DNA of 64,000 nucleotides. It comes from Nocardia brasiliensis. GTDB lineage: Bacteria > Actinomycetota > Actinomycetes > Mycobacteriales > Mycobacteriaceae. The stretch's first letter is position 1; every line of letters starts with the position of its first letter. The stretch lies in NCBI RefSeq assembly GCF_011801125.1, contig NZ_CP046171.1, positions 7,068,001-7,132,000 of the forward strand. Reading direction: 5' to 3'. The notes below the pieces were generated by a model, which was given only the letters and a program-made list of their open reading frames with translations, made no database searches and had not been told where the DNA came from. Positions 1 through 64,000 of this stretch are shown in pieces. The position numbers were made by a program, and so were the translations under genes.

Positions 1-70
1 TGATCAGGGTTCCGAGGAACTCCGAGACCTTCATCTCGTAGCTGAACAGCCGATCCAGCTTCTCGAGCAT
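1..70 (-). CDS. 5' end of an unidentified gene running off the window
   Basis: The minus strand reads ATG at 68-70 and stays open to the window edge, giving 23 residues that begin MLEKLDRLFSYEMKVSEFLG. Only this N-terminus is visible, so the product cannot be named. It is divergent from the MpaB-family gene at 359, and the 288 bp between them must hold both promoters; I see no other gene there. Confidence 0.5.
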   Translation of the reverse strand, partial: MLEKLDRLFSYEMKVSEFLGTLI

Positions 71-358
71 GGGTGTCCTTTCGCGTGCCGACCGAACGGC
101 ACCGGCCCCACACGACAGCCCAGAGCACTCCGCCGTTGGATGTGGCCGACCGCCGCGCGGTCCGGTATGGGCGGCTATGTTACGCACGATTCCGGACTTC
201 ATGGAAGACTTTGGCAAAGATTGTCAGCCGGTTCCCGCAGTAATAATTGCACGCACATCGGTTCGTTGACGGTGCGAAGCAGGAAGCTTAAGTTATCTGT
301 AGTTCACAGTTGATTTACCGGGATGCCGAGACGCCCCAGCCTTGGGAAGGACTCCCCC

Positions 359-1264
359 ATGACCGCCGCCCCCAGCCCCGATCAGCACGATGCCCCCACG
401 CTGTCGAAAGAGCGCACCAGAATTCCGATCCGATCCGCGCATCGGCCGGTTCGCAAACGTCCGATCACGCTGACCGACGCGCTGGACTTCTGGTCCTTCG
501 CCGGGGCAGCTGCCAATGTGGCGATGCAGCTGGCACGGCCGGGCGTAGGGTACGGCGTCGCCGAGAGCAAGGTCGAATCCGGGTCACTGATGGCGCACCC
601 GTGGAAGCGGGCCAGGACCACCACGCAATACCTGGCCGTCGCCATTCTCGGGACGGAAGCCGAGCGGCTCGCCTATCGCGAGGCGGTGAATGTCGCGCAC
701 CGGCAGGTCCATTCGGCGCCGGGCGCCGCGGTGAAGTACAACGCGTTCGACCGCGATCTCCAATTATGGGTCGCCGCATGCCTTTACATCGGTTTCGAGG
801 ACACCTATCAGCTGCTGCAGGGTCGCATGAACGACGAACAGGCCGAGGCGTTCTACGCCACGTCCTCGACCCTTGGCACCACCCTGCAGGTGACCGAGGA
901 GATGTGGCCCGCCACCCGAGCGGATTTCGATCGGTACTGGAACGAAGCGTGCGAGCAGGTGGCGATCGACGACTTCGTCCGGAGCTACCTCGATGATCTG
1001 CTCGAACTGCGCATGATCCACTGGTATCTGCGGCTGCCGTTCCGAAAGCTGTTGAAATTCCTGACCATCGGCTTTCTCGCGCCGATTTTCCGCGAGCAGC
1101 TCCAGGTCGAATGGACCGCCACCGATCAGCGCCGATTCGAGCACCTTTTCGTCTTCGTGGCCTTCGTCAACCGATTCATCCCGCGTTTCATCCGGCACGG
1201 CGGAACCCACAGCCTCATGGCCGATGTGCGCCGCCGAATTCGCAAGCACAAGAACCTGATCTGA
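359..1264 (+). CDS. Oxygenase MpaB family protein (DUF2236)
   Basis: This 301-residue protein has the DUF2236/MpaB-type layout: a family opening around DALDFWSFAGAAANVAMQLA, then SGSLMAHPWKRARTT, and a long alpha-helical body with conserved His and Arg positions. Family members related to latex-clearing protein and MpaB bind heme or act as oxidases, but most actinobacterial copies have no assigned substrate. The ATG at 359 was chosen over an in-frame ATG at 323 because GGAAGGA lies just upstream of 359. There is no clear signal peptide. The gene is monocistronic, facing the serine hydrolase at 1303, and is divergent from the partial gene at the left edge. Confidence 0.8.
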   Translation: MTAAPSPDQHDAPTLSKERTRIPIRSAHRPVRKRPITLTDALDFWSFAGAAANVAMQLARPGVGYGVAESKVESGSLMAHPWKRARTTTQYLAVAILGTEAERLAYREAVNVAHRQVHSAPGAAVKYNAFDRDLQLWVAACLYIGFEDTYQLLQGRMNDEQAEAFYATSSTLGTTLQVTEEMWPATRADFDRYWNEACEQVAIDDFVRSYLDDLLELRMIHWYLRLPFRKLLKFLTIGFLAPIFREQLQVEWTATDQRRFEHLFVFVAFVNRFIPRFIRHGGTHSLMADVRRRIRKHKNLI

Positions 1265-1302
1265 GTTCGGCACCCACCTCCCGGCCAGAAGTGCGGCAGT
1301 TA

Positions 1303-2433
1303 TCAGGGGCACAGCGCGTCGCCGAGCAGGCCGATAAGATCGGGTTCTGACTTCGTCTTCGTGTTGAAGGCATAGGTCACCGCCCGGCCGTCCGGCGTCG
1401 CGCCGGATACCGTCAGGTAGCCATAGATTTCACCGGTATGCCCGACATAGTCTGCGCCACAGGGTAGTTCGACCTCGCCGAGGCCGAGCCCGTAGGACAT
1501 GCCGTCGGCTTCGTCGCCCATCGGCACTCCAGCGCGCATTTCCCGGAGTTCGTTGGCGGGCACCACTTTTCCGGCGAGCAATGCGGTGAAGAAGCGGTTC
1601 AGGTCGGTGCCGGTGGACACCAGCGCACCGGCCGACCACGGCACCGATGGCTCGATCCGGGACACGTCGGTGCGCACGCCGTCGATCTCGTCGTAGCCCT
1701 TCGGGTGCGGACCACGGATGTCCAGCTCACCGGGGCCGGGCAGATAGGTGTCCGAGAGCTCCAGCGGAGTCAGGATCCGCCGCGTCAGCTCCTCGACATA
1801 CGGTGCGCCCGTGATCTTCTCGACGAGCATTCCGGCCACGATGTAGTTGGTGTTGCTGTACTCGTAGCGGGTGCCGGGCGCGAAATCGGCGGGCATGGTG
1901 AGCACGATCGCGACCTCCTCGGCCGCCGTCATGGTGCGGTGCCGCAACGCCGCTCGATACTCGTCGATCCGCGGGTCCTCGGTGAGTTCCGGAAGTCCGC
2001 TCTGATGCCGCAGCACCTGGCGGACCGTGATCACCTGTCCGTCGATGCCGGGCCCGGTCAGCAGGCCGGGCAGGTAGGTGTCGACCGGTTCGTCCAGCCG
2101 GAGCTTGCCTTCGGCGACCAGTTGCAGCAGCACCGCGCTGGTAAAGGTCTTCGTGATACTGCCGATCCGGGTGCGCTGGCGCGGCTCGGCGGGCATCTTC
2201 GTGTGCGTGGCGAGGTCGGACTCGCCGCTGGTCAGCACCACGGTCGCGCCGTCGCCGGTGACGGTCGCGATCGCGCCGACGACCCCGTCCGCGACGAGTC
2301 GATCGATATCGGCTTGAACGGCGCGAATCCTGTTGTCCGACAGACCTTTTTCCGGGCCCGACGGCATTTCCGAAGAACATCCGGCCAGCAGTCCGGCGGC
2401 GGCGAGAACGGCGACGAGAGGTGCGCGGCGCAT
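1303..2433 (-). CDS. Secreted lipoprotein serine hydrolase, beta-lactamase/DD-carboxypeptidase fold
   Basis: A 376-residue penicillin-binding-fold hydrolase (beta-lactamase family, Pfam Beta-lactamase/class C type). The N-terminus is a lipoprotein signal with lipobox LLAGC at Cys19, so the start at 2433 (MRRAPL...) is preferred over longer frames. Catalytic signatures are visible: S-I-T-K at 92-95 (nucleophile Ser92, base Lys95), Y-S-N at 192-194, and H-T-G near residue 337. Such proteins trim peptidoglycan peptides or hydrolyse esters; true beta-lactamase activity cannot be told from sequence alone. It is divergent from the CMD gene at 2564, so its promoter region is shared with the MerR-type operator there. 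Confidence 0.85.
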   Translation of the reverse strand: MRRAPLVAVLAAAGLLAGCSSEMPSGPEKGLSDNRIRAVQADIDRLVADGVVGAIATVTGDGATVVLTSGESDLATHTKMPAEPRQRTRIGSITKTFTSAVLLQLVAEGKLRLDEPVDTYLPGLLTGPGIDGQVITVRQVLRHQSGLPELTEDPRIDEYRAALRHRTMTAAEEVAIVLTMPADFAPGTRYEYSNTNYIVAGMLVEKITGAPYVEELTRRILTPLELSDTYLPGPGELDIRGPHPKGYDEIDGVRTDVSRIEPSVPWSAGALVSTGTDLNRFFTALLAGKVVPANELREMRAGVPMGDEADGMSYGLGLGEVELPCGADYVGHTGEIYGYLTVSGATPDGRAVTYAFNTKTKSEPDLIGLLGDALCP

Positions 2434-2525
2434 ACCCGAAACGGTAGGCACCCGAGCGTGGCCGCACATCCGGGACGAACCCGGAGATCGCCTCCCCTGC
2501 AAGGATGAGGCCCGCGATCCAGGGC

Positions 2526-2556
2526 TTGCGTTGGAGTGCACTCCAACTTCTACAGT
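2526..2556 (+). promoter_or_regulatory. MerR-type promoter with palindromic operator in a 19-bp spacer
   Basis: The -35 element TTGCGT (2526-2531) and -10 element TACAGT (2551-2556) are 19 bp apart, the over-long spacing typical of MerR-activated promoters. The spacer carries the perfect palindrome TTGGAGTGCACTCCAA (2531-2546). An almost identical arrangement precedes the MerR gene at 44400. It drives the CMD/DJ-1/aldo-keto reductase run; the ATG is 8 nt past the -10 element, so the transcript would be leaderless or nearly so. Confidence 0.75.
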
Positions 2557-2563
2557 CCTTCGC

Positions 2564-3385
2564 ATGACCACAATCCAGCAGCCCACGGGGCACAACGACC
2601 GTTTCGAGCGCGGCATGGCGCTGCTCAAAGAGATCGGTGGGCCGGAAGGTCCCGCGGTACTGGAGAGCCTTGGCGATATCGCACCCGACCTGGGCCGGCT
2701 CACCGTCGAATTCGGCTACGGCGACATCCTCTCCCGGCCCGGCCTGACCCTGCGGCAACGCGAGCTGGCCACGGTCGGCGCGCTGGCCGCACTCGGGCAC
2801 GCCGCGCCGCAGCTGCGCTGGCACATCAACGGTGCGCTCAATGTCGGCTGCACCCGCACCGAGATCGTCGAGGTGCTGATCCACGCCAGCGTGTACGCCG
2901 GTTTCCCGGCCGCGCTGAACGGACTCACCGCCGCGAAGGAGGTCTTCGCCGCCCGCACCGATCTACCCGCTGAGCCGGCCGCGCAACCCGCGCCCACCGG
3001 CGACCGTTTCGAGCGAGGCAGCGCCGCGCTGTCCGAGATCGACGGGCAGGCCGGCGAGCAGGTCGTCGCCGCACTGCAGAACATCGCCCCTGACTTCGCC
3101 CGCCTGCTCGTCGAGTACTCCTTCGGCGACATCTACACCCGGCCCGGACTCGACCTGAAGACCCGGGAGATGGTGACGGTGGCGATGTGCACCGCGCTCG
3201 GCGTCGCCCCGCAGCTCGGGGTGCACATCCACGGCCTGCTCAATGTCGGCGGCAGCGAGCAGGAGGTGATCGAGGTGCTGATCCAGATGGTCGGCTACAC
3301 CGGCTTCCCGGCCGCGCTCAACGCGATCACGGTGGCGCGCACGGTCTTCGCCGAACGGCGGACCCATCGAAATGCCGATGTCTGA
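2564..3385 (+). CDS. Carboxymuconolactone decarboxylase family protein, tandem double domain
   Basis: A 273-residue protein made of two copies of the CMD/AhpD-like all-alpha domain (about residues 10-130 and 145-262). Both copies repeat the motifs DRFERG, the R-P-G-L stretch and GFPAALN. Neither copy has the Cys-x-x-Cys of AhpD peroxidases; conserved His residues (WHINGALNVG, VHIHGLLNVG) remain, as in the gamma-CMD branch. The reaction is unknown; decarboxylation or lactone/aldehyde chemistry is possible. It is the first gene behind the MerR-type promoter at 2526-2556 and is followed by a DJ-1/PfpI protein and an aldo/keto reductase, which points to electrophile or carbonyl detoxification. 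Confidence 0.85.
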   Translation: MTTIQQPTGHNDRFERGMALLKEIGGPEGPAVLESLGDIAPDLGRLTVEFGYGDILSRPGLTLRQRELATVGALAALGHAAPQLRWHINGALNVGCTRTEIVEVLIHASVYAGFPAALNGLTAAKEVFAARTDLPAEPAAQPAPTGDRFERGSAALSEIDGQAGEQVVAALQNIAPDFARLLVEYSFGDIYTRPGLDLKTREMVTVAMCTALGVAPQLGVHIHGLLNVGGSEQEVIEVLIQMVGYTGFPAALNAITVARTVFAERRTHRNADV

Positions 3386-3436
3386 TATCGGTGATCCCAT
3401 TGGCCACTCTTCGTGGTCGAACCTAGGGTCGGAGAC

Positions 3437-4132
3437 ATGGCCAAGATACTTTTCGTTGTGACCGGCGCCGACCATTGGACCCTGGCCGACGGCACGCTGC
3501 ACCCGACCGGATTCTGGGCCGAGGAGTTCGTTGTGCCGTACGAAGCGGCGAAGGCCGCGGGCCACGAGATCGTGGTCGCCACGCCCGGTGGCCTGGTTCC
3601 GCCGGTGGACAAAGCCAGCCTGGCCGCCGAGTACAACGGTGGCCAGGACATCGCCGACCAACGGGCCGAAACGCTGGCCGCCGCGGTCGAACTACAGCGG
3701 CCCGCCGATCTCGCCCAGGTGCGCCTCGCCGACTACGCCGCGGTCTACTACCCGGGCGGCCACGGTCCGATGGAAGACCTCGCGGTGCACCGGGAATCCG
3801 GCGAACTGCTCACCGCCACACTGAAATCCGGCAAACCACTCGCGGTGGTCTGCCACGGTCCGGCCGCCCTGCTCGCCGCGACCGACGCCGAAGGGACCAA
3901 CGCCTTCGCCGGCTACGCCCTCACCGGTTTCACCAATGCCGAGGAACGGCAAGGCGGTCTGGCCGAAAGGGCCAAGTGGCTGCTGCAGGACCGGCTCGTC
4001 GAGCTCGGCGCCGACTTCCAGGAGGGTGCGCCGTGGGCGCCGAAGGTAGTGGTGGACCGCAACCTGATCACCGGCCAGAATCCGGCGTCGTCCGCGCCGG
4101 TGGCCGCGGAACTGCTGCGCAGGCTGGCCTGA
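3437..4132 (+). CDS. DJ-1/PfpI family protein (Hsp31/glyoxalase III-like)
   Basis: A 231-residue class I glutamine amidotransferase-like fold. The nucleophile elbow [11 protein letters not shown] puts the reactive cysteine at Cys139, followed directly by His140, and the [12 protein letters not shown] segment matches the Hsp31/YajL-type branch. Relatives act as glyoxalases, deglycases or holding chaperones. The start is ATG at 3437; a GTG at 3413 in frame is less likely. It lies 51 bp after the CMD gene and 121 bp before the aldo/keto reductase, consistent with one carbonyl-stress operon, though an internal promoter in the 3386-3436 gap is possible. Confidence 0.85.
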
Positions 4133-4253
4133 CCGGGCGCGGGAATCGTCGGCGGGGTCGCGACGTTGCTGCCCAGAGCGACGTCGTCGCACGATATCCA
4201 CAGCAAGGCTCGTCCGTTTTCGCGTAATTCCACTTCGGAAGGAACCGAATCAT

Positions 4254-5126
4254 ATGAGCACCGACCTCCACGCCCGGCCCGCCGCCGCGTCCGGGACCTT
4301 CGCGATCGGCGGGGATCTGCCGGTCCATCGGCTCGGCTTCGGCGCCATGCGGCTGACCGGCCCCGGTGTCTGGGGTGACCCGGAAGATCCCGACGAGGCG
4401 GTGCGGGTGCTGCGCCGAGTGGTCGAGCTGGGCGTGAACTTCATCGACACCGCCGACTCCTACGGCCCCTTCGTCAGCGAGCAGCTCATCCGCAAGGCCC
4501 TGCACCCGTACACCGACGACCTGGTGATCGCCACCAAGGGCGGTTTCACCCGCAGTGGCCCCGGCGATTGGCGAGCGGTCGGCAGGCCCGAATACCTGCG
4601 CCAGCAAACCGAACTCAGTCTGCGCCATCTCGGACTGGAGCGGATCGACCTCTACCAACTGCACCGGATCGATCCGAAGGTGCCGCTGGCCGACCAGATC
4701 GGCGAGCTGACGCTGCTGCAGCAGGAGGGCAAGATCCGCCATATCGGCCTGTCTCAGGTGAGCGTCGAACAGCTGGAGCAGGCCCGCGAACTCGCCACCA
4801 TCGTATCGGTGCAGAACCTCTACAACCTGACCAATCGCACCGACGACGACGTGCTGGACTACGCCGAACGCGAGAACATCGCGTTCATTCCGTGGTATCC
4901 GATCGCCACCGGCAAGCTGGCCGAATCCGGCGGTCCGCTCGACGCCATCGCCGCGGCGCACGACGCGACACCCGCACAGGTGGCGCTGGCCTGGCTGCTG
5001 CGCCGGTCGCCGGTGCTGCTGCCGATCCCGGGCACCGCGAGCGTCGCGCACCTCGAAGAGAACACCGCGGCGGCGCGGATCACGCTGACCGACAAAGAAT
5101 TCGACGATCTCGCCGCAGCTGTCTGA
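4254..5126 (+). CDS. Aldo/keto reductase
   Basis: A 290-residue NADPH-dependent (beta/alpha)8 aldo/keto reductase. The full catalytic tetrad is visible: Asp65 and Tyr70 in FIDTADSYG, Lys95 in VIATKGG and His137 in DLYQLHRID. The GGAAGGAA before the ATG at 4254 fixes the start. Expected role: reduction of aldehydes or ketones to alcohols in the cytosol. It is the last gene of the CMD/DJ-1/AKR run, which fits a pathway for clearing reactive carbonyls. A strong 19-bp inverted repeat follows within 105 bp. Confidence 0.9.
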
Positions 5127-5484
5127 CTACCCAAAGACTGTCCAGTTTACTTTTTCGCGGCTCGGCGATTGCCGAGCACACTGCGGGCATGCCGTATTTC
5201 CCCGCCACGGCCGGGGAAATACGGCATGCCATCCCTCCGAACAATGTCGGTGCACCCGGCACCGAAGGCGCCTACCGGAATCACGCTCGACACGGATGGA
5301 TCAGGCCGTGCCGGGACCGCGCGCAGGATTCCGGAATGCCGGCGCCCTCGTGAGGGTTTGGGCAGAACCCCGGCACCGGGTGCGGATTCAGCGTGCACGT
5401 TGCGATTCGGTGGATAACAGTCCCGAATGCGGTAATTGCGGGTAGTTTCCGTTTGTATCAGCCTGGTGCGAGGAAGCGGGACCT
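5127..5484. other. Intergenic region with two hairpins
   Basis: These 358 bp hold no gene I can support. Just after the aldo/keto reductase stop is a T-rich stretch with CTCGGC-GATT-GCCGAG (5161-5176), then a perfect 19-bp inverted repeat (5186-5230). The rest leads to the XRE/TPR regulator; short reading frames here are created by the palindrome itself and read alike on both strands. Confidence 0.6.
5186..5230. repeat. Perfect 19-bp inverted repeat
   Basis: GGCATGCCGTATTTCCCCG (5186-5204) is repeated exactly inverted at 5212-5230 with a 7-nt loop. The perfect match and lack of a T tract make it more than an ordinary Rho-independent terminator, but termination after the aldo/keto reductase is the simplest reading. 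A regulator site or a repeat-family copy are alternatives. Confidence 0.85.
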
Positions 5485-6831
5485 ATGGTTGAGATCGACT
5501 GGACGGGCGAGGATGTCCGTGCGCTTCGGGCCGCGCTGCGGCGAAGTCGGTACGAATTCGCGCGTCTGGTGGGCGTCACCCCGCGCACCGTTGTCCTCTG
5601 GGAAAACGGCCGAACGACTCGGATGCATGCCGCAAGCCAGCGCCTGCTGGACAAGGTCGTCTCCGATGCCGATCCGGCCGTCGTCGCGCGATTCGAGCGG
5701 ACCGTCACGGCACGTCGAGGCTCCGGCCTCGACCTCGTGACTGCCGACTCGGCGCCCGATCCGCACACCCAGCTCGGTAGGGACATCGGGCTCGACAAGG
5801 AAGTCGAGGATGACGACGTGAGAAGGCGAGAATTACTGGCCTGTATCGGTGTGGGCCTCACCGGCCGGGCCGCCGAGCTGATCGCGAGCGAGCCGGAGAA
5901 GATGCTGGCCACCCTGGACGCCGGGTCGATCAGCGAGCGCCGACTCGGGTTACTCGAGAACTCGGTCGCCGAGCTCGGCAAGCGGGTGGTTCAGGTACCG
6001 CCGCACGAACTGTTGCATCCGACACTGGAGCAGTTCCGCACGGTCCGCGGCGCGCTCGCTCAGCGCCAGGCGACCCACCATCAGGTCCGACTGGTCCGCA
6101 CGGCGGGCAGGCTGGCCAACGTGGTCGGCGAAATCCTGTTCAACGAAGGGCATTTCGGGCAGGCCAGGATGTGGTACGGCACGGCGATCCATGCCGCGCA
6201 GGACATCGGTGATCGTTACTCCGAAGACATCGCACTGGCGGGTCTGGCGTACCTGCCGACCTACAGCGACAAACCGAGGGAAGTCCTGAACCTGCTCGGC
6301 GGGCGGCTGGAGGAGAATCCGGCGCACGGCGCCGCGGCGGGCTGGTTGTGGGGAATGGCGGCCCGCGCGCATGCCAGCCTGGGAAATGCCGATCAGTTCA
6401 CCCGGTGTATCGAGAAATCCGCCCGCGCATTGGAAGATATTGACCAGCAAGAACTTACGGTGGGCATCTTTTCCTATCGGCCCGAAAAACTCGCCTTCTA
6501 CCAGGCGATCGGCAACGCGCGGCTCGGCCGCGCCACCGAAACGGCGAAAGCCGCGGCCCGCGCGCTCACACTCTACGATCCGCGAGAAACAATGGAGCCT
6601 GCGCTCGTTCGCTTCGAGCATGCCACCGCGTTGCTGAGCGCGGGCGAAGTCGACGAAGCGTGTTCCATTGCGACACAAGCGATCACCGGAAACAACACCT
6701 ATATCGGATTGACGGTCACCAAGCGCGCCAAGCAGTTCGACACCGCGCTGTCGGGGTTCCGCGGCCGAGCGGTCACGGGCTGGCGCCAGCATGCCAGGTC
6801 GGTGCTCGAGTCGTCGCGAACCAAGGCCTGA
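5485..6831 (+). CDS. XRE-family regulator with C-terminal TPR-like helical repeats
   Basis: A 448-residue protein. The N-terminal 60 residues form a Cro/C1-type helix-turn-helix (VRALRAALRRSRYEFARLVG then TPRTVVLWENGRT). The rest is a long helical solenoid typical of actinobacterial XRE/TPR regulators. In such proteins the TPR part binds a peptide or partner protein, often encoded by a small neighbour. A 53-residue reading frame lies convergently downstream (6925-7086) and could be that partner, but this is inference. The ATG at 5485 is preceded by an AGGAAGCGGGA stretch. Target genes are not evident. Confidence 0.8.
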   Translation: MVEIDWTGEDVRALRAALRRSRYEFARLVGVTPRTVVLWENGRTTRMHAASQRLLDKVVSDADPAVVARFERTVTARRGSGLDLVTADSAPDPHTQLGRDIGLDKEVEDDDVRRRELLACIGVGLTGRAAELIASEPEKMLATLDAGSISERRLGLLENSVAELGKRVVQVPPHELLHPTLEQFRTVRGALAQRQATHHQVRLVRTAGRLANVVGEILFNEGHFGQARMWYGTAIHAAQDIGDRYSEDIALAGLAYLPTYSDKPREVLNLLGGRLEENPAHGAAAGWLWGMAARAHASLGNADQFTRCIEKSARALEDIDQQELTVGIFSYRPEKLAFYQAIGNARLGRATETAKAAARALTLYDPRETMEPALVRFEHATALLSAGEVDEACSIATQAITGNNTYIGLTVTKRAKQFDTALSGFRGRAVTGWRQHARSVLESSRTKA

Positions 6832-6924
6832 CGAACCGTCATTCACCCACGGCGCGCAAGACCCATCGAGCCGGGCACGCGCCGACGCGGTGCCGGTCGC
6901 TCGCCGAGCGGTGCGGCCTCGCCG

Positions 6925-7086
6925 TTATGAATTCGTTGCGTCCTGCGGGCGGGCACCACGCATGACGCCGGTGAGCCAACCGCTGATCTGTTGTGTCTGC
7001 GCGGGTGTCGGGCGGCCGGACTCCCAGCGACGGGCGGCTGCGATCAACGTCTCCGGCAGCGTGGGGGTGATCCGTTGATTCGTCAT
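6925..7086 (-). CDS. Small unidentified protein, 53 residues
   Basis: An ATG-to-TAA frame on the minus strand, starting MTNQRITPTLPETLIAAARR and ending with PQDATNS. It has low Cys content, one predicted helix pair and no membrane segment. A TACTCT box about 30 bp upstream could serve as a -10 element; no strong ribosome site is seen. It is convergent to the XRE/TPR regulator. The composition looks protein-like, but I do not recognise a family. Confidence 0.4.
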   Translation of the reverse strand: MTNQRITPTLPETLIAAARRWESGRPTPAQTQQISGWLTGVMRGARPQDATNS

Positions 7087-7207
7087 ATGTACATGATGCA
7101 CTGGGGCGCAGCAGAGTACGAGTAGGGGGCGAGGTGCGCCGACCGGCAGGGGGAGGAAAGCCGGCGCACCCCGCCTATATGGGCGGTTTTTCGGGTTCGG
7201 CGCTACC

Positions 7208-7426
7208 TCAGGAGGTTTCGTTCGCCCCGGCCTCGATGAGTGACTTGGGACGCATATCGGTCCAATGGGTTTCGACGTAGTGCAGGCAGGCCTTGCGGGC
7301 CGCGGCCCCGTACGCGATCGTCCAGCCGCCCGGTACCGCGGCGAAGATCGGCCATAGCGAATGCTCGCCGTCGGCGTTGACCAAGACGTAGAACTGGGCG
7401 TCGTCGTTGTCGAAGGGGTTGTTCAT
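7208..7426 (-). CDS. MbtH-like protein
   Basis: A 72-residue MbtH-family protein, a small partner that binds and activates the adenylation domains of non-ribosomal peptide synthetases. The family signature is intact: NADGEHSLWP, the PGGWTIAYG stretch, the Cys-Leu of ACLHYVETHWTD and the MRPKSL end. ATG at 7426 with AGGAA upstream. Unusually, no NRPS or other siderophore gene is nearby; the left neighbour is a small unidentified frame and the right a small unidentified gene. It probably works in trans on synthetases encoded elsewhere. Confidence 0.92.
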   Translation of the reverse strand: MNNPFDNDDAQFYVLVNADGEHSLWPIFAAVPGGWTIAYGAAARKACLHYVETHWTDMRPKSLIEAGANETS

Positions 7427-7752
7427 GCGATTTCCTAGCTTCCTGGTCGGGTCAGGTTCTTCTGGGGTCGAGCACAACGACGCGCACCGCATGGTTGTGC
7501 GGCCCGTCACTGGCGAATCGACGTGCGAGCGGGGAAGGTTGTGCACCCGCGCTCCGATCACGTCACGCGCTCGCGGTACGGCGCGCGTGGCAGCGGTCGC
7601 GGCGGCGAAGGGGCCGCGCAACGAAAAGGGCGCCGTACTCGGCCCGCATCCGGCGTCGCGCGCGCAAGTGCGCAGCGGACGAGTGGGTGCCGTGCGGGCG
7701 GAAATGTGGCGAGGAAGCAGAAGTCGTCGGCCGGCCATCGCCGGCGAAATCT
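7427..7752. other. Intergenic region upstream of the MbtH-like gene
   Basis: About 325 bp with no supported gene. It has the ribosome site of the MbtH-like gene at its left end and GC-rich sequence with many GCGCGC steps. Plus-strand frames across it are Arg-rich and have no ribosome site, so I treat them as non-coding. Confidence 0.5.
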
Positions 7753-8043
7753 TCACCGGTGCCGAACCTTCCCTGTGTCCGGCACCGGCGAAGCCTGACG
7801 CAGTAGACCGCCCTCGGCGTCGATGAAGCGTCGATCCGGTTCGGCCACTGCCAGGTTCAGCCTACTGGTGGCGACCGACATTTCCGGCGGTTCCGCGGAC
7901 AAGACGGGCGGCATCGGGGCGGGCGGCGGAGTCGATAGTCGTGGTAGCACCGAGCGGCGGTGGGCGGGACCGGTTGTGGTGAGCTGTACCCCCGACGGAT
8001 ACAGCTCACCTGGCATGCCGCGACTCAACTCCGTATGTAGCAC
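7753..8043 (-). CDS. Small unidentified protein, 96 residues
   Basis: Starts with GTG at 8043 behind a textbook ribosome site (AGGAGG at 8049-8054, 5 nt spacing), the main reason to believe it is a gene. The product begins MLHTELSRGMPGELYPSGVQ, has a Pro-rich middle and a hydrophilic end, and no membrane segment or cysteine. No family is recognised. A 27-codon leader frame (8025-8108) overlaps its start and includes the AGGAGG as two rare AGG codons, suggesting translational coupling or attenuation. It lies downstream of mftG on the same strand but probably has its own promoter. Confidence 0.5.
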   Translation of the reverse strand: MLHTELSRGMPGELYPSGVQLTTTGPAHRRSVLPRLSTPPPAPMPPVLSAEPPEMSVATSRLNLAVAEPDRRFIDAEGGLLRQASPVPDTGKVRHR

Positions 8044-8155
8044 CAGAGCCTCCTAGAGCGGCAAAACAACAGCTGGCCGATGCCCCTGCGGACAGGCATG
8101 GCGAACATTAGGCGCTTGCCCCAATAAATGGGGGCGTTTTCCTCTAAAGACTGTA
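8025..8155 (-). promoter_or_regulatory. Possible attenuator leader with short peptide
   Basis: On the minus strand a TACAGT -10 box (8150-8155) is followed by a GCCCC...GGGGC hairpin near 8119-8135, then an ATG frame of 27 codons (8108 down to 8025) ending LWCYIRS. That frame runs over the ribosome site and start codon of the next gene. The order promoter, hairpin, leader peptide, overlapping gene resembles attenuation, but there is no run of one amino acid to say which signal is sensed. Confidence 0.3.
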
Positions 8156-8194
8156 GCGGTTGACCAGTTCGCTCCGTCCCGAGCGGATCTCGTC

Positions 8195-9661
8195 TCAGCT
8201 GATGAGATGCGCGGCAACGTGTTCGGCGAGCATCACCACGGTCGCCTGCGGGCCACGCCCCAACGGCACCGGCACGACGGACAGGTCGACGACGGAAAGA
8301 CCGGTGACGCCGTGCACCCGGCAGCGTTCGTCGACGACCGCGCGCGCGTCGTCGGCCGGACCCATCCGGCAGGTGCCCGACAAGTGTTGCGAGGTGGCCA
8401 GGTTCGCGCGCAGCCAGGCGTCGGCCCGCGCCGGTGGCCGCGGCATCGGGTCGGCGCACGGACGCGCCCCCATGCCGTGCAGCAGCGCCACCGCGGTGCC
8501 GACCGCCGCGCGCAGCCGCGCCCGGTCGCGCTCGGCGCGCAGATAGCCGAGCCGGATATCCGGCGGCGTCGCCGGGTCTGCCGTCCGCAAACGCACCGTA
8601 CCCGCCGACTCAGGTCGCATCAGCGCCACCCCGAGCCGCCCGGCGCCCGGGGTGAAAGCGACCGTATAGGGGCGGAATTCGAGGTCGCCCAGCGTCAGCA
8701 CATATTCCAATGCGACGGCCGCGCGAGCCGGTGCGGGCAAACAGTATTCGAGGCCGATTTCGGGATGATCGACACACCAACTCCCGACCGGCGCCGAGTG
8801 CACCGGCGCAATTCCGAGCGCCCGCAGGTGTTCGGCCGCACCGACACCGGAACGCATCAGCAATGCGGCGGTTTCGATCGCGCCCGCGCTCAGCACGATC
8901 CGATCGGCGTACACCGTTTCCCGACGACCGGCCCGCAGCACTTCGACACCGATTGCGCGGGTGCCGCGAAAAACAATGCGCGTCGCCGCGGTATCGCCGT
9001 GCACGGTGAGATTCGGCCGATTCAGCGCGGGCATCAGATAGGCGAGCGCGGTGCTCGCGCGCGCACCGTCGGCGATATTGCACGGCACCCGAGCGAAGCC
9101 GTCGGCAGCACCGGTGGGCGCGTTCAGATCGGCGAGCGCCGCGAACCCCGCTGCCGCACAGGAGTCGGCGAAGTCCGCGCTCAACGGCACCGGATCGGTG
9201 CTGCGGCGCACCGGAATCGGACCGGAACGGCCGTGCCAAGGCCGCGCACCGAAGTCCAGGTCGCGCTCCGAACGCCGATACGCGGGCAACACCGCGTCGA
9301 ACGCCCAGGTGCGCGCGCCGCCGAGGACACCGCTCCACGCCGCGAAGTCCGCGGGCTCGGCGCGCGCGAAATAGCTGCCGTTCACCGCGCTCGAGCCGCC
9401 GATCACTTTGCCGCGCACGATATCCCCGGTGTGCGCGGCACCGTCGGCGGCGGCGAGCGAGATCGAATAGTGCCACAGCCACGGCGCGCCCGCCTCGATC
9501 GGCAGCCGGGTGGCCGCGCGCAACCGCGCAGGCACGTCGGCGGGCGCGCGCCACACCCGGCCCGCCTCGACCAGCCGCACGGTGTGGTCCGGGTGCTCGC
9601 TGAGCCGCGCGGCGAGCACGCAGCCCGCCGTGCCGCCGCCGACGATGAGGGTGTCGGTCAT
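8195..9661 (-). CDS. mftG: Mycofactocin-associated GMC oxidoreductase MftG
   Basis: A 488-residue FAD-dependent glucose-methanol-choline oxidoreductase. The N-terminal Rossmann motif LIVGGGTAGCVLAARLSE binds FAD; the GMC signature follows at GKVIGGSSAVNGSYFAR, and the C-terminal catalytic half ends around SVVDLSVVPVPLGRGPQ. MftG links mycofactocinol oxidation to the respiratory chain in mycobacteria. It is 46 bp downstream of mftF and is the last gene of the cluster. Its C-terminus has the His-containing LSGTCRMG segment typical of the family. Confidence 0.9.
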   Translation of the reverse strand: MTDTLIVGGGTAGCVLAARLSEHPDHTVRLVEAGRVWRAPADVPARLRAATRLPIEAGAPWLWHYSISLAAADGAAHTGDIVRGKVIGGSSAVNGSYFARAEPADFAAWSGVLGGARTWAFDAVLPAYRRSERDLDFGARPWHGRSGPIPVRRSTDPVPLSADFADSCAAAGFAALADLNAPTGAADGFARVPCNIADGARASTALAYLMPALNRPNLTVHGDTAATRIVFRGTRAIGVEVLRAGRRETVYADRIVLSAGAIETAALLMRSGVGAAEHLRALGIAPVHSAPVGSWCVDHPEIGLEYCLPAPARAAVALEYVLTLGDLEFRPYTVAFTPGAGRLGVALMRPESAGTVRLRTADPATPPDIRLGYLRAERDRARLRAAVGTAVALLHGMGARPCADPMPRPPARADAWLRANLATSQHLSGTCRMGPADDARAVVDERCRVHGVTGLSVVDLSVVPVPLGRGPQATVVMLAEHVAAHLIS

Positions 9662-9707
9662 CCGGCGTCCGATCGATTCGTCTGCGGATCAGTGCGCGAG
9701 CACGGAA

Positions 9708-11117
9708 TCAGTGCGACGGCGCAGTGGGTTTCAGCGACTCCGGGCTGCGCGCGCGGAAGGCGCCGACCCAGAGCCCGGTGCCGTAGGCGATGTCGTCGAG
9801 CCGCTTGTACGCCACGTAGCGCACCGGATCGAGCCCGCCCGCGTCGCGGTGGGTGAACCAGTCGGCGAGGCCGTCCGCGACGGCCATGGTGATCGCGATG
9901 CGCCGAATCCGCCTGGACGCCAGCATCGCCAGCAGCGTCACCGGCCAGTAGTGCCTGCACATCGCCGAGGCCAGCCGCCACAGCCCGGCGAAGAAGCCGC
10001 GCGACAGATAGATCGCGGCGATCCGCGTCGGGTTGTCCAGTTCGGCGAACACCCGGCGTAGTCGCACCAGCGCGGTGGCCAGGGTGAGCACTCCGCCGAG
10101 CAGCCCCCACTTGGACTTGGTGGCGAAGAGGAAGGCCGCCAGCATGGTCCACGAGGGCAGCGACAGCGGCGAGACCATGCCGGGGTGCCGCTCGCCGAGC
10201 GGCGCGGCACCGGTGCCGTAGAACATCTTTCGGCCGAACCAGGCGCGGAACGACACGCGGTGGTCGTGCGCGACGTGGGCAGCGGGCTCGTAGCGCAGCC
10301 GCCAGCCCGCCTGCTCCAGCCGCCAGCACAGATCGACGTCCTCGGCGACCTGCATCGACTCGTCGAAGCCGTCCTGATCGAGCAGGGCGCGCCTGCGCAC
10401 CAGCAGTGCCGCGCTCGGCACGTAGGACACCAGCCCGTGCGACTGCACAGCGGCCTCGCGCCTGCCCAGATCCAGCGAGGAGCGGGTGTGTTCGTAGCGG
10501 GCCAGTGCGTTGGACTCCGGGTCGAGCGCGACGATGCGCGGGGCGACCAGCGCCACCTCCGGGTCGCTGAAGTGCCCGAGCATCACCTCGAGCCAGCCGC
10601 TGCGCGGCACCACGTCCGAATCCAGGAAGGCGACGAAGTCGGTTGTCGCCGCCTTCAATCCGGCGTTGCGCGCGGCCGCCGGGCCCTGGCGCTCGTCGTG
10701 GCGCAGCACGGTGACCCGGCAGCGCGAACCGCGATCGCGCGGGATGTGCACCGGCTGGTCCGACCCGTCGTCGACCACGATGACGTTGTGCCCGCGCAGC
10801 GCCGCGAGCAGCCGGGCGAGCCCGTCGGGGTTGTTGTACAGCGGCACGATGACGGTGACGTCCTCGGGCGAGGGCAGCAGGCGCGGACGCGGATTCGCGA
10901 CGCCGGAGTCGAGCAGCCGTCTGGCAACGGTCGCGGACTTCGGCCCGGTCACCTCGAGGTACCCGTCGCCGATCATCTCGGCGGCCTCCGGGGCAAGTCG
11001 CAGCAACCGAGCGGGGGAACCGCCGATCAACACTCGTCCGCCGGAGTATGCGCGTACCCGTGGATCAATCCGCACCCCGAATCCGTCGGGCAGGCGATCA
11101 TGGCGCATTCCTGGCAT
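9708..11117 (-). CDS. mftF: Mycofactocin glycosyltransferase MftF
   Basis: A family 2 glycosyltransferase that adds beta-1,4 glucose units to premycofactocin. The GT-A features are [14 protein letters not shown], the VVDDGSDQP nucleotide site, FLDSDVVP as the metal-binding acidic motif and [12 protein letters not shown] hydrophobic C-terminal region ([11 protein letters not shown] onward) suggests membrane association. The start is uncertain: ATG at 11117 or 11108 gives the usual N-terminus before [19 protein letters not shown], while the frame is open further back to a TTG at 11219. About 220 bp separate it from mftC, where mftD and mftE would normally sit. Confidence 0.9.
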
Positions 11118-11338
11118 GCTAGGCGGAGATTCGCGGACAAGCATCATCAGTCCGGTTAAAAGGACAGAATTCCGCACCAATCGGGCCCGCCGACGCGCCG
11201 CGGCGGATATCGCGGACAAAGTTGGGGCCGCTCATTTCACACGATTCCAGCATTCGGCAACGCAACGGCAATCGGCCGGTCGTAACCGGAACTCGACCGC
11301 CGCGCGTTCGACAGCACACCACCGGCAATTGCCATCCG

Positions 11339-12895
11339 CTATGCCAGCGGACTCTCGTCACAGGCACGAGCCGGGCGGCGTTCAGGTGAAAATCCGCTCG
11401 GGCGCGTCACCGACAGGGTCAATGGCACCGGCGCGGGTTTGCGGGAGCCGGTGCGCGGGGTCACCCGCCGCGAATGATCGACCGACGAGCGCGGAATCAA
11501 CCGCGCCGGGTCGGCCAGCGCCGCCTCGCCGTAGCCCTGGACGCATTCCGGGTCCGGCCCGTCGGCGGGCAGCCCGGTGAAGAACTTGGCCGCCATGCAG
11601 CCGCCGCGGCACGAGTCGTAGTGGCTGCACGACGCGCAGGCACCGCCGCCGCTGGGCGCACGCAGCTCCGCGAACAGCTCCGACTCCCGCCACACCGCGG
11701 CAAAACCGCCGTCCGCCACCACGTTTCCGGCGTGGAACCGGTCATGGATGGCGAACGGGCAGGCGTACACGTCGCCGAGCGGGTCGACCAGGCAGACCAC
11801 CCGCCCCGCGCCGCACAGGTTCAGTCCGGGCAGGGCCTGACCGTAGGCGGACAGGTGGAAGAACGAGTCGCCGGTGAGCACGCCCTCGCCGTTGCGCAGC
11901 AGCCAGTCGTAGAGCACCCGCTGCTGCTCCGGGGTCGGGTGCAGCCCGTCCCAGACGTCGGCGCCGCGCCCGGACGGCCGCAGCCTGGTCAATCGCAAAG
12001 TGGCACCGTATTTTTCGGCGATCGCCCGAAACTCGTCGAGCTGACCGATGTTGTGCCTGGTCGCCACGACCGACAGCTTCGCGTCGCGGAAGCCGGCCGC
12101 GGCGAGATTCTCCAGCGCCCGGATCGCCATCGCGTAGGAGCCGGGCCCGCGCACCGCGTCGTTGACCGCCGCGTCCGCGCCGTCGAGCGAAATCTGTACG
12201 TCGACATAGTCACTTGCGGCCAGCCGGGCGGCCACCTCGGGCGTGATCCGAACACCGTTGGTGGAGAACTTCACTCCGACGTGGTGCGCGGTCGCGTAGT
12301 CGACCAACTCCCAGAAGTCCGGGCGCACCGTGGGTTCGCCGCCGCCGATGTTGACGTAGAACACTTGCATGCGCTCGAACTCGTCGATCAGCGCCTTGCA
12401 CTGCTCGGTGCTCAGCTCGCGCGGATCCCGACGGCCGGACGAGGACAGGCAGTGCACACAGGACAGGTTGCAGGCGTAGGTGAGTTCCCAGGTGAGGCAG
12501 ATCGGCGCCGCCAGACCGGATTCGAACCGATCCACCAATCGCACCGCCGCGTCGGACGGCGGGACCACCCCCGCCGTCGACGGTGCCGCGCTCACAGCAG
12601 CGGCGGCGGCGGGCGCCCGCGTAGCAGGGGCAGGCGCCTCGATGATCATCGCCGAATCGGCCAGCTGTGTCAGCGCTTTCACATACTGCGCGGAATCGCG
12701 CGCCGTGACACCCGCGGCGCTCAGCGCCGATCGCGCGGAGGGGTGCGCGGGCAGCGACCGCACGATCTCGACGATCCGCGGGCTCTTCAGGAAGGAGAGC
12801 TTGCGGGTGCCGAAGTGGTAGAGCAGGGCGCCGAACGGTTCCGGGCGCAGGGCCACCCGCGGGTGCAGCTGCCATCGGTCATCGAGATCGAACAT
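11339..12895 (-). CDS. mftC: Fused MftB-MftC: peptide chaperone plus radical SAM maturase of mycofactocin
   Basis: A 518-residue protein joining two normally separate proteins. Residues 1-85 look like MftB, the PqqD-like recognition chaperone that presents the MftA peptide. Residues 86-125 are an Ala/Pro-rich linker (EAPAPATRAPAAAAA). From 130 on it is MftC, a radical SAM enzyme with Cys142-x3-Cys146-x2-Cys149 (ACNLSCVHC), the GGEPT motif, and a SPASM domain with auxiliary-cluster cysteines (LNLCGAGRVVC, DVYACPF, CASCSHYDSCRGGC, PECVQGYG). MftC decarboxylates and crosslinks the C-terminal Val-Tyr of MftA. ATG at 12895, 14 bp after mftA. Confidence 0.92.
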   Translation of the reverse strand: MFDLDDRWQLHPRVALRPEPFGALLYHFGTRKLSFLKSPRIVEIVRSLPAHPSARSALSAAGVTARDSAQYVKALTQLADSAMIIEAPAPATRAPAAAAAVSAAPSTAGVVPPSDAAVRLVDRFESGLAAPICLTWELTYACNLSCVHCLSSSGRRDPRELSTEQCKALIDEFERMQVFYVNIGGGEPTVRPDFWELVDYATAHHVGVKFSTNGVRITPEVAARLAASDYVDVQISLDGADAAVNDAVRGPGSYAMAIRALENLAAAGFRDAKLSVVATRHNIGQLDEFRAIAEKYGATLRLTRLRPSGRGADVWDGLHPTPEQQRVLYDWLLRNGEGVLTGDSFFHLSAYGQALPGLNLCGAGRVVCLVDPLGDVYACPFAIHDRFHAGNVVADGGFAAVWRESELFAELRAPSGGGACASCSHYDSCRGGCMAAKFFTGLPADGPDPECVQGYGEAALADPARLIPRSSVDHSRRVTPRTGSRKPAPVPLTLSVTRPSGFSPERRPARACDESPLA

Positions 12896-12909
12896 GGTCT
12901 TTCCGCCTG

Positions 12910-13056
12910 TCAGTAGACGCCGCACATACCGTCGATGGACACCTCTTCGATGAGGGTCTCCTCGACCAGCGGCGCGGTGTCCTCGCGCGGTTCGGCGGTG
13001 CCGACCGTGCCCGAGTGGTCGGTGTCGGCGTGTCCGTTGGCTCCGTATTCCGGCAT
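12910..13056 (-). CDS. mftA: Mycofactocin precursor peptide MftA
   Basis: A 48-residue peptide read from ATG at 13056 behind GGAGGT. It begins MPEYGANGHADTDHSG and ends EEVSIDGMCGVY, the conserved mycofactocin tail whose last Val and Tyr are crosslinked by MftC and released as the redox cofactor core. The acidic middle (EETLIEEV) is the leader recognised by MftB. It is directly upstream of the fused mftB-mftC gene. A KstR-like site lies 76 bp upstream (13132-13145). Confidence 0.97.
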   Translation of the reverse strand: MPEYGANGHADTDHSGTVGTAEPREDTAPLVEETLIEEVSIDGMCGVY

Positions 13057-13131
13057 GTCTACCTCCGAGCAAGCGATCGGCGGCTACCCGATGTAGCCCC
13101 CGTCACACGATAACGTCATTCGCTGACAAAA

Positions 13132-13145
13132 TGGAACACGTTCTT
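13132..13145. promoter_or_regulatory. KstR-like operator between mftA and a TetR gene
   Basis: TGGAACACGTTCTT matches the published KstR consensus TNNAACNNGTTNNA at every fixed position but the last. It sits in the divergent region between mftA and the TetR gene, so it could act on either. The core GAACACGTTC is common to several TetR-family operators, and the neighbouring TetR protein is another candidate binder. Confidence 0.45.
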
Positions 13146-13335
13146 GTGCACGACTTGGCCGCCGCAGGCAGAACGGCCGCCCCGCCATCGCGCCGATCGG
13201 CCGGAGCGGGCCCGTGCCGTGGCGACCGAGTAACCCGCACACCGACCCGGGCCCGGCGTCGCCCTCTAGACTTCGGAGAGAAAGCAGCTGGACAGGACGG
13301 GACGGGCGACGCGCGCCCGCGGTGGTAGAGGTGGC

Positions 13336-13974
13336 ATGGGAGTCGGACGAATGCAGACGAGCGGGGGCGGCAACACTCTGTCGGAGTCCGAGATCGTCGA
13401 GGCCGCGCTGCGGGTGGTCCGCGAAGACGGCGTGGAGAAACTGTCGATGCGGCGGCTCTCCCGCGAACTCGGAGTTTCCCCGATGGCGCCGTACTACTAC
13501 GTCGCGGACAAGCGCGAGCTGCTCGATCTGGTCGCCACCGCCGCACTGACCGGAGTGCGCACGCCACCAGCGGAATCCGGCACCTGGCAGGTCCGGCTGC
13601 GCGATCTCATCGACCAGATCGACGAGAAGCTGCGCAAGCACCCCGGCCTTGGCGACGTACTGATCGAGCAGATGCTCGGCAAACAGCTCGATCTGATCGC
13701 GGCGGTGATGGAGATCCTGTTCGAGGCGGGCTTCAACGATCGCAACGTGCTGGCCGCCTATGCCACGATTCACACCTACCTGTTCGGCCGCAGCCGGGTG
13801 AACCCGCGCGACCGCGCGCCGCTGTCGGATGTCGCTCTCCCGAATGCCGTCGAACGTGCCACCAAGCACATGGCCGACCTGCGCGGGAAGTACGCCTACG
13901 ACTTCGGCATGGAGGTACTGATCGCCGGACTCGAGGCCCAGCTTGTCCGGCAGCCGACGTCCGACGTACGATAA
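13336..13974 (+). CDS. TetR-family transcriptional regulator
   Basis: A 212-residue TetR protein. The N-terminal HTH is clear (SESEIVEAALRVVREDG, then KLSMRRLSRELGVSPMAPYY) and the C-terminal half is a helical ligand-binding domain of the tetracycline-repressor type. It is divergent from mftA, the place MftR takes in mycobacteria, but the HTH differs from what I know of MftR, so I do not call it MftR. A perfect KstR-type site begins 3 bp after its stop and controls kshB. ATG 13336 with AGAGG upstream; a second ATG 15 bp on is possible. Confidence 0.8.
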   Translation: MGVGRMQTSGGGNTLSESEIVEAALRVVREDGVEKLSMRRLSRELGVSPMAPYYYVADKRELLDLVATAALTGVRTPPAESGTWQVRLRDLIDQIDEKLRKHPGLGDVLIEQMLGKQLDLIAAVMEILFEAGFNDRNVLAAYATIHTYLFGRSRVNPRDRAPLSDVALPNAVERATKHMADLRGKYAYDFGMEVLIAGLEAQLVRQPTSDVR

Positions 13975-13977
13975 AAC

Positions 13978-13991
13978 TGAAACACGTTCTA
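13978..13991 (+). promoter_or_regulatory. KstR-type operator upstream of kshB
   Basis: TGAAACACGTTCTA fits TNNAACNNGTTNNA at all fixed positions and sits inside a wider inverted repeat (AAAACT at 13973-13978, AGTTTT at 13991-13996). It lies 45 bp before the kshB start. KstR represses steroid-catabolism genes in mycolata, and the KshB identity of the gene makes this site convincing. Confidence 0.7.
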
Positions 13992-14035
13992 GTTTTGGCG
14001 CCGAGTAGCGCCGCGCCAGGTTCGAGAGGACGACT

Positions 14036-15145
14036 ATGGATGCAGCATCGCGGAGCGAACCCATCGGGGGCGATGCTCAGGTGAGCGGCGGCTCGACCGT
14101 CGAGGTTCCGCACGGTTCACGGTCGGCCGTGCTGCGGGTGGCGGCGGTCATCACCGAAACGCCCGACACCTGCTCGCTGGTCTTCGACGTGCCCGAGGAC
14201 CTGGCCGAGCGGTTCCGCTATCACCCCGGCCAATTCCTGACGCTGCGCATCCCCAGTGACCTGACCGGCTCGGTGGCCCGGTGCTATTCGCTGGCCAGCT
14301 CGCCGTTCACCGACGACCGCCCGAAGGTCACCATCAAGCGGACCGCGGGCGGCTACGGCTCGAACTGGGTGTGCGACAACGTCAAAGCGGGCGATTCGCT
14401 CGAACTGCTGCCGCCCTCGGGCGTTTTCACGCCCAAGGACCTCGACGCGGACCTGCTGCTGTTCGGCGCGGGCAGCGGCATCACGCCGGTGATGTCGATC
14501 CTGAAATCGGCGCTCGCGCGCGGCAGCGGCCGAATCGTATTGGTATACGCCAACCGTGACCACGATTCGGTGATCTTCGCGAACGAACTGCGCGACCTGG
14601 CCGACAAGCATCCGCAGCGACTGACCGTGATTCACTGGCTCGAACACCTGCAGGGCCTGCCGACCGCCGACGCGCTGGCCACCCTGGCCGCGCCGTACCA
14701 GAGCTTCGAAGCGTTCATGTGCGGGCCGAAGCCGTTCATGGACCGGGTACACGACGCGCTCGCCCAGCTCGGGGTGCCGCGCACACGCACGCACGCCGAG
14801 GTGTTCAATTCCCTTGCGGGCGACCCGTTCGCGGACCAGGCGCCGGTCGAGATCTCCGACGAGGAGGCGGCCGCGGCCGCCACGGTCGAGGTGGAGCTCG
14901 ACGGCGAGGTGCACGAGCTGTCCTGGCCGCGCAAGCAGACCCTGGTCGACATCATGCTGGCCAAGGGCCTGGACGTGCCGTACTCGTGCCAGGAGGGCGA
15001 ATGCGGTTCGTGCGCGTGCACGGTGCTCGAGGGCAAGGTCGAGATGGACAACGCCGAGATCCTCGACCCGGACGACATCGAGAACGGCTATATCCTAGGC
15101 TGCCAGGCACATCCGGTGACCAACCACCTGAAGATCCAGTTCTGA
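14036..15145 (+). CDS. kshB: 3-ketosteroid 9-alpha-hydroxylase reductase subunit (KshB-like)
   Basis: A 369-residue flavodoxin-reductase/ferredoxin fusion. The FAD domain has PGQFLTLRIPSDLTGSVARCYSLAS, the NAD domain has LFGAGSGITPVMSILKSAL, and the C-terminal plant-type [2Fe-2S] domain has Cys-x4-Cys-x2-Cys (SCQEGECGSCACT) with the last Cys in YILGCQ. It would pass electrons from NADH to KshA, which opens the steroid B ring. Similarity to mycobacterial KshB and the KstR-type operator in front support this reading. kshA is not in the window. Its 3' end meets the AlkD gene 4 bp away. Confidence 0.85.
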   Translation: MDAASRSEPIGGDAQVSGGSTVEVPHGSRSAVLRVAAVITETPDTCSLVFDVPEDLAERFRYHPGQFLTLRIPSDLTGSVARCYSLASSPFTDDRPKVTIKRTAGGYGSNWVCDNVKAGDSLELLPPSGVFTPKDLDADLLLFGAGSGITPVMSILKSALARGSGRIVLVYANRDHDSVIFANELRDLADKHPQRLTVIHWLEHLQGLPTADALATLAAPYQSFEAFMCGPKPFMDRVHDALAQLGVPRTRTHAEVFNSLAGDPFADQAPVEISDEEAAAAATVEVELDGEVHELSWPRKQTLVDIMLAKGLDVPYSCQEGECGSCACTVLEGKVEMDNAEILDPDDIENGYILGCQAHPVTNHLKIQF

Positions 15146-15149
15146 CCGT

Positions 15150-15899
15150 TCAGCGCGCGCGGTAGTGCGCGCGCCGCGCGGGATCGAGATGTTCGGTCGC
15201 GTAGCTGAGCGCGGTGCGTCCGAGGTCGGCGGCATGCCGGTCCAGGAAGTCGGTGAGCAGGCGCTGCTCGATCCGCTTGCCGACCTCGCGCAGCATCCAG
15301 CCCAGTGCCTTCTGGATGAGGTCGCGGCGGTCGTCGAGCAGCCGCTCGGCCAACGCGAATGTGGTTGTGGCATCGCCGGATTTGATGAAGGCAAAGCTCG
15401 ACAGCAGCGCGACCCGGCGCTCCCAGAGCGAGTCCGCGCCGGCCAGCTCGAACAGCAGCTCCCTCGGCTTGTCCAGCAGCCACGGACCGACGATGTTCTC
15501 GGCGGACACGTCCACCAGGTCCCAGTTGTTCACCCGGCCACGGCGCACGGCGGCCAGGTAGCGGTCCACCATTTCCGCGCGGGCCGCGTCGTCGAACGTG
15601 CGGGGCTTGGACGCGGCGGCGAACCGGGCGTTGAGCACGACCAGACCGGCGAAGCGGTCCTCGTGCACCGGGCTGTCCAGCAGCAGGTCGATCTCGTCCA
15701 GGGACAGTGCCGCAAAGCGTTTCGCGACCGCGCGGGTCGCGGGGACACGCACGCCGATGAACACGTCGCCCTCGCCGTATTCACCGGGGCCGGTCTTGAA
15801 GAAGCGCTGCAGGTGGATCGCGTCGGCGGGATCGGCGATCGCCCGCAGCGCGGCTTGCACCGCGGCCGCGGTCTGCGCGAGGTCGGTCATCGCGAGCAT
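15150..15899 (-). CDS. DNA alkylation repair protein (AlkD-like HEAT-repeat glycosylase)
   Basis: A 249-residue all-helical protein of the AlkC/AlkD family, which removes positively charged alkylated bases such as 3-methyladenine by capturing the damaged helix in HEAT-like repeats. Family marks include GEYGEGDVFIGVRVPATR, the WDLVDVSAENIVGPW segment with its functional Trp and Asp, and RRVALLSSFAFIKSG. ATG at 15899 follows GGAAGTGAG. It is convergent to kshB and about 50 bp downstream of the racemase-like gene. Confidence 0.88.
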   Translation of the reverse strand: MLAMTDLAQTAAAVQAALRAIADPADAIHLQRFFKTGPGEYGEGDVFIGVRVPATRAVAKRFAALSLDEIDLLLDSPVHEDRFAGLVVLNARFAAASKPRTFDDAARAEMVDRYLAAVRRGRVNNWDLVDVSAENIVGPWLLDKPRELLFELAGADSLWERRVALLSSFAFIKSGDATTTFALAERLLDDRRDLIQKALGWMLREVGKRIEQRLLTDFLDRHAADLGRTALSYATEHLDPARRAHYRAR

Positions 15900-15952
15900 C
15901 TCACTTCCGAATGATGGTGCGGAACAGGAGTCGGCGCGCCCGGCACGTCAGC

Positions 15953-16714
15953 TCACCCTTGTGCGCCCAGAATCCGGCCCGATTCGAAAGCCGCGGCGCT
16001 GGCGGGCAACTCGCCGGGCCTGCCGCTGTTACGGACCAGCACAGCGCCGTTGCCCGGCGTCGGACGGCCGAGCGCGTCCATGCGCCGAATGGTCTGTGCC
16101 GCAACGGCTTGCGCGCTGTCGAAGAGCCGGACACCGTCGGGCAGCGCGGCGACGATGGCATCGATCACCAGCGGGTAGTGGGTACAGCCGAGCACGACGC
16201 CTTCCACGTCGTCGGGGGTCTCGGCCACCGCCCGCGCGATGGACTCGCGCGCGCCGACCAGGTCACCGCGGTCGATCGAGTCGGCCAGGCCGTGGCAGGC
16301 CACGCCGACCACATCGGCGTTGCCGCCGAACTTGGCGATCAGGTCCGCCTGGTACCGGCTGGCCGTCGTGGCCGCGGTGGCCCAGACCGCCACCGACCGG
16401 CAGACGGCGGCGGCCGGTTTGATCGCGGGCACCGTGCCGATCACCGGCACGTCGGGACCGACCTGCGCGCGCACGTGCTCGAGCGCGGTGACGCTGGCGG
16501 TGTTGCACGGAATGACGATCACCTCGGCGCCCAGCTCGATCGACATCCCGGCGGCCCCGACCACGCGGTCGATCGTCCACTGCTCCGGTTTGGGCCCCCA
16601 CGGCGCGCCGTCGGGGTCCAATTGCAGCAGCAAATCCACGTCCGGACGCAACTTGCGCAGCCACGCGGATGTGGGCAGCAAGCCGAGACCCGAATCGATG
16701 AGCGCGACGATCAC
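15953..16714 (-). CDS. Glutamate/aspartate racemase family protein
   Basis: A 253-residue racemase. The paired cysteines of the two-base mechanism are in PCNTAS (Cys70) and GCTHYP (Cys177), and the N-terminal ALIDSGLG holds the conserved Asp-Ser-Gly. Glutamate racemase makes D-Glu for peptidoglycan. The DSGLGLLP start differs from the usual DSGVGG of MurI, so this may be a second or divergent copy, with the main murI elsewhere. It is followed on the same strand by the AlkD gene. Confidence 0.8.
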   Translation of the reverse strand: MIVALIDSGLGLLPTSAWLRKLRPDVDLLLQLDPDGAPWGPKPEQWTIDRVVGAAGMSIELGAEVIVIPCNTASVTALEHVRAQVGPDVPVIGTVPAIKPAAAVCRSVAVWATAATTASRYQADLIAKFGGNADVVGVACHGLADSIDRGDLVGARESIARAVAETPDDVEGVVLGCTHYPLVIDAIVAALPDGVRLFDSAQAVAAQTIRRMDALGRPTPGNGAVLVRNSGRPGELPASAAAFESGRILGAQG

Positions 16715-16786
16715 ATCGACAACGTTATTACAGGGCCCTGACGCGGTGCCCGGGACGGCGTCCGCGACGAGCGGCGGGCGGTTTTC

Positions 16787-16804
16787 GGTCGCGATCGCGC
16801 GACC
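16787..16804 (-). terminator. Possible terminator hairpin
   Basis: GGTCGCG-ATCG-CGCGACC forms a 7-bp stem 16 bp past the stop of the ferredoxin-reductase gene. No T tract follows on the minus strand, so termination is only possible. Confidence 0.3.
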
Positions 16805-16819
16805 GCGCTCTGACTGCTC

Positions 16820-18031
16820 TCAACTCGGCGTGCGCAACTCCGAAACCGGTGCGCCCGCCGCGATCTTCGCCCTGGTCTTCATGACCTGCGCCGTCGTGCC
16901 CGCGCCGACCACGCCGGTCAGCCTGCCCTCCCTGGAGTAGTAGGCGAGGAACTTGCGGCCGTCGTCGAGTGCCACGTCGACATCATCGGTCGCGGCAGGC
17001 GTGCCGAGCGCCTGGATCTTCACGTCGTACTGGTCGCTCCAGAAGTACGGCACCCTGGCCGCGGTCGGCGCGGCGGCACCGAGCAGCGCGCACGCCACCA
17101 GCCGGGCCTGCTCGCCCGCGTTGGTCCAGTGCTCGATCCGCTTGCTGTGCCCGGCCTGCTGCCGCCAGGCGGCCACGTCGCCGACCGCCCAGACCCGCTC
17201 GGCCGAGGTGCGGCCCACCTCGTCGGCCAGCACCCCGCCGCCCGCCGCCGGGTCGGCGAGCGCGATGCCGGATTCGGCCAGCCACTGCGTCACCGGACGC
17301 GAACCGACGCCCAGCACCACCAGATCGGCCTGCACCTGCGTGCCGTCGGACAGGATCGCGCCGCGCACCCGCTCATCCTCGGCGAGCAGGGTATGCAAGC
17401 CGACACCGCAGCGCAGGTCCACCCCTTCGGCGCGGTGCAGCCTGGCCACCAGCTCGCCTACCCGCTCACCGAGCACGCCGGCCAGCGGCGTCGGCTGCGG
17501 CTCGACCAGCACCACCGCGACACCGCGGGCCCGGAAACTGGCCGCCAGCTCGCAGCCGATGAAACCCGCGCCGATCACGAGTGCCGTTGCCGCCACGGCC
17601 AATTCGGAGCGCAGCGCGATGGCGTCGGCGTGGCCGCGCAGCACGTGCACACCGGCAAGGTCGGGCAGGCCGGGCAGGCGGCGCGGGCGCAGGCCGGTGG
17701 CGATGATCAGCTGTGCGTAGTCGAGGGCCGTGCCGTCGGCCAGACGCACCTGCCGTGCCGCGGTGTCCAGGCCGACCGCCTCGGTGCCGAGCCGCACGTC
17801 GATCCGCTTCTCGGCGTAGAACTCGTCGGGGCGCAGGGTGGTGTCGTCGGTCTCGCCGCGGACGAACTGCTTGGACAGCGGCGGCCGGTCGTAGGGCAGC
17901 CGCGCTTCGTCACCCAGCAGGACCAGCTCACCCTCGTATCCGGTCCGGCGCAATTCCTCGGCGGTGCGCAGGCCGGCCAGGCCTGCGCCCACGATCACGA
18001 TCGGCGCGGTGTCTGTTGCTGAAGGTGCCAC
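16820..18031 (-). CDS. FAD-dependent ferredoxin/rubredoxin-type reductase
   Basis: A 403-residue NAD(P)H-dependent pyridine-nucleotide disulfide oxidoreductase of the putidaredoxin/rhodocoxin reductase type. The FAD motif is IVIVGAGLAGLRTAEELR, followed by PYDRPPLSKQF, the NAD motif ALVIGAGFIGCELAASFR and the second FAD motif ERVWAVGDVAAWRQ. It would feed electrons to a ferredoxin for a P450 or oxygenase; none is adjacent. The GTG at 18031 is chosen because AGGGTGGG lies just in front. Confidence 0.88.
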   Translation of the reverse strand: MAPSATDTAPIVIVGAGLAGLRTAEELRRTGYEGELVLLGDEARLPYDRPPLSKQFVRGETDDTTLRPDEFYAEKRIDVRLGTEAVGLDTAARQVRLADGTALDYAQLIIATGLRPRRLPGLPDLAGVHVLRGHADAIALRSELAVAATALVIGAGFIGCELAASFRARGVAVVLVEPQPTPLAGVLGERVGELVARLHRAEGVDLRCGVGLHTLLAEDERVRGAILSDGTQVQADLVVLGVGSRPVTQWLAESGIALADPAAGGGVLADEVGRTSAERVWAVGDVAAWRQQAGHSKRIEHWTNAGEQARLVACALLGAAAPTAARVPYFWSDQYDVKIQALGTPAATDDVDVALDDGRKFLAYYSREGRLTGVVGAGTTAQVMKTRAKIAAGAPVSELRTPS

Positions 18032-18185
18032 GCAGCCCACCCTAACGGTTGCTTGGTTCCACGCCGGAGTGAGCCCGATCACTCGGCGATCGCGGTGCAA
18101 TCGTAGCCGTTCCGATATTGATCGGGCGGTCAATCAGGTCTATACCCAAAGGTAGGACATAATCCTGAGCCCTAGGAGGCACACC

Positions 18186-18545
18186 ATGTTCACCGAAAGC
18201 CGCGCGCAGGACCTGCTAGCCGTCGTGCTCGGCGTCTTCGCCGCGCTCTCACCCCTGTGGCTGGACACCACCGACAAGGCGATGTGGTCGCTGATCGTGC
18301 TCGGCGTGCTCATCGCACTCACCGGGCTGGCGCAGATGTACCGGCCCGCCCTCGGTGCGAACGCCGACTACGCCATGGGCCTGTTCGGCGTGCTGCTGTT
18401 CATTTCGCCATGGGCCATGGACTTCACCGATTACCGCGGCGCATCCTGGACCGCATGGGTAGTCGGGGTAGTGACAGCGGTGGTCGCGGTAGCGGCGCTG
18501 CCGACGGTGTCGGGACGTCTGCACAGCATGGCGCCACACCACTGA
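18186..18545 (+). CDS. SPW-repeat membrane protein
   Basis: A 119-residue integral membrane protein with four predicted membrane segments and two SPW-type motifs (LSPLW near residue 22 and FISPWAMDF near residue 74), the duplicated two-helix unit of the SPW family. Function unknown. Its stop overlaps the start of the TetR gene (ATGA-type, at 18543-18547), so the two are co-translated. Confidence 0.85.
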   Translation: MFTESRAQDLLAVVLGVFAALSPLWLDTTDKAMWSLIVLGVLIALTGLAQMYRPALGANADYAMGLFGVLLFISPWAMDFTDYRGASWTAWVVGVVTAVVAVAALPTVSGRLHSMAPHH

Positions 18546-19207
18546 TGCAGATGCCGAAACCCGGTCGCCGGACCACCCGGCGGCCGGGCAAGGAACCCAA
18601 AGCCGGGCGCCGCCGCAGCGCGAAAGTCGACGGCGACGCCCGGCAACTCATCTTGGACTCGGCCGAGAAACTCTTCGCGGAACAGGGTTTCGACGCCACC
18701 GCGACGGCGGCCATCGCCGAGGCCGCCGGCGTGCCGAAAGGCCTTGTCTTCTACTACTTCCCGACCAAGGATTCGATCCTGTCGACGTTGATGACCGAGC
18801 GGGTGCCCGCCCATCCGATCGACGACATCGGCACCGTGGTCGCGCCGGGCGATCCCGCGGCCAGCCTGGTCGCGCTGGACGCCGCGCTCAACCTGCGCGA
18901 CCATCACTCCTCGGTGCTGCGGGTGATCATGTGGCGCGAGGCGGACACCCACCCCGACGTCCGACGGCAATTGCGGCATCTGCGTGATCAACTGCTGGAT
19001 GTCACCGCGCGGGTGCTGCAGGCGAGCGCGCCCGCGCCGGTGCGGCCCGGCACTCTGCGCGCCTGCGCGGCCGCCTGGGTCTCCGCGATGTTCGCCATCG
19101 CCAGCACCGATCGGTTGCACGCTCTCGACGGCGTGCCCATTCCCACCGCGGACGAGTTGCTCAACGTCGCCCAGGTCGTCGCCGCCGGAATGACTCAGCT
19201 CGGCTGA
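18545..19207 (+). CDS. TetR-family regulator coupled to an SPW membrane protein
   Basis: A 220-residue TetR protein. After a basic N-terminal tail of about 30 residues the HTH reads LILDSAEKLFAEQGFDATAT, then AGVPKGLVFYYFPTKDSI. The C-terminal domain would bind a ligand. ATG at 18545 overlaps the SPW gene stop; an alternative ATG lies 6 bp further. The pair probably forms one operon in which the regulator responds to a membrane-related signal, but no operator is obvious. Confidence 0.85.
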   Translation: MQMPKPGRRTTRRPGKEPKAGRRRSAKVDGDARQLILDSAEKLFAEQGFDATATAAIAEAAGVPKGLVFYYFPTKDSILSTLMTERVPAHPIDDIGTVVAPGDPAASLVALDAALNLRDHHSSVLRVIMWREADTHPDVRRQLRHLRDQLLDVTARVLQASAPAPVRPGTLRACAAAWVSAMFAIASTDRLHALDGVPIPTADELLNVAQVVAAGMTQLG

Positions 19208-19310
19208 GTTCCGGCGAAGTGGGGATCGAAAGTTATGCACAGGGTGCGTGTTGTCCACAATTGGGGATTCGCGGGTGGTGTCCGCGAGCCGGGTAGTTCA
19301 CGATCGCGGT

Positions 19311-20240
19311 ATGGATGCACCGCAACTGGTCTCGCGACAGCAGGCGCTGGCGTGGGGAATCTCCGATAGTGAACTGCGCAGGCGCTGTCAGGACGGATCG
19401 TGGTGGCGGGTGCGGACCGGGCGCTACGTCAACGCGCCGGAGCCGGGGCTCACGCTGGCGGGGCGTCATCTGGTGCTCACGCTCGCGACCTGCGAGGCGA
19501 TGCCCGAAGACGCGGTCGCCAGTCACTGTTCGGCCGTGGTGCTGCACGGCGTGCCGTGCTGGTCGATGCCGCTGGACCGGGTGCACCTGACCCGCAACCG
19601 GATCAACGGCGGGCGGGTCACCAATCAGTTGGTGGTGCATTCGGCGCAGCTGTCGCCGGAAGAGATCACCATCGTCAACGGGCTCCAGGTGACCACGGCG
19701 CCGCGGACGGTCGTCGACATCGCTCGTTCGGCGAGTTTCGCGCAGGCCGTCGTCATCGGGGACAACGCGTTGCGCCAGGGACTCACCACCGCGGAGGAAT
19801 TGCGGAACTACCTTTTCCGCGCGCGGCATCGCCGTGGCGCGCGCCGCGCGGCGGCGGCCATCGCCTTCCTCGACGGGCGCAGCGAAAGCATCGGCGAGTC
19901 ACGCAGCCGCATCGCCTTCCACGACGGCGGACTGCCCGCACCCGAACTGCAGGCGCGCGTGTTCACCGACGACGGGGTATGTGTCGGACGAGTCGACTTC
20001 TTGTTTCCCGAACTGGGCGTCATCGGCGAATTCGACGGAAACATCCAGCACCAGAACGCATTACGCGGGGCCCGCACCACCGATCGGGACCGACTGCGCG
20101 CACTCGGCTGGATGGTGGTCCGCTGGGGCTGGCAAGACCTCGCGGACCCGCGCCACCTGGCCGACCGCATCCGTGCCGCCGGTCGCGCCGCTGAGTACGT
20201 TCGCCGGAGCGGCTATTGGGCGGCCACGGCCCGCAATTGA
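19311..20240 (+). CDS. AbiEi-like/DUF559 protein (orphan)
   Basis: A 309-residue protein typical of actinobacteria. The N-terminal half (RQQALAWGISDSELRRRC, RRVRTGRYV-type) matches the winged AbiEi antitoxin domain. The C-terminal half resembles the DUF559/Vsr-like PD-(D/E)xK fold: ESRSRIAFHDGGLPAPELQ, VGRVDFLFPELGVIGEFDG and a WGWQDL end. No AbiEii-type nucleotidyltransferase toxin is next to it. The role is unknown; regulator or nuclease are both possible. ATG at 19311. Confidence 0.75.
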   Translation: MDAPQLVSRQQALAWGISDSELRRRCQDGSWWRVRTGRYVNAPEPGLTLAGRHLVLTLATCEAMPEDAVASHCSAVVLHGVPCWSMPLDRVHLTRNRINGGRVTNQLVVHSAQLSPEEITIVNGLQVTTAPRTVVDIARSASFAQAVVIGDNALRQGLTTAEELRNYLFRARHRRGARRAAAAIAFLDGRSESIGESRSRIAFHDGGLPAPELQARVFTDDGVCVGRVDFLFPELGVIGEFDGNIQHQNALRGARTTDRDRLRALGWMVVRWGWQDLADPRHLADRIRAAGRAAEYVRRSGYWAATARN

Positions 20241-20301
20241 GGGGTACGCGTGCGGGGCGGGTCGACGGGAAGCGGCGTGCTGCCGGATTGGCCGGAAGCG
20301 G

Positions 20302-21135
20302 TCAGGGGATGAAAGGGATACGGGCGGTGACGAATTCGGTGATATCGGTGGCGAATCGGGGGTGGCGAGTGACGCCGGTATGGCTGGTGCCGGAGTAGAT
20401 GATCAGGCGGGAATCGGGGATGCCGTCGGCGGTTCGCCGGAAATTCTCGGTGCTGTAGCCCGCGTCGCGTTCGCCGCCGAGCACGAGTGTGGGAGCGATG
20501 ATTTCGCCGAGGCGATCGGACAGGTCGAACTCGTCCTCCGCCCGGAGGAAGGCGAGGGTGTCGGCGGGATTCTTGGGACGGGCAAGCGGATCGATCAACC
20601 ACATGGCCGCACCGGCCAGCCGGGCCAGCGTCGGCGAGGACACGGTGGTCGCCGCCATGTGATGCAGTGCGCGCCGACCCGCGAAAGCCGCCTCCCCATA
20701 ACGGATCTGGCTCTCCCTGGCGAGCGGATCCAACCGGTAGCCCGATGACGCGACGACCAGACTCCGCACTGCGGCCGGATGATCCACCGCGAGTTGCAGC
20801 GCCACCGAGCCGCCCGAGGACACTCCGACCACGTCGACCGCCATGCCGAACTCGGCACGCAAGGCGTCGGCGTGCTCGGCCGCGATATCGGCCATGGTGG
20901 TGCCCGCCGCCATGCCCGGTGCCCTGCTCACCGCGTAGACCCGGAAGTGCCTGGCCAAGGGTGCCAGCATCTTGATCTCCGAATCCCGCATCCAGCCGCG
21001 CGGATTGGCGTGATCGGGCGTGAACCACCGCAGAAACACCAGCGGACGCCCGGCGCCCAGCGCCAGGTAGGGCATGCCGTGCCGCAGCGTACCCTCGGTG
21101 ACGTCCAGGTCGGCGGCAACGGTGGACTTGCTCAT
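20302..21135 (-). CDS. Alpha/beta hydrolase
   Basis: A 277-residue alpha/beta-hydrolase fold protein. The nucleophile elbow is GVSSGG (Ser near residue 106), the acid is likely Asp in LGGERDAGYS, and the base is His in SGTSHTGVTRHP. No signal peptide, so it acts in the cytosol. The substrate is not evident. It lies alone between the AbiEi-like gene (convergent) and a lipoprotein gene (divergent). Confidence 0.85.
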   Translation of the reverse strand: MSKSTVAADLDVTEGTLRHGMPYLALGAGRPLVFLRWFTPDHANPRGWMRDSEIKMLAPLARHFRVYAVSRAPGMAAGTTMADIAAEHADALRAEFGMAVDVVGVSSGGSVALQLAVDHPAAVRSLVVASSGYRLDPLARESQIRYGEAAFAGRRALHHMAATTVSSPTLARLAGAAMWLIDPLARPKNPADTLAFLRAEDEFDLSDRLGEIIAPTLVLGGERDAGYSTENFRRTADGIPDSRLIIYSGTSHTGVTRHPRFATDITEFVTARIPFIP

Positions 21136-21402
21136 CGGTTCCTCCAGATCTGCTGGTGCGCTCTCCCCCTCGACGCTAACGAAGACAGTGCGGCCGCGCG
21201 ATAACCTCGGAGGTCATCGTCGCGCGCCTGCCGCCGCCACTGTCCGCGGTAAACCGTTGCACCGCAACCCGTGGCCACCTACCTCCGGAGCAGCTGGGCG
21301 CCCGGCCAAAACCGCAGCGCCGCTGAAGCATTCGCCCCCGAGCAGACCACGCGGGCCAGCTCGCCAGTCGCGCGTCCGCGAGACCGCACTAGGGTGGCGG
21401 GC

Positions 21403-22071
21403 ATGCGTATCGCGGCACTGGTTGCCCTTGTTCTGGCGCTGAGCGCCTGCTCCCAATCCACCGGCGGCCATCCACAGGCCGCGCAGGACCAACCGCCGGC
21501 GACGACCGCTACCGCCGCACCCTCATCGACACCGGCCAGCCGCGAAAGCCAACTGAAGGAGCGCATCGCATGGGTGCGGGCGGGCAGCGCGGTCGACGTC
21601 GGCCAGTATCACTCCGTCACCACCGATGGCAGGCCCGTCACCGCGTTGACCGGCGATATCGCGTTCACCAGCCCCACAGGCAAGATCAGCTGCAGCACCG
21701 GAACCGCCTATGGGATCGACGGACTCAACTGTGTCGTCAAGCTGAAGAACCCGGTGGCCAAGCCCGGTGAAGGCTTCGGAAACTGGGACGGCGGCTACGT
21801 CAACTACACCGGCACCGCCCTGACCGTCGGCCAATTCCGTGGCGACCCAGGGCTTTTCGTCAACGGCAACGGTCAGACACTGCCCTACGACAGCACCGTG
21901 ACCTTCGAGCGCTACACCTGCCGCATCGCGACGAACGGACTCACCTGCGTCAACCCGTCCGACGGCAGCGGCGTGCAGATGAGCGACGACGGCATTCTCG
22001 CACTCGGCTGCCTGCGTGAAGTCGCCGCAGACCAACGCGAAACCGCAGTCGGCCAAGCCTTTCACTGCTGA
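21403..22071 (+). CDS. Unidentified secreted lipoprotein
   Basis: A 222-residue lipoprotein. The signal LVALVLALSAC has its lipobox Cys at residue 16, then a Thr/Ala/Pro-rich tether (to about residue 48) and a globular domain with five cysteines likely to form disulfides. I know similar proteins only as hypothetical cell-wall lipoproteins of Nocardia and mycobacteria. ATG at 21403 was chosen because the signal peptide starts there. Confidence 0.75.
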   Translation: MRIAALVALVLALSACSQSTGGHPQAAQDQPPATTATAAPSSTPASRESQLKERIAWVRAGSAVDVGQYHSVTTDGRPVTALTGDIAFTSPTGKISCSTGTAYGIDGLNCVVKLKNPVAKPGEGFGNWDGGYVNYTGTALTVGQFRGDPGLFVNGNGQTLPYDSTVTFERYTCRIATNGLTCVNPSDGSGVQMSDDGILALGCLREVAADQRETAVGQAFHC

Positions 22072-22128
22072 CCCCCGCCGCCTCGACGAGCCGGTGCTTG
22101 TCGTGAAACGCCGCAAAAGGCCGAAGCG

Positions 22129-22423
22129 TCAGTCGGTGGCTTTCGGGTGCCCGACCGCTGCCGGTCACCTCGTATTGCCAGCGTTCCAGCGCGACGCCCT
22201 TCCAGGTCGCGACACCGAGCGCGCCTTTGAGCCGGTGCTGTCGATCCGGGTTCGATTTCGCCCTCGGGTCGGCTCTGATCGCCTCGTACGCTCGACGCAG
22301 GTTGCCGGGCACCTGAGCCGCCAACTACTCCCAGCCCGTGCAGGATTCGCTGGTGGCCAAACGAATGTCGAATTCGGTGCCGACCGCGGGCGGCGCGGCG
22401 CGATCACCGCGTTTGGGGCTCAC
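22129..22423 (-). pseudogene. Broken RelE-like toxin gene
   Basis: Starts with GTG at 22423 (overlapping the antitoxin stop), reads SPKRGDRAAPPAVGTEFDI then a TAG at 22325-22327, continues in the same frame as APGNLRRAYE-like VPGNLRRAYEAIRADPRA and ERWQYEVTGSG, and then jumps frame to GHPKATD followed by a stop at 22129-22131. Intact relatives have about 25 residues between EVTGGGR and GHPKATE, so the gene has lost that segment and carries a nonsense codon. Intact relatives are RelE-type toxins, as I recall, encoded directly after a Phd-like partner as here. Confidence 0.7.
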
Positions 22424-22911
22424 CGATCGGACTCGGGAACGTCGGGCATCGGCGCCGGGCCGAAATCACCTTCCGGCTCTTTGGCGACCAATTCGAGCAA
22501 TGCGGGATCGGCGTAGATCTCGGCGGTGTGCCGCCACTGCGTCAGCAGGGACGCGATCGGGGCGAGGTTCTCCAAGGCCGCCGCACCCTGCGCGACCGCG
22601 ACGAGTTCACTCAGGAACTGATCCAGGTCCACCTCGGGCAGGAATACCACCCACGGCACGGCGTCCGGCAGCACGTCACGGACGGCCTGCGCACCGACTC
22701 GCCGAATCAGCCCAGCAAGCAGCCGCGCGGTGAAATCGACAACCGCGCCCTCCGCGTCGAGCTGTTCCACCCGCATCAGCGCGAGGTCGCCCGCATCCCT
22801 ACGGCGCAAACGCACCGCGCGAACCTGACCCAGCAGCCCGGCCGTGACCGCGGGCTTGTGTAGCAGTTCGCTGAACGGGACCACGTCATACGCCGCACTC
22901 TTGACATCCAC
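22420..22911 (-). CDS. Phd/YefM-like antitoxin, partner of a broken toxin
   Basis: A 163-residue protein starting with GTG at 22911. The N-terminus (SAAYDVVPFSELLHKPAVT, then VRLRRRDAGDLALMR) resembles the Phd/YefM-type antitoxin family of actinobacteria; the C-terminal half (PEVDLDQFLSELV, LTQWRHTAEIYADPALL) would bind the toxin. Its stop overlaps the GTG of the toxin remnant by the GTGA arrangement typical of toxin-antitoxin operons. The reading frame is intact, so the antitoxin outlived its toxin. Confidence 0.7.
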   Translation of the reverse strand: MDVKSAAYDVVPFSELLHKPAVTAGLLGQVRAVRLRRRDAGDLALMRVEQLDAEGAVVDFTARLLAGLIRRVGAQAVRDVLPDAVPWVVFLPEVDLDQFLSELVAVAQGAAALENLAPIASLLTQWRHTAEIYADPALLELVAKEPEGDFGPAPMPDVPESDR

Positions 22912-23024
22912 GCTACCTTGGATGTCCTCTTTGGCGTCAGATCGAGATCGCCGACGTCGATGAACCCGTCGTGTTCCGTGCGGCGGAGCTGGCCGAAGTC
23001 CTCAGGCGTTCTCCCCGGAAACGC

Positions 23025-23058
23025 CGAACGGCGCCGCTCCGGGGAGCGACGCCGTTCG
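23025..23058 (-). terminator. Strong hairpin terminator of the str operon
   Basis: Two 16-nt arms (23025-23040 and 23043-23058) pair with a single mismatch around a 2-nt gap, 18 bp past the tuf stop. A second, smaller hairpin (GGCGTT/AACGCC, 23005-23025) follows. No long T tract, as is common in actinobacteria. Confidence 0.75.
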
Positions 23059-23076
23059 GGTTGGTGATTCAGCGAA

Positions 23077-24267
23077 TCACTTGATGATCTTCGTGACGCG
23101 ACCGGCGCCGACGGTGCGGCCACCCTCGCGGATCGCGAAGCGCAGACCCTCGTCCATGGCGACCGGCTGGATCAGCTTGACGGACATCTCGGTGTTGTCA
23201 CCGGGCATGACCATCTCGGTGCCCTCGGGCAGGGTCACAACGCCCGTCACGTCAGTCGTACGGAAGTAGAACTGCGGACGGTAGTTGTTGAAGAACGGGG
23301 TGTGGCGGCCACCCTCGTCCTTCGACAGGATGTAGGCCTGGCCCTCGAACTCGGTGTGCGGGGTGGTGGTGCCCGGCTTCACGACGACCTGGCCACGCTC
23401 GACATCTTCGCGCTTGATACCACGAACGAGCAGACCGACGTTGTCGCCCGCCTGGCCCTGATCGAGCAGCTTGCGGAACATCTCGATACCGGTGACGGTG
23501 GTCTTGGTGCTCTTCTCGCGGATGCCGACGATCTCGACTTCCTCGTTCACGTTGATGATGCCGCGCTCGACACGACCGGTGACGACGGTGCCACGACCGG
23601 TGATGGTGAACACGTCCTCGACGGGCATGAGGAACGGCTTCTCGGTCTCACGGACCGGGTCCGGGATGGACTCGTCGACGGCGCTCATCAGTTCCAGCAC
23701 CGACTCGGTCCACTTCGGGTCGCCCTCGAGCGCCTTCAGGCCGGAGACGCGCACGACCGGCGCATCCTCGTCGAACTCCTGGGCGGCCAGCAGTTCGCGG
23801 ACCTCCATCTCGACGAGCTCGAGGATTTCCTCGTCGTCGACCATGTCCGACTTGTTCAGCGCGACCAGGATGTAGGGCACGCCGACCTGACGGGCGAGCA
23901 GCACGTGCTCACGCGTCTGGGGCATCGGGCCGTCGGTGGCGGCGACCACGAGGATGGCACCGTCCATCTGCGCCGCACCGGTGATCATGTTCTTGATGTA
24001 GTCGGCGTGACCCGGCGCATCGACGTGCGCGTAGTGGCGCTTCTCCGTCTGGTATTCGACGTGGGAGATGTTGATCGTGATACCACGAGCCTTCTCTTCC
24101 GGCGCCTTGTCGATCTGATCGAAGGCAAAGCTCTCGTTCAGATCCGGGTACTTGTCAGCCAGCACCTTCGTGATCGCTGCGGTCAGCGTGGTCTTGCCGT
24201 GGTCGACGTGACCGATGGTGCCGATGTTGACGTGCGGCTTTGTCCGCTCGAACTTCGCCTTCGCCAC
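23077..24267 (-). CDS. tuf: Elongation factor Tu
   Basis: A full-length 396-residue EF-Tu. The GTPase motifs are GHVDHGKTT (G1), the DAPGH switch (G3) and NKSD (G4), followed by beta-barrel domains 2 and 3. It carries aminoacyl-tRNA to the ribosome. It closes the rpsL-rpsG-fusA-tuf operon and has its own strong terminator. The gap to fusA (24268-24369) contains a hairpin that resembles a type I-E CRISPR repeat. Confidence 0.99.
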
Positions 24268-24311
24268 TTCTTTGTCCTCCTGGACTTGTTGGTGCGTGCA
24301 GTTGCAGCAGT

Positions 24312-24343
24312 GCGGGGATCATCCCCGCTTACGCGGGGAATCG
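24312..24343. repeat. Solitary hairpin resembling a type I-E CRISPR repeat
   Basis: Between fusA and tuf, GCGGGGA-TCA-TCCCCGC and CCCCGC-TTAC-GCGGGG share their middle arm. The 29 nt at 24315-24343 look like actinobacterial type I-E repeats, but there is one copy, no spacer and no cas gene in the window. It may simply be an intercistronic hairpin that sets the fusA to tuf ratio. Confidence 0.5.
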
Positions 24344-24369
24344 GGTATTGATTCGCGCCCGAAGAGTAA

Positions 24370-26472
24370 TTACTCGCCGGTCGCCTTGGCGATGATCTCC
24401 TTCGACACGTTGGCCGGAACCTCCGCGTACGAGTTGAACACCATGGAGAAGTTCGCCCGGCCCTGGGTCTTCGACCGCAGGTCACCGATGTAGCCGAACA
24501 TCTCCGAGAGCGGAACCAGCGCCTTGACGACACGGGCACCACTGCGTTCCTCCATGGCCTGGATCTGGCCACGGCGGGAGTTCAGGTCGCCGATCACGTC
24601 GCCCATGTACTCCTCGGGCGTGGTGACCTCGACCGCCATCAGCGGTTCGAGAATCACCGGACCGGCCTTGCGGGCCGCTTCCTTCAGTGCCTGCGAGCCG
24701 GCGATCTTGAACGCCATCTCCGAGGAGTCGACGTCGTGGTATGCACCGTCGAGCAGGGTCACCTTCAGGTTGACCAGCGGGTAACCGGCGAGCACACCGT
24801 ACTGCATGGCATCCTGCGCGCCGGCGTCCACCGACGGGATGTACTCACGCGGCACGCGGCCACCGGTGACCTTGTTCTCGAATTCGTAGGTCGCGCCGTC
24901 CTCGCCGACGAACGGCTCGAGGCCGATGATGACCTTCGCGAACTGGCCGGAGCCACCCGTCTGCTTCTTGTGGGTGAACTCGAGCTTCTCCACCGTCTTG
25001 GTGATGGTCTCGCGGTAGGCCACCTGCGGCTTGCCGATGTTGGCCTCGACCTTGAATTCGCGCTTCATCCGGTCGACGTAGATGTCGAGCTGCAGCTCGC
25101 CCATGCCACCGATGACCGTCTGACCGGTTTCCTGGTCCAGCTTCACGTTGAAGGTGGGGTCCTCTTCCGCGAACTTCTGGATCGCGGTACCCAGCTTCTC
25201 CTGGTCGGCCTTGGTCTTCGGCTCGATGGCGACCTCGATGACCGGATCCGGGAAGGTCATCGACTCCAGCACGATCTGGCTGTTCGGATCGCACAGCGTG
25301 TCACCGGTGGTGGTGTCCTTCAGGCCGATGACCGCGTAGATGTGGCCGGCCTGCGCCTCGGTGACCGGGTTCTCCTTGTTGGAGTGCATCTGGAACAGCT
25401 TGCCCAGACGCTCCTTCTTGCCCTTGGTCGAGTTGATGACCTGGGCGCCGGAGTCGACCTTGCCCGAGTACACGCGCACGTAGGTCAGCTTGCCGAAGAA
25501 CGGGTGCGTCGCGACCTTGAACGCCAGGGCCGCGAACGGCTCGGTGACGCTCGCGTCGCGGTGCAGGACCTCGTCCTCCTTGCCCGGGACGTGGCCGTCG
25601 GTGCCACCATCGTCCAGCGGGGTCGGCAGGTAGTCGATCACGGCGTCGAGCATGGGCTGCACGCCCTTGTTCTTGAACGCCGAACCACACAGCACGGGGT
25701 AGAGCTCGGAGTTGACCGTCATCTTGCGGATGGCGCCCTTGATCTCCTCGATCGAGAGCTCCTCACCACCGAAGAACTTCTCCAGCAGCGCCTCGTCGGA
25801 CTCGGCGACGGTCTCCAGCAGTTCCTGGCGGTACTGCTCGGCCCGCTCCTTGAGGTCGGCCGGGATCTCCTGGACCTCGTACTTCTCGCCGAGCTTGGTC
25901 TCGCCCTTCCAGACCTTGGCGTTCATCTCGACCAGGTCGACGATGCCCTCGAAGGTGTCCTCCGCGCCGATCGGCAGCTGGATGACCAGCGGCTTCGCGC
26001 CGAGGCGGTCCTTGATGGTCTGCACGGTGAAGTAGAAGTCCGCGCCGAGCTTGTCCATCTTGTTGACGAAGCAGATTCGCGGCACGTCGTACTTGTCGGC
26101 CTGTCGCCACACCTGCTCGGACTGCGGCTCGACACCTTCCTTGCCGTCGAACACCGCGACGGCGCCGTCGAGCACGCGCAGCGACCGCTCCACCTCGACG
26201 GTGAAGTCGACGTGCCCGGGGGTGTCGATGATGTTGATCTGGTTGTCGTTCCAGAAGCACGTGGTAGCCGCGGAGGTGATGGTGATACCACGCTCCTGCT
26301 CCTGCGCCATCCAGTCCATGGTGGCGGCGCCATCATGAACCTCACCGATCTTGTAGGTGATACCGGTGTAGAAGAGGATGCGTTCAGTTGTGGTCGTCTT
26401 GCCCGCATCAATGTGGGCCATGATGCCGATGTTGCGGACCTTGTTCAGGTCGGTGAGCACGTCCTGTGCCAC
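24370..26472 (-). CDS. fusA: Elongation factor G
   Basis: A 700-residue translocase GTPase. Motifs: [19 protein letters not shown] (G1), the DTPGHVDF switch (G3) and NKMDKLGAD (G4); domains III-V follow with normal length. It moves tRNA and mRNA through the ribosome after peptide transfer. It lies 138 bp downstream of rpsG in the str operon and 102 bp upstream of tuf. Confidence 0.99.
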
Positions 26473-26610
26473 GGAAATCTTCCCCGCTCGTAGCTAGTTG
26501 GGATTTTCGGGGACGACCCTGTGGTCGTCACTATGTCAACGCCGGCAGCGACAGGTGAGTGCCGCGGCAGGCTGTGCCTCCCGACCCAATAACAACGGGC
26601 CGGGCAGACG

Positions 26611-27081
26611 TCACCAGCGGTAGTGCGCGAAGGCCCGGTTCGACTCGGCCATCTTGTGGGTGTCCTCGCGACGCTTGACCGAGGCACCGAGACCATTGCT
26701 GGCATCGAGCAGCTCGTTGGCGAGACGCTCGACCATGGTCTTCTCGCGACGCGCCCGCGAGAAGTTCACGAGCCAGCGCAGCGCAAGGGTGTTGGCGCGG
26801 CCGGGACGAACCTCGACCGGCACCTGGTAGGTGGCGCCACCGACGCGGCGCGGCTTCACCTCGAGCGACGGCTTGACGTTGTCGAGCGCGCGCTTGAGGG
26901 TGACGACCGGATCGGTGCCGGTCTTGTCGCGTGCCTGCTCCAGCGCGCCGTAGACGATGCGCTCGGCGGTGGACTTCTTGCCGTCCAGCAGGATCTTGTT
27001 GACCAGCTGAGTGACCAGCGGCGAACCGTAGACCGGGTCGTTGATCAGCGGACGCTTGGGTGCGGGGCCCTTGCGTGGCAT
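26611..27081 (-). CDS. rpsG: 30S ribosomal protein S7
   Basis: The standard 156-residue S7 ([20 protein letters not shown] at the start), which nucleates the head of the 30S subunit. It begins 1 bp after the rpsL stop codon, so the two are translationally coupled. Ribosomal proteins of this operon usually include the site of autoregulation, and S7 is the known repressor in E. coli; whether that holds here cannot be seen. Confidence 0.98.
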
Positions 27082-27082
27082 A

Positions 27083-27457
27083 TCAGCTCTTCTCCTTCTT
27101 GGCGCCGTAACGGCTGCGGGCCTGCTTGCGGTTCTTCACACCCTGGGTGTCGAGCGAGCCGCGGATGATCTTGTAGCGCACACCGGGGAGGTCCTTCACA
27201 CGACCGCCGCGCACGAGCACCATCGAGTGCTCCTGGAGGTTGTGGCCCTCACCCGGGATGTAGGCCGTGACCTCGACCTGGCTGGTCAGGCGAACACGCG
27301 CGACCTTACGCAGCGCGGAGTTCGGCTTCTTCGGGGTCGTGGTGTACACGCGGGTGCACACGCCACGACGCTGCGGGCTCCCCTTGAGGGCCGCGGTCTT
27401 GGTCTTCGCGACCTTGTCGCGGCGACCCTTGCGGACCAGCTGGTTGATCGTTGGCAT
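27083..27457 (-). CDS. rpsL: 30S ribosomal protein S12
   Basis: A 124-residue S12, first gene of the str operon. ATG at 27457 ([15 protein letters not shown]). The decoding-centre residues are wild type: Lys43 in [11 protein letters not shown] and Lys88 in [11 protein letters not shown], the two sites where streptomycin resistance usually arises. The operon promoter must lie in the 269 bp up to the DUF3558 gene. Confidence 0.98.
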
Positions 27458-27726
27458 AGACCGGCTTTCCTTATTAGTTAACGCGGTGTCTGGAACTTCA
27501 TGTCTGTTAATCGAGCTTTCACCCGCACGTCCAACCACGTTTCTCGCGTCCCGAGGTCGGGCGTGTCGCGCGCGGCGCAGGGCCCGAATTACGGGCACGC
27601 TGGAGGTGTCAGCCGCTTTCGCTGGCCTACGGTCACGCACGAACTTGCCCGCATGCTTCCGGGCACAGCGATCCACGATACTCGGGGTCGCGACACAGGG
27701 TCAAAGCGGGGTGTCTGGAGACCCCG

Positions 27727-28296
27727 TCACCTGGCCAAGTTCAGGGTCAACTCTACGAGCTTCTTCGCGCCCGCGCACGGATCCGGATGCGCCGATCCCG
27801 GGCGATAGTTGATCCAGAACCCGATCACGCCCTGATCCGCCGCGCCCGCGCTGACCCCGCAGGAGTCGGGGTCGTTCGGCCGCCGGATCTCCAGCGCGCG
27901 CCGCCCCTCGATCGTGACGTTGGTGGTGGTGTAGCCGAGTTTGTCGTTGGTGGTCTTCTCGTTGTTCAGCGCGCCGATCTCGTACCAGTTCAGCGTGACC
28001 ATGGCATTGCCGCCCGGTGCGCCCTGCACGTCCCACATGCAGATCGCACCGTAGAAGGAGGGCTGCGGGAACGCTTCCTTGGCGCCGACCGCCTCGGCGA
28101 TCTGATCGAGCCGCACCACCTCGCATTCGCGAAGCAGCTTGTCGAACTTGGTGTTCACGCTCTCGCCGGTGCCGGAGCCTGCCGGAAAGGCCTCGCCGCT
28201 GATCGTCTGTCCGCAGCCCGAAGCGGCGGCAGCGAGAGTCAACACGGTGGCCGCGGTGAGTATTCCGCGGGTCAGGTCACGACGCCGCATTGCCAT
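27727..28296 (-). CDS. DUF3558 lipoprotein
   Basis: A 189-residue lipoprotein: signal LTAATVLTLAAAASGC with the lipobox Cys near 28, then a DUF3558 domain with the family's disulfide pair (LRECEVVRLD to ICMWDV) and a second pair (DSCGVS, DPCAGAKK). DUF3558 proteins are abundant in mycolata cell envelopes; their role is unknown. Start chosen at 28296 (MAMRRRDL) with GGGACGG upstream. It lies 14 bp after a paralogue, forming a two-gene operon convergent to nothing and 269 bp before rpsL. Confidence 0.85.
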   Translation of the reverse strand: MAMRRRDLTRGILTAATVLTLAAAASGCGQTISGEAFPAGSGTGESVNTKFDKLLRECEVVRLDQIAEAVGAKEAFPQPSFYGAICMWDVQGAPGGNAMVTLNWYEIGALNNEKTTNDKLGYTTTNVTIEGRRALEIRRPNDPDSCGVSAGAADQGVIGFWINYRPGSAHPDPCAGAKKLVELTLNLAR

Positions 28297-28310
28297 TGCC
28301 GTCCGTCCCC

Positions 28311-28835
28311 TCACTTCAGCCGCTGCACGGTCAGTTCGGCGAGTTTGCGCATCCGATCGCACGGGTTGCCGTCCGGGGGGAACACACCGAAGGACATCGA
28401 CCATTCGAAGAAGTCGTCATCGAGTTGCACGGCCAGATCGCAGACCGCGCCGCCCGGCTCGAGTGCCTGCCATCCACTGCGACCGCCGACATCGATCGTT
28501 TGTGGATTGCGTCCCTGCGTCGAGACCCACGCCTTCTCTCGCGCGATCGGGCTGCCTCGATAGGAGGCGAAGGTGACGCTGGGCGAACCGTACCCGGCCG
28601 ACTGCCAATTGCAGCCGACCGAATTCTTCAGCACCTGGGAAATCTGGCCGAGGCCCGCGGTATCGCGCACCTCGTCGTCGGTGACATGCCCGCACTCCCC
28701 GACGAACGGACCGAGCGTGGCGACCTTCGGCGGCGGCCGCAATGGGGTGGCGTCATCGGAGTCGCCGCCGGAGCCGCACGCCGTCAGCACCAGAGACAGC
28801 ACTGCCGCACAGCCCGCCAACGCCCCTATCCGCAT
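28311..28835 (-). CDS. DUF3558 lipoprotein
   Basis: A 174-residue paralogue of the next gene. The signal peptide ends LSLVLTACGSGG with lipobox Cys20; the mature domain has GECGHVTDDE and VGCNWQSAG (first disulfide) and a NPCDRMRKLAELTVQRL tail that mirrors the partner's CAGAKKLVELTLNLA. Both are probably anchored on the outer face of the membrane. The same DUF3558-like cysteine pattern appears in the outer domains of the kinases at 36-40 kb. Confidence 0.85.
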   Translation of the reverse strand: MRIGALAGCAAVLSLVLTACGSGGDSDDATPLRPPPKVATLGPFVGECGHVTDDEVRDTAGLGQISQVLKNSVGCNWQSAGYGSPSVTFASYRGSPIAREKAWVSTQGRNPQTIDVGGRSGWQALEPGGAVCDLAVQLDDDFFEWSMSFGVFPPDGNPCDRMRKLAELTVQRLK

Positions 28836-28882
28836 GCTTGCACTCTACCTAGGCGAACCGGCGAAATCGGGAACGTGCGAAC

Positions 28883-29095
28883 TCACTGACCACCGTCGGG
28901 GACGCGTAACTCGTAGGCGTGCATCGACTCGATGTAGACGCACTGGGCCGGGCCGGACTTGTAGCGCGACATGGCGGACAGGCAGTCGTCGAGGGTCGGA
29001 TAGTAGGAGGGGGCGGGTTCGGCGTGCGCCGTCGCGCCCGCCCCCAGGGCGAGCGCGACGGCCAGCGAGACCGCTGCGGCAGATCTGTCGAGCAC
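28883..29095 (-). CDS. Small secreted protein, 70 residues
   Basis: GTG at 29095 follows GGGGGAGGG. A Sec signal peptide (LAVALALGAGATAHA) is cleaved after about residue 25, leaving roughly 45 residues with two cysteines (DDCLSAM and AQCVYIE) that could pair. No family recognised; many small exported proteins of Nocardia look like this. It lies on the same strand between hpd and the DUF3558 pair. Confidence 0.7.
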   Translation of the reverse strand: MLDRSAAAVSLAVALALGAGATAHAEPAPSYYPTLDDCLSAMSRYKSGPAQCVYIESMHAYELRVPDGGQ

Positions 29096-29165
29096 TGCGG
29101 CCCTCCCCCAGCATCCGGCGATGAACCCTCGGAGCGTACTGCCGGTTACTCAGGGCCACAACCGA

Positions 29166-31090
<1,925 letters not shown>

Positions 31091-31094
31091 CGGG

Positions 31095-32204
31095 TCAGGG
31101 ACGCAGGTCGGCGTCGACGTCGAGGATCTCCACCCTCGGCTCCTTGTCCGCCTCCATGAAGGCAAGCAGCGCATGGCTTTCCGCGTCGACGGCGGCACGC
31201 TCGGCCCTGGTCCACTTGCGGGTGGGGCTGATCCGCAGCCGGGCGACGCCGGCGTCCGCGAAGATCTTGTACAGCCCGGCGACGTAGCCGTCGACCAGCA
31301 CCGGCGCCACCGCGGCGGCGAAGCGGCGCAGGTGCGGCGCGTCGCCGTCGGGCACGATCCTGGTCCGATCCTGGTGCGAGAGCACCGCGTTGTCGTACCA
31401 GCCGAGCAGCCGCACCGGGGCGGGCAGTTCCGGATCCGCCAGCACACCGTCGGCGACGTCGTAGAGCGTGCGGCCGCGGTCGTCGGTGTAGGTCCGCACC
31501 CGGTCCCCGAGCTGTGCGATCGCCTGCTTCATGCCGAGCATCCGCGACCAGGTCTGCATGTCCATGGTGCTGGCCGGGCCGAACGCGCGCAGATAGCGAA
31601 ACAGCAACTCCGCCAGCGGATAGCTCGGATCGAGCGGCGTGCCGAGCCACGGCTCGACCCGCGACCAGATCGGCCTGCTGCTGTCCTTCCACTTGCCGCG
31701 CGGCGGGGTCTGCAACACCGGCAGCTGGTAGAGCCAGGTCTGCACGACCATGCTCGGATTGCGGTCGGGATAGATCTTCTCGGCCGCCGCGCGCAGGGCG
31801 GCGGCCGACATCGGTTCGTCACCGAGCACCCGTTCGCCGTGCGCGCGGACCTCGTCGGGGTCCAGCCCGATCATCGCCCCGTAGTTGAAACCCTTTCGGA
31901 AGGGCACCTTTTCGAGCTCCGGCTGGATGTGCGGCGCGATCCGTAACGCGTCGGGCGGGGTCACCAGGTGAATGGTGCCGCGCATCAGGGTGATCCGGAC
32001 CAGCGATCGGTCCTCGAGCGCCGTGGACACCGTCTCCGGATCGAAGTCCGCGATCCGGCTCCACAGCGCGACGAACGGCGGCGGGGAGTCCTGCGCCTGC
32101 AAACCGACGAGGTGATCACACATCTCGTGCGCCGAGAGGCGCGAGCGCTCCAGCAGATGCTGGCGAGCCAGCAGGGTTCGGTTCAATACCCGGTTGCACA
32201 GCAT
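31095..32204 (-). CDS. Winged-helix AlkZ-like DNA-binding protein
   Basis: A 369-residue protein of the AlkZ/YcaQ family (HTH_42). The typical opening NRTLLARQHLLERS leads to the GLQAQDSPPP loop, which includes the Gln/Asp active-site motif of these glycosylases; RITLMRGTIHLV and RGKWKDSS-like parts follow. AlkZ and YcaQ unhook DNA crosslinks, but many actinobacterial members are untested. It is convergent to the Lrp gene, with 4 bp between stops. Confidence 0.8.
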   Translation of the reverse strand: MLCNRVLNRTLLARQHLLERSRLSAHEMCDHLVGLQAQDSPPPFVALWSRIADFDPETVSTALEDRSLVRITLMRGTIHLVTPPDALRIAPHIQPELEKVPFRKGFNYGAMIGLDPDEVRAHGERVLGDEPMSAAALRAAAEKIYPDRNPSMVVQTWLYQLPVLQTPPRGKWKDSSRPIWSRVEPWLGTPLDPSYPLAELLFRYLRAFGPASTMDMQTWSRMLGMKQAIAQLGDRVRTYTDDRGRTLYDVADGVLADPELPAPVRLLGWYDNAVLSHQDRTRIVPDGDAPHLRRFAAAVAPVLVDGYVAGLYKIFADAGVARLRISPTRKWTRAERAAVDAESHALLAFMEADKEPRVEILDVDADLRP

Positions 32205-32235
32205 GTGGTGTTCCCTGGGGTTGCTTCGCCGCGCC

Positions 32236-33210
32236 TCAGCGCAGCGTGACCACGACCTTGCCGGTCGCTGTGCGGTTGTCCAGCGAGGCCACCGCCTCGG
32301 CCGCGCGCTCCAGCGGATACAGCACCGGCTCCGGCGCCGCGATCTCGCCGCTCGCCAGCAGCGGTTCCACCTCGGCCCACTGTTCGGCCAGGTAGCCGGG
32401 ATGGGTCATCACCCATTCGCCCCAGGCCGCGCCGGTCACCTCGACGTTCTTGAGCAGCAGGCGATTCACCTTCACGGTGGGGATCTCCCCCGCGGTGAAG
32501 CCGACGACCAGCAGCCTGCCCGCCGACGCGAGCGAGCGGATGCTGTCGGTGAACCGGTCACCGCCGACCGGGTCGAGCACGATGTCCACGCCGCGCCCAC
32601 CGGTCAGTTCCTTGACCGCGGCGAGCCAGCCGTCGGTGAGCACCACGTCGGTCGCGCCGTTGGCGCGCGCCACCTCGGCCTTGGCCTCGGTGCTGACCAC
32701 CGCGATCACCCGGCCCGCGCCGAGCGCGGCCGCCATCCGCAGGGTCGAGGTGCCGATCCCGCCCGCGGCGCCGTGCACCAGCACGGTCTCGCCCGCGGCC
32801 AGCCTGCCGCGGTTGCACAGGCAGAAGTGCACGGTGAGGTCGTTGAACAGGATGCCAGCACCGGCTTCGAGCGAGACGTTGTCGGGCAGGCGGAACACCA
32901 TCTGCGCGGGCGCGACGGCGACCTCGCCCATGGCGTTGCCGAGCAGGGTCAGCGCCACCACCCGATCGCCGGGCGCGACGTGCGCGTCCGCGGGCGCCTC
33001 GCGCACGGTGCCCGCCACCTCACCGCCGACCACGAACGGCAGTTCCGGCTTCATCTGGTAGAGCCCGCGGGTCATGAGCACATCGGGAAACGCGACACCG
33101 GCCGCGTGCACGTCGATCACCACGCCACCCGGATAGGCGGCGGGCTCCGGAATGTCGACGATCTCGATCGATTCCGGTCCCTCGAGCTTGCTGACCTGGG
33201 CTGCGCGCAT
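32236..33210 (-). CDS. NADPH:quinone oxidoreductase-type zinc-free alcohol dehydrogenase
   Basis: A 324-residue MDR-superfamily reductase. The GroES-like N-terminal domain is followed by the nucleotide site VLVHGAAGGIGTSTLRMAAALGA. The zinc-ligand cysteines of alcohol dehydrogenases are missing, which points to a quinone or enone reductase of the QOR type. ATG at 33210 (MRAAQVSKLEGPE). It sits about 30 bp before the AlkZ-like gene on the same strand and could be in one unit with it. Confidence 0.85.
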   Translation of the reverse strand: MRAAQVSKLEGPESIEIVDIPEPAAYPGGVVIDVHAAGVAFPDVLMTRGLYQMKPELPFVVGGEVAGTVREAPADAHVAPGDRVVALTLLGNAMGEVAVAPAQMVFRLPDNVSLEAGAGILFNDLTVHFCLCNRGRLAAGETVLVHGAAGGIGTSTLRMAAALGAGRVIAVVSTEAKAEVARANGATDVVLTDGWLAAVKELTGGRGVDIVLDPVGGDRFTDSIRSLASAGRLLVVGFTAGEIPTVKVNRLLLKNVEVTGAAWGEWVMTHPGYLAEQWAEVEPLLASGEIAAPEPVLYPLERAAEAVASLDNRTATGKVVVTLR

Positions 33211-33412
33211 CTGCCGACCTCTCTGTCCTGGCATCGGCTCGTCCGGCGCCGACGCCGCCGTGATCAACATAACTGACGCCGCGGTAGGTAGTCCTTTTTC
33301 GCGACCACTCTGCCGGACTGCCACCGACTGCCGACCTGCGCTCGACAACCGTGCCGACCAGCCGATTTTGCTATGCTGACCGCGACCTACGGTCGGGCGG
33401 GAAGGGGGACTC

Positions 33413-33736
33413 ATGGTCGAACGTAATCAGCCACCTGCGACGAACATGCAGGTCGATCCAGCGGCGCTGCGATCGTTCGCGCAAACACTCGACACCGAGG
33501 CAAGCGAGGTCGGCGGGCTCAATTCGGGCAGCGCGTTCACCGACGCGGCAACCGCGCTGCCCGGCACCGAATTCGGCGCCGCGGCCCAGCAGGCCGACGA
33601 TGTCGTGCATCGGTGCCTGCAGCGGATCGGCGGCAGGCTCACCACCCTCGCGGGCACCATGCACAATGCCGCGGGCAAATACGAACTGGCCGAAGACGAC
33701 TTCGCCGCGAAGCTCCGCTCGATCGGACTGTCATGA
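33413..33736 (+). CDS. Small helical type VII secretion-associated protein (EspC-like)
   Basis: A 107-residue protein with the two-helix make-up of the EspC/DUF2580 or WXG100 group: helix 1 around MQVDPAALRSFAQTLDTEA, a turn, and helix 2 through AGTMHNAAGKYELAEDDFAA. The turn does not hold a clear WXG. ATG behind GGGGGA. Its stop overlaps the next gene's start (ATGA), so it is probably exported or paired with that transglycosylase, as partner or chaperone. No ESX core gene is in the window. Confidence 0.7.
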   Translation: MVERNQPPATNMQVDPAALRSFAQTLDTEASEVGGLNSGSAFTDAATALPGTEFGAAAQQADDVVHRCLQRIGGRLTTLAGTMHNAAGKYELAEDDFAAKLRSIGLS

Positions 33737-34866
33737 CGCTCACCATCACCGACGTGGAGAACTGGAAGCCGGAACAGCTGACCACCGCGGGCAACCACGC
33801 GGGCACGATCTCGCAGGGCCTCGACACAGCGGTCGGCAAGGGTTCCTCGGCCACCGCCGCGCTCTCGGACGCCCAGAAGTGGTCGGGCAACGCGGGTGCC
33901 GCGGCGAACACCAGGATGGACACCGAGAAGACCCGCGCCTCCGCGGTCAGCGCCGCACTGCTGGAGCTGAAGACGGCGTTCACCGCCCAGGTAACCAACC
34001 TGTCCGAGGCGAAAACCAAGGTCCTGCAACTGCGCGACGACGCGGTCAACCAGCAGCCGCCCTTCGATGTCCAGGCCAACGGCACCGTCACCGCCGATAC
34101 CCGGATCGCGGCCCTGCGCGCGCACTCCGACAAGGCGAACGTCGAGAACCTCGTCCTCGACGAAACCCTCGCGGCCGCGACCCGCACCTGGGACCTGACC
34201 AATGCGCTCAAGTCCGCCGAAACCGTGGCAGGCCAAGCGAAGACGCAGGTGGACACGGCGGTCGGCAAGCTGGAGCAGGCCTTCGCCGGGCTCGGCGACC
34301 CCGGCGCGAATATCCCGGCACCGCCGGTGAGCACCGCGCCCGCCGGCGTCACGGCGCCGGTGACGAGCAAACCGTCCTCGAACGGGTCGAGCTACCTGAC
34401 GAGCGGCACGCACCACGGCAGCGGCAACGGTTATTCCTCCGGCAGCCCCTATACGGGCAGCTATTCCGGCGGGCCGAGTTCGTCCGCGCCGACCGGTCCG
34501 ATGCCGAGTGGCGACGTCGCGAAATGGATCGCCGAGGCGAAACAGAAACTCATCGAAATGGGTTACAAGCCCGAGGATATCGACGAGCGCGCGATCGCGC
34601 TGATCATCCAGCACGAGTCCAGCGGTAATCCGTACGCCGAGAACCGCACCGACATCAACTGGATCAACGGCCACCCGTCGAAGGGGCTCATGCAGACGAT
34701 CGACAGCACGTTCAACGCCTACAAGGCACCCGGGCACGACGATATCTGGAATCCGGTGGACAACATCATCGCCGGCGTGCGCTATTCCATCGATACCTAC
34801 GGCTCGGTCACCAATGTCCCCGGCGTGGTGGCGGTCAATTCCGGAAGTGCCTACCGCGGTTACTGA
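33733..34866 (+). CDS. WXG100-like lytic transglycosylase
   Basis: A 377-residue protein with an N-terminal helical domain of about 190 residues (MTLTITDVENWKPEQLTTAG, including DAQKWSGNAGA, a W-S-G turn), a Pro/Ser/Gly-rich linker (residues 195-255) and a C-terminal SLT domain. The catalytic Glu is in LIIQHESSGNPYAE, followed by GLMQTIDSTFNAY and NIIAGVRYSIDTYGS. It lacks a Sec signal, so export through a type VII system is likely. It would cut peptidoglycan glycan strands, as a wall-remodelling enzyme or as an antibacterial effector. Confidence 0.8.
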   Translation: MTLTITDVENWKPEQLTTAGNHAGTISQGLDTAVGKGSSATAALSDAQKWSGNAGAAANTRMDTEKTRASAVSAALLELKTAFTAQVTNLSEAKTKVLQLRDDAVNQQPPFDVQANGTVTADTRIAALRAHSDKANVENLVLDETLAAATRTWDLTNALKSAETVAGQAKTQVDTAVGKLEQAFAGLGDPGANIPAPPVSTAPAGVTAPVTSKPSSNGSSYLTSGTHHGSGNGYSSGSPYTGSYSGGPSSSAPTGPMPSGDVAKWIAEAKQKLIEMGYKPEDIDERAIALIIQHESSGNPYAENRTDINWINGHPSKGLMQTIDSTFNAYKAPGHDDIWNPVDNIIAGVRYSIDTYGSVTNVPGVVAVNSGSAYRGY

Positions 34867-34875
34867 TACGGGCGC

Positions 34876-36081
34876 TCAGCGGGTATTCGCGAACAGCGCG
34901 TACTGAGCGGCCGCACGTTGCTGGGTGTCCAGCAGCTGCTGGCCGATGATCAGCGCGGCGTATTCGTGATAGGCGACGAAGCACCGGAACTGCGCGCTCT
35001 TGGTCACGTTGTAGCTCTGCAGGCACCGCGCGTCCGGCACGTCCTCTGGCGGATCGAAGGCCCGCCGGTCGGCCGGGTTGTCCAATTCCACCGACTCGGT
35101 GACGAATCGCTGCGCCGCGGCCGCGTCCCGGGTGCGGAAGACGAAAACGCTCGGCGTCATCGCGACGCGATCGACCCCGGCCCGGCGCAGCACCGGATAG
35201 CGGCCGGACTGATCGAGGATGTAGTTGAGATACGCACGCAGGCTCAGCACGACCTCGCCCTGACCGTCGGGTGGGTCCACGGTGCCGGCCGGGTGCAGGG
35301 TCCGGGTGAGGACGCGGTCCGGATCCTGTTGGAGCTTGCCGAATTGGTTGGTCGGCGTCGGCGTGAACCGGTCCAGCGTGGGCAGTTCCGCGTCCAGATA
35401 TTTCTGGGTGATGCCGATCAGCCGGTCCAGATCGGTGGTGCGCGCGTCGGCGAGCGTGCTGATCACGAATACGCCGTGCGCGGTCGTGCTGCCCAGGGTG
35501 GGCACCGCGGGCCGCCAATGCGCGCCGGAGCCAGGGTATTTCGGCAGCCGCACGGCGGCGTTGTCCGGACTGAGCCCGAAATCGACCGCGTTCATCTCCG
35601 CCGCGGCGGACTTCGCCGCGTCCTTGTCCGGGAACCGCAGCACCGTGACGGTGAGTCCCTCCCGTTCGCGACTGCCCTCCGTCGCGCGGGTCAGCGGCAG
35701 CACCGCGTCGGCCGAACCCGTGGAGAAGCCGACGATGAAGCCGTGCTGCTGCAGCACCGGCAGCACCGGCTCGGCGAGATAGCTGGTCAAGGTCTGCACA
35801 CCGGTGTGCACCTGCGCCGACGCACCCGCGGAGTACTTCTCGTCCACCTCGTGCGGGCTCATCACGGCATCGGCCAGCCGCACGCCCTCCAGCCGGGCGT
35901 AGCCGACGGGATCCAGGCTCGACGCGATTCTCGGCACCGCCGTCGGATACCCACCGACATCGAGCTTGCGGGTGTCGGCCTCCCCCGGCAGCGCGGTGCC
36001 GCTTACCCCGCCACAGCCACAGAGCGCGAACAGGGCGGCGCAGGCCAAGACCAGACCGCGCGAGAGCGCGACCGCCCGCAT
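34876..36081 (-). CDS. Envelope lipoprotein (DUF7373-like)
   Basis: A 401-residue lipoprotein with signal LVLACAALFALCGC and lipobox Cys near 22-24. The mature part has two mixed domains with the pieces GYPTAVPRIASSLDPVGYA and SLRAYLNYILDQSGRYP, which match a mycolata lipoprotein family I know only as DUF7373. Two late cysteines (ARCLQSY, FRCFVAY) may pair. Its ATG overlaps the stop of the upstream kinase (ATGA), so it is the last gene of a three-gene operon and may be a ligand or target of those kinases. Confidence 0.75.
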   Translation of the reverse strand: MRAVALSRGLVLACAALFALCGCGGVSGTALPGEADTRKLDVGGYPTAVPRIASSLDPVGYARLEGVRLADAVMSPHEVDEKYSAGASAQVHTGVQTLTSYLAEPVLPVLQQHGFIVGFSTGSADAVLPLTRATEGSREREGLTVTVLRFPDKDAAKSAAAEMNAVDFGLSPDNAAVRLPKYPGSGAHWRPAVPTLGSTTAHGVFVISTLADARTTDLDRLIGITQKYLDAELPTLDRFTPTPTNQFGKLQQDPDRVLTRTLHPAGTVDPPDGQGEVVLSLRAYLNYILDQSGRYPVLRRAGVDRVAMTPSVFVFRTRDAAAAQRFVTESVELDNPADRRAFDPPEDVPDARCLQSYNVTKSAQFRCFVAYHEYAALIIGQQLLDTQQRAAAQYALFANTR

Positions 36082-38024
36082 CAGCGCACCACCGGCAGAT
36101 TGCCCATGATGTTGCGCAGAATATCCTGTGCGGCAAGGCATTTGAACTCCGGATGGGCCGCCATGGCCGGATTCTCCACCTGCACCGTCACCACTTCCGC
36201 TGTCCCCTCCCGGCCGGGCCGGTACACCGCCTGCCGAATACAGGCGGGCGCGCTCAGATCCTGTTCGTCGACATTGACGATGTTGCCGCCGCCGAGATCG
36301 ATCACGATCGGCTTGTCCGGCTGCGGGGGCGGCGGCATCCGCTCCAGCCGGACCTCGACCGTGTTGCCGCCCGCCCACTTGCACGAGTGCAACGTGTCGG
36401 CGTCGCCGCGCAGCTGACGGCCGATGCTGAGCTTGGCGACATCGACGTCGACCAGCGAGCACGGATCGATCCGAGCCAGCGACCGGCGCACGTCGGGCAG
36501 CCGCGGCCCGCCGCCGGCCAGCCGCGGCGCGAACCGCGTCACCGCCTCGTCGGCCACCGAGCACAGCTTGTCCGCGGCCCCCGCGCCGCGCACCCGGGCG
36601 ACGACGGCGAACTGCGGTTCGGTCACGGCGGGCAGCAGCGCACGGCCGCAGGTGCCGTCCGGCGCCGCGGTATCCCGCAGCACCGGCGCGCCCTCGACCG
36701 TGGTGCCGGTCGCCACGAAACCGTCGCCGCGCGCGATCTCGAGGGTGAATTGATAGTCACCGGCGGCCGCAGCGCACGTGCCCCACCGGGTCGAGTGCGG
36801 CTTCTGCGTCCAGTCCCCCAGCGCGGGCACCAGCGGTTCTTTCATCGCCGCGCAGAGATCGACGGCACGCAGTTTGGTCAGGTTGAGCGCGCCGAGCGAA
36901 TTCGCCTGCGGCACGGTCGATTCCTCGCCGCCGCCCCAGGCGAACGCGCCGACCACCACGGCGCCGACGAGTAGTACCGCACCGGCCAGCGCGCCGATAC
37001 GCAGCCGGGCCCGGCGCCGCAGCTCGTCGCTGATCCTGGCCTCGGCGACGAGCATGCCGAGGCGGGTATCGAAGTCACCACCCGGTTGGGCCTGCTCGGG
37101 CGCCGCGCCGACGGCGGTGAACTGTGTCGCTTCCGGGTCGGCCAGCAGTGCCGACAGCTCCGTGCCCTGCCGCCGGATCGCGTCGTGCACGGCGGGCGAC
37201 CACAGCGCGCCGCAGGCGCGCACGCCGCCGAGGAAGTCCAGGATCTGGCCGGGGGTGGGCCTGGCCTGCGGGTCCTTGGCCAGGCACGGTTCGACCAGGG
37301 CGCGGACCTCGGCGGGCAGATCGGTCAGGTCGGGATCGACGTGCACGATGTTGTACAGCGTGGTCGGCAGCGACGGTCCCGCGAACGGGCTGGCCCCACC
37401 GGCCGCCATGGCGAGCACCGCGCCGAGGGAGAAGACGTCACTGGCAGGCGTCAACGGCTGCGATTCGGCCTGCTCCGGCGACATGAACGCGGGCGAGCCG
37501 ATGATCGAGCCGGTCCCGGTCAGCTCTGAGCGTCCCTCGGCCGCGCGCGCGATGCCGAAATCGATCACGCGCGGCCCGTCCTCGGCCAGGATGACGTTGG
37601 CGGGCTTGAGATCTCGATGAATCAGGCCGACACCGTGAATCGCGTGCATGGCCGAGGCCAGCCCGACGGCGAGGGTCCGGATCTGTTCGGCGTCGAGCGG
37701 GCCGTATTCCTTCACCGCCCGGTCCAGCGGCAACCCCGGCACGAAAACCGAGGCCAGCCAGGGCATCTCGGAGTCGACATCGAAATCTACGACGGCGGCG
37801 GTGAAGGCGCCCGACACCCGCGTCGAGGTCTGCACCTCGCGCCGGAAGCGCGACAGGAAGTCCGACTCGTCGACCAGATGCGCGTGCACCTGCTTGATGG
37901 CGACCAGGCGGCCGTCGGGTCCGGCCCCGAGCAGCACCCGGCCCATCGCCCCGGCCCCGAGCACGCCGAGCAGCCGATATCGACCGATCTGCGTGGGGTC
38001 GGTGGGCTCCAGGCGCGTCACCAT
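36081..38024 (-). CDS. Receptor Ser/Thr protein kinase with two DUF3558-like outer domains
   Basis: A 647-residue PknB-type kinase. The glycine loop is GVLGAGAMGRV, the ATP lysine Lys44, the catalytic loop HRDLKPAN (Asp138) and the metal site DFG (Asp155). A single membrane segment spans about 343-363. Outside are two repeats of a domain with a Cys-Cys pair: VDLCAAMKEPL to WGTCAAAAG, and RIDPCSLVDVDVA to LHSCKWAGG; the D-P-C-S-L core is that of DUF3558. ATG at 38024 overlaps the stop of a second kinase. The outer part probably senses an envelope ligand. Confidence 0.9.
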   Translation of the reverse strand: MVTRLEPTDPTQIGRYRLLGVLGAGAMGRVLLGAGPDGRLVAIKQVHAHLVDESDFLSRFRREVQTSTRVSGAFTAAVVDFDVDSEMPWLASVFVPGLPLDRAVKEYGPLDAEQIRTLAVGLASAMHAIHGVGLIHRDLKPANVILAEDGPRVIDFGIARAAEGRSELTGTGSIIGSPAFMSPEQAESQPLTPASDVFSLGAVLAMAAGGASPFAGPSLPTTLYNIVHVDPDLTDLPAEVRALVEPCLAKDPQARPTPGQILDFLGGVRACGALWSPAVHDAIRRQGTELSALLADPEATQFTAVGAAPEQAQPGGDFDTRLGMLVAEARISDELRRRARLRIGALAGAVLLVGAVVVGAFAWGGGEESTVPQANSLGALNLTKLRAVDLCAAMKEPLVPALGDWTQKPHSTRWGTCAAAAGDYQFTLEIARGDGFVATGTTVEGAPVLRDTAAPDGTCGRALLPAVTEPQFAVVARVRGAGAADKLCSVADEAVTRFAPRLAGGGPRLPDVRRSLARIDPCSLVDVDVAKLSIGRQLRGDADTLHSCKWAGGNTVEVRLERMPPPPQPDKPIVIDLGGGNIVNVDEQDLSAPACIRQAVYRPGREGTAEVVTVQVENPAMAAHPEFKCLAAQDILRNIMGNLPVVR

Positions 38025-39877
38025 CAGGACTTCCTCACTGCGTCGACAACTCCGGTCAGTACGGCTTCGGTGGTGGCACAGGCGGTGTCGGCCCGCGCCC
38101 CCGCGGACGGACGCGCCGACACCGCGATCAGCTCGCCCCGTCCCGCGACGGTGGATCGCACCAGGTGCACCGTCACGCAGGTGCCGTCCGGGTCGATCCG
38201 GCGGGCCGAGTCGAAGTCGCCGAGTTTGCCACCATCGACGAACAGTGTCGTGTATTTCGGGTCGGTATCCACGCGCTCGGCCTCGGTGAGCCGCACCGTG
38301 AGTTCGGTACTCGCACCGGTCCACGCACAGGTGTGCACGTCTCCCGGCGCCGGCCGGACGCCGGGACCGAGCCGCGTGTCGAGCAGGGTCTGCACCACGG
38401 CGGCACACGGATCCAGCCGGACGACCGAGGGATTGGGCAGCTTCGCCTGCGGCGGATCCAGCACGAGCCGGGTCGCGACGGACCGCAGCGCGGCGGCCGC
38501 CGTCCCGCACGAATCGCCTTCGGCCGCACTGATCGTCACCTCGACACCCAACGCGGCCCCGGCACGCATGGGGAGCGCGCGACCACACGATCCGGCCTGC
38601 GCGGTGGTGTCCAGCACGGTCCGGCCCGCGACCTGCTCGGACAGCGGCTTGTCGGCCGCCACCGGGATACCGACCCGAACGCGCAACCGCGTCTGCCTGC
38701 CGTCCGATTCGACGAATCGGGTTTCGCAGACCGCCGATTCGATCGGCTCGGCCGCCACCGGCTGGCCCAGATCGCCGATCACGTCGGGACCGAGCAAGGC
38801 GCACGTGTCGATGAGCCGCGCTTGCGCGTCGGACAGCTCCAGCGCGCGATTCGCCAGCGGATCAGCGGGTTTCGGCGGGTCGTCCCGGCTGAGCAGCACG
38901 CCGGTGACCGTGCCCGCCGCCGCCAGGACCAGGACGGCCGCTGCCGCAGCCCAGCTGCGGCCGCGGCGCGCAGGCTCGGCGGCTGGATCGCCTCCTGCGG
39001 CCGCCCAGCGGTCGGCCTCGGCCCGGTCTCCGGTGATCTGCCGGCGCACCGATGCCGGCCAGCCGGACCTGGCCGGCATCGTCGCCACCGCGTCGATCAG
39101 CTGGTGCGGTGTCGGCCGGTGCCGCGGGTCCTTCGCCAGACAGGCGTCGACGACCGGGCGCAGCGCCGCCGGGATCCCGCTGGTGTCCGGCCGGTGGTGC
39201 ACCACGTTGTACAGCGTCTGCGGCGCCGACGCGCCGAGGAACGGACTGTCCCCGGTCGCGGCCATGAACAGCATCGCGCCGACCGAGAAAACATCACTGG
39301 CCGTATCGAGTTCGTGGCCGACGGCCTGTTCGGGTGACATATACGCCGGGGAGCCGACGAGTGTGCCGGTGGTGGTGAGCTGCACCTCGGCCTCGAGCGC
39401 ACGGGCGATGCCGAAGTCGATCACGCGCGGACCGTCCTCGGCCAGCAGCACATTCGCGGGTTTGAGATCGCGGTGGACCATGCCCGCGCGGTGGATCTCG
39501 ACGAGCGCGGACCCGAGTCCCGCGGTGAGCAGGCGCAAGCCGCCCAACGGCAGCGGCCCCTGCCGGTCGACGGCCGCGCGCAACCCGGGGCCCGGCACGA
39601 AAACCGAGGCCAGCCAGGGGTCCTCGGCATCGGGGTCGGCGTCCATCACGGCCGCGGTGTAGGCGCCGGTGACCCGCTGTGAGGCTTGGACTTCCAGGCG
39701 GAAGCGGGCGCGGAACTCGGCGTTGCGGGCGAGGTGCCGGTGGATCATCTTGACCGCGACAAGGCGGCCGTCGGGGGCACGCCCGAGCAGGACCCGGCCC
39801 ATCGCGCCCTGCCCGATGACGGCGAACAACCGGTGCCGTCCCGCGGTGCGCGGATCATGCGGGCCGAGCGGTCTCAC
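38024..39877 (-). CDS. Receptor Ser/Thr protein kinase, first gene of the kinase operon
   Basis: A 617-residue kinase paralogous to the next gene. Key residues: AVIGQGAMGRV loop, Lys43, HRDLKPAN with Asp137, DFG with Asp154. A membrane segment at about 309-329 (SWAAAAAVLVLAAAGTV) leads to two outer repeats with Cys pairs (LIDTCALLGPDV to VCETRF, and RLDPCAAVVQTLL to VHTCAWTG). GTG at 39877 is preferred because GGAGGAA lies 7 nt upstream. The ATGA overlap with the second kinase suggests they are made in equal amounts and may form a heterodimer. Confidence 0.9.
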   Translation of the reverse strand: MRPLGPHDPRTAGRHRLFAVIGQGAMGRVLLGRAPDGRLVAVKMIHRHLARNAEFRARFRLEVQASQRVTGAYTAAVMDADPDAEDPWLASVFVPGPGLRAAVDRQGPLPLGGLRLLTAGLGSALVEIHRAGMVHRDLKPANVLLAEDGPRVIDFGIARALEAEVQLTTTGTLVGSPAYMSPEQAVGHELDTASDVFSVGAMLFMAATGDSPFLGASAPQTLYNVVHHRPDTSGIPAALRPVVDACLAKDPRHRPTPHQLIDAVATMPARSGWPASVRRQITGDRAEADRWAAAGGDPAAEPARRGRSWAAAAAVLVLAAAGTVTGVLLSRDDPPKPADPLANRALELSDAQARLIDTCALLGPDVIGDLGQPVAAEPIESAVCETRFVESDGRQTRLRVRVGIPVAADKPLSEQVAGRTVLDTTAQAGSCGRALPMRAGAALGVEVTISAAEGDSCGTAAAALRSVATRLVLDPPQAKLPNPSVVRLDPCAAVVQTLLDTRLGPGVRPAPGDVHTCAWTGASTELTVRLTEAERVDTDPKYTTLFVDGGKLGDFDSARRIDPDGTCVTVHLVRSTVAGRGELIAVSARPSAGARADTACATTEAVLTGVVDAVRKS

Positions 39878-40127
39878 CCTGGTTCCTCCCCTGACATGCT
39901 TGCCCAGGGATCGTACCGGCGCCCGTACCACCCGTCCCCACGAGCGGAATCCGGCCACGCGCCGTGTCGCCACCCGCGGCGAACCCGGCTGGTAGTGCCG
40001 GTTTTCCCGAACATCGGACCGAGTACTGACGCACTCGGCGCGCTGGTGTGACCTACACCCCCGTAAAGTCGTCTCAGAACAGCACCACACGAAGAACGCG
40101 GCACCCCGTGCAGCGCGAGGAGCACCA

Positions 40128-40904
40128 GTGTCACTCGATCAGCCACTCGCCCCGCTTCCCCAGGAGGGCATAGGCTTTGCCTCGGCGTGGCCCATCAGGG
40201 CGGGCGATGTGGACCCCTACGACCGGCTGCGGTTCGACGCCATCGCCCGCTATCTGCAGGACATCGCCTGGGAGAACCTGCACAAGACGTTACTGCACCA
40301 TTCCGATCCGAACTGGATCGTGCGGCGCACGGTGATCGATGTGATCCGGCCGATCCTGTGGCCGGACGAGGTACGACTACTGCGCTGGTGCTCGGCGCTG
40401 TCGACCCGCTGGGCGAATATGCGTGTCCGGGTGACCAGCGGCAACGGCGGGCTGATCGAAACAGAGGGCTTCTGGATCAACATCAGCGAGCTGACCCAGC
40501 GGCCCGCCAGGATCAGTGACGAGGGCCTGGCCTATCTGGCGCAGACCACCCAGGAACATCGGCTGCGGTGGCGGCCGTACCTGACCGACACCACCCCGAT
40601 CGAATCCGACACCGACATGCCGTTTCCGGTGCGCGCGACCGACATCGACCAGTACAACCACGTCAACAACGCCTGTTACTGGCAGGCGGTGGAGCAATTC
40701 CTGGTCGAGTACCCGAAGCTGCTGGCGGGCCCGCACCGCGCGGTGATCGAGTACGTCGCGCCGGTGCTCGCCCGCCAGCACGTCACCGTGCGCAGCCGCT
40801 ACGAGCCGGGCGACCGCACCGGCCGGCCGGTGCTGCGGCTGTGGTTCGTGGTCGGCGGCGTCACCACCACGGTGGTGCGCATCATGCCGCTGCCGCCGGA
40901 ATAG
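40128..40904 (+). CDS. Acyl-ACP thioesterase
   Basis: A 258-residue double hot-dog protein of the FatA family, which releases fatty acids from acyl carrier protein. Each half has a hot-dog opening (RAGDVDPYDRLRFDAIARYL and VRATDIDQYNHVNNACYWQA); the second includes the conserved Asn-His-x-Asn active-site loop. GTG at 40128 with GCGAGGAG upstream. It is divergent from the kinase operon and convergent to fprB. Confidence 0.9.
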   Translation: MSLDQPLAPLPQEGIGFASAWPIRAGDVDPYDRLRFDAIARYLQDIAWENLHKTLLHHSDPNWIVRRTVIDVIRPILWPDEVRLLRWCSALSTRWANMRVRVTSGNGGLIETEGFWINISELTQRPARISDEGLAYLAQTTQEHRLRWRPYLTDTTPIESDTDMPFPVRATDIDQYNHVNNACYWQAVEQFLVEYPKLLAGPHRAVIEYVAPVLARQHVTVRSRYEPGDRTGRPVLRLWFVVGGVTTTVVRIMPLPPE

Positions 40905-40953
40905 CCCGTGCGGCGGCCGATCGGGGATTGCCACCCGATCGACCCGCTCGCCC

Positions 40954-42624
40954 TCAGCCGCGCGCGGCCTTCAGCAGGTCCGCCCGCGTGGTGAACTTGA
41001 CCCGTGGCCTGCCCGCGGACTTGCCCGCCGCGCGCTCGGCCTGGTCGATCGCCCGCCAGCCTGCCCGATCCACCAGATCGGCCTGCCGCTCGTGCAGCAG
41101 CGCCCGCAGCGCCGCCCGATCCGCTTCGGGCGCGTCGAGTTTGCCCGCGGTGAAATCGGCGATGAGATGTTCCACGGTCGCCTCGGCGTCGACCCGGTTC
41201 GAGCCGATCACACCGCGGGGACCGCGCTTGATCCAGCCGCTGACGTACACACCGGGCAGCGGGGTACCGTCGGCGGCCAGCACCCGGCCGTGCTCGTTCG
41301 GCACGATGCCGCGCCGCTCGTCGAAGGGCAGATCCGCGACGGGCGCGCCACGGTAACCGATCGACCGCAGCACCAAGCCGGTCTCGATGGTCTCGCGGCG
41401 ATCGGTCGCCCTGGCCATGAGTTCACCGCTGTCGGTGCACAATTCGTTGTGCGCGAACTCGATCGCGGTCACCCGGTCGGTGCCGTGCAGCGCGGTCGGC
41501 GAGGCCAGATAGCGGAAGACGATCCGCTTGTTGGCCGGGTCGCGCGGCGCGTTCGCGTACTCCTGGGCCAGGGTGTACTTGAGCTTGAGCGACGGCTCGA
41601 TGTCCGGGTCGTCCAGGATCGCCTGGCTCGCGTGATCGAGCTCGAGGTCGGCCGCGTCGACCACCACATCGATGCCGTCGAGGTGGGCCAGCGCGAGGAA
41701 CTCCGACGATGTGTACGCCGCCTGCAGCGGGCCGCGCCTGCCGAGCACCACCACCTCGCGGATATTGCTGCGCCGCAGCGCGTCCAGCGCGTGGTCGGCG
41801 ATATCGGTCTTGGCCAGCTCATCCGGGGATACGGTGAGCACCCGAGCCACATCGAGAGCGACATTGCCGTTGCCGACGATCACCGCGCGCTCGCCGGACA
41901 GATCGAACTGCCGATCGGCGTAGTCGGGATGGCCGTTGTACCAGGCGACGAACTCGGTGGCCGAGTGGCTGCCCGCCAGGTCCTCGCCCGGCACGTCGAG
42001 GCGGCGGTCGGTCGAGGCGCCCACCGCGTAGATCACCGCGTGATGGTGGCGCAGCAGCTCCTCGTGCGAGACATGCGTGCCGACCTCGACATTGAGGTAG
42101 TACTGCAGGGTCTCGCGCCGGAACGCGGACTCGAACAGTCCCGAGACCGTCTTGGTGCCCGGGTGGTCGGGCGCAACGCCACTGCGGACCAGGCCCCACG
42201 GGGTGGGCACCCGGTCGAACATCTCGATCTCGACATCGGCGCGGCGCAGCAGTTCGTCGGCCGCGTAGCAGGCCGCGGGGCCGGCCCCGACGATCGCGAC
42301 GCGCAGCGTGCCGAGCTCCTTCGGCGGCCGCGGCGGCGTGACGATCGGGTCGAAGTTGGACTCGAGCGGGTGTCGTTCGAAGTACGCGGCATTGATGTCG
42401 CGGTATCGGGCCAGCGACGCGGTCAGATCGTCCTCGGAGAAGATGGCCTCCACCGGGCACGCGTCGACACACGCCCCACAGTCGATACAGGTGTCGGGGT
42501 CGATGTAGAGCATCTCGGTGGTCGCGAACTCCGGTTGGTCCGGGGTCGGACGGATGCAATCGACTGGGCACTCGGAAACGCAGCTGGCGTCGTTGCAACA
42601 ACGCTGCGTGATGACGTAGGCCAT
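40954..42624 (-). CDS. fprB: Ferredoxin/ferredoxin-NADP reductase fusion (FprB)
   Basis: A 556-residue protein. The first 65 residues are a 7Fe-type ferredoxin (CVSECPVDCIRP and CIDCGACVDACPVEA). Then comes an adrenodoxin-reductase-type FAD/NADP oxidoreductase: VAIVGAGPAACYAADELLR, the NADP motif VIVGNGNVALDVARVL and SGWIKRGPRGVIGSN near the end. The family passes electrons from NADPH to ferredoxins and P450 systems; the layout matches mycobacterial FprB. ATG at 42624. Confidence 0.93.
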   Translation of the reverse strand: MAYVITQRCCNDASCVSECPVDCIRPTPDQPEFATTEMLYIDPDTCIDCGACVDACPVEAIFSEDDLTASLARYRDINAAYFERHPLESNFDPIVTPPRPPKELGTLRVAIVGAGPAACYAADELLRRADVEIEMFDRVPTPWGLVRSGVAPDHPGTKTVSGLFESAFRRETLQYYLNVEVGTHVSHEELLRHHHAVIYAVGASTDRRLDVPGEDLAGSHSATEFVAWYNGHPDYADRQFDLSGERAVIVGNGNVALDVARVLTVSPDELAKTDIADHALDALRRSNIREVVVLGRRGPLQAAYTSSEFLALAHLDGIDVVVDAADLELDHASQAILDDPDIEPSLKLKYTLAQEYANAPRDPANKRIVFRYLASPTALHGTDRVTAIEFAHNELCTDSGELMARATDRRETIETGLVLRSIGYRGAPVADLPFDERRGIVPNEHGRVLAADGTPLPGVYVSGWIKRGPRGVIGSNRVDAEATVEHLIADFTAGKLDAPEADRAALRALLHERQADLVDRAGWRAIDQAERAAGKSAGRPRVKFTTRADLLKAARG

Positions 42625-42781
42625 ATTGTCAAGATCCTCGAAGATGTACGTGGGCTGTAGGCCACCCGGTGGGCAGAGGTGGACAAAACGTCACGTCGCG
42701 CAATCGCCGCGGTGTGACGCCGCTTTCAGTTTGCCTCGAGTGTGGTCGAGGCCATGCGACCGGAGGCCTTACGGTATCTCC

Positions 42782-43273
42782 ATGGTGCGGACTCTGATCC
42801 TCATGCGGCACGGAAAGTCGGCATATCCCGACGGTGTCGACGACCACGAACGCCCGCTTGCCCCGCGCGGGCAACGCGAAGCGGGCTTGGCGGGGGAATG
42901 GTTGCGCCGCACCCAGCCGCCGATCGACGCCGTGCGGTGTTCCACCGCCACGCGCACCAGGCAGACGCTGGCGGCCACCGGCATCACCGCGCCGGTCGTC
43001 TACGAGGCGGGCATCTACGAGGCCTCGCCGCAGACCCTGATCGAATTGGTCCAGCTCAGCGACGACGACGTCGCGACGCTGCTGGTGATCGGGCATGCGC
43101 CCGGAATGCCGTGGACGGCATGGGAGTTGGCGAGCAACCGCGCTTCGGCGCCGGCCATCGAGCTCAGCCGAAAGTTTCCCACCTCGGCGCTGGCGGTGCT
43201 CGAGTTCGACCGACCGTGGGCGCAGGTCGACCCGGGAGCCGGAGAGCTGGTGCGCTTCCACATCCCCCGCTGA
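42782..43273 (+). CDS. SixA-like histidine phosphatase
   Basis: A 163-residue phosphoglycerate-mutase-fold phosphatase. The catalytic RHG motif is LMRHGKSAYP (His10), with the second His in VIGHAPGMPW. Length and the HERPLAPRGQREA segment match the SixA group, which removes phosphate from phosphohistidine. Divergent from fprB. No signal peptide. Confidence 0.88.
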   Translation: MVRTLILMRHGKSAYPDGVDDHERPLAPRGQREAGLAGEWLRRTQPPIDAVRCSTATRTRQTLAATGITAPVVYEAGIYEASPQTLIELVQLSDDDVATLLVIGHAPGMPWTAWELASNRASAPAIELSRKFPTSALAVLEFDRPWAQVDPGAGELVRFHIPR

Positions 43274-43281
43274 GCGGACGC

Positions 43282-43485
43282 TCAGCGGAGCAGCTTGCCG
43301 CCGACCACTACGACCGCGCCGAGCACGACCAGCAGCACGAACGCGGCGAAGCCGCCGACCAGCCACCACACGAGCGCGACCGCGAGTGCCACCGGCGCGA
43401 CCGCGATCGCGGTGATCACGGGGCTTTCTTTGACCGTCGCCCAGGCCGAACGGGCCCGGATCCGGTCGATGTCCTTACCTGGCAT
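43282..43485 (-). CDS. Small membrane protein, 67 residues
   Basis: Starts MPGKDIDRIRARSAWATVKE and has two membrane segments (ITAIAVAPVALAVALVWWL and GFAAFVLLVVLGAVVVVGG) with a short basic end. No family recognised. It faces the SixA gene and is divergent from the VOC gene at 43544. Confidence 0.65.
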   Translation of the reverse strand: MPGKDIDRIRARSAWATVKESPVITAIAVAPVALAVALVWWLVGGFAAFVLLVVLGAVVVVGGKLLR

Positions 43486-43543
43486 GGCACCAGGGTAGGC
43501 CCGAATCCGGGACTTTGTCGGTGCACGGTGCCATGCTCTGGCA

Positions 43544-43912
43544 ATGGATTGGAAAATCGAGCTCATCGCGATCCCGGTCACCGACGTCGATCGGGCGAAG
43601 GACTTCTACACCGGCATCGGTTTCAACGCCGATCACGACCACCGGGTCGACGAGAACGTGCGGTTCGTGCAGCTCACCCCGCCCGGCTCGGCCTGCTCGA
43701 TCTGCATCGGCGAAGGCGTCACCGACGCGGCTCCCGGCAGCGTCGTCGGCATGCAGATCGTCGTCGCCGACGCCGAGGCCGCCTACAAGCAGCTGAGCGC
43801 CGCGGGCGTGGCCGCCAGCCCGGTCGAGGAACTCCCCTGGGGTAAGTTCACCTACTTCGCCGACCCCGACGGCAACAAGTGGGCCATCCAGGAACTGCCG
43901 AACTACGGCTGA
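43544..43912 (+). CDS. VOC/glyoxalase family protein
   Basis: A 122-residue two-repeat vicinal oxygen chelate protein (ELIAIPVTDVDRAKDFYTG opening, YFADPDGNKWAIQE closing). The Glu of the second repeat is present, but the complete set of metal ligands of glyoxalase I cannot be confirmed. Such proteins include glyoxalases, resistance proteins and binding proteins. Monocistronic. Confidence 0.85.
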   Translation: MDWKIELIAIPVTDVDRAKDFYTGIGFNADHDHRVDENVRFVQLTPPGSACSICIGEGVTDAAPGSVVGMQIVVADAEAAYKQLSAAGVAASPVEELPWGKFTYFADPDGNKWAIQELPNYG

Positions 43913-43940
43913 GCCCGCGCCACCGCGACCCGCCTGACCG

Positions 43941-44243
43941 TCAGCCGAGCTGCTTCAGATCGATGGTCAGCGGGCACGGCGAGGAGGTGGTGAAGGTTCC
44001 GGTCACCTCGCCGTCGTCGGCGTACCCGAGTTCCTCGGTGAGCCGGAAGGCGACCAGGTGCGCTGGAAGCTGCGCGTCTACTTGGCTGGAAAGCCGCATA
44101 CCCGCGACATTGTGGCGCGGTTTCAGCGACGGCGAAATGGCGAGAACCCCCTCTTGCAACTCGCGGCGAACCAGCTCGTCCTCATCGAGTGCCAAATAGT
44201 CGGCAATCGTCAGCAGCCGCCACGGTTCCGGAAGTGCCGTCAC
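43941..44243 (-). pseudogene. Internally deleted Uma2-family nuclease remnant
   Basis: The 100-residue frame starts with GTG and has the Uma2 (DUF820) N-terminus (LLTIADYLALDEDELVRREL, GVLAISPSLKPRHN) joined directly to a Uma2 C-terminus (YADDGEVTGTFTTSSPCPLT). Complete members are about 190 residues; the missing middle contains the PD-(D/E)xK catalytic residues. The join is in frame, so a short protein may still be made, but it cannot be a working nuclease of this family. Confidence 0.65.
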
Positions 44244-44338
44244 CCTCGCTCCTCAGCTCGCCCCACCCGGTCGGCTCCAGTGCCCCACGCAAAGCACCGG
44301 ATCGGCGGGAAGGCATTGGGGTTTCGGCAGAATGAGGG

Positions 44339-44369
44339 TTGCTTGGAGCGCACTCCAGGCGACTAGCGT
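44339..44369 (+). promoter_or_regulatory. MerR-type promoter of the MerR gene
   Basis: TTGCTT (44339-44344) and TAGCGT (44364-44369) are 19 bp apart, with CTTGGAGCGCACTCCAGG between. This copies the operator at 2531-2546 (TTGGAGTGCACTCCAA) with two changes, so one regulator probably acts on both. Confidence 0.7.
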
Positions 44370-44399
44370 CGACTGGGTTCAGACGGAAAGGCGAATGTC

Positions 44400-44855
44400 G
44401 TGAGTGAAACCGCGCGCAACGAGCGAGGCAGCGACCGGGAAACGCCGCGCTATTCGATCGGGGAGGTCTCCGAGCGCTCGGGGCTGACCAGGGACACGTT
44501 GCGCTGGTACGAACGGATCGGGTTGATGGACTACATCGGCCGCGATCGCACCGGCAAGCGGCGCTTCAGCGACCGCGACCTGGAGTGGCTGACCCTGATC
44601 GGCCGGCTGCGCACCACCGGCATGTCGGTGGCCGACATGGTCCGGTACGCGGAACTCGTGCGCGCGGGGGATTCGACGTTCCCCGAGCGACTGGCGATGT
44701 TCCGCAAGACGCGTGCCGAGGTGCTCGCCAAGATCGACGAACTGCGGCAGACCGTGGCCGTGCTCGACTACAAGATCGACATATACGAGGGCAAGGCACA
44801 ACCTGTGCGACCGATCCCGAGCAACGCGCGGAACGGCGAAGGACTCCGGGTATGA
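44400..44855 (+). CDS. MerR-family regulator of the AdhR/NmlR type, without cysteine
   Basis: A 151-residue MerR protein: winged HTH (YSIGEVSERSGLTRDTLRWY ERIGLMDY) and a C-terminal coiled-coil helix (RLAMFRKTRAEVLAKIDEL). The pattern AELVRAGDSTFPERL and LDYKIDIYEGK matches the AdhR/YyaN group, whose members sense aldehydes or nitrosative stress through a cysteine. Here the protein has no cysteine at all. GTG at 44400; an ATG at 44395 is out of frame. It is behind a promoter of its own class, so it is probably autoregulated, and is followed by an ABM monooxygenase. Confidence 0.88.
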   Translation: MSETARNERGSDRETPRYSIGEVSERSGLTRDTLRWYERIGLMDYIGRDRTGKRRFSDRDLEWLTLIGRLRTTGMSVADMVRYAELVRAGDSTFPERLAMFRKTRAEVLAKIDELRQTVAVLDYKIDIYEGKAQPVRPIPSNARNGEGLRV

Positions 44856-44904
44856 CCGGCGACCCGAATGGATAGCAAGCACCACAACAGATCTGGAGTA
44901 CAAC

Positions 44905-45195
44905 GTGGCCAACCTGACGCTCAATGTCCGATTCACCGCCAAGCCGGGCCGGGAGTCCGAGCTGCGCGAAGTGCTGGAGAACTTGGTCGCGCCGACTGTC
45001 GCCGAGCCGGGCTGCGTGCGCTACGAGCTGTACCTGCACCCCACCGATCCGGCCAAAATGGTGCTGCTCGAGGAGTGGATCGACGCCGACGCGCTGGCCG
45101 AGCATTTCGAGACCCCGCACCTGAAGCAGGGCGCGGCCGCGTTGGACGAGATCCTGGTCGAGCCGTTCCAGTTGCGCCGGTTCGTCGAGCTCTGA
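44905..45195 (+). CDS. ABM-family monooxygenase
   Basis: A 96-residue antibiotic biosynthesis monooxygenase-fold protein (ferredoxin-like dimer; NLTLNVRFTAKPGRESELRE, GCVRYELYLHPTDP, VLLEEWIDADALAEH). YgiN-like relatives oxidise quinols or aromatic compounds without cofactors. GTG at 44905 behind GGAG. 49 bp after the MerR gene and likely in its operon. Confidence 0.85.
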   Translation: MANLTLNVRFTAKPGRESELREVLENLVAPTVAEPGCVRYELYLHPTDPAKMVLLEEWIDADALAEHFETPHLKQGAAALDEILVEPFQLRRFVEL

Positions 45196-45216
45196 TTCGA
45201 AACACCCGCGGCCCGG

Positions 45217-45387
45217 TCAGTGGACGCCGCGGCCACCGAGCGACGCGCTGACCACCGCGGGCGGAGTCCACCCCGCCAGCAGATCGGCCCGTTCCTGCGC
45301 GGTGAGATCCTGCCTGGCCCAGATCCGATGCGCGCCGCGCCGGCAGGCGGCGACCAGGGTGGGTGCGGTCCGGTTGCGAAACCTCAT
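45217..45387 (-). CDS. Small unidentified protein, 56 residues
   Basis: ATG at 45387 follows AAGGAG at 8 nt. The product is basic in its first half (MRFRNRTAPTLVAACRRGAH) and includes LTAQERADLLAGWTPP. No membrane segment; no family known. It is convergent to the ABM gene and divergent from the CMD-GNAT gene. Confidence 0.45.
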   Translation of the reverse strand: MRFRNRTAPTLVAACRRGAHRIWARQDLTAQERADLLAGWTPPAVVSASLGGRGVH

Positions 45388-45561
45388 GGCATTGCTCCTT
45401 CGACGAACTCTCCCATTCTCGGAGCGCGCCACGGGTCGGCGCGAGGTCTGGACAACGATCTCTACGAGTTCTGAACACCGCCGTAACAAGACGTGGACTT
45501 CGGTCCGTTTATGCGCCGCCCCGCGGCGGGCCCGATCCAGGAGGGGCTAGCATCCATCAAG

Positions 45562-46356
45562 GTGAAGCCCGATCAATCGCATGACCGCGTCTGGATCGAC
45601 AAGCAGACGCCCGGTGTCTATCGCGCACTCGTCAAGGTCGCCAACGAAGTACGGGCCGCGGCGACGGCGGTGGGCCTGGACCGCAAACTCGTCGAACTGA
45701 TCAACATGCGGGTTTCGCAGATCAACGGCTGTGCGGTCTGCCTGGACGTGCATGGGCGTGCCGCGCTCGCCGCGGGGAATACCGCGCAGGAACTCGCGGT
45801 TCTGCCGGCGTGGGACCGCACGGATCTGTACTCGCCGCTCGAGCGGGCCGTCCTGCGACTGGCCGAGGTCACCACGACCCTGCCGGACGAGGACACGCTG
45901 GAGCGGGCCTACACGGCGGCTCGCGAGGTCCTGACCGACGATCAGCTGTCCACCGTCATCTGGGTGGCCACGACGATCGGCGCGTTCAATCGCGTGTCGA
46001 TCCTGAGCAAACACCCGGTACGCACACCGAAGGAGCACTCGACCATGACCGCAGCCACACCCGACGCCAAGGTCGTCCGTAACGACGAGAAGCACCGCTA
46101 CGAGGTGACCTACGGCGGCGAGCTCGCCGGGTTCGCCGAGTACGAGGAGCGCGGCACGGAGACCGTGTTCACCCATACCGAGATCGACGGCGCGTTCTCC
46201 GGTAAGGGGCTGGGCAGCATTCTGGCCAAGCAGGCCATCGAGGACGCCGTCGAGCGCAAGCGCGAGATCCGGCCGCTGTGCCCGTTCATCAAGGCCTACC
46301 TGGACAAGCACCCGCAGTACGACGCGCATGTCATCGGCAAGGGGATCACCCGGTGA
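45562..46356 (+). CDS. AhpD-like carboxymuconolactone decarboxylase fused to a GNAT acetyltransferase
   Basis: A two-domain protein. Residues 1-155 are a CMD/AhpD domain with the peroxidase motif GCAVCLDVH (Cys-x-x-Cys-x3-His). From MTAATPDAKVVRNDEKHRYE on it is a small YjdJ-type GNAT domain (GKGLGSILAKQAIEDA, KAYLDKHPQYD). GTG at 45562 is favoured because family members start just before VWIDKQTPGVY; the frame is open back to a GTG at 45493. An AAGGAG before the internal ATG at 46045 suggests that the GNAT half may also be made alone, so the fusion may be recent. Confidence 0.8.
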   Translation: MKPDQSHDRVWIDKQTPGVYRALVKVANEVRAAATAVGLDRKLVELINMRVSQINGCAVCLDVHGRAALAAGNTAQELAVLPAWDRTDLYSPLERAVLRLAEVTTTLPDEDTLERAYTAAREVLTDDQLSTVIWVATTIGAFNRVSILSKHPVRTPKEHSTMTAATPDAKVVRNDEKHRYEVTYGGELAGFAEYEERGTETVFTHTEIDGAFSGKGLGSILAKQAIEDAVERKREIRPLCPFIKAYLDKHPQYDAHVIGKGITR

Positions 46357-46510
46357 GCGGAGCGGAGTCGTGAGCGAGCCTCAGCGAGCGAACCGAAGGC
46401 ACAGTGTGTGTCACGCACGACGGAGCGGAGCGGAGTCGTGAGCGAGCCTCAGCGAGCGAACCGAAGGCACAGTGTGTGTCACGCACGACGGAGCGGAGCG
46501 GAGTCGTGAG
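46355..46510 (+). repeat. 68-bp tandem repeat carrying overlapping mini-ORFs
   Basis: Two full copies of a 68-bp unit (starting at 46355 and 46423) and a 20-bp third start (46491). Each unit begins GAGCGGAGCGGAGTCGTGAG, a ribosome-site-like run followed by GTG. As 68 is not a multiple of three, the GTG of each copy (46370, 46438) reads 23 codons and stops at the GTGA of the next (46439-46441, 46507-46509). The last overlap is with the pirin start at 46506, so translation may be relayed along the repeat. Confidence 0.9.
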
Positions 46511-47495
46511 TGATCTGGAGGCTCGTCCGGAGGAAGCACTGTGTGAACCGGCGCCGGGCCCCGGCCCGGTCGCGGAGCTGTATCCGGCCCGTGAGGTGCC
46601 GCTCGGCGGCGTACGTGGCGTGTTCGTGGAACGCGTGCTGCCGCAACGGGATCTGCCGACCGTCGGCGCGTGGTGCTTCCTCGATCATTTCGGCTCGCCC
46701 ACCGTCACCACGACGGGCGCCTCCCCGGATATCGATCCGCATCCGCACATCGGCCTGCAAACGGTGACCTGGCCGTTCGACGGACGGATCCGGCACCGTG
46801 ATTCGGTCGGCTCGGACGTCGCGATCGCGCCGGGTCAGCTGAATCTGATGACCTCGGGGCGCGGCATCGCACACTCCGAATACGGTGTCGCGGGCGCACC
46901 CGCCGGGCACGGTCTGCAGCTGTGGATCGCCTTGCCCGGCAACCGAACCGGGATCGCCCCGCATTTCGAACAGCACCGTGAGCTGCCGATCCATCGAGCG
47001 GACGGCATCGAGGCCGTGGTGCTGATCGGCACGCTGGCCGGGCACACCTCACCGGCAACCGCGTACACCCCGATCGTCGGCGCCGACATCCGGCTGACCG
47101 CGGGCGCCGAGACCACCCTCGCGGTCGAGCCCGCCTTCGAGCACGCCGTGCTGGTGATCGAGGGTGAGGTGCGCGTCGACGGCACGCCGTTGACCGCGGG
47201 ACCACTGCTGTATCTCGGCACCGAACGCACCGAGCTGTCGTTTTCCAGTGCGCACGGCGCGCATTTCGCGTTGATCGGCGGCGAGCCGTTCGGCGAGGAA
47301 CTGGTGATGTGGTGGAATTTCGTCGCGCGCAACCACGACGAGATCGTGTCGGCCCGAAACGATTGGGAGAACCACAATCTCGGCCGGTTCGCCGATATCG
47401 CGGGACACCCGCCGCAGCAGCGCATTCCGGCCCCACCGCTGCCCGCGCTGCATTTGAAGCCGCGTAAACGCCGGATCGGCCCGGCCCGCACCTGA
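46506..47495 (+). CDS. Pirin family protein
   Basis: A 329-residue bicupin. The N-terminal cupin has the metal site DPHPHIGLQTVTWPF and MTSGRGIAHSE; the C-terminal Pirin_C domain includes EHAVLVIEGEVRV and GEPFGEELVMWWNFV. Bacterial pirins act as quercetinases or as regulators of enzymes. GTG at 46506 overlaps the stop of the last mini-ORF of the 68-bp repeat. Confidence 0.88.
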   Translation: MSDLEARPEEALCEPAPGPGPVAELYPAREVPLGGVRGVFVERVLPQRDLPTVGAWCFLDHFGSPTVTTTGASPDIDPHPHIGLQTVTWPFDGRIRHRDSVGSDVAIAPGQLNLMTSGRGIAHSEYGVAGAPAGHGLQLWIALPGNRTGIAPHFEQHRELPIHRADGIEAVVLIGTLAGHTSPATAYTPIVGADIRLTAGAETTLAVEPAFEHAVLVIEGEVRVDGTPLTAGPLLYLGTERTELSFSSAHGAHFALIGGEPFGEELVMWWNFVARNHDEIVSARNDWENHNLGRFADIAGHPPQQRIPAPPLPALHLKPRKRRIGPART

Positions 47496-47510
47496 TTCCG
47501 CGGCCACCGA

Positions 47511-47882
47511 TCACGGTGCGACGGTGAACAATTCGTAGCTGTGGCCGTCCGGGGCGAGCACGTAGACGCCCCGGCCACCCACCAGCTGTCGCACGGCCCG
47601 GTCCCAGCCGTGCCCCACCCCGGCGCCGAACTCGATATCGGGCCGTCGCGTGAGCCGATCCATTACCGCGTCGAAGGTGTCGTCGTCGACGAGAAAGGCG
47701 TAGTGGCCGGGCGCTACGGCGGTACGGTCGTCGAAGTCGAGGGTCAGGTCATCGTTGACCCGCACCGGCACGAAGGGACCGGTCGGCGGGCCCACCGACA
47801 GCCCGAGCAGATCGGCGAAAAACCGTGCGGCGGCGTGCCGGTCGGCCGACGCAACGATGGTGTGGTTGAGGACTATGGTCAC
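47511..47882 (-). CDS. VOC/bleomycin-resistance-type protein
   Basis: A 123-residue glyoxalase-fold protein (VLNHTIVASADRHAAARFFA, GHYAFLVDDDTFD, GRGVYVLAPDGHSYELF). The first His and last Glu of the metal site are present. GTG at 47882 behind GGGAGG. Divergent from a MarR gene, with a palindrome between, so it is probably repressed by that protein. Confidence 0.85.
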   Translation of the reverse strand: MTIVLNHTIVASADRHAAARFFADLLGLSVGPPTGPFVPVRVNDDLTLDFDDRTAVAPGHYAFLVDDDTFDAVMDRLTRRPDIEFGAGVGHGWDRAVRQLVGGRGVYVLAPDGHSYELFTVAP

Positions 47883-47921
47883 GACTACCTCCCAGAAGTA
47901 TGCGATTCACATACAAATATA

Positions 47922-47936
47922 CATGCGATACGCATG
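47922..47936. promoter_or_regulatory. Probable MarR operator
   Basis: CATGCG-ATA-CGCATG is a perfect 6+6 palindrome in the AT-rich 84-bp region between the VOC and MarR genes, with a weaker GTATG...CATAC pair beside it. It would overlap the promoters of both genes. Confidence 0.55.
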
Positions 47937-47966
47937 CTAATACGGGCCGCGAGCTAGGCTGGAGTC

Positions 47967-48437
47967 ATGAGCAGACGGGCGATCGAACGATCAGGAAGCG
48001 CCACCGACGGCGGGCTCGCACTGTTCCGGCTGGTGCGCTTCTGGTCCCGTCGCTGGATCAACCGGACCTCGGAAAACCTGCCCGCGCAATTGCGCGGCGC
48101 ACAGCACGTGCAAGTGGTCGAGGCGGTCGCGGCGACCGTCGAGCAGGGTGGCGAGGCGACCATCGGCACCGTGGCACATCAACTCGGACTTGACCATTCG
48201 GGCGCGAGCCGGATGGTGCGCGACGCCACCGCGGCGGGCCTGCTCGCCCGCACCGCCGCCGCGCACGACCGACGCAAGACCTTCCTCGCCCTGACCACCG
48301 ACGGCGAGCAACTACTGGCCGACGCCTACACCTGGCAACGCCAGGTCTTCGCCGAACTCACCGCGGACTGGGACGACGCCGACCGCAAACGATTCGCCGG
48401 CTATCTGCGCAGGCTCAGCGAACAGTTGCCGCGCTGA
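47967..48437 (+). CDS. MarR-family regulator
   Basis: A 156-residue MarR protein with winged HTH (ATIGTVAHQLGLDHSGASRM, wing AAHDRRKTFLALTTDGEQ) and helical dimer ends. ATG at 47967 follows GGAG. Divergent from the VOC gene, which is its likely target along with itself. Confidence 0.88.
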   Translation: MSRRAIERSGSATDGGLALFRLVRFWSRRWINRTSENLPAQLRGAQHVQVVEAVAATVEQGGEATIGTVAHQLGLDHSGASRMVRDATAAGLLARTAAAHDRRKTFLALTTDGEQLLADAYTWQRQVFAELTADWDDADRKRFAGYLRRLSEQLPR

Positions 48438-48537
48438 ACCGAGTTGTGTTGCGCTCGAGGCTCTTCAGCCGCGGGCCAGCAGCGGGTATCGTGCCCGATC
48501 GAATACCCGCGCAGGGGCAGCGCCAGAAAAGAGCACG

Positions 48538-49167
48538 ATGAGCATCTCCAGAATCGCCGCTACGACACTATGCGCCATCGTGGCCACGGTCATCACCTCG
48601 GGCGGCGCCAACGCGAACCCCGCCGACACACCCGACGGACCGCTCGATGTGCGCGGCACCTTCGAAGACATCGACTACCGGGTCGCGGCCTCCGCCGACC
48701 GCAGGGCCGCGGTGGCGACCATCGCGCACGGTCGTTTCGAGGTGATCCACGACGGGCGCGTCGTCACGCTCAACGATCACAACGGCAATGTCGTTGCCGC
48801 ACTGCCGATGGCACTGCGCGTCGGCGACCGACAGGTGGCAGTGCGTCCGGTGGTCGAGGATGCCGGACATCGTCTCGTGCTCGCCCCCGTCGGCCAGTCA
48901 GGTGCGCCGCTGCGCGACGTGCGTGCGCAGGAGCGCTTCTTCGCCGAGGTCGAGAAGGCGATGCCGATCGTGGTGGCGGGCGCCGGAATCGGCGCCGCGA
49001 TCGGGTTCGTGCTCGGCTTTCCGCTCGGTCTGTTCGTGCTCGACTTCATCACGGTGCCGCTCACGACGGTGCTCGGCGCCGCGATCGGCGCGGCGGCGGG
49101 GCTGGCCATGGCGGGCGGACAACCCGCGATCGACGCGGCCCTCGAATACGCCTCCGGCGCACCCTGA
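48538..49167 (+). CDS. Exported protein with C-terminal membrane helices
   Basis: A 209-residue protein: signal peptide (ISRIAATTLCAIVATVITSG, cut near ANA), a beta-rich middle (AVATIAHGRFEVIHDGRVVT and DRQVAVRPVVEDAGHRLVL) and two Gly/Ala-rich membrane segments at the end (VVAGAGIGAAIGFVLGFPLG and TVLGAAIGAAAGLAMAGG). Similar proteins are found in many copies in Nocardia and have no known role. Confidence 0.75.
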   Translation: MSISRIAATTLCAIVATVITSGGANANPADTPDGPLDVRGTFEDIDYRVAASADRRAAVATIAHGRFEVIHDGRVVTLNDHNGNVVAALPMALRVGDRQVAVRPVVEDAGHRLVLAPVGQSGAPLRDVRAQERFFAEVEKAMPIVVAGAGIGAAIGFVLGFPLGLFVLDFITVPLTTVLGAAIGAAAGLAMAGGQPAIDAALEYASGAP

Positions 49168-49171
49168 GCCG

Positions 49172-49497
49172 TCAAGGCGCGATATCCGGGAGCGCGGCGA
49201 GCTCCTGAGTGCCGATGACGCGCAACAGATCCAGCTTCTCGGCCGCGTCGGTACCCGGACGCGGCAGGTAGACCAGTAGCCGCTGCGCGGCACTCGGCGT
49301 CAGCAGCGTTTCGCAGACTGTATCGATCAAGCCGACCTACGGATGCAGGATGCGTTTGGTGTCCTAAAGACGCACCGCCACTCATCGCGGCGCAGGCCTG
49401 GGGTGCGGCGCCGGGCACCGGGTGGCAAACCCACCGCCGCCGGCGTCAGCTGCTCGCGGCGGCGGCGCAGGAAGTCGGCGAGTTCGGTGCGTTCCAT
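49172..49497 (-). pseudogene. Internally deleted MmyB-type XRE regulator
   Basis: ATG at 49497 starts a typical N-terminus (MERTELADFLRRRREQLTPA and RRRTPGLRRDE), which then breaks off. After a TAG another stretch reads DTKRILHP, another TAG, and VGLIDTVCETLLTPSAAQRL to LRVIGTQELAALPDIAP with a stop at 49172. These are the first and last parts of a MmyB-like HTH regulator of about 280 residues; some 180 codons are missing. The divergent aldo/keto reductase was probably its target. Confidence 0.7.
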
Positions 49498-49597
49498 GCC
49501 ACCACTGTGCCCCGAAACGGCCGGGTCAACCAGGGATCGGCGATCCCCCGATAGACCGTCTTTGTCGCGCGCCGGTCGATGGGTTCAGGCTGGTGAC

Positions 49598-50608
49598 ATG
49601 ACGACATCGAAGATTCGCACAGTTCAGCTCGGTAAGACCGGCCCCGAGGTCAGCCGGATCGGACTCGGCGCGATGGGCATGTCCGGGATGTACGGCGCCA
49701 CCGACGACGCCGAATCAACGGCCACCATCCACGCCGCGCTCGACGCGGGCGCGAACCTGATCGATACGGGCGATTTCTACGGCGCGGGCCACAACGAGCT
49801 ACTGATCGGCAAGGCCATCGCGGCGCGGCCCCGCGAGGACATCGTGCTCAGCGTGAAGTTCGGCGCGCTGCGCGGACCCGGGGGCACCTGGGGTGGCGTG
49901 GACACCCGGCCCGAGGCCCTGCGCAACTTCCTGACCTACAGCCTGCAGCGGCTCGGCGTCGACTATGTCGACATCTACCGGCCCGCCCGGCTGGACCCGA
50001 ACGTGCCGATCGAGGACACCGTCGGCGCGATCGGCGAACTCGTCGCGGCCGGTTATGTCCGGCACGTGGGATTGTCCGAGGTCGGCGCGGACACCATCCG
50101 CCGGGCCGCGGCCGTGCACCCGATCGCCGACCTGCAGATCGAGTACTCGCTGCTCTCGCGCGGTATCGAAGCCGAGATCCTGCCGGTCTGCCGGGAATTG
50201 GGCATCGGCGTCACCGCCTACGGCGTGCTGTCGCGCGGGTTGCTCAGCAACTCGGTACAGGCCGGAAATACATTCGCGGCCAGCGATTTCCGCGCCCACA
50301 GCCCGCGCTTCCAAGGCGCGAACCTGGACCGGAACCTGGAACTGGTGGCCGCGCTCGCCGAGATCGCCACCGCGAAAGCGGTTTCGGTGGCGCAGCTGGC
50401 CATCGCCTGGGTGCTGACCCGCGGCTCGGACATCGTGCCGCTCGTCGGCGCACGCCGCCGCGAACGCTGGGCCGAGGCGGTCGGCGCGCTCGACATCGCG
50501 CTCACCGAGGCCGAACTGGCCACCATCGAGGCGGCCGTGCCGGTCGATCGGATCGCGGGCGAGCGTTATGCGGCCGAGCAGATGGACATGCTGGACAGCG
50601 AGCGGTAG
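49598..50608 (+). CDS. Aldo/keto reductase lacking the tetrad histidine
   Basis: A 336-residue aldo/keto reductase of the AKR13-like type. Asp56 and Tyr61 (LIDTGDFYG) and Lys87 (VLSVKFG) are in place, but where relatives read YQHRVDP this protein has YRPARLDP, so the tetrad His is Ala130. Activity may be altered or be towards other substrates. The likely regulator gene beside it is broken. ATG at 49598. Confidence 0.88.
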   Translation: MTTSKIRTVQLGKTGPEVSRIGLGAMGMSGMYGATDDAESTATIHAALDAGANLIDTGDFYGAGHNELLIGKAIAARPREDIVLSVKFGALRGPGGTWGGVDTRPEALRNFLTYSLQRLGVDYVDIYRPARLDPNVPIEDTVGAIGELVAAGYVRHVGLSEVGADTIRRAAAVHPIADLQIEYSLLSRGIEAEILPVCRELGIGVTAYGVLSRGLLSNSVQAGNTFAASDFRAHSPRFQGANLDRNLELVAALAEIATAKAVSVAQLAIAWVLTRGSDIVPLVGARRRERWAEAVGALDIALTEAELATIEAAVPVDRIAGERYAAEQMDMLDSER

Positions 50609-50623
50609 CGCCCGGCCGCCACG

Positions 50624-51094
50624 CTATCGGCGGCGTGGCCGGATCACCGCGGTGAACGCCGCCGCGGCGACGGACTTTCCGGAGGTGTCGGTGATGTTCA
50701 CCGGCACCTCCAGTTCGATCGGCACCCTGGCGGCGATATCGGTGCGCACCTGCTGCAAGGTGTCGCCTGCGACCTCGGACGTGGCCAGAAACGGCCCGGC
50801 GTCGCCTTTCGCGCGGGCCCGGTATTCGATCCGGCCGTCCCTGGCCACGATGAAGGTTTCACCCATCAGGTCGACGATCCCCGACACCGACGCGCCCATC
50901 GCCGCGGTCTCGGCCAGGCCGAACAGTACCGCCGCGTGCAGATCGCCGTTGTGGTTCAGATGTTCCGCGCGCGGTGCCATGCGCACGACGTTGCGGCCTG
51001 CGTCGAACTCCACCCCCTCGATCCCTGTGAACTGGATGAACCCCAGCTTCTGGAATCCCGCCATCACCAACTCCCCCATGGCCGCGTTGTCCAT
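50624..51094 (-). CDS. PaaI-type hot-dog thioesterase
   Basis: A 156-residue hot-dog protein of the DUF4442/PaaI group (AEHLNHNGDLHAAVLFGLAE with the conserved Asn/His and acidic residue, TFIVARDGRIEYRARAKGD). Likely hydrolyses an acyl-CoA. A perfect KstR-type site lies 25 bp before the start, so it may belong to steroid or cholesterol side-chain breakdown. Confidence 0.82.
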   Translation of the reverse strand: MDNAAMGELVMAGFQKLGFIQFTGIEGVEFDAGRNVVRMAPRAEHLNHNGDLHAAVLFGLAETAAMGASVSGIVDLMGETFIVARDGRIEYRARAKGDAGPFLATSEVAGDTLQQVRTDIAARVPIELEVPVNITDTSGKSVAAAAFTAVIRPRRR

Positions 51095-51119
51095 CGCATC
51101 TCCCGCCGAACTCCAGAAC

Positions 51120-51133
51120 TGAAACGTGTTCTA
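51120..51133 (-). promoter_or_regulatory. KstR-type operator upstream of the thioesterase
   Basis: TGAAACGTGTTCTA fits TNNAACNNGTTNNA at all fixed positions and sits 25 bp in front of the thioesterase start. Confidence 0.6.
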
Positions 51134-51160
51134 TTTACATACCCCGTCCGACACCCCCCT

Positions 51161-51200
51161 GTCTACGCCGTAGCACCTCCGTCTACGCCGTAGCTCCTAC
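51161..51200. repeat. Two direct copies of a CTACGCCGTAG palindrome
   Basis: A 20-bp unit starting GTCTACGCCGTAGC occurs twice (51161 and 51181), with 17 of 20 positions the same. Each holds the palindrome CTACG-C-CGTAG. The 20-bp period puts the sites two helical turns apart on one face, as in cooperative operators. They lie just upstream of the KstR-type site of the thioesterase gene. Confidence 0.7.
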
Positions 51201-51317
51201 CGCCTCGCCAGAGTCACACGCACCGGATTCGGTAGACGTGAAATGGCCCAACGGGTCTCGCAGTACGAGTGCGCAGTACCGGGCTCGGCCCTCAGCTCGG
51301 GAGTCGACCCTGGTCTG

Positions 51318-51449
51318 TCAGTCACGTTCTCGTTCGCCGAGGTGTTCTGGATAGTCGTCGCCTCGGTCACGGATGTCGTCCCAGACCGCGAGCACTACGA
51401 TGCCTGCCAACAGCAGCGGGCCGAGCACGGCCGCCACGATGCATTCCAT
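51318..51449 (-). CDS. Small single-pass membrane protein, 43 residues
   Basis: ATG at 51449, 11 bp after the hydrolase stop, behind GGGCGGG. One membrane helix (ECIVAAVLGPLLLAGIVVLA) and an acidic tail (DDIRDRGDDYPEHLGERERD). Probably co-transcribed with the hydrolase. No family known. Confidence 0.55.
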   Translation of the reverse strand: MECIVAAVLGPLLLAGIVVLAVWDDIRDRGDDYPEHLGERERD

Positions 51450-51460
51450 GACCCGCCCGA

Positions 51461-52492
51461 TCAGACGGGTCCGCCCGGCCTTCGCAAGAGTTCCGTTAGG
51501 GCGGTGTCGATGAACTGCGTGTCGGCGGGGTTGCCGCCGAAACCGGCGAAATGGCCCCAGATCCCGGGAATCACGCGCAGTTCGGCGCCGGGGATGTGCC
51601 CGACCGCCCACGCCTCATCCTCCGGCGGAAAGTACAGGTCCTTCTCGGCGGGCAGCACCAGGGTGGTCGCCCGGATCGAGGCCAGCGCGGCCTCGGTGTC
51701 GCCGTCGAAGCCGGGCGTGCGGCCGACATCGGCGTGCTGCCAGGTCCACAGCATGGCAAGCAGGTTGTTAGGGTCGCGATCGTCGAGGAAGAAGCCCTCC
51801 CAGAAGGCGACGAGGAAATCCTCCAGCGAGGAGTAGCCGAGCTTCTCGTACTCGCGCTCCCAGTAGAAGGCCTGCGAAAAGCCCCAGCCCGCGTAAACCC
51901 GTGCCAGCGCCCGCAATCCGGTGGTCGGCCAGCGCTCGCCGTACCAGCCGCCCGCGAAGGCCGAGTCGGCGGTGAGCGCCGCCCGCACACCCTCCAGAAA
52001 GACCTTGTTGTGCACGCTGGTTCGGGCCGAACCGCAGAACGGAGCGATCCGGCGCACCATTTCCGGATGACTCACCGCCCACTGATAGGTCTGGCCGGCC
52101 CCCATCGACCAGCCCGTCACCAGCGCCAGCCGCTCGATGCCGAATTGCTCTGTCACCAAACGGTATTGCGCCGCCACCTGGTCGTACATCGTGATGTTCG
52201 GGAACCGCGCCCGGTCGTAGGGCGGCGGGGTGTTGCTCGGCGAGCTGGACAGCCCGTTGCCGAGCATGTTCGGCACGATGATGAAGTACTTCGCCGGGTC
52301 GAGCGCCATACCCGCGCCGATCAGCCACTCGTTGTCGCCGTGCCGCCCCGAATACCACGTCGGATACACCACCGCGTTGCTTTTGTCGGCGTTCAACTCG
52401 CCGTAGGTGGCGTAGGCCAGAAACGCACCACGCAGGGTCGCCCCGTGCTGAGTGGTGAAGTCACCGAGATCGAAGATCTGGTGGTCGGTCAT
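51461..52492 (-). CDS. MetX-like alpha/beta hydrolase
   Basis: A 343-residue alpha/beta-hydrolase of the homoserine O-acetyltransferase-like group. The nucleophile elbow is VTGWSMGAGQTYQW, the acid Asp is in LPAEKDLYFPPEDE and the base His in GIWGHFAG. Other marks are AYATYGELNADKSN and FIIVPNMLGNGLSSSPS. It may be an acyltransferase or a hydrolase; the lack of other methionine genes argues against MetX proper. ATG at 52492. Confidence 0.82.
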   Translation of the reverse strand: MTDHQIFDLGDFTTQHGATLRGAFLAYATYGELNADKSNAVVYPTWYSGRHGDNEWLIGAGMALDPAKYFIIVPNMLGNGLSSSPSNTPPPYDRARFPNITMYDQVAAQYRLVTEQFGIERLALVTGWSMGAGQTYQWAVSHPEMVRRIAPFCGSARTSVHNKVFLEGVRAALTADSAFAGGWYGERWPTTGLRALARVYAGWGFSQAFYWEREYEKLGYSSLEDFLVAFWEGFFLDDRDPNNLLAMLWTWQHADVGRTPGFDGDTEAALASIRATTLVLPAEKDLYFPPEDEAWAVGHIPGAELRVIPGIWGHFAGFGGNPADTQFIDTALTELLRRPGGPV

Positions 52493-52724
52493 GCAACGGC
52501 TCGCTTTCAGCAATGGAGAGAACACATTTCGGCTGAGGACACCAGCCGCAGTACCCACCACCCACAGCCAAACCCCATCAACTGAAAATATTCTCACAGA
52601 AACTATCCGCGCCGGAATGCTCTTATGATCACGCTTCGGATACCAAAACGCCGATCGCGCAGCCCTTCTCGATCCCGCTACGGCGAGTCTCACGGCATGT
52701 CGTCACGAACCGTCGACAAAGCAA

Positions 52725-52756
52725 ACGGCCCCCCGCTCCGAAGAGCGAGGGGCCGT
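52725..52756 (-). terminator. rpoBC operon terminator
   Basis: Arms of 14 nt (52725-52738 and 52743-52756) pair with one mismatch around a CGAA loop, 12 bp past the rpoC stop. On the minus strand the stem is followed by TTGCTTTG, a fair T tract. Confidence 0.85.
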
Positions 52757-52767
52757 CGGCGTTCCGG

Positions 52768-55700
52768 TCAGCGGTAGTCGCTGAAGCCGTAGTCGTCGAG
52801 CGGGACTGCGGCGCCGGTGGTTTGGCCGAAGCTGTCCGGGCTGTAGTAGGTGTCGTCGTAGGACGGCACCGCGTACGCGGCGGCACGGGCTTCTTCGGTC
52901 GGCTGCACCTGGATGTTGCGGTACCGGTTGATGCCGGTACCGGCCGGGATCAGCTTACCGATGATGACGTTCTCCTTGAGGCCGATGAGCTTGTCGGAGC
53001 GGCAGTTGATCGCCGCGTCCGTCAGGACTCGAGTGGTCTCCTGGAACGACGCCGCCGACAGCCACGAATCGGTCGCGAGCGACGCCTTCGTGATACCCAT
53101 CAGCACCGGGCGACCCGCCGCGGGCTCGTTGCCCTCGGCGACGACGCGACGGTTGGAGGCCTCGAACTCGGAACGCTCGGTGAGCGAGCCGGGCAGGAAC
53201 TCCGTCGCGCCCGAATCGATGATCGTCACGCGACGCAGCATCTGGCGCACGATGACCTCGATGTGCTTGTCGTGGATCGACACACCCTGCGAGCGGTAGA
53301 CCTCCTGGACCTCGTGGACCAGGTGGATCTGTACCTGACGGGGGCCCATGATGCGCAGCACCTCGTGCGGATCCGCCGCGCCTTCCAGCAGCTGCTGGCC
53401 GACCTCGACGTGGTCGCCGTCGGAGAGCAGACGCTCGGTGCCGTCGTCGTGCTTGAACACGCGCAGTCGCTGCCGCTTCGAGAGCTTGTCGTAGACAACC
53501 TCTTCGCCACCGTCATCCGGGATGATGGTGATCTTGTAGAAGCGGTCGTCGTCCTCGAGCCGCACCCGGCCGGAGACCTCGGCGATCGGCGCCTTGCCCT
53601 TGGGCACACGAGCCTCGAAGAGCTCCTGCACACGGGGCAGACCGCCGGTGATGTCATCGCCCGCGACACCACCCTGGTGGAAGGTACGCATGGTCAGCTG
53701 GGTACCGGGCTCACCGATGGACTGCGCGGCGACGATACCGACGGCCTCGCCGATGTCGACCAGCTTGCCGGTCGCCATGGAGCGGCCGTAGCAGGTCGCA
53801 CACACGCCGGTGCCGGTGGTGCAGGTCAGCACGGAGCGGACCTTCACCTCGGTGATGCCCGCGTCGAGCAGCGCCTCGATGGCCGGGTCGCCGAGGTCGG
53901 CGCCCTTGCCGACGACAACGTTGCCGTTGGCGTCCACCGCGTCGGACGCGAGCGTCCGAGCGTAGGCACTGGTCTCGACGTGCGCGTCGCGGATGATGGT
54001 GCCGTCCGGCTGCTTCTCCGCGATCGGCACCACGATGCCGCGCTCGGTGGCGCAGTCGTGCTCGCGCACGATCACGTCCTGCGAGACGTCCACCAGACGA
54101 CGGGTCAGGTAGCCCGAGTCGGCGGTACGCAGCGCGGTATCGGCCAGACCCTTACGCGCACCGTGGGTGTTGATGAAGTACTCCAGCACCGTCAGGCCCT
54201 CACGGAAGGAGGACTTGATCGGCCGCGGGATGAACTCACCCTTCGGGTTCGTCACCAGGCCCTTCATACCCGCGAGGGTACGAGTCTGGGTGAAGTTACC
54301 GGTGGCGCCCGAGTCGACGATCGTGATGATCGGGTTGTCGGCCGGGTAGTGCGACCGCAGCGCGCGACCGACTTCTTCGGTCGCCTCCTGCCAGATCTTC
54401 ACCAGGGCGTTGTTGCGCTCCTGGTGATCGAGGGCACCGCGCTGGTACTTCTTCTCGATCTGGTCGGACTGCGCCTCGTAGCGCTCCATGATCTCGGTCT
54501 TCTCCGGCGGCACGAGCACGTCGGACATCGAGACCGTCACGCCGGAACGGGTGGCCCAGTAGAAGCCGGCGTCCTTCAGCTTGTCGACGGTCTGCGCGAC
54601 CACGATCATCGGGTAACGCTCGGCCAGATCGTTGATGATCGTGGCCTGACGCTTCTTCGGCATCTGCTCGTTGATGAACGCGTAGTCCGCCGGGAGCAGC
54701 TCGTTGAAGATCACGCGACCGAGGGTGGTCTCCGCGATCCACGCGTCGCCGCGCTGCCAGCCGTCCGGGAACTGCGCCGCCTCGATGTCCTTCGGCGGAC
54801 GCTGCTCGGTGAGCCGCACCTTGATCAGCGAACGCACGGTGAGCTCACCGCGGTCCACCGCCATCTGCGCCTCGGCGGGCGAGGAGTACACGCCGAACTC
54901 GGCGGAATCCTTGGTGGCAGGCCGGTATTCGCCCTTGCCGCCCTCTTCGAGGCGGGTCAGGTAGAACAGGCCGGTCACCATGTCCAGACGGGGCATCGCC
55001 AGCGGGCGACCCGAGGCGGGCGAGAGGATGTTGTTCGAGGACAGCATCAGGATGCGGGCCTCGGCCTGGGCCTCCGCCGACAGCGGCAGGTGCACCGCCA
55101 TCTGGTCACCGTCGAAGTCGGCGTTGAACGCTTCACAGACGAGCGGGTGCAGCTGGATCGCCTTACCCTCGACGAGCTGCGGCTCGAACGCCTGGATGCC
55201 GAGACGGTGCAGGGTGGGCGCGCGGTTGAGCAGCACCGGGTGCTCGGCGATGACCTCTTCGAGGACATCCCACACCTGGGGACGCTGCCGCTCCACCATC
55301 CGCTTGGCGGACTTGATGTTCTGCGCGTGGTTCAGGTCGACCAGGCGCTTCATCACGAACGGCTTGAACAGCTCCAGCGCCATCAGCTTGGGCAGACCGC
55401 ACTGGTGCAGCTTCAGCTGCGGGCCGACGACGATGACCGAACGGCCCGAGTAGTCGACGCGCTTACCGAGCAGGTTCTGCCGGAACCGACCCTGCTTGCC
55501 CTTGAGCAGATCGCTCAGCGACTTCAGCGGGCGGTTACCCGGTCCGGTGACCGGGCGGCCGCGACGACCGTTGTCGAACAGCGCGTCCACGGACTCCTGC
55601 AGCATCCGCTTCTCGTTGTTGACGATGATCTCGGGCGCACCAAGATCGATCAGTCGCTTGAGGCGGTTGTTGCGGTTGATCACGCGGCGGTACAGGTCGT

Positions 55701-56721
55701 TCAGGTCGGAGGTGGCGAAGCGGCCACCGTCGAGCTGAACCATCGGGCGCAGCTCCGGCGGGATCACCGGAACGGCGTCGAGCACCATGCCCATCGGCGA
55801 GTTGCCGTTGGTCTGGAACGCCGCGACGACCTTGAGCCGCTTGAGCGCGCGCAGCTTCTTCTGGCCCTTGCCGCTGCGGATGGTCTCCCGCAGGCTCTCG
55901 GCCTCGGCATCGATGTCGAAGTTCTCCATCAGCTTCTGGATGGACTCCGCACCCATGGCGCCGGTGAAGTATTCGCCGTAGCGGTCGATCAGCTCGCGGT
56001 AGAGCACCTCGTCGACGATGAGCTGCTTGGGGGCCAGCTTGGTGAAGGTGGTCCAGATCTCGTCGAGCCGGTCCAGCTCACGCTGGGCCCGGTCGCGCAG
56101 CTGACGCATCTCGCGCTCGCCGCCGTCCTTGACCTTGCGGCGCACGTCGGACTTGGCACCCTCGGCCTCGAGCTCGGCCAGGTCGGCCTCGAGCTTCTGG
56201 GCGCGGGCCTCCAGGTCGGCGTCGCGCTGATCGGCGACCGCCTTCTTCTCGACCTCCATCTCGGCTTCGAGAGTGCTGAGCTCGTTGTGGCGCAGCTCCT
56301 CGTCGACCCCGACGATGACGTAGGCGGCGAAGTAGATGATCTTTTCCAGATCCTTCGGCGCCAGGTCGAGCAGGTACCCGAGGCGCGAGGGCACGCCCTT
56401 GAAGTACCAGATGTGGGTGACCGGGGCGGCCAGCTCGATGTGGCCCATCCGCTCACGACGCACCTTGGCGCGAGTCACCTCGACGCCACAGCGCTCACAG
56501 ATGATGCCCTTGAAGCGCACGCGCTTGTACTTGCCGCAGTAGCACTCCCAGTCCCGGGTGGGACCGAAGATCTTCTCGCAGAACAAGCCGTCCTTCTCCG
56601 GCTTGAGCGTGCGGTAGTTGATGGTCTCCGGCTTCTTCACCTCGCCGAAGGACCACTGGCGAATGTCGTCGGCGGTGGCAAGGCCGATCCGGAGTTCATC
56701 GAAGAAGTTGACGTCTAGCAC
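52768..56721 (-). CDS. rpoC: RNA polymerase beta' subunit
   Basis: A full-length 1317-residue beta' subunit. The N-terminal zinc ribbon has CYCGKYKR and CERCGVEV, the catalytic loop is [14 protein letters not shown] near residue 533 with the three Mg-binding Asp, and the trigger loop and bridge helix region are of normal length. ATG at 56721. It lies 104 bp after rpoB and ends at a strong terminator. Confidence 0.99.
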
Positions 56722-56825
56722 GTAACTTCCTTTCCCCTGTACGGGTCGAATTCGAGCAAAAGTTCACTAGTGGGTAAAACGCGGAGCCGAATGCCGTGCT
56801 GGCGCAACGGCATTCGGCCTACCGC

Positions 56826-59800
56826 CTAGTTCGCCAGATCGTCTACGGTGGCGGCTTCGTTCCTGGACAGGTTGATGCCCAGGTTCGCGGCCGCGCGCTC
56901 GAGATCCTCGTCGTCGCCGTCGCGCATCTCGATCGCGGCGCCGTCGGATGACAGCACCTCGACGTTGAGGCACAGGGACTGGAGTTCTTTGAGGAGCACC
57001 TTGAACGATTCCGGGATGCCTGGTTCCGGAATGTTCTCGCCCTTGACGATCGCCTCGTAGACCTTCACGCGGCCGACCACGTCGTCGGATTTGATGGTGA
57101 GCAGTTCCTGCAGCGTGTAGGCGGCGCCGTAGGCCTGCATCGCCCAGCACTCCATTTCACCGAAGCGCTGGCCACCGAACTGGGCCTTACCGCCGAGCGG
57201 CTGCTGGGTGATCATCGAGTACGGGCCGGTCGAGCGGGCGTGGATCTTGTCGTCGACCAGGTGGTGCAGCTTGAGGATGTACATGTAGCCGACCGCCACC
57301 GGGTACGGGAACGGTTCACCCGAACGCCCGTCGAGCAGCGTCGCCTTGCCGTTGTCGTCGACCATGCGCTCACCGTCACGGTTGGGCAGGGTCGAGGCCA
57401 GCAGACCGGTGAGCTCCTCCTCGCGGGCGCCGTCGAAGACCGGCGTCGCGATGTTGGAGTTCGACGGAGCGCCGAGCATCTCCTCCGGCAGTGCCTTGGC
57501 CCAGTCGGGACGGGTTCCGTCCGCGGCGACGTCGACGTTCCAGCCGGCCTTGCCGATCCACCCGAGGTGGGTTTCGAGGATCTGGCCGATGTTCATACGA
57601 CGCGGCACACCGTGGGTGTTGAGGATGATGTCGACCGGGGTGCCGTCGGGCAGGAACGGCATGTCCTCGGTGGGCAGGATCTTGCCGATGACACCCTTGT
57701 TGCCGTGGCGGCCCGCGAGCTTGTCACCGTCTTGGATCTTGCGCTTCTGCGCGACGTAGACCCGCACCAGCTCGTTGACACCGGGGGGCAGATCGTCGTC
57801 GTCCTCGCGGGAGAACACCCGGATACCGATGACCTTGCCCGACTCACCGTGGGGCACCTTGAGCGAGGTGTCACGCACCTCGCGGGCCTTCTCACCGAAG
57901 ATCGCGCGCAGCAACCGCTCTTCCGGGGTCAGCTCGGTCTCACCCTTCGGGGTGACCTTGCCGACCAGGATGTCACCGTCACGGACCTCGGCACCGATCC
58001 GCACGATGCCACGCTCGTCGAGGTCGGCCAGGACCTCGTCGGAGACGTTGGGGATATCGCGGGTGATCTCCTCGGCGCCGAGCTTGGTGTCGCGGGCATC
58101 GATCTCGTGCTCCTCGATATGGATCGAGGTCAGCACGTCCTCTTCCACCAGGCGCTGCGACAGGATGATCGCGTCCTCGTAGTTGTGGCCCTCCCACGGC
58201 ATGATCGCGACGAGCAAGTTCTTGCCCAACGCCATCTCACCGTTCTCGGTGCACGGACCATCGGCGAGCACCTGACCGGTCTCGACCCGCTGACCCTCGT
58301 CCACGATCGGCCGCTGGTTCGCGCAGGTGCCCTGGTTGGAGCGGGCGAACTTGCGCATCCGGTAGCTCTTGCGGGTGCCGTCGTCGGCCATCACGGTGAC
58401 ATAGTCGGCCGAAACCTCCTCGACCACACCGCTCTTCTCGTTCACCACGACATCACCGGCGTCGACGGCGGCGCGCAGTTCCATGCCGGTGCCCACCACG
58501 GGGGCCTCGGAACGGATCAGCGGCACGGCCTGACGCTGCATGTTCGCACCCATGAGGGCACGGTTGGCGTCGTCGTGCTCGAGGAACGGGATCATCGCGG
58601 TCGCGACCGAGACCATCTGGCGCGGCGAGACGTCCATGTAGTCGACCTCGGACGCGGGAACGAGCTCGTTCTCCTCGTTGCCGCGGCGGCAGAGCACCCG
58701 GTCCTCGATGAAGCGGCCTTCCGCGTCGACCGGCGAGTTGGCCTGCGCGCGCACGTGCCGGTCTTCCTCGTCGGCGGTGAGGTACTTGACCTCGTCGGTG
58801 ACCTTGCCGTCGACCACCTTGCGGTACGGCGTCTCGATGAAGCCGAACGGGTTGACCCGCGCGTACACCGACAGCGAACCGATCAGGCCGATGTTCGGGC
58901 CTTCCGGGGTCTCGATCGGGCACATGCGGCCGTAGTGCGAGGTGTGCACGTCGCGCACTTCCAGGCCGGCGCGCTCACGGGACAGACCACCCGGGCCGAG
59001 CGCCGAGAGACGGCGCTTGTGGGTCAGACCCGAGAGCGGGTTGTTCTGGTCCATGAACTGCGAGAGCTGGGAGGTGCCGAAGAACTCCTTGATCGCGGCG
59101 ACGACCGGGCGGATGTTGATCAGGGTCTGCGGCGTGATCGCCTCGACGTCCTGGGTGGTCATCCGCTCGCGGACCACGCGCTCCATCCGGGACAGGCCGA
59201 CCCGGATCTGGTTCTGGATCAGCTCGCCGACGGTACGCAGACGACGGTTGCCGAAGTGGTCGATGTCGTCGATCTCGACCGGGACCTCTTCGCCGCCGGG
59301 GGCGGTCATCACGCGGTCGCCCGCGTGCAGCCGGACCAGGTACTCGATCGTGGAGACGATGTCTTCCTTGGTCAGCACCGAGCCGGTGACCTGCTCGCCG
59401 AGGTGGATGCCGAGCTTCTTGTTGATCTTGTAGCGACCCACGCGGGCGAGGTCGTAGCGCTTCTCCTTGAAGAACAGGTTCTCCAGCAGGGTCTGCGCGG
59501 ACTCCTTGGTCGGCGGCTCGCCCGGACGCAGCTTGCGGTAGATGTCCAGCAGCGCCTCGTCCTGACCGGCGGTGTTGTCCTTCTCCAGGGTCGACATCAT
59601 GATCTCGGAGAAGCCGAAGCGCTCCACGATCTCTTCCGTCGTCCAGCCGAGGGCCTTGAGCAGCACGGTGACGGGCTGACGACGCTTGCGGTCGATGCGC
59701 ACACCGACGGTGTCGCGCTTGTCGACGTCGAACTCCAGCCACGCGCCACGCGACGGAATGACGCGCACGCTGTGCAGGTCCTTCTCGGTGGCCTTGTCGA

Positions 59801-60314
59801 CCGAGTGGTCGAAGTAGACACCCGGCGAGCGGACCAGCTGCGAGACGACGACGCGCTCGGTGCCGTTGATGATGAACGTGCCCTTGTCGGTCATCATCGG
59901 GAAGTCACCCATGAAGACCGTCTGGCTCTTGATCTCACCGGTGTTGTTGTTGATGAACTCCGCGGTGACGAACAGCGGCGCCGCGTAGGTCATGTCCTTG
60001 TCTTTGCACTCGTCGATCGAGGCCTTGACCTCTTCGAACCGAGGATCAGAGAAAGACAGGGACATCGAGCCGGAGAAGTCCTCGATCGGCGAGAGCTCCT
60101 CGAGCACCTCCTCGAGTCCCCCGACTAGCCCGACGTCGCCGCGCGCGGCAACTTTTTCACGCCATGACGGCGAACCGATCAACCATGCAAATGAGTCCGT
60201 CTGTAGATCGAGAAGTCCGGGCACCTCCAAGGGTTCACGGATCTTCGCGAAAGACACCCGCAACGGGGCTCCGGGGATTCCGGCAACTGCCTTGGTCTGG
60301 GTGGAGACTGCCAA
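56826..60314 (-). CDS. rpoB: RNA polymerase beta subunit
   Basis: A beta subunit of 1162 residues from a TTG at 60314, chosen because GGAAGGA lies 6 nt upstream; a GTG at 60332 would add six residues, and the same choice exists in M. tuberculosis. The rifampicin region reads [13 protein letters not shown] and [18 protein letters not shown]: His526 (59019-59021) and Ser531 (59004-59006, E. coli numbers) are wild type, so this copy is of the sensitive kind. First gene of rpoBC; its promoter lies in the 414 bp upstream. Confidence 0.98.
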
Positions 60315-60728
60315 GATGCGTCCTTCCAGCACCTCACGCGCGTCGCGTGGTGGTCCGCGACCGTCGCTTGTCTGCTACGAATTCCGCTGGTTACGACCCA
60401 AACAAAACCCGAACAGGCAACAACGGAAGTAACACCGGAAGGTGGAACTTACGTGTGCAAATCGAGGTATGGACAGGAGGCAGCCAGCGCAACGTCCAAC
60501 CATACACCAATCGTCACGGGGGCGTCAACCTACCACCCGTGCGCACATTCACGTGGCTGGCGCGCCGCGTCCGAATCGCTGGCTGCGTCGAGGACGACGG
60601 GGCGCCGGGGAGCCACAGTGACGTTTCCCGGGTCGCTTCACTCCTGCCCGCCGAGAAACAGCTGCCACTCTTGTGAATAGCGTGACTGGTCGGGCGAAAC
60701 TCGTCAAGTAGGCGCGAGAGCGACCCGA
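60315..60728. other. rpoB upstream region
   Basis: About 414 bp between the last mce-associated gene and rpoB without a supported gene. On the minus strand it contains a TTGCAC box and AT-richer stretches at 60400-60470, but no promoter I can place with confidence. Short frames in it are Arg-rich shadows. Confidence 0.5.
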
Positions 60729-61436
60729 TCACTGGTCGACGATGTCGCTGGCCAGCCAGCGCTCGCCCACCTTCTGCATGTGCAGCACGATCGGACCTGC
60801 GACGCTCTGCTGCGCCACACCGTTTTTCGTCGCGCTGACCACGAGGTTGACCAGCAGCTCGGCCCGGTCGTCGGCGAGCAAGGTCACCCCGATCGGGTCG
60901 GCCTTGGCATCGGCGCTGGTCTGCGCCTGCTTCACGGCCGAGATGGTGGTGTCGGCGTATTTGTCGAGATCGGCGAGCATCTTGCCGGTGAGCACCTGCT
61001 TGGCCGCGTCCCGGTAGCCGTCGATGTTCTTCACGTCGTAGGCGTAGACGGTCCGCAAGGCATGCTCGGCGGCGGCCCGCACCTCTTCGGTGGTCTTGTT
61101 GTCGACAAACGCCCTGTTCGAGTCGTCGACACCGGGGCGAAACGCGGCGAGCACCGCGAAGCCGCCGAGCAGCACCGCGGCGATCAGGCAGCCGGCGACC
61201 CACGTCCAGAACGAGCGGCCCGCGCGTGGCGCGCGAACCCGGGACGGACTCGTGCGCGTGGGTTCGGGACGCTGTTGCGTGCGGGCCTGCCGCTTGCCGA
61301 CCGGGCGCGCGGTACCCGATACGCGTGGCTTGCGGATCGCGGTGTTACGCGGCGTCGCGGCGGAGCTGGTCCGTTGCGGTTCGGTGCCGGGTCGCCGCTT
61401 GGGTGTGAGCCGGTTGACCGGTTTACGAGAGGTCAT
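60729..61436 (-). CDS. Mce-associated membrane protein
   Basis: A 235-residue protein: a long basic Arg/Pro/Thr-rich cytosolic start (residues 1-75), a membrane segment (FWTWVAGCLIAAVLLGGFAV) and an outer alpha+beta domain (FVDNKTTEEVRAAAEHALRT, then VGERWLASDIVDQ). This is the usual layout of Mam proteins, which stabilise Mce lipid-import complexes. It is last in the operon, 12 bp after its paralogue. Confidence 0.85.
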   Translation of the reverse strand: MTSRKPVNRLTPKRRPGTEPQRTSSAATPRNTAIRKPRVSGTARPVGKRQARTQQRPEPTRTSPSRVRAPRAGRSFWTWVAGCLIAAVLLGGFAVLAAFRPGVDDSNRAFVDNKTTEEVRAAAEHALRTVYAYDVKNIDGYRDAAKQVLTGKMLADLDKYADTTISAVKQAQTSADAKADPIGVTLLADDRAELLVNLVVSATKNGVAQQSVAGPIVLHMQKVGERWLASDIVDQ

Positions 61437-61448
61437 GTGTCGTCGCTC

Positions 61449-62153
61449 CTACGATCCCGGTTTCGGCTCGGCGGGCGGCTGCTCGGCGGGCGGCTGCGCC
61501 CCCGCCGGTGGCTGCGGCGATTGGCCCTGCCCACCGCTGAGCAGCACCGGCTGGCTCAACGAGGAGATCTGCTCGGCCTTCCACACCTCGCCTGTCTTCG
61601 CGACGTCGACGTTCCAGGTGTAGCGGTACTCCGCGGGCGGCTTGTCCTTGCCGTGCTCGGTCACCTGCAGCACCACCAGCGCGGACGCCTTGTCCTTCTC
61701 GCTGTTCAACGTGGTCACGGCCGCGCCGAGCACCTTGGAGGTCATGCCGACGTTGGTCTGCTTCGCGAGCGTCTCGGCCTGATCCTTGTTCTTCTCCGCC
61801 GATTCGAGCAGCGCGCCGGTCATCGAGGAACGCGCCAGCGCGAGCGAACCCGGCACGTCGTCGAGATTCATCGAGGTCATGTTGAGCGCGGCCTGCCGGG
61901 CGGCATCGAGCGCGTTGTCCCTGGCGTCGGCGCGCGGTGCGTCGCTGACCGCGGCACGAATCCAGCCCGCACCGAACCAGACCGCCGCGACCAGTGCGAC
62001 GAGCGCCAAGACCGCGGACCCGGCCAGCACGAGGGTGCGCCAGCGCCCCGAACCGGCCGGTTCGGCCTGGTCCCGGTCCTGCTTCGCCGCCACGGCGGTC
62101 TCGGCGGCACCCGTTGTGCGCTCCGCCTCACTCGCCGTGTCCTGCTCAGCCAC
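61449..62153 (-). CDS. Mce-associated membrane protein
   Basis: A 234-residue paralogue of the next gene: acidic cytosolic start, membrane helix (TLVLAGSAVLALVALVAAVW), outer domain (RDNALDAARQAALNMTSMNL, then YTWNVDVAKTGEVWKAEQIS) and a Pro/Gly-rich tail with QPPAEQPPAEPKP repeats. It probably assembles with MceA-F in the envelope. Confidence 0.85.
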   Translation of the reverse strand: MAEQDTASEAERTTGAAETAVAAKQDRDQAEPAGSGRWRTLVLAGSAVLALVALVAAVWFGAGWIRAAVSDAPRADARDNALDAARQAALNMTSMNLDDVPGSLALARSSMTGALLESAEKNKDQAETLAKQTNVGMTSKVLGAAVTTLNSEKDKASALVVLQVTEHGKDKPPAEYRYTWNVDVAKTGEVWKAEQISSLSQPVLLSGGQGQSPQPPAGAQPPAEQPPAEPKPGS

Positions 62154-62217
62154 GACTACGCCTCGACGATTCCTTCGCTTCGCTCACTCGTTCATTCACC
62201 TAACGTCGTCGGTCCTG

Positions 62218-63459
62218 TCACCGCTTCGGCGTAACGCCCATCAGGGTTGCCATCTGCACGGCGATCGGGCTCAGGTCGAGCCGTTCCGGATCGGTCTTGG
62301 GGACGTTGTCCCAGGGCTGCACGATGTTCGGATCGGCGAGCCCGGCCCGCTCACCACCGCGCACGGCGGTCGGATTGCCCTGCGGAACAAGGCATTTCGC
62401 ATCCTTGTTGAAGGGGAACTCGTCGCGGGTGTCGTCGAAGTCGGGGTTTTGCGCCTTCATCTCCTCGAGGATCCGCTGCGTTCCCTCGTAGCCGACAGTA
62501 CAGGCGGGCGGATTGTTGGTTTCCAGCACGAGCCCGAAGTGCGTAGTACCGTCGCCGGGCGCGGTGGCCGAACCGCCGATCGAGAGCTGCGGGATCATCT
62601 GCAGCAGCGGGCGGATCGCGAAGAACTTGGGTGAGATCGCCAGCAGCAGCTGGCGCAGGTTGCCCAGGTCCTGGGTGAGCGCGCTGCCGCTCTCCTGCAA
62701 CAGCGCGCCGATCTGCTGGCCCGCGTCCTTTCCGGTACCGATCAGCCTGCGGATATCCGGGTCGCTGGAGCGCAGCTGCGCGGTCAGCTTGTCCAGGCCG
62801 TCGCTGAACTCACGGATCGCGTCGGACTGCTCGGCCTGGGTACCGAGCGCGACCCTGCCGTCGCGGATCAGCTGAATCGTCTGCGGCAGCGTCTCGTTGA
62901 ACGTGGTGGTGAACTTGTTCAGCGAATCGACGAAGACCTGCAGGTCGTCGCCCTTGCCGTTGAACGCCTTGCCGAGCTCGCGCACGGTGGTGTTCAGCGC
63001 GGCCAGGTCGACCGAGCGGGTGAAGGTGTCCACGCTGGCGACCAGCTGCTGCACCGGCACCGGCGTGCTCGCCGAGGTGATCACCGAATTGTCGTGCAGG
63101 TACGGTCCCGCGTCGCTGTCGGGCTGCAGGTCGACGTATTGCTCACCGATCGCCGAACGGTTGGCCACCACGGCCTTCGCCGAGGCGGGGATCTTCGGTG
63201 AATCCGAATCGATGATCAGGTGCATCAGCACGCCGTCGCCGGTGAGCTCCAGGGTCCCGACCCGGCCGACCGGCACGCCGCGGTAGGTCACCTCGGCGCC
63301 CTTGTAGATGCCGCCGGTCTGGTCTGCCTGCACTTTCACGCCGTACTGACCGAAGCCGAGCATGTGATCGAGCCGGATGTACTTGGCACCGACGAACACC
63401 ACGCCGACCACCGCGACGACCACGAACGCGAGCAGCTGCCAGCGCACCAATTTCGTCAT
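62218..63459 (-). CDS. MCE family protein, MceF position
   Basis: A 413-residue MCE protein: N-terminal membrane anchor (LVRWQLLAFVVVAVVGVVFV), the MCE domain at 30-120 (VKVQADQTGGIYKGAEVTYR, GEQYVDLQPD) and a long helical part. Six such proteins form a tube that carries lipids or sterols across the envelope. It is the last MCE gene before the associated genes, so the F position is likely. ATGA overlap with the upstream gene. Confidence 0.88.
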   Translation of the reverse strand: MTKLVRWQLLAFVVVAVVGVVFVGAKYIRLDHMLGFGQYGVKVQADQTGGIYKGAEVTYRGVPVGRVGTLELTGDGVLMHLIIDSDSPKIPASAKAVVANRSAIGEQYVDLQPDSDAGPYLHDNSVITSASTPVPVQQLVASVDTFTRSVDLAALNTTVRELGKAFNGKGDDLQVFVDSLNKFTTTFNETLPQTIQLIRDGRVALGTQAEQSDAIREFSDGLDKLTAQLRSSDPDIRRLIGTGKDAGQQIGALLQESGSALTQDLGNLRQLLLAISPKFFAIRPLLQMIPQLSIGGSATAPGDGTTHFGLVLETNNPPACTVGYEGTQRILEEMKAQNPDFDDTRDEFPFNKDAKCLVPQGNPTAVRGGERAGLADPNIVQPWDNVPKTDPERLDLSPIAVQMATLMGVTPKR

Positions 63460-64000
63460 CGCGGACCACCCACTCCGAGTTGCTCCAGAATCGCTCCTAC
63501 CGGGTTCGGCGGCACGCCCGGTGCGGGCGGCTGGGCCATGTTCGGCGGCAGCGGCAGGATCGAGATCGTCGGCCAGCCCGAACGCGGGCCGTTCCCGTTG
63601 TAGTACGGGTTGGTCGGGTTCACCGGCACCGGCGGGCCGAAGGCAGGCGGGATGTACTCCGGATTCGGTTTGCCCACACCAAGATTGCTGAGCGTGACGC
63701 CGATCTGCTGATCCACCGACAGCCAGGTGTTGACCGAGCCGCCGAAGGTGGATTCCAGCGTGGAGTCCGGGAACGGATAGGTCGGGATCAGCGGGAACGC
63801 GGTGACCAGGTCCGGTGCGGCCTTACCGAGCTCCTGCAGCGTCGGGCGCAGCGAGGTCAGGTCGCGGATCAGGTCGTCCTTCGAGTGGTTGAGCACGTCG
63901 AAGCCGGCCTGCCCCACCCGATCCAGCTGGGTCAGCAGGCCGATGAGCTGCGGGCGCTGCTGCTCGAGAATCTTCACGCCCTCGGGCAGTTCGTCGAGCA
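63456..64000 (-). CDS. MCE family protein, MceE position (C-terminal part)
   Basis: The frame is open to the window edge, giving the last 180 residues. It shows the helical C-terminal half of MCE proteins (LLTQLDRVGQAGFDVLNHSK, TLQELGKAAPDLVTAF) and a Pro-rich end. By operon order it is probably the lipoprotein member MceE/LprK; the lipobox lies outside the window. Confidence 0.8.
   Translation of the reverse strand, partial: LDELPEGVKILEQQRPQLIGLLTQLDRVGQAGFDVLNHSKDDLIRDLTSLRPTLQELGKAAPDLVTAFPLIPTYPFPDSTLESTFGGSVNTWLSVDQQIGVTLSNLGVGKPNPEYIPPAFGPPVPVNPTNPYYNGNGPRSGWPTISILPLPPNMAQPPAPGVPPNPVGAILEQLGVGGPR

Follow-up and report, generated by a model that had tools for sequence, protein, structure and literature searches.

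A cysteine-free variant of the NmlR/AdhR kind of MerR regulator and its probable 19-bp-spacer promoters in Nocardia

The closest described counterparts of the regulator considered here are NmlR and the AdhR protein. An earlier note on the present DNA described the AdhR regulon as containing a carboxymuconolactone decarboxylase (CMD) family gene and a DJ-1/PfpI gene; the latter is presumably yraA. According to the review PMC4776306, AdhR controls the CMD gene yraC and yraA besides adhA, and section 14 of that review describes a cysteine, Cys54 (Cys52 in AdhR), as absolutely conserved in the NmlR clade, mutants of which fail to respond. The DNA analysed here, a 64-kb stretch that we call the window, comes from a single Nocardia contig of 7.95 Mb and encodes a MerR-family protein of 151 aa (44400..44855, plus strand) for which sites, promoter geometry, conservation, co-occurrence of site and regulator and the enzyme classes of the targets were computed directly.

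Two promoters of the MerR type lie on the plus strand of the window. Promoter 1 (2526..2556) has the -35 box TTGCGT (2526-2531), a 19-bp spacer and the -10 box TACAGT (2551-2556), with TTGGAGTGCACTCCAA forming a perfect dyad at 2531-2546 that extends to 18 bp as GTTGGAGTGCACTCCAAC at 2530-2547; promoter 2 (44339..44369), which is the regulator's own, has TTGCTT (44339-44344), again a 19-bp spacer, and TAGCGT (44364-44369), with the dyad TTGGAGCGCACTCCAG at 44343-44358. An operator dyad inside a 19–20-bp promoter spacer is a trait of the MerR family, and when coordinates and spacers were recomputed the earlier observation that both dyads sit between boxes exactly 19 bp apart was confirmed. No other TTGN3-N19-TAN3T arrangement in the window has a dyad that pairs at 7 or more of 9 positions; from base composition, the layout around GGAGNNNNCTCC is expected 0.0004 times per 64 kb and 0.045 times per genome, and was found two and three times, respectively. 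The dyad alone at up to three mismatches is weak evidence (four matches in the window versus 0.96 expected, a number that 4 of 100 shuffles reach), and at up to two mismatches it is at background over the whole genome (14 versus 13 for the reversed control); as these loose searches returned only background, promoter geometry was used instead.

A search of the whole genome for the motif with its 19-bp spacer had been proposed in the earlier note; run for promoter geometry plus the dyad, with up to one mismatch allowed, it proved productive. Besides the full matches at 7112339 (MerR) and 7070526 (CMD) there is a third, on the minus strand (G000:C1:1785457-1785487; boxes TTGACT and TAGCGT around a 19-bp spacer that holds the dyad), and the single one-mismatch match is unlike these three. 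The -10 box of the third promoter ends 37 nt before a gene whose product, an LLM oxidoreductase of 291 aa, scores above the cut-off of TIGR03560, the model of an F420-dependent family (294.9 versus 231.4 bits). As a separate observation, a divergent gene beside it (L015 5588-6916), labelled MFS-like transporter by eye, is kept as a neighbour in three relatives (L207, L212, and L215).

Promoter 1 precedes a probable operon of three plus-strand genes, encoding a double-domain CMD family protein of 273 aa (2564..3385; two stretches matching Pfam PF02627), a DJ-1/PfpI protein (3437..4132; the best NCBIfam match being glyoxalase III HchA, whose cut-off of 365 bits is not reached by the score of 92) and an aldo/keto reductase (AKR) that scores above the cut-off of the PRK10376 subfamily (4254..5126). 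The CMD mRNA is probably leaderless, because the ATG lies 7 nt past the -10 box. The order CMD-DJ-1-AKR is kept in five relatives (L193, L209, L211, L218, and L239), and 33 of 148 Nocardia genomes have a CMD homolog at 1e-60. Among 30 CMD loci examined, a full promoter with the ATG 6–7 nt after the -10 box stands before the 20 best-scoring (64–100% identity); for the other 10 (57–64% identity) we found a promoter in one, farther upstream. Scanning 2480-5500 for consensus promoters and terminators yielded neither a promoter nor any terminator on the plus strand, a result that is neutral with regard to the operon. On the other side of promoter 1 a divergent gene of the Beta-lactamase family (1303-2433; Pfam, serine hydrolase fold) is likewise a neighbour in five relatives, with 63–81% identity.

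The second promoter had been proposed to drive the MerR gene together with a gene for an antibiotic biosynthesis monooxygenase-like (ABM) protein (Pfam) of 96 aa, downstream on the plus strand (44905..45195). The own promoter of the MerR gene stood up well; the ABM gene did not as an original partner, and is a secondary neighbour. Between the two, an ATG overlapping the MerR stop codon opens a remnant start of an AKR gene (44852..44875, plus strand) that meets a stop codon after 7 codons, and the N. brasiliensis locus L072 has the order MerR-AKR-ABM with a longer AKR gene in place of this remnant. Among the best 80 MerR loci of those listed, which include strains of the same species, 48 have an AKR gene after MerR (24 of 47 Nocardia-type and 24 of 33 Streptomyces-type loci), whereas ABM lies within 400 bases of MerR in 5 of the 47 Nocardia-type and 0 of the 33 Streptomyces-type loci; we dropped ABM as the ancestral partner on these counts, and ABM adjoins MerR here because the AKR gene was deleted. 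We also noted a gene for a fusion of CMD and GNAT acetyltransferase domains at 45493-46356; many Nocardia loci have relatives of this fusion close to their MerR gene.

Elsewhere in the genus the same promoter stands before scattered single enzymes that vary between species. From the sites listed away from the MerR gene we fetched 75 (one at a contig end was left out, by hand count), and 72 of these are 19-bp promoters, the exceptions being L182, L219, and L233; with the LLM promoter of the present genome this gives 73 target promoters. They precede genes for three types of LLM protein (14, 16, and 3), for SDRs (16, 1, and 1), AKRs (8, 5, 1, and 2) and CMD proteins (5), with one target, L214, unclassified; for the ten types other than CMD, a single protein per type was checked against Pfam, and LLM oxidoreductases and SDRs were the commonest targets seen. 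In 34 of the 72 classified targets the start codon lies no more than 9 nt after the -10 box, which suggests leaderless mRNAs. The description of the two window promoters as identical holds for their 19-bp spacers but fails for the register of the dyad, as GGAG begins 7 bases into promoter 1 and 6 into promoter 2. This difference recurs: GGAG starts at base 6 in 69 of 69 own-promoter matches among the best 80 loci listed and at base 7 in 57 of the 73 target promoters, the other 16, at base 6, being SDR1 promoters by inspection, and the promoters of Neisseria, Priestia and Monoglobus have the dyad register at base 7. On the helix, a shift of one base means that the dyad faces about 36 degrees away from its former orientation to the boxes, and we infer that it may set the response of the own promoter apart from that of the targets.

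Outside Nocardia the picture is narrower. The site is present in 16 of 20 Streptomyces-type genomes, where 23 of 25 rows (palindromes being counted twice) are the regulator's own promoter and 2 stand before AKRs; the dispersed regulon therefore looks like a Nocardia expansion. A family-wide draw found the exact site in 24 of 201 genomes, 17 of them outside Nocardia (hand count). Nineteen loci fetched from other genera included 5 sites outside any such promoter, 7 that belong to a MerR gene as its own promoter (the product being 42–46% identical to ours in six cases and 73% in one) and 1 promoter before an LLM gene, the rest standing before more distant MerR genes or being unclassified. In other genera of the family, distant MerR genes (L338-L350) have the same dyad in own promoters that are apparently leaderless; those read encode Arg or Lys at the sensor position discussed below.

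We consider it probable that the MerR protein encoded at 44400-44855, of the NmlR/AdhR type, runs its own gene, the CMD operon and the LLM gene through CTTGGAGYGCACTCCAAG. By this account a dimer acting as activator and repressor would bind CTTGGAGYGCACTCCAAG in the over-long 19-bp promoters of its own gene (44.3 kb), of the CMD-DJ-1-AKR operon (2.5 kb) and of the distant F420-dependent LLM oxidoreductase, and would activate them by the usual MerR mechanism, an untwisting of the spacer. The trigger would be an electrophile such as a reactive carbonyl or a quinone, which the reductases remove. The enzymes (reductases, DJ-1, CMD, and ABM) fit such removal, and they fit catabolism equally. A possible, though clearly less probable, reading is that an aromatic or terpenoid substrate or metabolite is sensed, and that LLM, SDR, AKR, CMD and ABM enzymes break it down or tailor it. 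Catabolic and tailoring pathways often employ members of the CMD, LLM and ABM families, the LLM protein belongs to the F420-dependent family TIGR03560, and targets that are scattered single enzymes differing between species suit such a role; however, neither a transporter nor a ring-cleavage gene was found as the first gene under the 72 classified promoters, and DJ-1 and AKR point to carbonyls.

The electrophile reading that we prefer has to accommodate the composition of the regulator itself. The MerR protein matches Pfam PF13411, PF00376 and PF09278, and it has the build of the family, an N-terminal winged helix-turn-helix and a long dimerisation helix (helices at 58-73, 77-89, and 91-130 in a single-chain model, pLDDT 81.8), with no C-terminal effector domain. 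Its nearest named relatives, among the matches listed, are of N. brasiliensis and N. tenerifensis (88% identity), and in at least 120 rows the source names say little, most giving just 'MerR family transcriptional regulator' and some rows being unnamed or incomplete; a literature search for this regulator or its operator, with subscription journals mostly outside its coverage, returned nothing that we recognised. HiNmlR is the nearest solved relative by sequence (1.7e-26) and also the top Foldseek match, with modest TM-scores (0.46–0.55). These matches, the match to the NCBIfam NmlR model NF041849, the CMD and DJ-1 genes of the regulon, like yraC and yraA in that of AdhR (PMC4776306), and the fit of the CMD-DJ-1-AKR set to aldehyde detoxification could indicate a true AdhR/NmlR ortholog with thiol-based sensing of formaldehyde or methylglyoxal, which we nevertheless regard as unlikely. 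The protein scores about 103.5–103.7 bits against NF041849, below the cut-off of 175, which is a strict one since the B. subtilis control genome likewise stays under it. The column of the sensor cysteine, Cys54/Cys52, which the NmlR clade conserves absolutely in the cited section, holds Arg69 here, and there are 0 cysteines in the 151 aa.

Across the best 80 loci listed this column reads R in 28, K in 41, H in 1 and C in 10, so R, K or H in 70, and in 43 of the 80 the stretch from the tblastn start to the stop codon encodes no cysteine at all. All 10 loci with Cys are from Nocardia (L102, L103, L105-L107, L109, L111, and L113-L115). In a tree of 56 rows, whose deep branches are long and uncertain, neither the Cys nor the Arg/Lys label forms one clade; the Nocardia-Streptomyces set has support 98/93, and the two Cys rows placed in it (L102 and L111) nest inside the Arg/Lys rows, as if cysteine at this position had been regained in Nocardia. 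Relatives with the cysteine are also found in other parts of the phylum, two families of the same class or order among them. Because the window protein has no cysteine, direct thiol chemistry at Cys54/Cys52 is impossible for it, and direct thiol sensing of the AdhR kind is excluded on its predicted sequence. An answer to aldehydes by an AdhR-like mechanism is thus not supported as worded, given also that no adhA/adhC-type gene was found among the first genes, and support for the idea of an AdhR-like carbonyl sensor is only partial. The routes left to a trigger would be the non-covalent binding of a small ligand, or chemistry at the Arg/Lys standing in place of the cysteine; that a whole actinobacterial NmlR-like branch senses carbonyls or quinones thiol-free by means of this Arg/Lys itself, for example through dicarbonyl adducts, and commands the dispersed F420-dependent Nocardia regulon is a more adventurous proposal, to which we give little credence.

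The link between regulator and sites is well supported by the comparison of genomes. Among the best 80 loci listed, the MerR gene is preceded by its own promoter in all but one of 47 Nocardia-type loci (46) and in 23 of the 33 of Streptomyces type; the only Nocardia-type miss, L078, has just 40 bases of upstream DNA, and 10 of the 33 Streptomyces-type loci gave no match. The exact 15-mer site is present in 116 of 148 Nocardia genomes, compared with 1 of 148 for the reversed control. A strong ortholog of the regulator is found in 136 of the 148 (six have none at 1e-20, and in six the only homolog has an E-value of 1e-25 to 1e-32), and the site occurs in 115 of these 136 versus 1 of the other 12 (Fisher p ~1e-7, uncorrected for relatedness); 21 of the 136 lack the exact 15-mer, in a search for exact matches, and the lone site in a genome without a strong ortholog (G054, L233) has no promoter around it. 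The genome of the window contains no other close MerR protein, the next being 33% identical and the next NmlR-model score 43.9 versus 103.7 bits. The possibility of another MerR gene with a better-matching recognition helix had been singled out for checking; the DTLRWYER helix was absent from all 14 paralog helices read, including that of the nearest, L017, among 25 further MerR matches, the other 11 being weaker matches whose helix was not readable or not judged, and the sole dyad promoter seen for a paralog, L018, has a 20-bp spacer and a different sequence. With the own promoter conserved, regulator and site co-occurring and no rival found in the genome, the claim that one MerR regulator serves both loci is supported. 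That some other MerR protein controls the 2.5-kb site, the likeness of the sites being coincidence or shared family specificity, is very improbable on this co-occurrence and the paralog comparison, even though MerR proteins 42–46% identical in other genera use the same dyad and the specificity is therefore not unique to this ortholog.

A regulator so far named only generically among those at least 120 rows thereby acquires a probable operator and a list of definite candidate targets. To our knowledge the physiological triggers of F420-dependent LLM oxidoreductases are mostly unknown, and the present assignment ties such enzymes to a switch that can be tested. The operator build and the target types of NmlR/AdhR persist where the sensing cysteine is missing, and thiol-free sensing therefore becomes a direct question.

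Set against the known systems, the window protein is closest to NmlR by sequence and fold, and the NmlR proteins of Haemophilus and Neisseria (PDB 5d8c, 5d90, and 5e01, by their titles) are likewise short MerR proteins without a sensor domain. The Neisseria gene has beside it a 19-bp promoter with the central dyad TTAGAGTGAACTCTAA (L356), like those of the window; NmlR differs in having Cys54 where the window protein has Arg69, and its operator is less G/C-rich than ours. NmlR of H. influenzae controls adhC/estD, according to PMC9909328, whereas no adhA/adhC-type or class III alcohol dehydrogenase was found among the 72 classified first genes or behind the three promoters of this genome, for sites near the exact motif. 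In Bacillus subtilis, AdhR (YraB) has a CMD gene (yraC) in its regulon, as the window protein has, along with yraA; AdhR, however, needs Cys52 and controls adhA (PMC4776306), and in place of adhA the genes found here are those of LLM, SDR and AKR proteins. The NmlR-like MerR genes on plasmids of the Firmicutes Priestia and Monoglobus (L357 and L361) share the promoter layout, with an SDR or iron alcohol dehydrogenase gene as the divergent neighbour, and differ from the window protein and its operator in a Cys at the sensor position and an A/T-richer dyad. From the Neisseria, Priestia and Monoglobus loci, three in all, we drew the operator pattern TTRGAGTNNACTCYAA in a 19-bp spacer with GGAG/AGAG at base 7, which promoter 1 and 57 of the 73 target promoters share. 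As the sensor cysteine, a score above the NF041849 cut-off and control of a class III alcohol dehydrogenase, by which membership would be recognised, are lacking, we file the window regulator as a variant of the NmlR/AdhR kind rather than a member, one that resembles that kind on the DNA.
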